Assembly (NCBI GenBank): GCA_029879735.1
Contig: JAOUPS010000009.1
Location: forward strand, 1-35,914
Direction of reading: 5' to 3'
Length of the DNA stretch: 35,914 nt
From: Candidatus Bathyarchaeota archaeon
GTDB lineage: Archaea; Thermoproteota; Bathyarchaeia; Bathyarchaeales; Bathycorpusculaceae
Shown here: piece after piece, positions 1 through 35,914 of the stretch
Layout: each line of letters opens with the position of its first letter
How positions within the stretch are numbered: position 1 is the first letter of the stretch
Position numbers and translations under genes: made by a program
Notes under the pieces: generated by a model
Database searches by the model: none
What the model saw: the letters and a program-made list of their open reading frames with translations, nothing else
Told to the model about the DNA's origin: nothing

Positions 1-2
1 AC

Positions 3-545
3 TTGTCTGTGGAAGATATGCACGTTCTTTCTAAAGGTAGCGTCAACGTGGCCTATGTTCCGGTGGCTAACATGAAACTCGGTTTAGGCGCAGCGAAAAT
101 AAAAGACCTAGTTGACTTGGGTGTTAACGTTGGCTTAGGAACGGACGGTCCAGCCAGCAACAACAGTCTCGACCTGTTTGAAACCATGAAGATGGCAGCT
201 TTGCTTCAAAAACTCACTTATTTAAGTCCCAAGGTTCTGCCAGTCTATGACGTTTTGAGGATGGCGACAATAAACGGGGCTAAAGCCTTGGGGCTTGAGA
301 GGGATGTGGGTTCCTTGGAGGTTGGCAAGAAAGCCGACATGATCATGGTTGACCTTTCAAAACCACATCTAAAACCTTTACACAACATTTATGCGAACAT
401 CGTTTATTCCGCGCATGGAAGTGATGTAGACACGGTTATTGTTGACGGAAAAATTGTAATGGAAAACCGGCAAGTGAAAACTTTGGATGAACAAACTGTT
501 ATGGAAAAAGCTGAAAAAACGGCTTGTAACCTGTTATCACAGTAA
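3..545 (+). CDS. MTA/SAH deaminase-type amidohydrolase, C-terminal part (5' truncated by window)
   Basis: This is the C-terminal ~180 residues of a metal-dependent amidohydrolase. The reading frame is open at the window edge, so the true start lies upstream. The stretch GTDGPASNNSLDLFETMK matches the region of the 5-methylthioadenosine/S-adenosylhomocysteine deaminase group in which the aspartate of GTDG is the last metal or catalytic ligand. It is followed by the MATINGAKALGLE helix and a VGKKADMIMVD beta-sandwich tail typical of the superfamily. By family knowledge it would deaminate MTA, SAH or 5'-deoxyadenosine in purine or methionine salvage. Substrate cannot be fixed from this fragment. 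The next gene converges from the other strand. Confidence 0.82.
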   Translation: MSVEDMHVLSKGSVNVAYVPVANMKLGLGAAKIKDLVDLGVNVGLGTDGPASNNSLDLFETMKMAALLQKLTYLSPKVLPVYDVLRMATINGAKALGLERDVGSLEVGKKADMIMVDLSKPHLKPLHNIYANIVYSAHGSDVDTVIVDGKIVMENRQVKTLDEQTVMEKAEKTACNLLSQ

Positions 546-582
546 ATCCTAATTAGTTGAACAGTAGTTGACAGGAAGTGCA

Positions 583-1365
583 CTATCTTCGTTCAATTAT
601 TTTCATGTAGGCAAACGTGGCAGTTGTGGCGAATATCACTGAGAAAACTACTAGATTTCTTACCATGTTTAAGGTAAAAGGTGGATCGCCTAGAAGGAAA
701 GACCTGATCAGGTCTGCGCCGCTGCTTAAAGGGTTAAACTCAGCCAACACGACTAGGGGCTGTGGCATTACACCCTCCCGACCAAGCGTCTGTATAAGCG
801 ACAGCGGGTAAAAGATGCTGCTACAGAAGAAGAGCACATAATAAACCAAGCCCCTTGCAGTAACGAATTTTTCGAAGCTGGTTGTGGACACTGCTGTTGC
901 TATGCTCAGACCTGAGATTCCTGTTGCTAACAGAAGGAGAGCGCCTAAAATCACGAGGAGTTGCGGAAGTGATGGAAAGCCGAGGAAGAGAAATGTTGTC
1001 AAGAGCAGTGGTGACATGTACATCATTCCTCTCAATCCGCCTGCAAACAATCTGCCCACAGCAAGTTCTAAACGTGTAATAGGGAGGCTGAGCATGTAGT
1101 GGTGAATTTGGCGACGTACTTCCATGTTTATTTCTCGACCGATCATGAAGGCAGAGGCAAACAAGCCTACCACTGTGACGCCTGGGGCGAAGAAGTTGAA
1201 GTAGCTTTTAGTTAGTTCAGCTATTTCTGGGCTCACCATCTGGTTGTATACCACTGCCATTATCAGCAGGTCTGCAAGGTTCATGCTTATGAGACCTGCC
1301 AGCCACCATTTGTAGCGGAAAAAATTTCTGAAATCATGTTCAATTATGTGCAGAATCGCTTTCAC
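583..1365 (-). CDS. ABC-2 type transporter permease
   Basis: This 260-residue polytopic membrane protein has about six hydrophobic segments, starting near residues 22-42, and an ABC-2 layout (cytoplasmic N-terminus, long hydrophobic core, short basic tail KIIERR). The GTG start follows the TAG stop of the upstream permease directly, and a GGAGG lies about 10 nt before it inside that gene. It is the last gene of a three-gene minus-strand operon with a second ABC-2 permease and an ATPase. Together they would form an exporter with two different permeases. The exported substrate is not evident. Confidence 0.85.
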   Translation of the reverse strand: MKAILHIIEHDFRNFFRYKWWLAGLISMNLADLLIMAVVYNQMVSPEIAELTKSYFNFFAPGVTVVGLFASAFMIGREINMEVRRQIHHYMLSLPITRLELAVGRLFAGGLRGMMYMSPLLLTTFLFLGFPSLPQLLVILGALLLLATGISGLSIATAVSTTSFEKFVTARGLVYYVLFFCSSIFYPLSLIQTLGREGVMPQPLVVLAEFNPLSSGADLIRSFLLGDPPFTLNMVRNLVVFSVIFATTATFAYMKIIERR

Positions 1366-2154
1366 CTATTGCCAACCTCCACCTTCAAGCCGTTTCTCGT
1401 AGATTGTGACACCAACAAACGTAAAAGTGAAGAAAAATATGACAATGCCTATTATCGCTGCTAAGGGCATGGGGTCCATGGTTAGGTACCTCTCGATGCC
1501 TGTGCCCCAACGAAACAGATCAGAAGCAAAAGTAAGCGGATTAAATTCTGAAAATGCTGCATATACTTTGCTTGCGTCTTGAACGAAAACCTGGGGATAC
1601 ATCGTTGTGCTCAGTCGAACTATTAACGCGTTTAGAACCCCCATAAAAATATCAAAGCGGTCACCCGACTTCAGCATAACCGCAATCGTAATGCTCATTC
1701 CGGAAACACCAAAAGCGAACAAGAAAAGGGCTGAAAAGGCAATTAGAAGATTAAGTGGATTTGCAAGTCCAATCACAAATAGCGCTATTGCAATTATCGG
1801 TCCTACAAGAATGAAGCTACGTATTCCACCTCCAATAGATCTTCCAAGGACGAGTTCTTTTCTGGAGACGGGAAGGCTAAGCAGATACTCGAAAACTCCA
1901 TGTTCAGCCTCTTCAAAGATGTCGTATCCGATGAAAACTGAAGCAGAGTAGAGCATCATTATCACAACCCCAGCGACGTAGAACTCAAAATAGATGTCTG
2001 CCAGTTCAGGCACAACCATGCGAGACGCGATTAAGCCAAAGAAGGCAACCTGCGCGGCGAACCATATAGCTCGCATGATTATGATGAATTTGTATTGCAA
2101 GAACATTCGCAGGTCTCTTTCAACAACCAGCAACAGCTTCTTCGTCTCTTTCAC
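1366..2154 (-). CDS. ABC-2 type transporter permease
   Basis: This 262-residue membrane protein is paralogous in layout to the permease downstream. It has an N-terminal cytoplasmic helix, about six membrane segments, and an amphipathic stretch around YDIFEEAEHGVFEYLLSLP that is typical of ABC-2 permeases. Its GTG start overlaps the TGA stop of the ATPase gene by 4 nt (GTGA), which indicates translational coupling. With the neighbouring permease it probably forms a heterodimeric channel driven by the ATPase. Confidence 0.85.
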   Translation of the reverse strand: MKETKKLLLVVERDLRMFLQYKFIIIMRAIWFAAQVAFFGLIASRMVVPELADIYFEFYVAGVVIMMLYSASVFIGYDIFEEAEHGVFEYLLSLPVSRKELVLGRSIGGGIRSFILVGPIIAIALFVIGLANPLNLLIAFSALFLFAFGVSGMSITIAVMLKSGDRFDIFMGVLNALIVRLSTTMYPQVFVQDASKVYAAFSEFNPLTFASDLFRWGTGIERYLTMDPMPLAAIIGIVIFFFTFTFVGVTIYEKRLEGGGWQ

Positions 2155-3122
2155 CTCGAGGTGATCTCTTGCTCTGCTTCCTCAATAGTTAAGCCTGTAT
2201 AATGTACAAACACGTCATCAAGCGATGGTTCGCTCATCCGAATCGACGAGATGGGAAAGCCATTTTTCAGGAACAGATTCACAATTTTGGGAACAACTTC
2301 TTCCACCTTATTCAGATGGATTCTTAGGTCATTAGGCTTCAATATGACGACGTCTACAACTTCTCGAAAGCTCTTCAGTTCTTTCATAGCGTTCCCATTC
2401 ACTTCTTTTTCAAGATGAACGTCGACGATATCCCCTCCAAGGATGCTGTCTTTCAACGTTTTAGGCGTGTCACACACTAGCATCTTGCCTTTGTGCATGA
2501 TGCCAACGCGGTCGGAAAGCAGGTCTGCCTCGAAGAGCTCGTTAGTCGCTAGGATTATGGTTGAGCCTTCGTCTCGAAGTTTTCGAATCATGTTCCAAAT
2601 CTTATGTTTGCCTACAACGTCTATTTGGGCAGTAGGTTCGTCAATGAAGGCGATTTTGGGTCTTTGAATCAAAATCTTAGCAACTTCAACACGCTTCTTC
2701 ATTCCACCAGAAAGACCATGAACCTTTTTCCGTCTGTAATCCCACATGTTTACGTCTTCCAACACCTGCTTAACTCTCCTCTTCCGTTCTTGTGTTGAAA
2801 GACCGCAGACCTTCGCATGCCAATTCAGCACATCCCAAGGTGTGCCGACCCACAGAAGCTTAGGCTCTTGAAAGCAAATGCCAATCAGCTTTCTTACATC
2901 ATTCGGGTCTTTTCTTATGTCGTATCCACCCACAATTGCCGTTCCATTGGTTGGCTTAATCACTGTTGAAAGCATGAGGACAGCTGTTGTTTTTCCCGCA
3001 CCGTTAGGACCTAACAATCCAAAGATTTCTCCATCCTCAATGCTCAAGTTTAGACGGTCAACTGCAACCAAGTTCTCGAAACGCTTTGTCAAATCAATTG
3101 TGCGAATGATAGACACTAGCAT
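2151..3122 (-). CDS. ABC transporter ATP-binding protein (ABC-2 exporter)
   Basis: This is a 323-residue ATPase when started at the ATG at 3122. The open frame extends to 3173, but the extra 17 residues precede the normal family N-terminus. It has Walker A GPNGAGKT (38-45), the Q-loop in CFQEPKLLW, signature LSGGMKKRV and Walker B IAFIDEPT. The C-terminal ~85 residues resemble the regulatory extension seen in DrrA/CcmA-type ATPases. The switch histidine position reads ATNEL instead of the usual THxM or THEL, so the H-loop His appears replaced by Asn. It is first in an operon with two ABC-2 permeases (4-nt overlap, then abutting). Confidence 0.9.
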   Translation of the reverse strand: MLVSIIRTIDLTKRFENLVAVDRLNLSIEDGEIFGLLGPNGAGKTTAVLMLSTVIKPTNGTAIVGGYDIRKDPNDVRKLIGICFQEPKLLWVGTPWDVLNWHAKVCGLSTQERKRRVKQVLEDVNMWDYRRKKVHGLSGGMKKRVEVAKILIQRPKIAFIDEPTAQIDVVGKHKIWNMIRKLRDEGSTIILATNELFEADLLSDRVGIMHKGKMLVCDTPKTLKDSILGGDIVDVHLEKEVNGNAMKELKSFREVVDVVILKPNDLRIHLNKVEEVVPKIVNLFLKNGFPISSIRMSEPSLDDVFVHYTGLTIEEAEQEITSR

Positions 3123-3180
3123 GCCTTCGTTGATTTGTAAGTTTTTTAGAACAAAGATAATGAAAGGTCTCAATAGATAA

Positions 3181-3291
3181 GCATATCGTCGTGCGCGCTT
3201 TGAACCTGTTATGCTTCTCGATTTGGCCGTTTTCGCACTATTTTTTGCTTTACTAGGTGCGTTTGCTTACATGAAAATGGTTCAAAAATAG
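3181..3291 (+). pseudogene. Remnant: C-terminal tail of an ABC-2 permease
   Basis: This stretch translates to 36 residues ending in GAFAYMKMVQK and a TAG stop. It comprises one transmembrane helix plus a basic end, and resembles the tail of the permease at 583-1365 (TATFAYMKIIERR). It has no start codon, and an in-frame TAA lies immediately upstream. It is on the strand opposite the neighbouring ABC operon. It looks like the surviving 3' end of a third ABC-2 permease gene. Confidence 0.55.
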
Positions 3292-3385
3292 GCTTCTCCA
3301 GTCTTTTTGAGGTTAAAATTTATGAATATGAACCACTTATGTTTCTATCCCTTCGGCTATACAAATTGATTCGAAGGCTAAATCT

Positions 3386-4744
3386 ATGGATGGAGTGAAG
3401 GCTATCTTTGAACCGCAAAGGGTCGTTATAATAGGTTCAAGCAAGATTCAGGAAAAAGTTGGAATGACTTCTCCACAGCTTTTCAAGAGTGTCATTTACA
3501 ACATGAGGAAAATCTTTCATGGAAAAACGTGCATCTTAGACGTGGACGGAAAAACGGGTTACAACAAGCTAAGTAAATTGCCGAAAATTCCCGAACTTGC
3601 CGTTATTATACTTCCGCCAAAGCAATCAATTGAGCAAGCGAAAAAATGCGCGAAAAAAGGTGTGAAAGCTCTTGTATTGATTACTGGCGGATACAATGAT
3701 GAACAGCGTCAGCAACTGCTCAAAATCAAAGAAAAGTATGGCATCAGAGTCTTAGGACCCAACACGATTATGGGCGTCATGAACACTGCCAACGGGTTAA
3801 ACACAACCTTTGAAAGAAACGTTATGCCCAGAAAGGGAAACATCGCCGTCACATCTCAAAGTGGCGGAGTCGGCGCATGCCTACTGGACTGGGCATGCTT
3901 TTACAACATAGGCATAAGCAAATTCACTTTCGTAGGAGACAAAATAGACGTTGATGACGTTGACTTGCTGCGATATTACGGAAACGACAGAGATACAACG
4001 GTCATATGCCTGTACATGGAAGGAATAAGAAACGGAAGAAAATTCATAGAAGAAGCAAGAAAAATAGTGAAGAAAAAACCGATCTTAGCCCTAAAAGGTG
4101 GAGTAACACAAGAATCAGCGAAAAGAGCCAGATCGCACACAGCCTCGATAGCTGGGTCAGACCAGATATTTGACGCAGCCTTCAAAAAAGCTGGAATAAT
4201 AAGGGTAGAAAACATTGAGGAGCTCATGAACGCGGCCATAGCGCTTTCTAAGCAACCTCCAATGAGCGGAGATAACGTAGCAATCGTAAGCAATGTGGGA
4301 GGACCGGCAATACTGGCTGCAGACGCTGTTGCAAGAAACAATCTGACGCTTGCATCCTTGTCTGAAGAGACAAAAAGGAAAATTGAAAGCCTGTATCCGG
4401 GTGTGGATGCAACAAACCCAATAGATATCATAGCTGATGCAAAGGCTGAACGATACTCCAAGGTGTTGCAGCTGGTTCTTGCCGACAAAAACGTGAACGG
4501 CGTCTTAATAATAAACATGCTTAAGTCTTGCTTCTTCGAACCAGAAGACGCTCGAGTAATTCCAGAAACAGCGGCAAAATACCCGGAAAAGCCTGTTGTT
4601 GACGTGCCAGCAGGCGGAGAAGATTTCGCACTCGTTTACAAAGTGTTGGGTGACACAAGTATACCTTTGTACAATTTACCTGAAAAAGCTGTAAAAGTTC
4701 TAAAAGTTTTAAGGGCATATGGCAAGATTGTCAAGAAGCATTAA
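3386..4744 (+). CDS. ADP-forming acyl-CoA synthetase, alpha subunit (CoA-binding/ligase)
   Basis: The protein has 452 residues, close to the usual length of a separate alpha subunit. An N-terminal Rossmann-like CoA-binding domain (QRVVIIGSS, 11-19) is followed by two succinyl-CoA-ligase-like domains with TSQSGG at 156-161. His251 in ARSHTASIAGSD aligns with the phosphohistidine that carries phosphate during the reaction acyl-CoA + ADP + Pi to acid + ATP + CoA. The ATP-grasp beta subunit is not fused and not in this window, so a partner encoded elsewhere is needed. This enzyme type makes ATP from acetyl- or aryl-CoA in peptide-fermenting and acetogenic archaea. A TATA-like AT-rich stretch lies near 3313-3327. 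The next gene starts 8 nt downstream. Confidence 0.9.
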   Translation: MDGVKAIFEPQRVVIIGSSKIQEKVGMTSPQLFKSVIYNMRKIFHGKTCILDVDGKTGYNKLSKLPKIPELAVIILPPKQSIEQAKKCAKKGVKALVLITGGYNDEQRQQLLKIKEKYGIRVLGPNTIMGVMNTANGLNTTFERNVMPRKGNIAVTSQSGGVGACLLDWACFYNIGISKFTFVGDKIDVDDVDLLRYYGNDRDTTVICLYMEGIRNGRKFIEEARKIVKKKPILALKGGVTQESAKRARSHTASIAGSDQIFDAAFKKAGIIRVENIEELMNAAIALSKQPPMSGDNVAIVSNVGGPAILAADAVARNNLTLASLSEETKRKIESLYPGVDATNPIDIIADAKAERYSKVLQLVLADKNVNGVLIINMLKSCFFEPEDARVIPETAAKYPEKPVVDVPAGGEDFALVYKVLGDTSIPLYNLPEKAVKVLKVLRAYGKIVKKH

Positions 4745-4752
4745 AACTATAT

Positions 4753-6504
4753 TTGGAAGACTGTAGATTCTATTGTGATCGCATTTCAGGTGAAAACTTG
4801 TCTAGACATCTAAAACATCCTGATCAGAAATTGACCGAACAAATTGTCAATTTTTGTAGACATATCGCGGGTTCATGCCAAATCGCAGGAACTTGCATAT
4901 GCAGCGATTACGTCTTAGGATTCTCTGATACAAAAACAATTTTGGAAATTTTGCTTGTAATCCGTGATTTTCAGCCTCGATTAATTAGCTACGTAAAAGT
5001 TTTGGATGCTAGAAACATTATTGTCTATGCTGTTGATGAATGGGTTTTTGAAAGGGATGTAGATAGAGGGTTTTTAGGCGAAGCCTTGGCTAGAAAAATG
5101 ATCTTTCCGTACATTTCTTTGATGAATGGGAACTACTTGAACCTTCAGGAGGTTAAGTTGAAGAAACGTCTAGTTCTTGAGCTTTTGGAAACCTTGGTTT
5201 TAGACTTTCCAGAACTCTCTTATGAATTCCACATAAAGCCAGAATATTTCATGTATGAAAGCATGCTGACCAGAGCCAGACTTTTCCCGCCAATGATCTA
5301 CGGTTTACTGAATTTCATGCGAAAGGATGTCAGAAAAGGAAATATAGAATTGGTTATGCGTGGATATTCAGAAGCATTAAAGGAATTAGAAGAAGAAAAA
5401 GCTGTTGCATTTTCAGACGGGTATATGAAAATTTCCCAAAGGTTTGCCGACGAGGCCAGAAGCAGAAAAGTTCGTTTCACAAACCTCTTTAAAACAGCCC
5501 AAAGAACCCTTTTTACTTCCTTACTGAGCATTTTTCCCACAGCTCTGAACATTCTTTCTCAGAACAGGGAAACCTTTCTTAAATTCCAAAGAAACGCCAG
5601 AGAGAACTCAAAGCTTATCAATCAACTCGAAGACCCTCACAGATTTTTGTATGTTCCCACAGCTCGCGGACTGGTCCCTCTGACCAGCAAAATGGACATT
5701 GAACCCTTCGCTAGAGAGGTGCTTTCACCAAGCGAAGATGCGGAAGTCAAGATCGAGGAGATCGGCGGCGTCTTGAACGATGTCTATCTAGTTAAGGCTG
5801 TTGCGAAGGATAAAGAAAGGAAAATTGTTGTTAAGAGGTTTAGGGACTGGTCAAGTTTCAAGTGGTTCCCCCTTACATTGTGGGCTTTGGGAACCAGAAC
5901 GTTTGCTGTTCTTGGTCGTTCAAGGCTTGAAAGGGAGTGTGCCATAAACCAGCTTCTATACTCAAAGGGTTTTGCTGTCCCCAAGATTCTACACGTAAGT
6001 CATGCTAACCGTTTAGTTTTCATGGAACACGTGGAAGGCGAAAATCTCGGTGAAGTCATAAAGAGAATTGTTAACATGAAGAACCATCAAGGGATAACCG
6101 AGGACTCAGGTGTGATAAGCAAAGTTGGACAAAAACTTGCTGATGTTCATGCCCTTGGCATAGCTTTGGGTGATACAAAGCCCGAAAATCTGATGGTTGG
6201 ACAGAATGGTGAAATCTATATGCTGGATTTCGAACAAGCATCAAGGAACGGCGACAAAGTTTGGGACATCGCTGAATTTCTGTATTATTCGGGTCATTAT
6301 GTTCCGCCATTTGCTAGAACGAGTTCCGCAGAACTCATCACAAAAACCTTTATCAAAGGCTATTTGAAGGCTGGAGGAGACGTCAAACTTGTAAAAAAAG
6401 CTGGAAATCCAAAATACACAAAAGTTTTCAGCATATTCACTCTTCCCCTCATAATTTTGGCTATTTCAAACATTTGTAGAAAAGCGGACAAACTGGAGGA
6501 GTAA
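4753..6504 (+). CDS. Nucleotidyltransferase-like region fused to Bud32/RIO-like kinase
   Basis: This is a 583-residue two-part protein starting at TTG. The N-terminal ~130 residues contain GTCICSDYVLGF and a following helix that recall a polymerase-beta-type nucleotidyltransferase core, but the assignment is tentative. A helical middle follows. The C-terminal ~255 residues are an atypical kinase: glycine-rich EEIGGVLNDVYLV (335-347), Lys361 in VVKRF, a helix-C Glu near 393-395, catalytic loop LGDTKPEN with Asp474 and Asn479, and metal-binding LDFEQ with Asp492. This short lobe resembles the Bud32/RIO/LPS-kinase group. A hydrophobic segment (LPLIILAI) lies near the C-terminus. It probably shares a transcript with the acyl-CoA synthetase subunit. 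Its target is unknown. Confidence 0.75.
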   Translation: MEDCRFYCDRISGENLSRHLKHPDQKLTEQIVNFCRHIAGSCQIAGTCICSDYVLGFSDTKTILEILLVIRDFQPRLISYVKVLDARNIIVYAVDEWVFERDVDRGFLGEALARKMIFPYISLMNGNYLNLQEVKLKKRLVLELLETLVLDFPELSYEFHIKPEYFMYESMLTRARLFPPMIYGLLNFMRKDVRKGNIELVMRGYSEALKELEEEKAVAFSDGYMKISQRFADEARSRKVRFTNLFKTAQRTLFTSLLSIFPTALNILSQNRETFLKFQRNARENSKLINQLEDPHRFLYVPTARGLVPLTSKMDIEPFAREVLSPSEDAEVKIEEIGGVLNDVYLVKAVAKDKERKIVVKRFRDWSSFKWFPLTLWALGTRTFAVLGRSRLERECAINQLLYSKGFAVPKILHVSHANRLVFMEHVEGENLGEVIKRIVNMKNHQGITEDSGVISKVGQKLADVHALGIALGDTKPENLMVGQNGEIYMLDFEQASRNGDKVWDIAEFLYYSGHYVPPFARTSSAELITKTFIKGYLKAGGDVKLVKKAGNPKYTKVFSIFTLPLIILAISNICRKADKLEE

Positions 6505-6506
6505 GT

Positions 6507-6645
6507 ATGGTTAAAAAACATTCCCAGATACATTTCCGATAAAGTTGATGAGATTGTGAAAAGGAAACGCATAACAAGTGAGGAAGCTCTGGATCAACTG
6601 GTAAAAGAAGACTCAGAAATTCTGAAAAAGACGACAAAAAAGTGA
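6507..6645 (+). pseudogene. Small helical protein gene with a frameshift at an A6 run
   Basis: A strong GGAGG (6496-6500) sits 6 nt before the ATG at 6507, but that frame stops after 11 codons. Removing one A from the run of six (6513-6518) joins the ATG to a clean 45-codon frame, MVKNIPRYISDKVDEIVKRKR..., ending at TGA 6643-6645. The product would be a short, charged, probably alpha-helical protein. The gene lies 2 nt after the kinase stop, so it belongs to the same transcript. The break may be a sequencing error, a recent mutation or slippage on the A tract. Confidence 0.5.
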
Positions 6646-6674
6646 AGAAATCACAACTAGGCGACCATTCTCTT

Positions 6675-7115
6675 TTACGCGTGCGGTACATTTTCTTTCA
6701 TCAATTCTATGAACTTTTCGAAAAGCCTTTCAAAGAAGGCTTTTTTGAGTCGGGGTCCCTTCCCGATGCCTGGACATTCATCTGTGTAAGTAAAAGCGTA
6801 TCTACTGTTTCTCAGGTTTTTGAGCTGGAAGGGATAGAATCTGCAGATTAGCGGTCTCATCTTATAGATAGAGCATGAATTATCTTTTAGAAAGACGCAT
6901 TTTCCGTCCTCAATCTTTCTAATCTGGTAAATGTAGGGGTCAAAACCTTCGATTTTCTCAGCGAAATTATCAAGACCTATCAAAGTCCTCTTTGATATAC
7001 GATCAGCCTCGGTCTTCAATAGAAGAATCGACCTAACCCTATCTTCAGTATCGCCGTAGCATAAAGCGCATCTCACGCATCTAAAACGAACATGTTTTGG
7101 ATACTCAAAGCTCAA
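6675..7115 (-). CDS. YkgJ-type cysteine-cluster protein (putative Fe/Zn binding)
   Basis: This 146-residue protein has an N-terminal CVRCALC cluster (Cys13, Cys16, Cys19). A later CSIYKMRPLICRFYPF motif gives the paired-cysteine pattern of the YkgJ/Fe-S-oxidoreductase-like (CxxCxxCC) family. By family knowledge it binds zinc or an iron-sulfur cluster. The precise function is unknown. The TTG start (7113-7115) has only a weak purine-rich leader. It runs convergently toward the small gene ending at 6645. Confidence 0.75.
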   Translation of the reverse strand: MSFEYPKHVRFRCVRCALCYGDTEDRVRSILLLKTEADRISKRTLIGLDNFAEKIEGFDPYIYQIRKIEDGKCVFLKDNSCSIYKMRPLICRFYPFQLKNLRNSRYAFTYTDECPGIGKGPRLKKAFFERLFEKFIELMKENVPHA

Positions 7116-7154
7116 GCTAATCTCGCCAGACTATCTCACAAAACATACAAAGGA

Positions 7155-7289
7155 CTATTTTTTACCTTTTCTATGCCTTGTAGGAAGCCCAATGTTCTTT
7201 TTCTGTTTCTTCTGCATCTTCTTAGCCTTTTTCAATTGCTTATGCTTTTCGCGACCTGCAGCCTTCTCTTTCTTGCTTCTCCTAGCCAT
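7155..7289 (-). CDS. Small basic lysine/arginine-rich protein (44 aa)
   Basis: The ATG at 7289 is preceded by a strong GGAGG about 9 nt upstream. The 44-residue product (MARRSKKEKAAGREKHKQ... to THRKGKK) is almost entirely Lys, Arg, Gln and Ala. Its composition suggests a nucleic-acid- or ribosome-associated peptide, but no family is recognised. It is transcribed in the same direction as the cysteine-cluster gene, 39 nt ahead of it, so the two may be cotranscribed. Confidence 0.6.
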   Translation of the reverse strand: MARRSKKEKAAGREKHKQLKKAKKMQKKQKKNIGLPTRHRKGKK

Positions 7290-7696
7290 CTTTTGACCTC
7301 CATTTCGTGGCATAACCACATGATACTTACTAAAAAATATTACTATCCTCAGATGCTGTTAACTTGTTTGTCATGACCCAGACTATCTAAAGGAAAGGTG
7401 TTTTCTAGAGGATTTTCAGGAAATTTACATATACTCAGAAGATATGAGAAGTTATTCATTACTGAACAATAATGACTTGAAGCTTTCAGAATTAGATAAA
7501 TCGTTAAGGATTTCATTCCTACACGGTATTTGGCTACTAAACAACATGCGAAGAAAAAGCACATAAAACTCATTAAACGGTTCAAAGATGGCATATTCAG
7601 AAGGAAATTCGACCAAAAAAGCCTTCGATATTGATAGCTTGCTTGGACAAATATGATACCATATATCACGAATTGGTTAACAGTATCCTCGCACGC
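7290..7696. other. Intergenic region without a supported gene
   Basis: This ~400-nt stretch is AT-rich. A 34-codon plus-strand frame from a TTG at 7530 to 7634 (basic, ...KHIKLIKRFKDGIFRRKF...) is the only coding-like stretch. It has no ribosome binding site and could be a remnant. The region ends with one copy of a repeat shared with the region downstream of dCMP deaminase. Confidence 0.4.
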
Positions 7697-7706
7697 TAAA
7701 ATATTA
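7697..7706 (+). promoter_or_regulatory. TATA-like element for dCMP deaminase
   Basis: The AT-rich element TAAAATATTA is centred about 20 nt before the ATG at 7721 and about 32 nt before the ATG at 7733. Archaeal initiation about 25 nt downstream would begin close to or after 7721. This favours 7733 as the start, with a near-leaderless mRNA. Confidence 0.4.
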
Positions 7707-7720
7707 ATAACTCCAAAGCG

Positions 7721-8218
7721 ATGTGTAGAAGCATGGAAGAGTGCAAGAGACCAAGTTGGGACAGGTATTTTCTTGATTTATGTGAAGCTGTCTCGAAAAG
7801 GGCGACATGTGATAGAGGTAGGAGCGGATGTGTAATTGTAAAAGATAAAAGGATCTTAACTACAGGATACGTTGGTTCGCCTGCAGGATTGCCCCATTGT
7901 GATGAAATTGGGCATGACATGCGTAGGGTTTTTAATGACGCTGGAAATGTTAATCAACATTGTGTACGAACATTGCACGCAGAACAAAATGCGATAATCC
8001 AAGCCGCAAAATTCGGGGTGTCTATAGACGGAGCGACACTCTATTGTAAAATGGTTCCATGCAGGTCTTGTGCAATGATGATTATCAATTCTGGCATCAA
8101 GCGTGTGGTTGCAGAAAAACATTATCACGCTGAAGCAGATACTGTGAAAATGTTCAAGGACGCAGGGATCGAATTTGTTATAATGAACGACGAAGTGGAA
8201 AAATACGACAGGCAATAA
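7721..8218 (+). CDS. Deoxycytidylate (dCMP) deaminase
   Basis: The 165-residue protein is the usual length for dCMP/ComEB-type deaminases, which convert dCMP to dUMP for thymidylate synthesis. The zinc site is visible as HAEQNAI (His86, Glu88 as proton shuttle) and PCRSC (Cys114, Cys117). TTGYVGSPAGLPHCDE is the conserved nucleotide-binding segment of the family. The alternative ATG at 7733 (MEECKRPSWD) fits homologue N-termini and the promoter position slightly better than 7721. Confidence 0.9.
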   Translation: MCRSMEECKRPSWDRYFLDLCEAVSKRATCDRGRSGCVIVKDKRILTTGYVGSPAGLPHCDEIGHDMRRVFNDAGNVNQHCVRTLHAEQNAIIQAAKFGVSIDGATLYCKMVPCRSCAMMIINSGIKRVVAEKHYHAEADTVKMFKDAGIEFVIMNDEVEKYDRQ

Positions 8219-8393
8219 AAAACTACCAGACAAATAAAATCCAAAAGAAATCTGTTTAACACGACAAATTAGTTAACAGTATCCGATCCTCAAAGAATTG
8301 TTGACGCGCGCGACTTCTTAGCCAAAACATAATAAATTGGGAACTAGAGTTTCTTTGTTGTAGGTGTAAGAACTGGTAAAGTTAAACACTTCA

Positions 8394-9713
8394 TTGACCT
8401 TTTACGGTGGAGTAAACGAGATCGGCGGAAACAAAATTCTGCTCCAAGACAAAAGCACAAAAATCTTCCTAGATTTTGGCATGTCCTTTGCCTTGAAAAA
8501 GCAGTTTTATTCGCCGCCGTTCCTTTCGCCAAGGAGCAAAAAAAGTCTACAAGAGCTTGAAATCTTGCCAAAACTTGAAGGTGTCTACATCGATGAGAAA
8601 ACTCCGGAAGTTGATGCGGTTTTTCTTTCCCACGCACATATGGACCACTCAGCCTACATATCCTTCTTGAACCGCGAAATCCCGGTACACTGCGGAGAAA
8701 CGACAAAAATTATCCTGCAAGCATTAAGTGAAATACGCAGAGCCGATTTAGAGTTTAATGTTGAAGGCATAAAGTTTAAGTCGTTCAGGACAGGAAAGAC
8801 AATCGCTACAGACGGTTTGGAAATTGATCCCATTCATGTTGATCACTCTGTTCCAGGAGCCTACGGCTTCATAATTCACACTTCTAACGGGGCTGTTGTT
8901 TACACTGGAGACTTTAGGGGCCACGGAACGAAGCCCGAGATGACATCCGATTTTGTTGAAAAGGCAAAAGAAGCAAGACCTGTGGCGGTTATCACCGAAG
9001 CCACAAACATGACTGGCGCATCAGTCTCTTCCGAAGAGGAAGTCAAAAACAAGTTAAATGACATTGTAAAGCAAACAAGCGGTTTGGTGGTTGCTGATTT
9101 TGCTTACGCGGACGTTGATAGGTTGAACTCCTTTTATCGAACAGCCAAGAAGAACGGGCGTTGCCTAGCTATTTCACTTAAACAAGCCTACATGTTGAAC
9201 GCATTACGTGAAGACAAGCATCTAAAGATTCCAAACTTGAATGGTGAAAGCATTTTGATATTTCGAAAGTCGAAGAAAACGTATCGCAAATGGGAGAAAC
9301 AAATCATGGAGGAATACCGAGACAAGATAGTTGATGTGTTCGAAGTTTCGAAGCAGCAGTGCAAAGTGGTTTTAGCCATGTCCTTTTACGATTTAGAAGA
9401 GCTTGTAGAGATCAATCCAAGACCAGGCAGCTGTTATATTTTATCTGCTTCCGAACCGTTCAATGAGGAAATGGAGATCGACTTTGAAAGGCTTGTTAAC
9501 TGGCTTAGACACTATGGCTTACCGCAGTATCATGTACATGTTTCCGGACACATAATGCCACTTCACCTGAAAAATATTCTTAAGGAAATCAACGCAGATA
9601 AGATCTTTCCAATCCATACAGAAAATGCGGATTTATTCGCCAAGTTCATAGATGACTTGAAAAGCAAAACAGTGCTCGTTGAGAAAGGCAGGAAATATAA
9701 TGTTCAATCATAG
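8394..9713 (+). CDS. RNase J-like metallo-beta-lactamase-fold hydrolase
   Basis: The protein has about 439 residues. The dinuclear zinc motif HAHMDH lies at 80-85. Further ligand segments are HVDHSVPGAYG, GDFRGHG and the late VSGHIMP plus IHTEN, matching the beta-CASP/RNase J group of RNA nucleases. The family N-terminus normally begins just before FYGGVNEIGGNK. The annotated TTG at 8394 lacks a ribosome binding site, and a non-standard CTG at 8373 in the same frame is possible, so the start is uncertain. Expected role is 5'-3' exonuclease or endonuclease action in RNA decay. DNA or other hydrolase activity cannot be excluded. Confidence 0.8.
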   Translation: MTFYGGVNEIGGNKILLQDKSTKIFLDFGMSFALKKQFYSPPFLSPRSKKSLQELEILPKLEGVYIDEKTPEVDAVFLSHAHMDHSAYISFLNREIPVHCGETTKIILQALSEIRRADLEFNVEGIKFKSFRTGKTIATDGLEIDPIHVDHSVPGAYGFIIHTSNGAVVYTGDFRGHGTKPEMTSDFVEKAKEARPVAVITEATNMTGASVSSEEEVKNKLNDIVKQTSGLVVADFAYADVDRLNSFYRTAKKNGRCLAISLKQAYMLNALREDKHLKIPNLNGESILIFRKSKKTYRKWEKQIMEEYRDKIVDVFEVSKQQCKVVLAMSFYDLEELVEINPRPGSCYILSASEPFNEEMEIDFERLVNWLRHYGLPQYHVHVSGHIMPLHLKNILKEINADKIFPIHTENADLFAKFIDDLKSKTVLVEKGRKYNVQS

Positions 9714-9804
9714 CCTATGCCTAGATTTTATATGAAGAACTAGTTCGAGTGCTCTAATTTTAAAGCTTCCGATATGTCAAGTTTTGAAAGTATAACCGTA
9801 AATC

Positions 9805-9829
9805 AGAAAGCCTAATCATTAGGTTTTCT
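9805..9829 (+). terminator. 11-bp stem hairpin after the RNase J-like gene
   Basis: AGAAAGCCTAA, loop TCA, TTAGGTTTTCT form an 11-bp stem with one G-T wobble and a 3-nt loop. It lies 92 nt after the RNase J-like stop and before the next plus-strand gene. There is no T-run after it, so it may be a processing or regulatory hairpin rather than a terminator. Confidence 0.35.
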
Positions 9830-9890
9830 CGTGTGCGGAGATTCATAACCTATAAGTGAAGGTATTGACTCTTGATATTCACGACAGAAA

Positions 9891-10130
9891 ATGAAGACTA
9901 CAACAACGCGTGACCGCCGAATACGAGTGTTGTTCCATAGCCTAGGATTAAGCTGTCTGGGCGGAGCCATATTCCTCCAAATCCTAGTCTTCACAGACAT
10001 ACTCCAACACGGATACTTCATGGCGGTGGAAAACAATCCGGCAGTCCTAACATTCGAAATAGTTCTTACAGCCTTCGCCCTTATTTACTTCACATACATA
10101 TATCGACGCTTCATCCGCTCAATCAAATAG
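9891..10130 (+). CDS. Small two-helix membrane protein
   Basis: This 79-residue protein has a basic N-terminus (MKTTTTRDRRIR), a hydrophobic helix at about residues 17-36 and a second at about 53-70, ending in the basic tail YRRFIRSIK. The charge pattern places both ends in the cytoplasm by the positive-inside rule. No family is recognised. It stands alone between a hairpin and the promoter of the next gene. Confidence 0.55.
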   Translation: MKTTTTRDRRIRVLFHSLGLSCLGGAIFLQILVFTDILQHGYFMAVENNPAVLTFEIVLTAFALIYFTYIYRRFIRSIK

Positions 10131-10202
10131 CCGTCTTAAGCATTAAAATTTAAAAAACTCTCTTAGAAAGTCGTTAAATAGCAAAAGAGGAATAGAAAAT
10201 CG

Positions 10203-10211
10203 TTTTAAATA
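10203..10211 (+). promoter_or_regulatory. TATA-like promoter element
   Basis: TTTTAAATA lies about 40 nt before the GTG at 10248. This is consistent with transcription starting near 10235 for the secreted coiled-coil protein. Confidence 0.35.
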
Positions 10212-10247
10212 AGTTTCCATAAGACTCAACCAACAATTCTAGATTAA

Positions 10248-10976
10248 GTGGTGAAAGCTTTGAAAATGTTGAAAACCCTAATATTAGTCATGCTTATGTT
10301 GATTGCAGCAACAATGACACATGACGCAAATGCAAACTCGTCAGACCCCATCCACACCTACAACTATACTCCTATCCCAAATGACCTTACAGTAGAGATT
10401 AAAAATCCCTCAGGGACTTATCCCAACCAAACTATAAACGTAAACATAACCATTAAAGCGCTAGTTAATTTGACAATTAACCATGTGGCAATCGAACTGT
10501 ATACCTTTAACGACTCAAAATTTAATGAGGTCATATATGTTGAGAAAGAAAGTCAAGTGCCCCTTTCCTGTGGTAAGTCGTTGAATAAAACCTCTAATTT
10601 TACAATTCACGAGCAAGCTTCTAACATTGTATATGGAAAACTGATCTTAGAGTGGACAAAAAAAGGAACTGAGGGATGGACAACTATTGGAAAGAAGCCA
10701 ACTTTTATCATGACATATCTAAAGAATTCAGAGCTTGAAAAGCTTAGAAGCAGAGTTCCAGAATTGGAGAAGGAAAATATCGAATTGAAAGGAAACGTCA
10801 CCGATCTCAACAATACTTTAACGGATCTTCTCAACAACTTGACAAATGCGAAGAATCGTTATGAAGGAGAGTTAAGCGGCACAAGAAGTGTGATAACTAT
10901 TCTGGCAATAATCACGGTATTCTTCGTAGCAACAACCGCATACTTATTCATACGGAAGCCAAAGCAATACTGGTGA
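10248..10976 (+). CDS. Secreted, C-terminally anchored coiled-coil protein
   Basis: The 242-residue product has an N-terminal signal peptide (basic start, then LILVMLMLIAATM, cleavage after about DANA). A ~120-residue extracytoplasmic beta-type domain with many N-x-S/T glycosylation sites follows (for example NVNIT, NLTIN, NKTSNFT). Next is a coiled coil (about 160-205: LEKLRSRVPELEKENIELK and heptads with NNTLTDLLNNLT), and finally a transmembrane helix near 215-235 with the basic tail IRKPKQYW. It probably stands on the outer face of the cell membrane, perhaps reaching to an S-layer. No enzymatic motif is seen. The ATG at 10266 is an alternative start. Confidence 0.65.
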   Translation: MVKALKMLKTLILVMLMLIAATMTHDANANSSDPIHTYNYTPIPNDLTVEIKNPSGTYPNQTINVNITIKALVNLTINHVAIELYTFNDSKFNEVIYVEKESQVPLSCGKSLNKTSNFTIHEQASNIVYGKLILEWTKKGTEGWTTIGKKPTFIMTYLKNSELEKLRSRVPELEKENIELKGNVTDLNNTLTDLLNNLTNAKNRYEGELSGTRSVITILAIITVFFVATTAYLFIRKPKQYW

Positions 10977-11044
10977 AAACGACTTACCCTTTTCTTTCCT
11001 GTTTAGATGTTCAATCGATCTCACCAAGTTTCGAAATGCCTGGA

Positions 11045-12328
11045 TCATTTCTTGTGCAACTTTTGAGCTGCGATGAATGTTAAGCCTCGCTCTGTGAGAG
11101 CTCTGGCTGTTCTGTTCACCGAATCGTGTTTGTCGAGATAATTGATCAGAAGCTTTGACACCAGTCCTTTTTCAATTATGTCTTTTTTAGGAGTGAAGTA
11201 ATCTAAGATGTCGGACGGATGTTTCCTGGTTTTGTCAACTTCAGGTATTCCGCCCTCGTGTTTTGCGCTGATATTTTTTACGTGGTCGGCGATTTCTAGA
11301 AGTTCGTCGAGTCTGTCGTATGGTTGTCTGACGATGCTCTTGTAGGTTTCTACGATGTGGTGTTCGATGCGGGTGATGTCCTCGAAGTCGAAGGTTTTTC
11401 GTGTGTATGCTGTCAGCTCAATCGTCTCATTGTTGACGGAGTTTGAGAGGTTAAACCCTATAAGAGGTGTCGTGCCATCGTCTCGGCTGAAGAGTTTGGC
11501 AGCCATAAGCGTCCAGAAGCACGCATAAGGATTATCATTACCTAAGTATACCGAAATCTTGAATTCCACGTCAATCCCAAGCCTGTGCAGCCAATACCCA
11601 AGCATCACAGTGCCCGTGTTTACATTCAACACTTGTCGGATGCCATATTCAGTGTAATAATGAAGGAATTCGTCAACCCATTTTAAGGCGTATTCGTTTG
11701 GCACTCCAACACCGCCGAAATACCCCGTGATCGTTTCCGGTCCTCCTAAATGAACGTTGATGGGCTGGCCATCGGGCCCCGGCATTGTTCCTTTCGTATC
11801 TAATGTTTCTACGTAGGAAGCTCCTATAATTTGCATTGCTGCTGCAAACGCGAGTGGTTCATCATCCTCAACCTGCTCTTTCATGGAGCGGACGCGAATG
11901 TAACGGGCGGGCATAAGGTCTTGCTGGCCAATCGCCTTTTTTGCCTCCGCTATGAACCATGAGAAAAAGTTACAAGCACTAATCTCCAAGGTTACAGCGA
12001 AGGACTCGTTAAACTTCTTGGAATCGGGTTTTTCTCCTAAAATTTTTCTGCGATATTCTGGAACATCGATGAAGGCTCCTTTATCCCGCTGTTCAATAAG
12101 CCACTCAAGATCCTTCACATAAGGCGAATCTTTCGTTCTAAGTCGAGCATTGAGGTTCTCGAGCTTACTGGCTTCTCTGGCTTTGCGGTTAATCTCGTCA
12201 ACACCACCATGTTTCTCGACAATTCTCAACAAACCGTTTACGAGGGGGTTATCTTCCCTCATAAGAAAATCGTTGATTTCTCTCAGTTTTTCATCCTTTA
12301 TTCTCAATCTTTCCTTAATGTTATTCAA
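11045..12328 (-). CDS. Conserved-looking protein of unknown function (427 aa)
   Basis: The frame is open from 12343, but a GGAGG at 12337-12341 sits 8 nt before the TTG at 12328, which makes that the likely start (MNNIKERLRIKDEK). The N-terminal ~100 residues are charged and helical. The central part (HLGGPETITGYFGGVGVPNEYALKWVDEFL split by glycines, then VNTGTVMLGYWLHRLGIDVEF and LGNDNPYACFWTLMAAKL) looks like an alpha/beta enzyme core with substrate-binding glycine loops. The C-terminus is helical (TARALTERGLTFIAAQKL). No signal peptide or membrane segment is seen. I do not recognise the family. Confidence 0.6.
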   Translation of the reverse strand: MNNIKERLRIKDEKLREINDFLMREDNPLVNGLLRIVEKHGGVDEINRKAREASKLENLNARLRTKDSPYVKDLEWLIEQRDKGAFIDVPEYRRKILGEKPDSKKFNESFAVTLEISACNFFSWFIAEAKKAIGQQDLMPARYIRVRSMKEQVEDDEPLAFAAAMQIIGASYVETLDTKGTMPGPDGQPINVHLGGPETITGYFGGVGVPNEYALKWVDEFLHYYTEYGIRQVLNVNTGTVMLGYWLHRLGIDVEFKISVYLGNDNPYACFWTLMAAKLFSRDDGTTPLIGFNLSNSVNNETIELTAYTRKTFDFEDITRIEHHIVETYKSIVRQPYDRLDELLEIADHVKNISAKHEGGIPEVDKTRKHPSDILDYFTPKKDIIEKGLVSKLLINYLDKHDSVNRTARALTERGLTFIAAQKLHKK

Positions 12329-12531
12329 GGAATAATCCTCCAAACATCGTTGTTTTTATTCGGGTTTTTGGCAATTTAAGCGTTTTCAGGTTTTTATGTT
12401 ACTTCACATCTTGGCAATTGTAATTATTCAGAACCACTATCCCTAAACCGCTTAGAGAACTGATACAGCCACTGTGAATGCATGGCTGAGGCTAACCTTG
12501 CTGCATTGGTAAATTAGAAAAAAGAGGAAAG

Positions 12532-14412
12532 TCAGTTTCGTCGTTTCTTTTTGCGATTAACATAGACAACAAAGATAGTGGATACCGTTACAGACGAAGC
12601 CCATCCAATCCATGGAGCAAGCAGTTGAAACTTGTCTATTGGAACCCAGACGCCGCCAACTGGCGCTTTGATAAGACCCACGTCCCAAGAGGGATCGTTC
12701 TCACCCGCTTGAAGGTTAATTACCATTGTCCGTCCTGTGGAGGGGTCTACGTCGCTGTCAACAGCATCATCAGCACCTTCGTCTCGGAGCGTGAACACAT
12801 AGCCACTTGGAAGAGTAAACACTAGGTAATAGTCTCCAGGATCCAAGTCAGTGAAGCTGTAATAGCCGCTTCCATCGGTGGTCGTGAAACCCACGAAAGT
12901 GCCATCAGACCGGTATAGGCTTGCAGTTACACCGGAAACTCCAGGCTCTAACGGATCCTGAACACCGTTGCGATTAAGATCCTCCCAAACAAAGTTACCC
13001 AGAGAAGCCTTCCCAGGCGGCGCGCGCGCATTGGTGAAGGTTATGGTGATATTCTCACCCAGATCAACATAGATGGTTGCAGTGCGAGTGCCTGTGTCTC
13101 CACTCGTGTAATCATCGTCTCCGGTGATACCGATGCTTGTTAGAGTCCACCAAGTCTCAGGTCCCTCAACAACTGTATACATGCCAGGAGCCACGTTGAG
13201 GAAGACCTCAGTGTTGGACAAGGTAGGGTCAGCGTCATCATCCAAAGAGAATGGTGCGCCAAGACCAGTCGTATAGCTGAAGTCCTCAGGATCATCCGGA
13301 ACAGCATCCTTAACCACAGTGAGCTTGGCAGGCGGGATGAGGATGTCTGCGCCCATGATCTGATTGTCCTGCGAACCCAGTGAGTGGTCATCCAGATCGA
13401 ACAGCTTGAAGTGGTAAGGTCCACCGGCGATCTGGCTCGAGCCCAAACCCACGCCCCAAGCGATCGGGTTAACGGCCGGATTCCCGGAGATGGCGAGGTG
13501 CCCAGCCAGTTCGATCAGTATCTGATCCGACGCGGATGTCCACGTGAGTGTGTAATGGATGAACGAGTCGCCTGTGTCACCACCGTTTGCGACATCATGA
13601 TACATAGCAGTGAACGATGCTGAGGCGATTGGTTGGTTGCCGCAGATCCTGATCTGGCGGTTTCCCCACGCTGCTTCGTACGCGTCGATTCTGTCCTGCG
13701 TTGAACCATCCTTACTAACGAAAGGGTCATCCGGGACGTCTACATATATCTCATATGGCGCTGTCTTAGAATGTAGGGCTTGACACATAGCAGCAGTTGC
13801 CTTCGGGCCTATATCATCTCCCCACGGAGTGTAGCCCAATGGTGGGTCGTTTCCCTGGTTCCAACCTGTCAACCAATCGTACGCATGTGTGCCGCCCTTT
13901 GTCGCCTCATGGGATAAAGTCAAAGTATGCACGTCAAAGGAAGTAGATGCGACATCGACGAAAATCATCCTTTGAGGTACGGACATACTTTCATAGTACG
14001 TTGATTTACCACTCTGCAATATTGAATAAATCCACAGATCCAAATCGTTCGCATACTGCCTGAAGTCCACAGAGTCTGTAAATGTCGTGGTTGCTGAGTT
14101 GACGCCATCAGTGGCTGCTACAGTGTATGTTCCAGCTATTCCGTTCATCACGTAATAGTAGGTGAATCCTCCGAAAGTGTCCGACATGGTCGAACCAGTG
14201 TCAACAATACTGTCAGGTCTGGTTATGGCTATGTCTATGTTGGTGTTGGGGTTAAACCCTGAACCATAGATCGTGACAGCTTCCCAAGGCGCATAATCAG
14301 GCTTATCTGTCCATACTACGGCTGTCGCGTATACGTCACATGACATTAACGCTAACGATACAAACCCAGTCAGCAACAGGAAAAATACAAGAAGCAACTT
14401 ATGCTTGTTCAC
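12532..14412 (-). CDS. Large surface protein with IPT-like and SdrD B-like domains
   Basis: The product has 626 residues. A signal peptide (residues 1-29) precedes a short beta domain with IYGSGFNPNTNIDIAI, which resembles an IPT/TIG or archaeal surface repeat. A ~280-residue region of unclear fold follows, then a prealbumin-like stretch (KDAVPDDPEDFSYTT...). Next is an SdrD B-like carboxypeptidase-regulatory-type beta-sandwich (GNFVWEDLNRNGVQDPLEPG...YYSFTDLDPGDYYL). A transmembrane helix near 602-619 and a VNRKKKRRN tail anchor it outside the cell. Acidic D/N-rich loops suggest Ca2+ binding. Codon use is more GC-rich than in its neighbours, so the gene may have been acquired by transfer. 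It is probably an adhesin or surface-layer component. Confidence 0.75.
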   Translation of the reverse strand: MNKHKLLLVFFLLLTGFVSLALMSCDVYATAVVWTDKPDYAPWEAVTIYGSGFNPNTNIDIAITRPDSIVDTGSTMSDTFGGFTYYYVMNGIAGTYTVAATDGVNSATTTFTDSVDFRQYANDLDLWIYSILQSGKSTYYESMSVPQRMIFVDVASTSFDVHTLTLSHEATKGGTHAYDWLTGWNQGNDPPLGYTPWGDDIGPKATAAMCQALHSKTAPYEIYVDVPDDPFVSKDGSTQDRIDAYEAAWGNRQIRICGNQPIASASFTAMYHDVANGGDTGDSFIHYTLTWTSASDQILIELAGHLAISGNPAVNPIAWGVGLGSSQIAGGPYHFKLFDLDDHSLGSQDNQIMGADILIPPAKLTVVKDAVPDDPEDFSYTTGLGAPFSLDDDADPTLSNTEVFLNVAPGMYTVVEGPETWWTLTSIGITGDDDYTSGDTGTRTATIYVDLGENITITFTNARAPPGKASLGNFVWEDLNRNGVQDPLEPGVSGVTASLYRSDGTFVGFTTTDGSGYYSFTDLDPGDYYLVFTLPSGYVFTLRDEGADDAVDSDVDPSTGRTMVINLQAGENDPSWDVGLIKAPVGGVWVPIDKFQLLAPWIGWASSVTVSTIFVVYVNRKKKRRN

Positions 14413-14623
14413 CCTACGCTTTTCTCCTTTCTCCTCAGGTTAAGCTATATAACTTCAAAAATAAGTATTGTGGAAGCTAGTTCTATTGATGAGACCAGCT
14501 TAACGCTAGTGGCAGCATTATTTGCAAACATTTTTCGTGCCGAGCGTGCATGTTCTATTTAATATCTACTTCAAAGCTTAAATTGTATAATAGTATGATT
14601 AAATAAAAAAGTGGAGATGAATC

Positions 14624-16102
14624 ATGTTTAAGCCTGAGGGAATTTTGCCAGCTTTGGTTACGCCTTTCACGGATGATGGAAAGGCTGTTGATGACAAAAG
14701 ACTGCGCGCTTTGGTTAGTCAATGCATCGAATTGGGTGTTCACGGTGTTGTTCCTTGTGGCACAACTGGCGAATTCGTGAACTTAACAATAGAAGAGAAA
14801 AAACGCGTAATCGACATTGTTATAGACGAGGTTGACGGCAAGGTTTCAGTACTCGCTGGAACTGGGGCAAGCGGAACAGACCAAGCTTTAGAGATGACGA
14901 AATACGCTAAGGACGCAGGGGCAGATGCGGCCCTAATAGTTACACCGTTCTACTTGAAGCCTACAAACCGGGGCATATACCAGCACTACTTCACCATTGC
15001 AAGCGAGGTTGACCTGCCAATAATTCTATATAATATTCCACAATGCACCGGTGTGCAACTGTCGTGGCAGATGGTTGAAGACCTAGCTCAAATCCCAAAC
15101 ATTGTAGGCTTGAAGGACAGCAGCGGACAGTTAGGATACATACTGGTTGTGCTGGAAAAAGTCAGAGACAAAATCAATGTCATGTGTGGACACGACGAGG
15201 TCGTTGTTGCAGCATTAGCCGCCGGATGCTCAGGAGCGATCCTCGCAAGCGCCAACGTGATACCAGATGTGTGGGTTCAAATCTACGATCATGTGAAAAA
15301 TGGAGAACTGCGAGAAGCCCGTGAACTCCAGTATAAAATACAGAAAATGGCGCGGATCATCGCTGGAAGCGGAGCCGTAGGCACAAAAGCGGCCTTAAAC
15401 ATGATGAAGATCAAGGTTGGACCAGTTAGAAAGCCATTGAGCGTGGGTGGAGAACTAACCTACGAGGCGAGGGAAGAGCTGCGAATCGAATTGGAGAAGA
15501 TAGGAAAGATAAAGCCAAAATCCATAACCGTTGAGATAAGCGAAAAACCATTAGAAGAACGCTTCAGAGCCATAAACATAACACCAGAAATCATACGAGA
15601 CTTCAAACTGCGAGTAGGTGAAGCCTTAGCAGGACAAGGCGCAGAAGTAGCTCACATAGATCTCCTCATCGGAAAGAAAGACGGTCCGTTAGGCGAGGCC
15701 TTCGCAAACGCTAAATCCGCACCCGCACCTGGACATGAACCGTTACTAGCAATCTTAGAGCCCAACCTTGCAGTGAAGCCAGTAACCTTGATAGTTCCAA
15801 CAGTTACTATTAGGAGTATGCGTCAGGCAAGCATGGTCTATGGTCCAGCACAAACAGCGGTAGCGAAGGCAGTAATCGACAGCGTTGCGGATGGAATAAT
15901 CCCGAAAGAAGCTGCTGAAGAGCTGATAATAATTGCGAACGTGTTCGTTCATCCAACAGCCGTCGACAGACAGCGGGTGTACATAAACAATTACAAGGCC
16001 ATGCGCCACGCCATACGCAAGGCAATAGAGGGAAGACCAACGATAGACGAGTTAATAGAAAATAAGGACAGATCAAAACATCCCTTCAAGTACACACCCT
16101 AG
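14624..16102 (+). CDS. DapA-family pyruvate aldolase fused to formaldehyde-activating enzyme (Fae)
   Basis: This is a 492-residue fusion. Residues 1-295 are a class I (beta/alpha)8 DapA/NanA-family lyase with GTTGE (46-50), proton-relay Tyr110 and Tyr136, and Schiff-base Lys164 in GLKDSSG. At the YNVPxRTG motif it reads YNIPQCTG, so the arginine that binds aspartate semialdehyde in dihydrodipicolinate synthase is Cys141. A different aldehyde or keto-acid is therefore likely. Residues ~327-492 are a full-length Fae domain (VGEALAGQGAEVAHIDLLIG; His344 aligns with the catalytic His of Methylorubrum Fae; YGPAQ 406-410; final HPF). Fae condenses formaldehyde with tetrahydromethanopterin. The ATG has a GGAGATGA ribosome site. 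A TrmI gene follows 10 nt later. Confidence 0.9.
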   Translation: MFKPEGILPALVTPFTDDGKAVDDKRLRALVSQCIELGVHGVVPCGTTGEFVNLTIEEKKRVIDIVIDEVDGKVSVLAGTGASGTDQALEMTKYAKDAGADAALIVTPFYLKPTNRGIYQHYFTIASEVDLPIILYNIPQCTGVQLSWQMVEDLAQIPNIVGLKDSSGQLGYILVVLEKVRDKINVMCGHDEVVVAALAAGCSGAILASANVIPDVWVQIYDHVKNGELREARELQYKIQKMARIIAGSGAVGTKAALNMMKIKVGPVRKPLSVGGELTYEAREELRIELEKIGKIKPKSITVEISEKPLEERFRAINITPEIIRDFKLRVGEALAGQGAEVAHIDLLIGKKDGPLGEAFANAKSAPAPGHEPLLAILEPNLAVKPVTLIVPTVTIRSMRQASMVYGPAQTAVAKAVIDSVADGIIPKEAAEELIIIANVFVHPTAVDRQRVYINNYKAMRHAIRKAIEGRPTIDELIENKDRSKHPFKYTP

Positions 16103-16112
16103 TGATTGAGAT

Positions 16113-16898
16113 TTGGTAACTCAAAAAATCAGGAAAGACGACTACGTACTTCTTTATCTAAGCCAGCGGAAAACATACATGGTTAAAGTTGAAAAGGGCA
16201 AAACTTTCCACACACACAAGGGCTTCATAAAATTCGACGACTTGATCGGAAAAGAATACGGCTCCAGAGTCCTAAGCAGCTTAGGCGTGGAATTTGTGGC
16301 GTTGAAACCCTTGCTGCGCGATTATATAATGAAGTCTGTACGGAAAACCCAGATAACCTACCCAAAAGACACAGCCCTAATAGTTATGTTCAGCGGAATA
16401 GGCCCTGGAAGCCGAGTTGTGGAAGCTGGAACGGGCACAGGCGCGCTCACCACAGCCCTAGCCCATTACGTTAAGCCGCATGGCAAGGTCTACAGCTACG
16501 AAATCAGAGAGGAGTTCCTTAAAACTGCAAAGAAAAACCTGAAGCGCGCAGGCTTGATCGACCTTGTAGAACTGAAGAATAAGGACGTAACAGCTGGCAT
16601 AGACGAAATTGACGTTGACACGATCATACTGGATCTGGCAACTCCATGGCTAGTCGTTCCCCACGCTTATACTGCCCTGAGGCCTTGCGGAACCTTAGTC
16701 TCCTTCAGTCCAACAATAGATCAGGTTGTAAAAACGGTTGAAGCATTAAAAGAAAGCAGCTTCGTGGATATCAAAACAGTTGAATGCCTAATGCGTAGAA
16801 TGCAAACCGAAAGAGGAAAAACCAGACCCCAAACTTTGATGACTGGGCATACAGGCTATATAACATTTGCACGAAAGGCAATGAAGCCTGAAGCCTGA
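16113..16898 (+). CDS. trmI: tRNA (adenine-N1)-methyltransferase, TrmI family
   Basis: The protein has 261 residues. An N-terminal small beta domain with the family landmark HTHKGFI (33-39) is followed by the linker QITYPKDTALI and a Rossmann methyltransferase. SAM-binding motif I is VVEAGTGTGALT (102-113), with acidic residue in YSYEIREEF and a motif IV-like LDLATPW. Archaeal TrmI methylates A57/A58 in the T-loop of tRNAs as a homotetramer. The start is TTG at 16113, 10 nt after the DapA-Fae stop, so the two genes probably share a transcript. Confidence 0.88.
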   Translation: MVTQKIRKDDYVLLYLSQRKTYMVKVEKGKTFHTHKGFIKFDDLIGKEYGSRVLSSLGVEFVALKPLLRDYIMKSVRKTQITYPKDTALIVMFSGIGPGSRVVEAGTGTGALTTALAHYVKPHGKVYSYEIREEFLKTAKKNLKRAGLIDLVELKNKDVTAGIDEIDVDTIILDLATPWLVVPHAYTALRPCGTLVSFSPTIDQVVKTVEALKESSFVDIKTVECLMRRMQTERGKTRPQTLMTGHTGYITFARKAMKPEA

Positions 16899-16899
16899 C

Positions 16900-17328
16900 C
16901 TAACCCTTTTCCGGACCACCAATAGCAAATATGCCATCAGCACGCTCAGTTTCAAGCTTTTTTCCAAGATACATTCGGATACTCTTTGAATATTGCTTAA
17001 AATTCAAATCATGCAAAATTTCAACGGCTTTTTTATTCACAGCTGGAACACCCACGTAAAGTTTTTCATTGCGCCCTATCGTCTTCATACATTTCATTAA
17101 CAGCTCCTGTGCAGCTTTGGGATGTTCAGGATTGCAAACCCAGGGTCCTATTCTGTATCCGATTTCTGCTTTGCAACACATGATGTAACCAGTGATTTTG
17201 GATTTCGTACACGAAACATAGCAGAGTTTCGAATTAACATGATAAAGTCGCATCAAAACTTTGATTCTGTTCGCTCCAAAGTATTCAGCATCAAATTCTG
17301 CAAGTTCCGTTACTTCTTCTTTTTTCAA
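16900..17328 (-). CDS. GNAT-like acetyltransferase domain protein, probably 5'-truncated
   Basis: These 142 residues match the C-terminal half of a two-domain GNAT family: ELAEFDAEYFGANRIKVL, then a GYIMCCKAE strand, IGPWVCNPEHPKAAQELL and a VPAVNKKAVEILHDLNFK end. Homologues I know of carry a complete N-terminal GNAT domain before this point. Here an in-frame stop lies about 30 nt upstream of the TTG and no first domain is visible, so it may be a truncated remnant. It is convergent with TrmI, with 1 nt between the two stop codons. Confidence 0.55.
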   Translation of the reverse strand: MKKEEVTELAEFDAEYFGANRIKVLMRLYHVNSKLCYVSCTKSKITGYIMCCKAEIGYRIGPWVCNPEHPKAAQELLMKCMKTIGRNEKLYVGVPAVNKKAVEILHDLNFKQYSKSIRMYLGKKLETERADGIFAIGGPEKG

Positions 17329-17453
17329 AATTTTATGAAAAAATCCTACGGTTCAGTACCGCTTTCAACCTTATGGTCAAAAATGAAAATGCCTTATCTT
17401 CACCAAGTTTAGTGTGTTATAGTTCCATATTTTAAGCCTAACAATTCCTCCTC

Positions 17454-17705
17454 CTAGGACTTTTCACAGTAGTCATTGTGAGATACTTTCTTTTGTACAC
17501 TAGTAACTGCTAATAGTGTTGCTATCATGAATAGTGGTAGAATTAGGAATGATGGAAATTCTGGAAGTATTTCAATCTTATGTGCAGGATATGCAAAGGC
17601 AAAGTATACCCATCTATGAGTCCCATTATCATAAACGTTATTATTGAATTCGCTCCAATCTCCCCATCCATCGTCTATAATGGGTAAAAGGTTTTCTACA
17701 TTCAT
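17454..17705 (-). pseudogene. Fragment of a secreted protein with PEF-CTERM-like tail
   Basis: This 83-residue frame has a soluble stretch (DDGWGDWSEFNNNVYDNGTHRW) and then EILPEFPSFLILPLFMIATLLAV and a short polar tail. The PEFPS plus hydrophobic helix is the same type of end as in the beta-helix protein at 27849-29621. It lacks a signal peptide, so it is most likely the 3' remnant of a larger surface protein gene. Confidence 0.5.
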
Positions 17706-17718
17706 TAAAGATTAAATT

Positions 17719-17793
17719 TTAATTCTTCTTCTTCTCCTCTTCTTCTTCAACATCTTCCAGTACAGCTTTTCGTTTTGCCCTATATCTCCTCAT
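17719..17793 (-). pseudogene. Tiny charged ORF, possible 3' gene remnant
   Basis: Twenty-four codons (MRRYRAKRKAVLEDVEEEEE then KKKN) with a basic then acidic composition typical of protein C-termini. The same frame is open about 12 nt further upstream to a stop. There is no ribosome binding site. The assignment is speculative. Confidence 0.2.
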
Positions 17794-17911
17794 CTTTTCA
17801 CGAATCGGCCTTTAACACGCGCACCAAATGCTAGTCCCCGTAATGTCTTTTGCTTGTTTGTTGAACGGGATAACATAGCTAGTTTCGGATCTCTCATGTA
17901 TGCATAGAATT

Positions 17912-17964
17912 ATTACCAAAAAGTAATGTTTATATACTACCATGTAGTAATTACCTAATGGTAA
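17912..17964 (+). promoter_or_regulatory. Promoter with three palindromic operator half-site pairs
   Basis: ATTAC-6-GTAAT (17912-17927), TACTACCATGTAGTA (17935-17949, near-palindrome) and TTACCTAATGGTAA (17951-17964, perfect arms) bracket and overlap a TATA element TTTATATA (17929-17936). The expected start of transcription falls at the third palindrome. The downstream regulator is the obvious ligand for these sites, giving autorepression that would block TBP/TFB or polymerase. The TGGTAA at the start site recalls what I remember of the Pyrococcus Phr heat-shock operator. Confidence 0.65.
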
Positions 17965-17979
17965 CAAGAGGAAGCTTGA

Positions 17980-18393
17980 ATGAAACTGAAGCTGCAATTA
18001 GTTCGAGACGGAGAAGTATTGTTCGATATTCCTCTTTCTCCTACCGACTGGCCAAAAGAGCAGCTGGAAAACGAATTAGAGGCTTTAGGAGATGATTTTC
18101 AGAGATTTTCAAAGATTTTTGATGCCTTGTGCCATGAGACCCGCTTGAGGATGATGAAACGACTTATGGAGGAAGACGATCGCACAATGAACTTTGCAGA
18201 TTTCATGCGGGACCTGAATTTGAATCCCAAAATTGTTTGGGAAAACACCAGAAAACTCAGAGAAGGGGGACTCTTAGAAAAGGTCGATAGGGGAATATAT
18301 CGTTGTTCAGATTTTGGGCAGAGAAGATTCATTCTGATAAGCTTCGCATTTAGGCGTCTAATAGAGGCTCTTGAAGAAATTGAAAACTATTAG
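17980..18393 (+). CDS. Winged-helix (ArsR-like) transcriptional regulator of the Hsp20 operon
   Basis: The protein has 137 residues. A helical N-terminal arm leads into an ArsR/Phr-type winged helix: FDALCHETRLRMMKRLME (helices 1-2), NFADFMRDLNLNPKIVWENTRKLREGGLL (recognition region, split helices), then the wing EKVDRGIYRCSDFG and a C-terminal dimerisation helix. Its position as first gene behind a palindromic promoter and before an Hsp20 gene suggests a heat-shock repressor that also controls itself. The small heat shock gene starts 11 nt after its stop. Confidence 0.8.
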   Translation: MKLKLQLVRDGEVLFDIPLSPTDWPKEQLENELEALGDDFQRFSKIFDALCHETRLRMMKRLMEEDDRTMNFADFMRDLNLNPKIVWENTRKLREGGLLEKVDRGIYRCSDFGQRRFILISFAFRRLIEALEEIENY

Positions 18394-18404
18394 GGAGGTG
18401 AAAA

Positions 18405-18980
18405 ATGGTGTCATCTGACGAATTTGGAGAATTCGATGTGTTCAACAGCGACCTCAGGAAGATAATTCAGAGAATGATGAGTGAGATTGAGAAAGCGACA
18501 AAAAACGGGGACCTCAAAGGCAAATGGAAGATTAACGAAATTGATAGAGACGGTGTAAACGGATACAGTATTCAGGGGCGCTTTGGATCAGATCAACCTT
18601 GGGAGCCACTTGACCCCTTTAATCCCTTTGAACCACCGAATCCTATGAGACCCCGACCAAGACCACAAAGACCGTTCGAAGTTCCAGAGAGTACTTTGAA
18701 AGAGACCGGGGAACCATTGACGGATATCTTCGAGGACGAGAAGACGATAAAGATCTATTTTGAAGTGCGCGGTGAAGATAAGAATGATATACAATTAAAT
18801 GTCACTGCAGGCAAGGTTGAGGTTAAGGCCAAAAACTTTTACAAGATGATAAACTTGCCAACGAGCAACATAAGCCTCGAAAAGGCATCTTCAAAGTACA
18901 AGAATGGTGTACTGGAAGTAACAATCCCCAAAAAGGAGAACACTCTTGAAAACGATTCACGCAAGATAGAAATCGACTAG
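18405..18980 (+). CDS. Hsp20/alpha-crystallin family small heat shock protein
   Basis: The protein has 191 residues and a strong GGGAGGTGA ribosome site. A long Gly/Pro-rich N-terminal region (PWEPLDPFNPFEPP...) precedes an alpha-crystallin domain from about residue 105: EPLTDIFEDEKTIKIYFEVRG, then KVEVKAKNFY, ending in GVLEVTIPKK. A C-terminal IEI matches the IxI motif that docks subunits into oligomers. It should hold unfolding proteins in an ATP-independent way. It lies second in a regulator-Hsp20-TraB operon with gaps of 11 and 5 nt. Confidence 0.88.
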   Translation: MVSSDEFGEFDVFNSDLRKIIQRMMSEIEKATKNGDLKGKWKINEIDRDGVNGYSIQGRFGSDQPWEPLDPFNPFEPPNPMRPRPRPQRPFEVPESTLKETGEPLTDIFEDEKTIKIYFEVRGEDKNDIQLNVTAGKVEVKAKNFYKMINLPTSNISLEKASSKYKNGVLEVTIPKKENTLENDSRKIEID

Positions 18981-18985
18981 TTCCA

Positions 18986-19696
18986 GTGAGCATAATGGTA
19001 GAGATCTTCAATATCGACTATAATGAGTATGTTGACATCGTTGGTACTGCTCACTTTACAGGACGTAGCATTAACGATGCCTATGAGTCAATAAAGTCTT
19101 TGAAACCTAAAGATGTCGCCATCGAACTCGATTGGAGACGCTTCCAACATCTCAACACCGCATGCTTAAATTGTCCAAAAAGCGGATCATGCAAAGGCCT
19201 CTGTGAATTCACCGGAGCCGCGGAAGCCTTAGGAAACGTCGACGCCAACATATGGCTGATAGACATGACAGAACATGAGATAAGGCTTAGGATAAGAAGC
19301 AGAATGACCCCTTTTGAGAGAGCCCGCATAGGCTTGCAGATGCACCGTGGGGTAGATGAGGATCCTATTTGGCTTTGGGAGAAAGGGTTCAAAGATAGAG
19401 TGATAAACAACTCTAAGAGAGAAATAGAGGCTAGTCGAAAGCTTTTTCCTTCTGTATGGCAGGTTCTGATAGATGAACGTAATGCTTTGATGGCTGCCAA
19501 GTTAGCGTGGATAGGGTCAAAGAATCTAAACGAAGGAAAGGACTCCAGGATACTGACGTTTGTCGGAGCTGCTCACGTTGAAGGAATAAAGGACCTGCTT
19601 ATGAACCCCCTTCTAATCAAAGATCAGCTTAGAAAATTTAATCTATCGTTTACGGAGCCAATCCTTATCAGGAGAGTCGCTATTCAATGGAACTAG
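18986..19696 (+). CDS. TraB/PrgY-family protein with a four-cysteine insertion
   Basis: The product has 236 residues. The TraB-type signatures are VGTAHFTGRS (19-28), a strand with AIELDWRRF (45-53), the helix DERNALMAAKL and VGAAHVEGI near the C-terminus. TraB/GumN proteins share a fold with proposed metal-dependent proteases, but the activity is unproven. Between the first Glu and the next helix lies C-x2-C-x5-C-x3-C (Cys60, 63, 69, 73), a potential metal or Fe-S site. ATG at 18995 is an alternative to GTG 18986. Its place in a heat-shock operon suggests a role in proteostasis or the stress response. Confidence 0.75.
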   Translation: MSIMVEIFNIDYNEYVDIVGTAHFTGRSINDAYESIKSLKPKDVAIELDWRRFQHLNTACLNCPKSGSCKGLCEFTGAAEALGNVDANIWLIDMTEHEIRLRIRSRMTPFERARIGLQMHRGVDEDPIWLWEKGFKDRVINNSKREIEASRKLFPSVWQVLIDERNALMAAKLAWIGSKNLNEGKDSRILTFVGAAHVEGIKDLLMNPLLIKDQLRKFNLSFTEPILIRRVAIQWN

Positions 19697-19866
19697 CACT
19701 ATTTCAGCGTGCGCGCCTTTACTGTTAAAAGAATTGCAAGCAGAAAATTAGGATTGGCTATAGGAGTATTAACTCTCTTTTGGGGCTTTCAACAATCTTA
19801 AGAACTTTGTAGACAAAGATATTTGGGAGAAGAAATCAATTATAGGGTGAATTAAAGGAGATTGTG

Positions 19867-19998
19867 ATGCCAAACAAAGAGTTTTTACATGTTTTTTCTT
19901 CTGGTGCAGTAGCTCCACCTATAAAGGTATGCGCTGAAGAGTTCAAAGCAAAGTTTGGAACAGAATTTAAGTTTACTATTGGGAAAGCGGAAGCCTAA
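19867..19998 (+). pseudogene. Truncated substrate-binding-protein N-terminus (ModA/WtpA-like)
   Basis: An ATG preceded by AAGGAG opens a 43-codon frame containing HVFSSGAVAPPIKVCAEEFK and FGTEFKFTIGKAEA, then TAA. This pattern is the first beta strand and helix of molybdate/tungstate-type periplasmic binding proteins, normally about 250 residues long. No continuation is visible in any frame downstream. No signal peptide is present. Confidence 0.5.
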
Positions 19999-20061
19999 TA
20001 GCTGCATACATAAAGTAGGTCTTTTGTGGCATACTGTGCGCTATTGAACTAACGCGCGTGC

Positions 20062-20732
20062 TCATGGCGTGCGAGGTTTCTCTACAGAGTTGAGCGGTTG
20101 ACCGATGATCTTGAGGAGGCTTTTGGAAATCCTTCCCTCTTTCACAAGTTGGTAACCCGCTTGTCTTGCTGCCTTAAAGATCTCCTCGGCTTTTCTTGGG
20201 TTCTCAGCCATGCGGCCTGCATGTGGTCGGAGTAGTGCCCCTGCGAACTCGACGTTACAGTCCTTCGCCAGTTCCTTTACAGTCCTAAGCACCGTTCCGA
20301 AGTTGCCCATCTCCACCCAGCCACACGAGGACACCAATACAAACTTTCTGATTTTGACGTCAGCGCGGAATCTAGCACGTGTACGACCGTTTTGCCGTTT
20401 GAGAACTGGGTCCATAAGAGGACTATTCTATTTATTAGGTTCTGCATCTCGCCCGGCAACGGGATATAGACCGGTGTCGCCAACACGAGGATATCCGCTT
20501 CACGCAACTTGGGATAGAGTGACTGCATACTGTCTTCTATGTAGCATTTACCCGGCTTCTTGTTCCAGCAATAGAATTCTCCATCGCAAGGCGTGACATT
20601 TAGGCGCCTAGCATAAAACAGTTCAACCGCCGCTCCAGCCTTCTCCATGCCTTCGAGAAAGGGTGTTAGGATCTTTGCCGTCCTACCTTTCTCCATCTTC
20701 GGGCTACCATTTATGGCCACTACTTTGGTCAG
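20062..20732 (-). pseudogene. NADPH-dependent FMN reductase / iron-sulfur flavoprotein-like, frameshifted
   Basis: Two overlapping frames together give one flavodoxin-fold protein of about 223 residues. The 5' frame has VVAINGSPKMEKGRT (phosphate loop), YCWNKKPGKCYIEDSMQ and LATPVYIPLPGEMQNLINRI. The 3' frame continues with DPVLKRQNGRTRARFR, FVLVSSCGWVEMGNFGTV and RPHAGRM to the end. The switch is near 20412-20418 and needs one inserted or deleted base. The first codon also reads CTG where an ATG is expected, behind a GAGGAG. The intact family uses FMN and NAD(P)H to reduce small molecules. Gene inactivation or a sequencing error are both possible. Confidence 0.7.
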
Positions 20733-20831
20733 AATACATCTCCTCTTTTCAAAGTAGACTGTCCGAACTATATAACGATTCAAATCACTGCACTCTGCGC
20801 GTAAAAAGAGAGAGGATTTGCGGGAGATGTC

Positions 20832-20869
20832 ACCAGGAGGGTGTGGGTTCAAATCCCACCCGATTCATG
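20832..20869 (+). pseudogene. tRNA 3' fragment (T-arm plus acceptor 3' strand)
   Basis: GTGGG-TTCAAAT-CCCAC is a perfect T-arm, followed by CCGATTC and a discriminator A. The matching 5' acceptor strand (GAATCGG) and a D-arm are absent upstream and downstream, so this is an isolated 3' remnant. Confidence 0.5.
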
Positions 20870-20977
20870 TCTCATGTTTCACGTCTCCGCTCAGAATGTT
20901 GCTGGCGCGCACGCTAAAAGATAATAGATGAAACATTAAAGAAACACGATGGTAGAAAACTGTAACGTGTAAAATGG

Positions 20978-22798
20978 GTGTTTGCGTGGATGGGCACTTT
21001 CGCTCGTATCTGCCGATATATTTCAAAGAGCTGGCCGCTTTTTCTTGTTAGTGTAGCTTGCATGCTTGTTGGCACAATTGTAAGCGTGCAGATTCCTCTT
21101 TTGACAAGAGACGCCATCGACGACGTTATTACTCCGCTTGCTCGGGGATTAGATGTTGAATTAGGCAAGGGTATGCTTTTTGTTTTGATGTTGAAAATTG
21201 TAGGTTTCACGGTGGTTGTTGGCTTGTTTTCTTTCATTCGGCGGTATGCAAGCACGTATTTCTCTCAGAAAGTGGTTTATGACATCAGAAATGACGTGTT
21301 TGTTTCTCTGCAGAACCAAAGTTTCGCGTTTTACGACAAAACTCACACGGGTCAGCTTTTGGCGAAAGTAACAACCGACATGGACAGAATACGCAGGTTT
21401 TTAGGTTTCCAGCTAGCCTTTCTTATGACATCCGTTATTCTTCTTGTTGTAGCATTGTACACGATGTTTTCCATCAACACCATGCTTACTCTCTTCCTTT
21501 TGCCAATAATGCCTTGTATATTTGCAACGTTCTATCTATTTGGAAAAAAGATACGTCCAGTTTTTACAGAGATAAGAGAACAATATGGCAGCTTAACTTC
21601 TGTGTTACATGAAGCCATTACAGGAATCAGGGTTGTACGAGCGTTTGCGCAAGAAGATTTCGAAAGAAAGAAGTTCACGTCTAAGAACGACAAGTACTTT
21701 GAAACAGTGTTAGCTTCAGCTAAAATCAGTGCGTTCTACATACCTCTCGTAGGTTTTCTCCTAGGATTGGGCACGATCACAATCTTTTGGTACGGAGGAT
21801 CTGAAGTAATCGAGGGAACGTTGACCATTGGAGATTTAGTTGCGTTTAACGCGTACTTGGCGATGTTGGCAATGCCTATGCGTTTCTTCGGCATGTTTAT
21901 ATCTGGTTTTCACCAGACAATGGCTGCTGGCGACAGAATCTTCGAAGTTATGGACGCTGAGAGACAGATAAAGGAGAAGCCAGATGCACTGACGCTACCA
22001 AAATTAAATGGGCACGTGAAATTTGAAAACGTGTCTTTCAGCTACGAAAAACGTAGACCCATTTTAAAGAACATAACCTTTGATGCAAAGCCTGGAGAAA
22101 CCGTAGCCCTTCTGGGAGCAACGGGCTCTGGAAAAAGCACTATTATCCGTCTTATCCCCCGTTTCTATGACGTGTCCTCAGGAAAAATCACGGTTGACAA
22201 CTACGATGTTAGAGACGTTAAACTCAAGTCTCTTCGAAACCAAATAGGCATAGTTGCGCAAGAAACTTTCCTCTTCTCCATGACAATAAAAGAGAACATA
22301 GCCTACGGTAAACCAGAAGCTAAAATGGACGAAATAGTTGCCGCAGCAAAGGCTGCAAGAGCTCACGAGTTCATTTCAGCCCTGCCTAGCGGCTACGACT
22401 CAAGGCTTGGAGAGAGAGGAGTAACTCTTTCAGGTGGTCAACGGCAAAGAGTAGCCATAGCAAGGGCTTTACTGATGAATTCAAGGATACTCATCTTGGA
22501 CGATTCAACTTCAAGCGTTGATGTAGAAACCGAATATGAGATTCAGCAGGCTTTACGTGCGTTGCTCAAGAACAGAACCGCTTTTGTGATCACTCAGCGA
22601 GTTTCAACCATCAGAAACGCAGATAAAATCGTTGTTCTTGAAAAAGGAGAGATTGCGGAAGACGGCACTCATGAAACTCTTATGGCGAAAAAGGGCGTCT
22701 ATTATCAGATTTATCAGACGCTGTACGAAACACAGAAGCCTATTGTTGAAACTGCATCGGAGCGTGCATCGTCAAAACAGGGGGAAACCAAGCAATGA
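20978..22798 (+). CDS. Heterodimeric ABC exporter, subunit with degenerate ATP site
   Basis: This is a 606-residue half-transporter: six transmembrane helices (about 20-310), then an ATPase domain. Walker A GATGSGKS is at 380-387, signature LSGGQ at 484-488 and Walker B ILILD at 504-508. The catalytic base position is Asp509 instead of Glu and the switch position is Gln540 (ITQR) instead of His. This is the pattern of the degenerate subunit of TM287/288- or BmrC/D-type exporters. Its stop overlaps the start of the partner gene by 4 nt. Substrates of this class are lipids and hydrophobic compounds. ATG 20990 is an alternative to the GTG start. Confidence 0.92.
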   Translation: MFAWMGTFARICRYISKSWPLFLVSVACMLVGTIVSVQIPLLTRDAIDDVITPLARGLDVELGKGMLFVLMLKIVGFTVVVGLFSFIRRYASTYFSQKVVYDIRNDVFVSLQNQSFAFYDKTHTGQLLAKVTTDMDRIRRFLGFQLAFLMTSVILLVVALYTMFSINTMLTLFLLPIMPCIFATFYLFGKKIRPVFTEIREQYGSLTSVLHEAITGIRVVRAFAQEDFERKKFTSKNDKYFETVLASAKISAFYIPLVGFLLGLGTITIFWYGGSEVIEGTLTIGDLVAFNAYLAMLAMPMRFFGMFISGFHQTMAAGDRIFEVMDAERQIKEKPDALTLPKLNGHVKFENVSFSYEKRRPILKNITFDAKPGETVALLGATGSGKSTIIRLIPRFYDVSSGKITVDNYDVRDVKLKSLRNQIGIVAQETFLFSMTIKENIAYGKPEAKMDEIVAAAKAARAHEFISALPSGYDSRLGERGVTLSGGQRQRVAIARALLMNSRILILDDSTSSVDVETEYEIQQALRALLKNRTAFVITQRVSTIRNADKIVVLEKGEIAEDGTHETLMAKKGVYYQIYQTLYETQKPIVETASERASSKQGETKQ

Positions 22799-24612
22799 CC
22801 GGATACCATCCGGGGCATGGGCCTCGGCACAGGCATGGATTTGGCTTGGACTACGAAGAAAAAAAGCACACAAGAAAGATTCCAGATAGGGCGCTTGTAG
22901 CGCGGCTGCTTAGGCACTTACTGAAATATAAGCGGAGATTCACGATCACAGTAGTCGCCGTCGTCGTTGTTTCTTTAACCGGGCTTTTACCTCCTTATCT
23001 CCTTCAAGTTGCCATTGACAATTACATGGTAAACAGCGACTTCGCCGGACTAACACTCATAGCCATGATTCTGGTCGGCGTTTATCTCGTCAACTGGATT
23101 TCTGACTATCTGCGGACATATCAGATGTCGTGGATGGGCGAAAACATGGTGAACGAACTGAGGAAGCAGTTGTTTTCGCATCTTCAAGAGCTTTCATTCG
23201 GCTTTTACGATCGATCTGAAGTTGGTGAAATAATTTCACGGGTCACTAATGACACAGACACTCTGAGCCAAATATTCGTTCAAGGAGTTCTTACATTGAT
23301 CAGCGACGTTTTGACCCTCATAGGCATTGTGGCAATAATGCTTCTGTTAAGCGTCCCTATGACGTTAGCCGCGTTTTCAGTCATACCTCCACTTATATTG
23401 CTGATATTTGTTTTTCAATCCAAGCTTAGAAAGGCTTACAGAGCAACACGCAAGAAAATAGCAGTTGTCACGAGCAGACTTGAACAAAGCATTTCAGGCA
23501 TAAAAGAAATTCAGTCTTTCACAAGAGAGCAAGACGCCATAAAAGATTTTAGACGAGCAAACGTAGAAAACCTTCAAGCTAACGTTCAAGCTGGCAAGCT
23601 CTTTGCTCTCCTGATGCCGGCTGTTCAAATAGTTGGAGCCATTGGAACGTGTGTCGTCTTATGGTTTGGTGGAATGTCAATCATAAGCGGATCAATAACG
23701 CTCGGAATAGTTATAGCCTTCCTCCTCTACGTAAACAAATTTTTCCAACCATTAGTAGATTTGACAACGTTCTACAACACTGTTCAGTCAGCCATGTCTG
23801 CAGCGGAAAGAATATTCGTAACTCTTGACACAAAACCTGAAATTTCAGACGCCCAAGATGCAGTTGAGCTTTCGCACGCAAAAGGAGAAATCGTTTTTAA
23901 CCATGTAACTTTCGGCTACGATCCAGATCGCTCTGTACTAGAAGACGTAAATATTCACGTTGAACCGGGAAAAACGTTGGCCATTGTAGGTCCGACAGGA
24001 GCTGGGAAGAGCACCATTGTGAAGCTTCTTAGTCGATTTTATGAGCTTCAGAAGGGAACCGTAACGGTTGAAGGCTGGAACGTTCGAAAAGTAACCTTGA
24101 ATTCTCTTCATAAGCAGATGGGGGTTGTTTTGCAGGAGCCTTTTCTCTTTTCTGGAACGATTATGGAAAACATAAAGTATGGAAAACTTGACGCAACTGA
24201 CGGCGAGGTAGAACAGGTTGCGAAGATTGTTGGAATCCACAAATTCATAAGCAGCCTTCCACAAGGATACGAGACTGATGTTGGTGAAAGAGGATCGAGA
24301 CTTTCTGTTGGACAAAGGCAGCTTGTGTCTTTTGCAAGAGCCCTCTTAAGCGACCCCCCAATCTTAATCCTAGACGAGGCAACATCAAGCGTTGATCCCT
24401 ACACCGAACTGAAGATAAAGAAGGCGCTCACAGTTCTCCTGAAAAACAGAACGTCACTCGTCATCGCCCACAGACTTTCAACAGTCAGGAACGCCGACAA
24501 CATCATAGTCATTAACGAAGGAAAAATAGTGGAGGAAGGAAATCACACAGAACTCATGAAAAAGAAAGGAATGTACCATCGCCTCTACAAGAAACAATTC
24601 AAAGACACATAA
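22795..24612 (+). CDS. Heterodimeric ABC exporter, subunit with consensus ATP site
   Basis: The product has 605 residues. A short His-rich N-terminus (MTGYHPGHGPRHRHGFG) precedes six transmembrane helices (about 50-320) and an ATPase. Walker A GPTGAGKS is at 399-406, signature LSVGQ at 503-507 (Gly to Val), Walker B LILDE with Glu528, and switch His559 in IAHR. The imperfect signature pairs with the degenerate site of the partner, while this subunit's own catalytic Glu and His face the partner's perfect LSGGQ. That gives exactly one active ATP site in the heterodimer. The ATG overlaps the upstream stop (ATGA). Confidence 0.92.
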   Translation: MTGYHPGHGPRHRHGFGLDYEEKKHTRKIPDRALVARLLRHLLKYKRRFTITVVAVVVVSLTGLLPPYLLQVAIDNYMVNSDFAGLTLIAMILVGVYLVNWISDYLRTYQMSWMGENMVNELRKQLFSHLQELSFGFYDRSEVGEIISRVTNDTDTLSQIFVQGVLTLISDVLTLIGIVAIMLLLSVPMTLAAFSVIPPLILLIFVFQSKLRKAYRATRKKIAVVTSRLEQSISGIKEIQSFTREQDAIKDFRRANVENLQANVQAGKLFALLMPAVQIVGAIGTCVVLWFGGMSIISGSITLGIVIAFLLYVNKFFQPLVDLTTFYNTVQSAMSAAERIFVTLDTKPEISDAQDAVELSHAKGEIVFNHVTFGYDPDRSVLEDVNIHVEPGKTLAIVGPTGAGKSTIVKLLSRFYELQKGTVTVEGWNVRKVTLNSLHKQMGVVLQEPFLFSGTIMENIKYGKLDATDGEVEQVAKIVGIHKFISSLPQGYETDVGERGSRLSVGQRQLVSFARALLSDPPILILDEATSSVDPYTELKIKKALTVLLKNRTSLVIAHRLSTVRNADNIIVINEGKIVEEGNHTELMKKKGMYHRLYKKQFKDT

Positions 24613-24998
24613 CCGAAACGACTTAAAGCTGAAAGCTGTTGAAAATCAGCCAAAATCAAGGATGCTTATTTCTACGCGCGCGCGCTCTATTCTTCTGTAG
24701 ATCACTGAAAGAAGCTCAATTCATCGTTATCTAGTCTTTTTTTCTGAACCTCTAATCAACATGGTTGCTGCAACTTTTTGTCCATGAGTTTTATTGTCTT
24801 TTCAGAATTTCTGCAGAAAAGTGACTTTAGAGGTTGTTTAGAGGATTTTTACATGGAAAACCTCTAAAAAGTCCATATGCCAACTAGTGCGCGCGCTGCG
24901 CCGTCTTACATCGAGGAAACTTCTCTCTTGCGCTCTATCAATATCAAAATATAGGCGTATAAGTTTGCAAAACATATCTAACATTGAGGTTTCCATGT
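24613..24998. other. Gene-free region with GC tracts and a CCTCTAA inverted repeat
   Basis: No coding frame is supported in these 386 nt. It holds an 11-nt alternating CG tract (24675-24685), an 8-nt tract (24899-24906), two GCGCTCTAT elements (24682-24690, 24930-24938) and an interrupted inverted repeat, TTTAGAGG...CCTCTAAA, between about 24827 and 24868. The ribosome binding site of the next gene (GAGG, 24986-24989) closes the region. Confidence 0.5.
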
Positions 24999-25397
24999 AT
25001 GCTCAATAACGAGGTTCGTGAATTCCTGCGAAAGCCAAGGGTAGCGCGGTTGGCAACTATAGGATCTGACGGTTATCCGCATATTGTTCCTATCTACTTC
25101 ATGCTCGATGGCGATGATATCCTATTCGGCAGCGACAGAGACAACCGTAAGGTGAGAAATGCTCTGACAAATCCGAAAGGAGCTGTAGTCGTAGGCGGCG
25201 AACCAGCAACCGATGAAGCGGGTTACACGATACAAGGTAATTTGACCATGGAAGATGATACAGATCACTCTATGGCTCGTCGCATGCTATGTCGCTATGA
25301 ATCAAAAGACGAAGCAGAAAAAACCCTAGCGGCTTGGGTGAATAGCGATCTTGTAATAATTCGTCTAAAGCCTAAATCCATCATTAGAGTTTGGTAA
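24999..25397 (+). CDS. Pyridoxamine 5'-phosphate oxidase-like flavin/F420-binding split-barrel protein
   Basis: The open frame begins at a TTG (24984), but GAGG at 24986-24989 lies 9 nt before the ATG at 24999. Homologues begin with this kind of sequence (MLNNEVREFLRKPRVARLATIG). The 132-residue product is a single split beta-barrel: ARLATIGSDGYPHIVPIYF, then DILFGSDRDNRKVRNALTNP and VVVGGE. This is the core of FMN- or F420-dependent oxidoreductases of the PNPOx-like superfamily. The cofactor cannot be decided from sequence alone. It is monocistronic. Confidence 0.8.
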   Translation: MLNNEVREFLRKPRVARLATIGSDGYPHIVPIYFMLDGDDILFGSDRDNRKVRNALTNPKGAVVVGGEPATDEAGYTIQGNLTMEDDTDHSMARRMLCRYESKDEAEKTLAAWVNSDLVIIRLKPKSIIRVW

Positions 25398-25420
25398 CGC
25401 GTTAAGCCTTCCAATTATGT

Positions 25421-25564
25421 TTGAGAGAGAGAATTGAAACACTTATTTCGTACTTGTATTCGGAATCAAGAGCTTTCAAGCCGAAACAGGCGTTAGTTAG
25501 AGTTAAAGGAAGGAAATTAAATTTTAATGCACACCACCATTCCTTGGTGTTCGAAGCATGCTGA
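25421..25564 (+). pseudogene. Possible gene remnant (47 codons)
   Basis: From a TTG, the frame reads RERIETLISYLYSESRAFKP, then KQALVRVKGRKLNFNAHHHS and VFEAC to TGA. Its composition looks coding, but it has no ribosome binding site and no recognised family. It may be the tail of a decayed gene. Confidence 0.2.
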
Positions 25565-25644
25565 TTTCTCAGGTGTTTGAAGTGTAGGCATCTTGAGAAA
25601 TCGCGCGCGACATTGTGCAAAGCTTTGTTGTCCAAGTTAGGCAC

Positions 25645-26147
25645 CTAAGCTATTTTGAAGAACTTGGTTTTTGGTGCTCCACATACTGGACACTGTTCAG
25701 GGGCCGCGTCTTCAACCGTGTTCCCGCATACACCGCAAACAAAATAGTCAACAGAAGCGAGTTTCTGCCCAGTCTTCAAAGTTTCAATAGCCTTAGAGAA
25801 CAGATTGGCGTGTATTTGTTCTACTTTGTTTGCCACATCAAAACTCCAGACAGCCTGTTTATTTCCTTAATTTCTGGCTTCAGCTAAGTATTCAGGATAC
25901 ATTGTTTTGAACTCGAAAATCTCTCCAGAAACCGCAGTTCCCAAGTTCTCAGTTGTGGATTTTATTTCGCCCATAACTCGCAAGTGGTTGAGTGCATGGA
26001 TGGTTTCAGCCTCAGCTGCAGCTCTAAACAACTTCGCGATTTGCTGCAGTCCTTCCTCCTCTGCTTTTCGCGCATAGGCCAGATAACGACGATTAGCTTG
26101 TGCTCCCCAGCAAAAGCGCTTTTCAGGTTCTCAATCGTTCTGCCCAT
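25645..26147 (-). pseudogene. Rubrerythrin pseudogene (one frameshift, one in-frame stop)
   Basis: Reading all three minus frames gives a complete rubrerythrin of about 167 residues: MGRTIENLKSAFAGE, a one-base loss, then QANRRYLAYARKAEEEG, FRAAAEAETIHALNHLRVMG, a TAA at 25867-25869 in EARN*GNKQAV, then VEQIHANLFSKA and a C-terminal rubredoxin domain with CGVCG and CPVCG. All di-iron and rubredoxin ligands are otherwise present. Rubrerythrin reduces hydrogen peroxide in anaerobes. Two independent lesions argue for loss of the gene rather than a single sequencing error. A dispersed restart at GTG 25836 would make only the C-terminal part. Confidence 0.85.
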
Positions 26148-26269
26148 CTTGTCACCTTATTATGGGTGAATAGTCAAAACTGCGCAATATTTAAACTCTC
26201 ATATGGCGTGCGCCATATCAAAATCTGAGGGTTGGTTACACTTCGCGCGCACGACCAAACTAGCTGAAT

Positions 26270-26518
26270 TCATTTCTTTCTTAACCCTCTAACTGCGCTA
26301 ATAATCGACAACAATACTCCAACTCCAATAAATGAGTATCCCACCAAACGGTCGTCACCGAATATGATGCCAAGAACCACAAACGTGATTCCAAGAGGCA
26401 AAAGAGCATTATCCTGAATTGCCTGTTTCTTCTTCCTTGTTAGGAAAGCAATAGCGATAGCAATTGAAATAATTCCAGCAGCGATGGCAATTATTAACCA
26501 TAATTCTTCCATCAACAT
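26270..26518 (-). CDS. Small membrane protein (82 aa)
   Basis: Three hydrophobic segments (about 5-26, 38-52, 58-74) alternate with basic patches (LTRKKKQ and GLRKK at the end). This suggests a small integral membrane protein. No family is recognised. It stands alone on the minus strand. Confidence 0.55.
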   Translation of the reverse strand: MLMEELWLIIAIAAGIISIAIAIAFLTRKKKQAIQDNALLPLGITFVVLGIIFGDDRLVGYSFIGVGVLLSIISAVRGLRKK

Positions 26519-26851
26519 ACTTTCAACAACAATGCAGAAGAAAGATATTTGAGATTTAAGGATTTGGTTGGGTTAGGGATAAAACTTTACCCCAACCACC
26601 ACCAATCAACTTTTGACGTTGCGGCAAAGTAATAGCTGAACCAAAGAGATTAAGCAGATGGGAGCACCAAGATCGATCGATCATTGAGAATCGCTAAACA
26701 GAATCATTGTTACAAAGCGCTTTGTTGGAACAGATTTCCCAACGAAATAGCGCGCGCGCTCAAGTTTGACACGTATTAGAAATGGAGGTGCAAGTCTTAA
26801 TGCTACGTTTTAGAACACCATTGTACTAAAATTAGTACAGTTCAATCTGTT
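26519..26851. other. Gene-free region with inverted repeats
   Basis: No supported gene. It contains GGTTGGG (26566-26572) facing CCCAACC (26591-26597), a perfect 14-nt palindrome ACAAAGCGCTTTGT (26712-26725), a 10-nt GC tract (26750-26759) and one copy of the CTACRTTTTAGAACAC repeat (26803-26818). Confidence 0.5.
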
Positions 26852-27177
26852 TTAGACATAAGATGATGTTTTATGCTTAAAGAGCGCGTATACGCTTAAG
26901 GCGATAACAAAACTAATAGTAAAAATCTCAAGGTCAACAAATGAGTATCTCAGCGAATCTAAACAGTAGTAACCTTCAAGTTTTTCTAAACTGGTTCCAG
27001 AGAGAAATCGTCCAATACTCTCTTTAGTCTTCAATTCTGCAAACGTGACAAGAGGGACTAATGTTAGTACTAATCCCAAAATCAAGGCAGCTATGGAATA
27101 TAGCAGAGCTCTTTTCAATCTTTAGCCTCCATAAAGATTAAGGAAGTAGTGTCTTTTAAGTCTACATTTTAGAACAC
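26803..27177. repeat. 16-nt direct repeat flanking the 88-aa membrane protein gene
   Basis: CTACRTTTTAGAACAC is at 26803-26818 (R=G) and 27162-27177 (R=A). Similar GTCTTAA-like sequence precedes both copies. The second copy lies in the promoter region of the minus-strand gene that starts at 27118. Confidence 0.55.
26852..27118 (-). CDS. Small membrane protein paired with a membrane-anchored regulator
   Basis: The TTG start follows a GGAGG by 7 nt. The 88-residue product has a transmembrane helix at about 7-27, a ~35-residue external loop with SGTSLEKLEGYY, and a second helix near 62-80 with a short cytoplasmic end. It follows the winged-helix membrane protein by 71 nt on the same strand, and a repeat unit lies between them. 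It may be a sensor or anti-regulator partner, but this is inference from position only. Confidence 0.55.
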   Translation of the reverse strand: MKRALLYSIAALILGLVLTLVPLVTFAELKTKESIGRFLSGTSLEKLEGYYCLDSLRYSFVDLEIFTISFVIALSVYALFKHKTSSYV

Positions 27178-27189
27178 AATGTTTAGGTT

Positions 27190-27648
27190 TCAAAATGGCT
27201 TCGCCCTCCATAATCTAACAGTTTCAATCCAAAAAACAAGTGATGCAATCGAGCCGAACATGACGACGTAAAAGCTGGGAATTACTTGGCTTAAGGTACA
27301 CAAGATCAAATAAGCTGTTAGCATTGTGGAAAACAAAACTGAATAGAAAAGATATCTGGGTACGAGAAAACGGCCCATGCGTGTGAAAAACCGTAAAATT
27401 CCAACTTTAACTTCTTCTTCAAGCACGAATTCACCTGTCCCCTTTTTCCGAACAAGCCCCAAATCCTCTAACTTTCCAAGATGATGCACAGCAATGCTTG
27501 GGCTGGAAAAGCCCAAAGCACGCTGAACTTGACGAACGCCCACGGTATGTGTGGGTTGCTGTAACAAGTACCAGTAGATAAGGAGAGTTTTCCCTTTCAA
27601 CGCGGATTCCAGAACAGCTAAATCAAACTCACGCGAAGCCTTCGACAC
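27190..27648 (-). CDS. Winged-helix regulator with C-terminal transmembrane helices
   Basis: The product has 152 residues from a GTG start. The first ~75 residues form a winged helix (KTLLIYWYLLQQPTHTVGV, RALGFSSPSIAVHHLGKLED, LGLVRKKGTGEFVLEE). Two hydrophobic helices follow (about 98-118 and 122-143), with a basic tail. This is the archaeal layout in which a DNA-binding domain is tethered to the membrane. A TATA-like element (TTTATATTC on the minus strand, 27671-27679) about 24-30 nt upstream implies a near-leaderless mRNA. It is probably an operon with the downstream small membrane protein. Confidence 0.7.
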   Translation of the reverse strand: MSKASREFDLAVLESALKGKTLLIYWYLLQQPTHTVGVRQVQRALGFSSPSIAVHHLGKLEDLGLVRKKGTGEFVLEEEVKVGILRFFTRMGRFLVPRYLFYSVLFSTMLTAYLILCTLSQVIPSFYVVMFGSIASLVFWIETVRLWRAKPF

Positions 27649-27848
27649 AAAGTATCGCCAAATACCTCTTTAGAATATAAACATTATAAAAGCCTTAATT
27701 CACTAGAACGCAAAAAACAGCAAACGCGTGAAGTCAATGCCGTCCGAGTAACTCTGATTGCTCAGTCTTCAATGGGTGAGTAACTCCTTATTTGTCATTC
27801 ACCTTCAGCTAATTTGTGTGCGCGTTTAGATGAGAAGAAGGGAGAAGT

Positions 27849-29621
27849 TCAGCCTTGTTGATTCTTTCTGTATTTGATGAAGACCGGGGTGATTAGTGAA
27901 AGAATTATGAATAGTGGTAGGATTATGGCTGATGGGAATTCTGGGACTATTATTATTTCAAGCGTCGAATGTTCATATCTGAAGTATATGATGCTGAAAG
28001 TTTCGTTTTCGAATACAGTGTTGTATATCACTGGATCATGGTTGACTGTTATGTTATAGAGAGGACGCAATAAATCATGAGGAATCGTGAGTCTGCAAAA
28101 GCCACAAGTTTGACCTGGAGTCATGTTAGAAACATACATTCTGATCGTGCTATCAGACTCAAGACATTCGAAGTAATTTATGGTGGAGTTGGAGATAACG
28201 CTTACATTATATTTCGGGGCAGTGTTTGCTGTGTGAGACATGCCCATGAGCGGATAGTTGTCCGTATAATTTGCATCGATGACACACGGGACATCTGCTA
28301 TTCCATCACTATCTGGCTCATTCTGATAACGCCCCCTGTGCAAATCCACACCTGTGTAATCGCTCCAATAGTTTCCGCCTGAAGGATAACCGTTGTCCCA
28401 CGCGTTCGGATGCCATGAATCGGTAGCTGACTTGTATACTATCTGTCTGTTATCGATAAAATTGTTATGGTAAAACCGATTATTGTAGGTGTAACCACGC
28501 AGGCCGATAGCATAATAAATAGTGTTGCTTATGGTGTTTTGTGCGAAAGTACTATTGCAACTGTCGTACAATCGTATGGCGATGTCGTTCTGGTTAAGAT
28601 TGTTTTCGAAAATGATACAATCAGAGCAATATCTGAACTGAATTGCAAAGTTGTTCTTTTTCATAATATTTCTTGAAAATGTGCAGTCATCCGTAGAATC
28701 TGACAAGATACCATTGTAATTTCCGATAATAGTGTTAAGAGAAACAATTGTATCGTTGGAGCCTATTTGTATACCACTGAAACCGTTTTGGACGGTATTA
28801 TTTATTACTAAGTTTCCTTTACCGGACATACCTACAAAAATACCACAATATTCATGTACATTATAGAAACCAGTTACAACATTGTCGCTTATAACACAAT
28901 TGCTACCCTCTACAGAGATTCCCTCAAACTCGTTCGCTGTTATGATATTTCTAAAAATTGTATTATCGTTTGAAGTCTCGTGAAGCAAGATGCCGTGCTC
29001 ATTGTTTACTATGTTGTTCCGAGAGATGCTGTTATTCGAAGAATACAGACCTTGAATGCCATTTATTGCGTTTGCAGTTATGTTATTCTCGAATACTTTG
29101 TTGTTTGAAGAATACCTGAAATAAATACCATTTTCATTGTTTGTCATGTTATTCCCAGAGATTGTGTTGCCCGACGAATGCCAAAGGCGGATACCATGTA
29201 TCTTGTTTGCTGCTATGATGTTTCGATACAATTTGTGGTCTGAAGAGTCCTCCAGAAAGATGCCATACCAGAACCCTTCAATTCTAATATTCTTAATTGT
29301 CACATTTCGAATTCCAAAAAGGTAGATTCCTTTGGAATCATGACTTTCTGTTCCATGAAGGGTGTAGTTATTTCCATCAATTATTATGTTGCTCCTCTCA
29401 ATCACAATCTCGTCATAAATGTTATCAGTAAAAACGTAGGTGACATTGTCAATGTTCGAAATGGGAGTTGTTGGTGGATCAATACACCCGTCATACCTAA
29501 TGTATATGATTCCGCTTGCTTCAACTGTTTGAATCTCAAAAGCTAATCCTATTAGAAACGCTGTGGATAACAAGCATGAAATTGCAAAGAAAGTCAAAAA
29601 AGTATTATTCAAATTGAACAC
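27849..29621 (-). CDS. NosD-like right-handed beta-helix surface protein with PEF-CTERM-like anchor
   Basis: The product has 590 residues. A signal peptide (1-35) is followed by about 14 rungs of a parallel beta-helix (pattern N-x-I-x-x-N-x-I/G-I, for example ENGIYFRYSSNNKVFENNIT, TIFRNIITANEFEGISVEG), as in NosD/pectate-lyase-like carbohydrate-binding domains. A cap (GNYWSDYTGVDLHRG...DGIADVPCVIDANYTDNYPL) recurs in archaeal NosD proteins. A ~110-residue beta domain comes next, and then VPEFPSAIILPLFIILSLI with a KYRKNQQG tail. That tail resembles the archaeosortase PEF-CTERM signal. Many N-x-S/T sites suggest glycosylation. It probably binds polysaccharide at the cell surface. Confidence 0.8.
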   Translation of the reverse strand: MFNLNNTFLTFFAISCLLSTAFLIGLAFEIQTVEASGIIYIRYDGCIDPPTTPISNIDNVTYVFTDNIYDEIVIERSNIIIDGNNYTLHGTESHDSKGIYLFGIRNVTIKNIRIEGFWYGIFLEDSSDHKLYRNIIAANKIHGIRLWHSSGNTISGNNMTNNENGIYFRYSSNNKVFENNITANAINGIQGLYSSNNSISRNNIVNNEHGILLHETSNDNTIFRNIITANEFEGISVEGSNCVISDNVVTGFYNVHEYCGIFVGMSGKGNLVINNTVQNGFSGIQIGSNDTIVSLNTIIGNYNGILSDSTDDCTFSRNIMKKNNFAIQFRYCSDCIIFENNLNQNDIAIRLYDSCNSTFAQNTISNTIYYAIGLRGYTYNNRFYHNNFIDNRQIVYKSATDSWHPNAWDNGYPSGGNYWSDYTGVDLHRGRYQNEPDSDGIADVPCVIDANYTDNYPLMGMSHTANTAPKYNVSVISNSTINYFECLESDSTIRMYVSNMTPGQTCGFCRLTIPHDLLRPLYNITVNHDPVIYNTVFENETFSIIYFRYEHSTLEIIIVPEFPSAIILPLFIILSLITPVFIKYRKNQQG

Positions 29622-29932
29622 AGCGCATTATTTCTTGTATTCTCAAGTTCTTAACAGCGCGCGAAGTTATGATTTATGAATTAGAAATAAATATTCGAAA
29701 GTCTTCAACGCGCGAGGGGCGTAAGGTTCAACGTTATGAGTTCGGTGTTTGAAGCATTACAATGTAATCTTCTAACATCTACTTGACAGTGCGCGCTTTG
29801 ATTATCGACATGAGAAGGCCCAGAGGAAATAGGTGATTCCGCGCGCGCTCTACTTGCGTAGCTTCTTAATGAAATCTTCTCGCACTAGACAGAATATGTC
29901 AAGCGCGCTACCGAATAACAACATCTATCAAG
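29622..29932. other. Gene-free region rich in GCGCGC tracts
   Basis: No coding frame is supported. Five alternating GC tracts lie at 29656, 29709, 29791, 29840 and 29903, plus a GCGCTCTAC element at 29845-29853. Confidence 0.45.
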
Positions 29933-30103
29933 CTATGTCCAGTAAAGAAGTACCACACCGACAATGATCAGGATTATTCCAGCTCTTCCAAAAATCGTAA
30001 GGGTTATTTCGCCCAAACTCATTTTCATTTTAGGAATTGCTGAACCACAAATTCCCAGGAAAGCAAAGATTATGCCTACTATTACTAATAGTGATCCGAA
30101 CAT
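29933..30103 (-). CDS. Small two-helix membrane protein (56 aa)
   Basis: The ATG at 30103 opens a 56-codon frame ending in TAG at 29933-29935. It reads MFGSLLVIVGIIFAFLGICG, a basic turn with PKMKMSLGE, and a second helix (ITLTIFGRAGIILIIVGVVL) ending YWT. The two helices and a positively charged cytoplasmic loop are convincing for a real small membrane protein. No family is recognised. A purine-rich AAAGTGGA precedes the start. Confidence 0.55.
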   Translation of the reverse strand: MFGSLLVIVGIIFAFLGICGSAIPKMKMSLGEITLTIFGRAGIILIIVGVVLLYWT

Positions 30104-30710
30104 TGTTGTTCCACTTTGAATTGTATTTTGGAGGTATATAAACAGCTTGCGTAATGTCGTATGCTAAATTCTTTTTAACGCGCGCTGCCTTTTCCAAGTT
30201 TGAAACATAGAACATGATGCTGTCAATTTTGAGCAAAACATTCATAAATTCCAAATGAAACTGCAGTCATGTAAAGCGAGCGCTCTACATCCATAACATG
30301 CACATAACATGCACGCGCGAACTATAAGTCGATGTTAGTGAGAACAGCAGTCTCTGTAATCTGTGTTGTTACGTCTTGCCGATACCGAACGACGTGAATT
30401 TTAAGACATATCCCAGAGGATCGGTCAAATCAACGTTTCATAGTGGCTGTGCGCGCGCTGAACTCTAGTGCCGTCCGAGTAACTCTGAGATTTCATCCCT
30501 TTAGTGTCAAGCTAATGCCTTCTCATCATCCGGCGAAAAATCAATAAGCAAAACCGAAAATAAAAATGTTCTTAAATTGTGATCGTCATGTTTGCATCGT
30601 GGAGGCCCCGGGTTCAAATCCCGCCCCGTCCACCAAACCATTTTGAAAAACAATAAGCACTCAACATAAATTCTCCAACCAAAAAAGTAAATTAAACTGA
30701 TACGAGAATA
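30104..30710. other. Gene-free region with GC tracts, tandem repeat and tRNA fragment
   Basis: Beyond the tRNA-Ala fragment and one copy of the 20-nt repeat, this ~600-nt stretch holds GC tracts (30179, 30314, 30451), a GCGCTCTAC element (30280-30288) and a tandem duplication of ataacatgcac (30293-30314). I see no gene in it. Confidence 0.5.
30586..30635 (+). pseudogene. tRNA-Ala(TGC) 3' part: anticodon arm to CCA
   Basis: The order is: anticodon stem TCATG, loop TTTGCAT (T33, anticodon TGC, A37), stem CGTGG (two G-T pairs), AGGCC variable loop, CCGGG-TTCAAAT-CCCGC T-arm, CCCGTCC acceptor strand, A73, encoded CCA. This matches an archaeal tRNA-Ala from position 27 on. No D-arm or 5' acceptor strand (GGACGGG or a wobble variant) lies in the preceding 250 nt. 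It is most likely a truncated gene or an integration scar. Confidence 0.6.
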
Positions 30711-32156
30711 GTGAGGTCAAATGGAGAGGAGTTGAAAGATACGGGTTCCTCAAGTTTCGAGTTTTTGATAGCGGGTTTACCGAAAAGAGTTCGCCACCTA
30801 GAGGAGAAAGGCCTTTTCAGGGATGCAATCCATCTAATAAACCAGATTCTGGCTGAAAGTAAGGGACTTCCGAGCATGCCTAGATCTAGACTGGAATGGG
30901 AATCAGAAAGAATCAAAAGAATAAGAAAGGATTACGCGCTAAGTCGAAAAGAAGCTTTTAAATCTCTTAAAAGTCAAATTCCAGATCTGAAACAGGAAGA
31001 TTTTGAAGGATGGATGCGTGAAGGATTCATTGAGTACAGAGAGATAGAGGGTGAAACAAGAATCTTCAACAACTTTTTGCCGAACTTGTTGAGGGATAAC
31101 GCGGAAGCCAAGAAGAGAGTTAAGCAACCAGATAAAAAATCTGAGCAGATCACGAATCTTGTTCACAGACACGTCGACGGCATCATAGAAAAGAGCGGAA
31201 CTTTGGGAAGCCGATACGTACAACCTGTCAAGAACAGAGTCTTGATGAAACTGAAAATAAAACCTGATGCAGTTCCGGAAGGAGAAGTTGTAAAAGTTTG
31301 GATGCCATTCCCTCGCAAAGACCCATTGCAGCCAAAGATTAAAGTGACTTCCGCAACCCCTAACAATTATGTTCTAGCTCCTGAGGATAGTGCTCAACGC
31401 ACAATCTATTTTGAGAGAGAAGTCGTTGAGGGGGAATACCTTGAATTTCAAGTTGAATATGACTATACAGTGTGTGCCTCTCATAAGAAAGTCAATCCTA
31501 AAAAAGTTAAGCCCTACAGCAGAAATGAGTTGCATGAGAAATACACTTCAGAGCAGTTGCCTCACATAGCCTTCACGCCATACCTAAGGAAGCTCGCGGA
31601 GGAAATAGTCACCGAAGAGTCAAATCCATGTCTCAAAACTTGGCGCATTTACAAGTGGATAACTGGAAACGTTAAGTATGCACTTGTTCCGGAATACTCA
31701 ACAATCGAATGCATCAGCGATTACGCAGCACGAAACCTCAGAGGAGACTGTGGAGTACAAGCCCTACTATTCATAACCCTATGCAGAATCAGCGGAATCC
31801 CAGCCAGATGGCAATCAGGATGGTACCTCAACCCAATCAGACCAAGCCCCCATGACTGGGCCCAATTCTACGTAGAGCCTTACGGATGGCTTCACGCAGA
31901 TCCATCCATCGGCGGACACGAAAAAGCCATAGAGAAATACCACAGATTCTACTTCGGAAACATCGACCATTTCAGACTAATCGCAAACATAGACATCTCT
32001 TCCAAGTTCACTCCACCCAAAACTCATCATCGGTCAGACAATGTTGATAACCAGCGTGGAGAAGTGGAATGGAAACGCGGAAACATCTACTACGACAAAT
32101 GGAACTACGAACTAACGGTTTTAGCCCACGAAAGTATTACTAGCACCTCTTCATGA
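30711..32156 (+). CDS. Transglutaminase-like cysteine protease-fold protein
   Basis: The product has 481 residues. The N-terminal ~150 residues are charged and helical (LIAGLPKRVRHLEEKGLFRDAI..., possibly a DNA- or protein-binding helical domain). Then comes a beta domain (VLMKLKIKPDAVPEGEVVKV...) like that preceding many transglutaminase-like domains. The core has Cys347 in RGDCGVQALL, His381 in HDWAQFYV and Asp397 in HADPSIG, a complete Cys-His-Asp triad. No signal peptide is seen, so it is probably cytoplasmic. Members act as peptidases or amidases rather than cross-linkers. The GTG start is uncertain. Confidence 0.82.
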   Translation: MRSNGEELKDTGSSSFEFLIAGLPKRVRHLEEKGLFRDAIHLINQILAESKGLPSMPRSRLEWESERIKRIRKDYALSRKEAFKSLKSQIPDLKQEDFEGWMREGFIEYREIEGETRIFNNFLPNLLRDNAEAKKRVKQPDKKSEQITNLVHRHVDGIIEKSGTLGSRYVQPVKNRVLMKLKIKPDAVPEGEVVKVWMPFPRKDPLQPKIKVTSATPNNYVLAPEDSAQRTIYFEREVVEGEYLEFQVEYDYTVCASHKKVNPKKVKPYSRNELHEKYTSEQLPHIAFTPYLRKLAEEIVTEESNPCLKTWRIYKWITGNVKYALVPEYSTIECISDYAARNLRGDCGVQALLFITLCRISGIPARWQSGWYLNPIRPSPHDWAQFYVEPYGWLHADPSIGGHEKAIEKYHRFYFGNIDHFRLIANIDISSKFTPPKTHHRSDNVDNQRGEVEWKRGNIYYDKWNYELTVLAHESITSTSS

Positions 32157-32181
32157 AGAAAGACATTTAAACGAGATAAAA

Positions 32182-32266
32182 TGCGGGGGGTGGGATTTGA
32201 ACCCACGAAGGCCTTCGCCATGGGGACCTGAACCCCACCCCTTAGACCTGGCTCGGGTACCCCCGC
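32182..32266 (-). tRNA. tRNA-Leu (anticodon CAG)
   Basis: This is an 85-nt cloverleaf with a 7-bp acceptor (GCGGGGG with CCCCCGC), a D-arm with GAGCCAGGTCTAAGGGG, anticodon stem TGGGG and CCCCA around the loop TTCAGGT (anticodon CAG), a long variable arm (TGGCGAAGGCCTTCG) typical of class II Leu/Ser tRNAs, and T-arm GTGGG-TTCAAAT-CCCAC. The discriminator is A73 as expected for Leu. The 3' CCA is not encoded and there is no intron. Confidence 0.93.
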
Positions 32267-32337
32267 AATTACAGAAAATAGGTAAAGAAAAGGTTTAAGA
32301 GTTACTGTATGCTTCTCAATAGAAATGGTGTATTTGT

Positions 32338-32499
32338 ATGCCGACCCATGGTGCGCTTTCGAAAGCAGGAAAAGTCAGATCTCAAACTCCCAAAACGCAG
32401 TCTACACCAAAGAAGAGGCCGAATCCGAGATCTAGAAACAGAAGAAACTACGAGAAAAGGGTAGTTCTGCAGAGAACGCCAGGACAGAACTGGCTCTAG
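32338..32499 (+). CDS. rps30e: 30S ribosomal protein S30e
   Basis: The ATG opens a 53-residue basic protein: MPTHGALSKAGKVRSQTPKT, a Lys/Pro-rich middle, then NPRSRNRRNYEKRVV and the conserved ending PGQNWL. Length and both ends match archaeal S30e, the homologue of eukaryotic FAU-S30, a small-subunit protein near the decoding site. A short GGTG lies upstream. The gene sits between tRNA-Leu (opposite strand) and the amidohydrolase. Confidence 0.93.
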   Translation: MPTHGALSKAGKVRSQTPKTQSTPKKRPNPRSRNRRNYEKRVVLQRTPGQNWL

Positions 32500-32541
32500 A
32501 CAGCTCTAAAATTTTTATTCTATGAGCGCGCACTAGCAAAC

Positions 32542-34110
32542 ATGCTAGAAGCTACACTCGCCATTATAGATGCCAACGTAATAACCTTGAATCCAAAGCA
32601 GCCCAGAGCCGAAGCAATAGCCATCCAAAACGGAAAAATAATTGCTGTAGGCTTCAATAAAGAAATTCGAAAATACGTAAGCAACAAGACAAGAGTGATT
32701 GGTGCCGAAAACAGGACGGTTGTTCCTGGTTTTGTTGACTGTCATGTGCACATGACCGGTTTTGGACGGTTTTTGCAGACCTTAGACTTAAGAAACGCGG
32801 AGTCCATAAAGGAGATACAGCGGAAACTGCGGGAATACGCCCAGAAAAACCCTGAAAAAGGCTGGATTCTAGGGGGGAGATGGGATCAAGAGAGATTCGC
32901 TGAGAAACGTTATCCAACTCGTCGGGACTTAGACGCTGCAGTTGCAGACAAGCCAGTCTTCCTGATCCGTGTTTGTGGGCATATGGGTGTCATTAATAGC
33001 AGGGCCCTGCAGCTTGCTGGCATAACAAGGGAAACAACGGTGGATGGCGGAAGAATAGATTTGGACGAAGCTACTGGCGAGCCTAATGGAATATTGCGAG
33101 AAAACGCTCTAGAACTTGTTTGGAAAGCTATCCCAAAACTAGGCTCGAGAGAGCTTGAAGAAGCTTGCATCTTAGCATGCGAAAAAGCTGTTGAAGCTGG
33201 ACTTACATGCGTCCACTGGATTGTAGGTTCCGCAGAGGAAATACGCATCATACAAAAGCTCTGTTTGGAGGGAAAACTGCCCCTAAGGGTCTATTTGGGC
33301 ATCCCCGTAGACCTTCTAGACGAACTAGTCAGTTTAGGACTGCGTACAGGCTTTGGAAACGACATGGTCAAGATAGGTTTTGTTAAGATTTTCGCTGATG
33401 GTTCCCTTGGTGCACGAACAGCCGCGTTAAAAGAGCCTTACTCTGACAAGCCTGAAACAAGGGGTATGATGCTCTATACGCAAGGAAAACTGAATAGGCT
33501 TGTTCTGAAAGCTCATAGGGCTGGCTTGCAGTTGGCTGTTCACGCCATAGGTGACCGCGCCATAGAGACTGTTCTAAGAGCCTTTCGAAAGACTCTGAAG
33601 GAACATCCACGGAAAAATCACAGGCACAGAGTTGAACATTGCTCTGTTCTTAATCCACGGCTTATTAGGCGTATGAAGCGTTTAGGCTTGATAGCTTCTG
33701 TACAGCCCCACTTCGTTATTTCTGATTTCTGGGTTGTAGACCGTGTTGGCAAAGATAGAGCACGATGGGTTTACCCATTTAGAACGCTTATGCAGGAAGG
33801 ATTGATTGTGGCTTCTGGCTCAGACTGTCCAGTGGAAACTATAAATCCTCTTTTAGGTTTTTGGGCTGCTGTGGCAAGGAAAACGGTTGCGGGAGAGAGT
33901 CTTACAGTAGAGGAAGCCCTTAAAACCTACACTTTAAACGCAGCCTACGCCTCCTTTGACGAAGACAAGAAAGGAGTAATCAAAGCTGGAAAGTTTGCAG
34001 ATTTAACCATTTTATCAAATGATCTGGTTGAAATTCCACCAGATGAAATCAGAAATGGTGCGGTTGAAATGGTGCTTGTCGATGGGAAAATAGTTTATGC
34101 CAGAGAATAA
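32542..34110 (+). CDS. YtcJ-type metal-dependent amidohydrolase
   Basis: The protein has 522 residues, typical for the YtcJ/AepA group. Metal ligands are His68 and His70 in DCHVHMTG, a lysine in MVKIGFVKIFADGSLGART (the bridging position), the His of LAVHAIGDRA, the His of HRVEHCSVL, and SGSDCPVE with the catalytic Asp. The N- and C-terminal strands form the composite beta-sandwich (VDGKIV at the end). The natural substrate of this group is mostly unknown; N-substituted formamides or cyclic amides are proposed for relatives. A GCGCGC tract lies 11 nt before the ATG. Confidence 0.85.
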   Translation: MLEATLAIIDANVITLNPKQPRAEAIAIQNGKIIAVGFNKEIRKYVSNKTRVIGAENRTVVPGFVDCHVHMTGFGRFLQTLDLRNAESIKEIQRKLREYAQKNPEKGWILGGRWDQERFAEKRYPTRRDLDAAVADKPVFLIRVCGHMGVINSRALQLAGITRETTVDGGRIDLDEATGEPNGILRENALELVWKAIPKLGSRELEEACILACEKAVEAGLTCVHWIVGSAEEIRIIQKLCLEGKLPLRVYLGIPVDLLDELVSLGLRTGFGNDMVKIGFVKIFADGSLGARTAALKEPYSDKPETRGMMLYTQGKLNRLVLKAHRAGLQLAVHAIGDRAIETVLRAFRKTLKEHPRKNHRHRVEHCSVLNPRLIRRMKRLGLIASVQPHFVISDFWVVDRVGKDRARWVYPFRTLMQEGLIVASGSDCPVETINPLLGFWAAVARKTVAGESLTVEEALKTYTLNAAYASFDEDKKGVIKAGKFADLTILSNDLVEIPPDEIRNGAVEMVLVDGKIVYARE

Positions 34111-34128
34111 ATTTGGTTTTGACGGGAT

Positions 34129-34140
34129 TTATTTTTATCT
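34129..34140 (+). promoter_or_regulatory. TATA-like element before elp3
   Basis: TTATTTTTATC-type AT-rich sequence about 20-28 nt before the GTG at 34158 implies a leaderless or near-leaderless elp3-gatD transcript. Confidence 0.35.
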
Positions 34141-34157
34141 GTGTATATTAGTTTATT

Positions 34158-35768
34158 GTGGTTGCCGTCAATTTGAGTGTAAGCGAAGCCCTAAGAGAGA
34201 TCATTGAAACTTTAATGCACATTCCTTCACCTAGTCGTGAAGATGTTAATCGCGTTAAGATGCGAGTTGCTGGCAAATATCAACTTGGAAAGGTGCCTTC
34301 AAACTCGGAGATAATACGCGTGCTTGAAGCTGAAGAAAAAAGCAAACTTCTGCCACTTTTACGCAGAAAAATCACGCGCACAATCTCAGGCGTGACAGTA
34401 ATAGCCGTAATGACAAAGCCTTACCCTTGTCCACAGCCCGAGCCATGTGCATATTGTCCAGGCGGACCGCCCTTCGGCGTACCGCAAAGCTATACTGGGT
34501 TTGAACCCGCTGCCATGCGTGGACTGCAAAACGAGTTTGACCCATACTTGCAAGTTAAAAGTCGAATTGAACAGTTGCAAGCCATAGGGCATAACGTTGA
34601 CAAGATAGAACTAATCATCATGGGTGGAACTTTTCCAGCCACACCCTTAGATTACCAAGCATGGTTTATCCAACGTTGCCTAGACGCCATAACAGATGAG
34701 AAATCCACCAGTCTAGGAGAGGCCAAAAAGAACGCTGAAACAAGCAGAATGCGTAACGTCGGCATGGCTGTGGAAACACGCCCAGACTGGGCAAAGGAAC
34801 CGCATGTGAACCACATGCTCAGCATGGGTGTAACACGCGTAGAAATGGGTGTTCAAAATCCAAGCGATAAAATCTACCGCTTAGTCGGCAGAAAACACAC
34901 AGTCAAAGACGTGACAGAAGCCACACGCATAATGAAGGATGCTGGACTAAAAATAGTGTACCACCTTATGCCTGGACTGCCGGGTTCAAACATGGAAAAG
35001 GACTTAGAAGCCTTCAAAGAGATTTTCACAGATCCCGGTTTTAAGCCGGACATGATCAAGATTTATCCATGTCTGGTCTTGAAAGGCACAAAAGCCTACC
35101 AGTGGTATCGAGAAGGAGCTTATAAGCCATACACAAACAGTGAGGCGGCAAACCTAATCGTGGAAATCAAGAAGATTGTTCCACATTGGATGCGTATAAT
35201 GCGTGTTCAGCGAGACATTCCTGCACCATTGATTGTTGCTGGCGTGAAGAGAAGCAACCTACGCCAGCTGGTACAGCAGAAACTAAAAGAGCAAGGCATG
35301 AGATGCAGATGTATACGATGCAGAGAAGTCGGACACAGACTTCTAATAGACAAGGTCAAGCCGAACTTGGAAAAAGTTGAGATATTAACTACACGATACG
35401 CTGCATCTGAAGGCGAAGAGATATTCATTTCAGCAGAAGACAAGGAAAACGACGTTTTGATAGGCTATTTAAGGCTGAGAGTTCCTTCGGAAAAAACTCA
35501 TAGGCCAGAGGTAAAAGCGATACCATGTTCTATAGTTCGGGAACTCCATGTTTACGGGCCTCTTGTTCCGGTGGGTAAGCATTTGGCTAAGGCATGGCAG
35601 CACAAGGGCTACGGCGGCATCCTCCTGAACGAAGCTGAACACGTATCAAAGGAGGATTACGATCTGAGAAAGGTTTTAGTTATAAGTGCCCTCGGAACAA
35701 AGCAGTACTATATGCGATTCGGCTACAAGTATGAAGGCCCATACGTGTCAAAAATGTTGGGGAACTAA
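34158..35768 (+). CDS. elp3: tRNA uridine(34) carboxymethyl-modifying enzyme Elp3
   Basis: The protein has 536 residues. The N-terminal tRNA-binding segment is followed by a radical SAM domain with a cysteine cluster at Cys91, Cys97 and Cys100 (PYPCPQPEPCAYCPGGPP), the strand ELIIMGGTFPATP, and ETRPDWAKEPHVN. A zinc-binding CRCIRCRE leads into a GNAT acetyltransferase domain (about 400-536: EIFISAEDKENDVLIGYLRL, RELHVYGPLVPVG, GYGGILLNEAE). Elp3 uses acetyl-CoA and SAM to place a carboxymethyl-type group on U34 of tRNAs; archaea have it without the other Elongator subunits. gatD follows 3 nt after the stop. Confidence 0.95.
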   Translation: MVAVNLSVSEALREIIETLMHIPSPSREDVNRVKMRVAGKYQLGKVPSNSEIIRVLEAEEKSKLLPLLRRKITRTISGVTVIAVMTKPYPCPQPEPCAYCPGGPPFGVPQSYTGFEPAAMRGLQNEFDPYLQVKSRIEQLQAIGHNVDKIELIIMGGTFPATPLDYQAWFIQRCLDAITDEKSTSLGEAKKNAETSRMRNVGMAVETRPDWAKEPHVNHMLSMGVTRVEMGVQNPSDKIYRLVGRKHTVKDVTEATRIMKDAGLKIVYHLMPGLPGSNMEKDLEAFKEIFTDPGFKPDMIKIYPCLVLKGTKAYQWYREGAYKPYTNSEAANLIVEIKKIVPHWMRIMRVQRDIPAPLIVAGVKRSNLRQLVQQKLKEQGMRCRCIRCREVGHRLLIDKVKPNLEKVEILTTRYAASEGEEIFISAEDKENDVLIGYLRLRVPSEKTHRPEVKAIPCSIVRELHVYGPLVPVGKHLAKAWQHKGYGGILLNEAEHVSKEDYDLRKVLVISALGTKQYYMRFGYKYEGPYVSKMLGN

Positions 35769-35771
35769 AGT

Positions 35772-35914
35772 ATGAGTGAAAAAGAAGAGTTTTCAGGTTA
35801 TAAAGGCGAAGCTTTAGTGGCCATCAGAAAGGCTGGGGCTGAAATAGGAGACCTGGTGCGCATAACAAGAGACGGACGGATTTATGAAGGTATTTTGATT
35901 CCCCGCTCAGAATA
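35772..35914 (+). CDS. gatD: Glu-tRNA(Gln) amidotransferase subunit D, N-terminus (3' truncated by window)
   Basis: The first 47 codons (MSEKEEFSGYKGEALVAIRK, then GDLVRITRDGRIYEGILIPRSE) match the N-terminal beta-barrel domain of archaeal GatD, the asparaginase-like subunit that releases ammonia for conversion of Glu-tRNA(Gln) to Gln-tRNA(Gln) with GatE. The window ends before the asparaginase domain. The gene starts 3 nt after elp3, so the two translation genes are cotranscribed. Confidence 0.9.
   Translation, partial: MSEKEEFSGYKGEALVAIRKAGAEIGDLVRITRDGRIYEGILIPRSE

Follow-up and report, generated by a model that had tools for sequence, protein, structure and literature searches.

Tyrosine-recombinase integrative elements in an order of Bathyarchaeia very probably use the 3' end of a single-copy box C/D sRNA gene as their attB site. 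Related genomes show, at the level of sequence, that mobile DNA has repeatedly used this gene as a landing site. The stretch of DNA analyzed here (35,914 nucleotides, referred to as the window) contains one such insertion, best read as what remains of an integrative element that carries a NosD-like protein but has no integrase.

The 20-mer TGCCGTCCGAGTAACTCTGA (plus strand) is present exactly at positions 27738-27757 and 30469-30488. No other 20-mer is repeated exactly in the window, and the identity extends by 0 nt on either side. With up to three mismatches, the window yields two matches compared with 0.00 expected (100 shuffles), and a genome-wide search (2.14 Mb, 156 contigs) returned both known copies and nothing else. 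The first-pass annotation, which had reported perfect direct repeats enclosing a NosD-like gene and a small membrane protein gene, described the arrangement correctly. Of its interpretation as att-type scars, with paralogous gene ends as an alternative, the former part stands and the latter does not, while the conserved box C/D guide-RNA gene was overlooked. Occurrence at many loci, which had been named as a finding that would speak against att sites, is real across genomes but not within one: of 162 genomes belonging to the order, presumably Bathyarchaeia, 131 contain the sRNA core motif (at most one mismatch to a degenerate form), and most of these relatives have it once.

The right copy is the 3' end of a predicted box C/D methylation-guide sRNA gene of 66 nt (30469-30534, minus strand), as judged from 79 distinct full copies (collapsed from 137 loci), an alignment of 14 sequences and complementarity to 23S rRNA. 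On the minus strand, box C (30523-30529), the D' guide (30511-30522), box D' (30507-30510), box C' (30491-30497), the D guide (30478-30488) and box D (30474-30477) follow one another within a closing stem (30469-30473 paired with 30530-30534). The RNA combines C and D boxes plus stem, internal C'/D' boxes and an rRNA-complementary guide directly upstream of box D, as expected of box C/D sRNAs; as a member of this class it would be bound by L7Ae, Nop5 and fibrillarin and guide methylation. Sequence identity and alignment place the inner attachment core (30469-30488) at the 3' end of this intact gene. Between 78 and 79 of the 79 copies retain boxes C and D as well as the two guides, a retention partly demanded by the pattern that picked them, and C and D lie beside the closing stem in all 79, again partly by construction (the window and 13 others were aligned). 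Box C' precedes the D guide throughout (NATGANN within 4 nt of the guide in 79/79 copies, GATGANA in 76), and box D', T[TC]GA, is found near or after the first guide in 76 of the 79. Flanks were read in 62 genomes. A putative TATA-like promoter (30556-30566, minus strand) corresponds to a motif starting 30-32 nt upstream in 60 of the 79 distinct copies, compared with 0/79 in the next 60 nt and a shuffle mean of 2.3. Rfam searches at gathering and E-value thresholds assigned the RNA to no family, nor did any family reach threshold elsewhere in the window; the sRNA sequence was found in Bathyarchaeia-type records only.

Complementarity of the guides to 23S rRNA falls at E. coli A1913 and A1938, with AGTAACTCTGA mapping to E. 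coli 1909-1919 and the first guide to 1937-1944. An 11-nt perfect complement of the guide is present in the 23S rRNA of G006, G135 and G145. AGTAACTCTGA lies within the 23S gene in the three of six searched genomes for which an LSU gene was found; none was found in the archaeon's own genome, G134 or G020, and in the latter two a second AGTAACTCTGA match falls outside any rRNA gene. Scans for guide targets gave no consistent site in SSU loci and none that was convincing in 18 tRNAs. According to the accessible parts of PMC4644070 and PMC7994747, the H69 region of 23S rRNA is a methylation hotspot around E. coli A1912. We infer that the sRNA is expressed and would methylate 23S A1913 and A1938. 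As had been pointed out, both copies can also be read on the minus strand as SELLGRH followed by a stop codon, which would fit the ends of paralogous proteins. This has next to no probability: nothing supports a gene in that frame, the variable columns 1, 8, 10 and 11 fall on first or second codon bases, and the sequence of the 20-mer is explained instead by 23S complementarity.

The left copy is located where relatives carry the intact sRNA, and 27758-30468 (2,711 bp) is thus an insert in the 3' end of the sRNA gene. Its outer attachment core (27738-27757) is a displaced sRNA 3' end with guide, box D and stem, identical to the inner one. The ancestral left flank is marked by an ArsR-like HTH gene (27190-27648, minus strand), a host neighbor whose name is loose because its HTH matches fall below curated cut-offs. 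Of 80 de-duplicated loci (139 loci collapsed by identical flanks), 22 have this gene to the left of the sRNA and oriented as in the window; the remaining 58 have no arsR match, many of them with only ~1.5 kb of flank. In 6 of the 22 loci with both genes, and in one additional locus cut by a contig end, the spacing between the arsR-like gene and the sRNA core is 50-59 nt. These are empty sites with an intact sRNA, the segment-free relatives with a single repeat copy that the first-pass annotation had proposed to look for. When joined, the two flanks of the window align across the junction to G024 (623 aligned bases, 86% identical; 91% beyond the junction), and identities to the three tested empty sites range from 79 to 86%. 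The 1,498 nt of G056 that lead up to the core are 94% identical to G042, and the two genomes diverge just past it, the sRNA of G042 being uninterrupted. Together with an intact integrase at the homologous site in G136, these findings bear out the att-scar reading.

Not every long arsR-sRNA interval can be regarded as an integrated element, since at the other long-spacing loci the outer core was mostly undetectable (combined p = 0.38, 15 loci scored, one more without an anchor) and several intervals hold ordinary-looking genes. One of these genes, common to three lineages, encodes a ~400-aa protein that appears peptidase-like by eye. Note that the 12-genome locus set was mostly chosen for double matches or contig ends and that no prevalence can be read from it.

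Outer cores without an sRNA body occur in six genomes (G000, to which the window belongs, G069, G056, G136, G041 and G040). Beside that of the window lies the P' arm TTGCTCAGTCTTCAATGGGTGAGTAACTCC (27758-27787, plus strand), ranked first of 71,770 positions by a leave-one-out matrix from the five other genomes. The corresponding ranks were 2 of 37,944 in G069, 1 of 9,242 in G056, 1 of 23,944 in G136 and 1 of 12,342 in G041, and the arm of G040 was weak (122 of 5,982). Smaller matrices ranked the window arm 2 (three genomes) and 19 (two genomes) of 71,768, and that of G069 17 and 8. In G136, G022, G032, G146, G015 and G069, a second motif (P), resembling AGTTTATCAT, adjoins the intact sRNA at a distance of 3-4 nt from the inner core. 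The choice of these six genomes was itself guided by the motif, as seen by eye, which biases the leave-one-out p-value. Independent checks are provided by L137 (taken as G030), which lay outside the training of the P matrix and scored equally high, and by G040, whose inner arm is below the 1-in-1000 score, yet ranked 6 of 6,010. Seven of 78 tabulated loci pass this score, L025 marginally and the others (L137 and the loci of five of the six training genomes) by a clear margin; the table does not include G022, its sRNA being identical to that of G040.

G136 encodes an intact 462-aa tyrosine recombinase (PF00589) whose gene starts ~20 nt from the sRNA. Its R, HxxR and GH...Y motifs at residues 180-335 presumably represent the catalytic residues. 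Decayed pieces of this integrase reside at the sRNA in G146 and G009. An SSV-type (suicidal) element with attP inside a split integrase gene was rejected, as the G136 frame is uninterrupted beside the core. In the window, the place of this integrase is taken by a largely non-coding sRNA-side end (29622-30468) lacking both an integrase and the P motif (best rank 21,141 of 71,798). A PF00589 search of contig C99 gave no match, in agreement with the earlier remark that no integrase is visible in the segment. No relative of the G136 integrase was found in the archaeon's own genome (91% complete) at E <= 1e-4, and its 11 other PF00589 matches are all on other contigs. The segment encodes a NosD/beta-helix surface protein as possible cargo (27849-29621, minus strand; PF05048 2e-43, PF13229 1.2e-38) and possibly a 56-aa membrane protein (29933-30103, minus strand), an open reading frame without NCBIfam or Pfam match. 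It has the duplicated att core and the empty site in relatives that characterize integrative elements; with the integrase absent, we call it a remnant rather than a full member. As integrase and inner arm are missing and the NosD-like gene is kept, the element is most likely a fixed remnant. A G136-type integrase probably made the insertion, and NosD may have been cargo of the original element rather than a later arrival. Viral contigs did not yield a free attP form. The sole match there (L096) was dismissed because it lies, by eye, in a coding frame without an sRNA body, and none of the three stretches found with the G136 integrase was confirmed.

Integrase recombination at the sRNA 3' end is the reading indicated by four things that the sequences show: empty sites, a duplicated core, arm motifs shared among genomes and, in G136, an intact integrase next to the sRNA. 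The attP core of the element would be a copy of the terminal ~20 bp of the sRNA gene, comprising guide, box D and closing stem. On recombination the element would enter downstream of the sRNA body and its core would restore a complete sRNA; the host's own 3' end, now displaced, would stay behind as a half-site at the far end, as at tRNA genes.

The 3' part of a tRNA-Ala can be read in the sequence at 30586-30635, starting 98 nt past the right copy, close to the ~100 nt given previously; ARAGORN did not call it. A tRNA att site was rejected, as the 20-mer is not in a called tRNA and the fragment lies outside the repeat pair. The same applies to one half of a needed split tRNA, because the same genome has an intact Ala(UGC) gene, called by ARAGORN on contig C83. 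The fragment looks like a separate relic.

A tandem or dispersed duplication of the sRNA gene, arising without an integrase and leaving the outer copy as a decayed relic with neighboring genes shuffled in between, is unlikely. Re-use of guide sequences does happen, since L072, L076, L077 and L080, other C/D-like RNAs of the order, contain the same guide, and long intervals without an integrase exist in several genomes. However, the outer copies break off at nearly the same position, and in five of the six the sequence that follows is a clearly shared arm distinct from the sRNA body. Moreover, the outer copy of the window occupies the ancestral sRNA position with the full gene at the far end, and an intact integrase abuts the sRNA in G136. 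Were both copies functional, the outer one acting as a second guide RNA or as a regulatory element of the arsR-like gene, the unmutated core in the window (20/20) and the conservation of arms among genomes would be accounted for. This is quite improbable, as the outer copy, inspected by eye, has neither box C nor the second strand of the closing stem, is replaced by the intact sRNA at empty sites and is mutated in G040. Direct repeats around a short segment with a single clear gene would also suit the target-site duplication of a transposon or casposon inserted once into the sRNA. With one exact site used repeatedly (the same core at the same position in six genomes of six genera) and a tyrosine integrase as the linked recombinase, the probability of this explanation is very small.

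Archaeal mobile elements have been mapped largely via tRNA genes. In uncultured genomes sRNA genes are seldom annotated, and elements at them would consequently be filed as intergenic or missed. Because the site described here includes an rRNA-complementary guide, selection on ribosome methylation would hold it constant across the order, and it may serve as a marker for finding Bathyarchaeia elements. More tentatively, and as something possible rather than probable, guide-RNA genes (box C/D, perhaps H/ACA) may constitute a general, overlooked class of archaeal integration sites. If so, att sites classed as 'intergenic' would in many cases be sRNA genes lacking annotation, and integrases acting on them would account for archaeal C/D sRNA genes that are duplicated, displaced or flank broken genes. 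Integration at the site described here supplies a concrete mechanism by which C/D sRNA genes could become mobile; features of this mobility are still to be discovered according to the accessible part of PMC7994747. In the literature searched, C/D guide-RNA genes were not described as attachment sites in archaea.

Integration at tRNA genes by archaeal tyrosine recombinases, as far as covered by the available portion of PMC8371274, likewise targets a conserved RNA gene whose 3' end is duplicated and which is regenerated, with the integrase gene abutting the att site as in G136. Here, in contrast, the target is a box C/D guide-RNA gene and the core comprises 20 bp; the cores cited there are 40-60 bp for several archaeal groups and down to 8 bp, and besides tRNA genes its section 19 names only intergenic and protein-coding sites. 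Integrated elements of Thaumarchaeota also have short att repeats verified by empty sites, and the 68 mapped sites in the accessible text of PMC6563490 (39 tRNA, 15 intergenic, 14 protein-coding) do not include a guide-RNA gene. Archaeal C/D sRNAs targeting 23S helices 68-71 (PMC4644070, PMC7994747, in the parts available) resemble the present one in guiding to the H69 region, whereas its sequence is limited to Bathyarchaeia-type records and has no Rfam threshold match. In Nanoarchaeum equitans, mobile C/D box sRNA genes flank displaced gene pieces, and the available part of PMC3491384 leaves the basis of this mobility open and describes neither an integrase nor an att half-site. There the sRNAs are proposed to move, whereas here the sRNA is the landing site.

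The first-pass annotation had described identical 20-mers at 27738 and 30469 of the window, and both copies of TGCCGTCCGAGTAACTCTGA are indeed exact. No other exact repeat of 20 bases occurs in the window, and the genome-wide search proposed at the time returned no further copies in the same genome at up to three mismatches. The copy at 27738-27757, the outer core, represents only the last 20 bases of a 66-nt box C/D guide-RNA (sRNA) gene, while the other (30469-30488) belongs to the full gene at 30469-30534 on the minus strand. Alignment of sRNA copies delimits a minus-strand element of 60-79 nt (66 nt in the window), which comprises the 5' half of a stem (GCCGG), box C (ATGATGA), the first guide (GAAGGCATTAG), D' (TTGA), C' (GATGAAA), the second guide (TCAGAGTTACT), box D (CNGA) and the 3' half of the stem (CGGC). 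All 79 distinct copies retain both boxes C and D along with the second-guide core, and 78 retain the first guide, partly because the picking pattern called for these features. It made no such demand on C' and D', which are present in 79 and 76 of the 79 copies, respectively. A TATA-like motif begins 30-32 nt upstream of the sRNA start in 60 of the 79 copies and in none within the next 60 nt (50 shuffles: mean 2.3, maximum 5).

Allowing at most one mismatch to its degenerate form, the motif was detected in 131 of 162 genomes of the order, mostly as a single copy; some of these matches may be chance hits or other guide RNAs because flanks were inspected in only 62 genomes, that of the window included. 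In a first set, a stricter pattern had retrieved the motif from 73 of 100 relatives. GTDB-220 contigs yielded 68 loci with 67 full copies and one cut by a contig end, and their titles name Bathyarchaeota, Bathyarchaeia or a Bathyarchaeia genus, apart from four less specific archaeal ones. On this ground the window is taken to be of bathyarchaeial origin.

An LSU gene was found in three of six genomes searched (G006, G135 and G145), and in all three the second guide has a perfect 11-nt complement in 23S rRNA. Taken by itself, an 11-mer match carries little weight, as the reversed control gives 0-2 matches per genome, but the three matches share one place in 23S rRNA, adjoining the first-guide match. 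In an alignment with E. coli rrlB, the second-guide target corresponds to 1909-1919 in helix 69 (H69), and the first guide pairs at 1937-1944. It is the base paired five positions upstream of box D that is methylated, and by this rule the predicted target of the second guide is A1913; that of the first guide is predicted as A1938. Helices 68-71 of archaeal 23S rRNA are described as a methylation hotspot in the accessible parts of two studies (PMC7994747, PMC4644070). The H69 guide also occurs in differently built C/D-like RNAs of relatives (L076 at 6064, L077 at 6030 and, on the minus strand, L080 at 5999 and L072 at 2906), some with another first guide, which suggests guide shuffling.

In 22 of 80 de-duplicated loci the sRNA has an ArsR-like gene in the same orientation on its left; in six of them, and in one more locus cut by a contig end, 50-59 nt separate this gene from the sRNA core. 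In the window, this gene (27190-27648; HTH matches, all below curated cut-offs) is about 90 nt from the outer core and 2,820 nt from the full sRNA. The outer core is close to the ancestral place of the sRNA, and some 35 extra nt separate it from the arsR promoter region. Relatives without the segment, which the first-pass annotation had called for, do exist: when joined at the core, the window flanks align across the junction to the empty sites L065, L047 and L046 with 79, 86 and 85% identity (79, 91 and 91% beyond the junction), whereas the unjoined sequence does not align past the core. Other loci with long arsR-sRNA intervals mostly have no detectable outer core (combined p = 0.38) and their intervening genes vary by lineage, so that gene-order change explains some of these intervals.

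An outer core without an sRNA body was found in six genomes, namely that of the window (G000), G069, where it lies 1.8 kb from the full copy, G056, G136, G041 and G040. Five were found via the missing sRNA body and G040 via a match resembling the core next to the arsR-like gene; the adjoining arm was never used. Under leave-one-out testing, the 30-nt stretch past the outer core (first arm, P') ranked 1 of 71,770 for the window and 1-2 for four others, while the G040 arm was weak (122 of 5,982). A second motif resembling AGTTTATCAT, the reverse complement of part of the first arm, is common to six genomes picked by eye, 3-4 nt from the core and beside the intact sRNA. It scored equally high in L137 (taken as G030 on account of identical coordinates), which lay outside matrix building; the G040 inner arm ranked 6 of 6,010, yet below the 1-in-1000 score, and in seven empty sites the motif never came out on top, its best ranks there being 94 to 4,082. 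Along the 1,498 nt leading to the core, G056 shares 94% identity with G042, whose sRNA is uninterrupted there, and the similarity stops about 11 nt past the core. At least one sign was seen in 12 genomes, the six with outer cores plus G146, G015, G032, G022, G030 and G009, a number that gives no prevalence because double hits partly guided the choice of loci. In G041 (L082, minus strand, 6042) a further segment of about 570 nt, 285 nt of it common with G009 at 72%, separates the host gene from the outer core and likely reflects repeated insertion there. A long hairpin ending in GTTTCTCGGAC abuts the sRNA 3' end in three congeneric genomes (L024 and L025 at 1501, L028 at 3121 on the minus strand), possibly a terminator or another element end.

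The gene for a 462-aa tyrosine recombinase (PF00589) begins some 20 nt from the sRNA in G136, and the outer-core contig of this genome encodes a DUF433/DUF5615 pair as well as a 983-aa protein containing a DnaG-type zinc finger; we infer that the two contigs represent ends of a single element. G146 and G009 have decayed remains of this integrase next to the sRNA, with four stops and one stop, respectively. A search of viral contigs for a free element found none. The G069 insert (L026, 8456-10236) contains a HicA toxin-family gene (PF07927, 5.7e-19) with a sub-threshold HicB-like neighbour, a putative toxin-antitoxin cargo.

The window insert (27758-30468; 2,711 bp) contains one clear gene, for a NosD/beta-helix protein, and a possible 56-aa membrane ORF. 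The first annotation had seen no integrase, and none lies on this contig; the 11 PF00589 matches on other contigs of the genome include none related to the G136 integrase at E <= 1e-4. The integrase-side arm (P) is likewise absent, and the insert most plausibly represents a fixed remnant, on which an integrase may have acted in trans. Its right part (29622-30468) has 39 GCGC/CGCG words per kb compared with 0.6 in nosD and 4-5 in the rest of the window. Beyond the sRNA, at 30586-30635, lies a 3' part of a tRNA-Ala(UGC) with a complete anticodon arm and a C-C mismatch in the T stem, for which ARAGORN made no call. The genome has an intact Ala(UGC) gene at another place, and G026 and G043 carry a full tRNA-Ala next to the sRNA, which points to a decayed neighbour gene.

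Judging from this anatomy, the attP of the element would most likely carry the 3' end of the guide-RNA gene, and recombination would take place at the core, a near-palindrome (TCNGAG-TAA-CTCTGA). The element would thereby be placed downstream of the sRNA body, restoring a complete sRNA and displacing the host's own 3' end to the far side, and selection on the rRNA-complementary guide would hold the landing site constant.

A C/D sRNA gene serving as attB was not recognised in the literature searched, which for the most part did not extend to subscription papers. C/D sRNAs flank split genes in N. equitans, on a basis left open in the accessible part of that study (PMC3491384). As far as the available text of a review goes, targets of archaeal tyrosine recombinases are tRNA genes, intergenic sites and protein genes (PMC8371274), and the portion consulted of a thaumarchaeal survey lists 39 tRNA, 15 intergenic and 14 protein-coding sites among 68 (PMC6563490).
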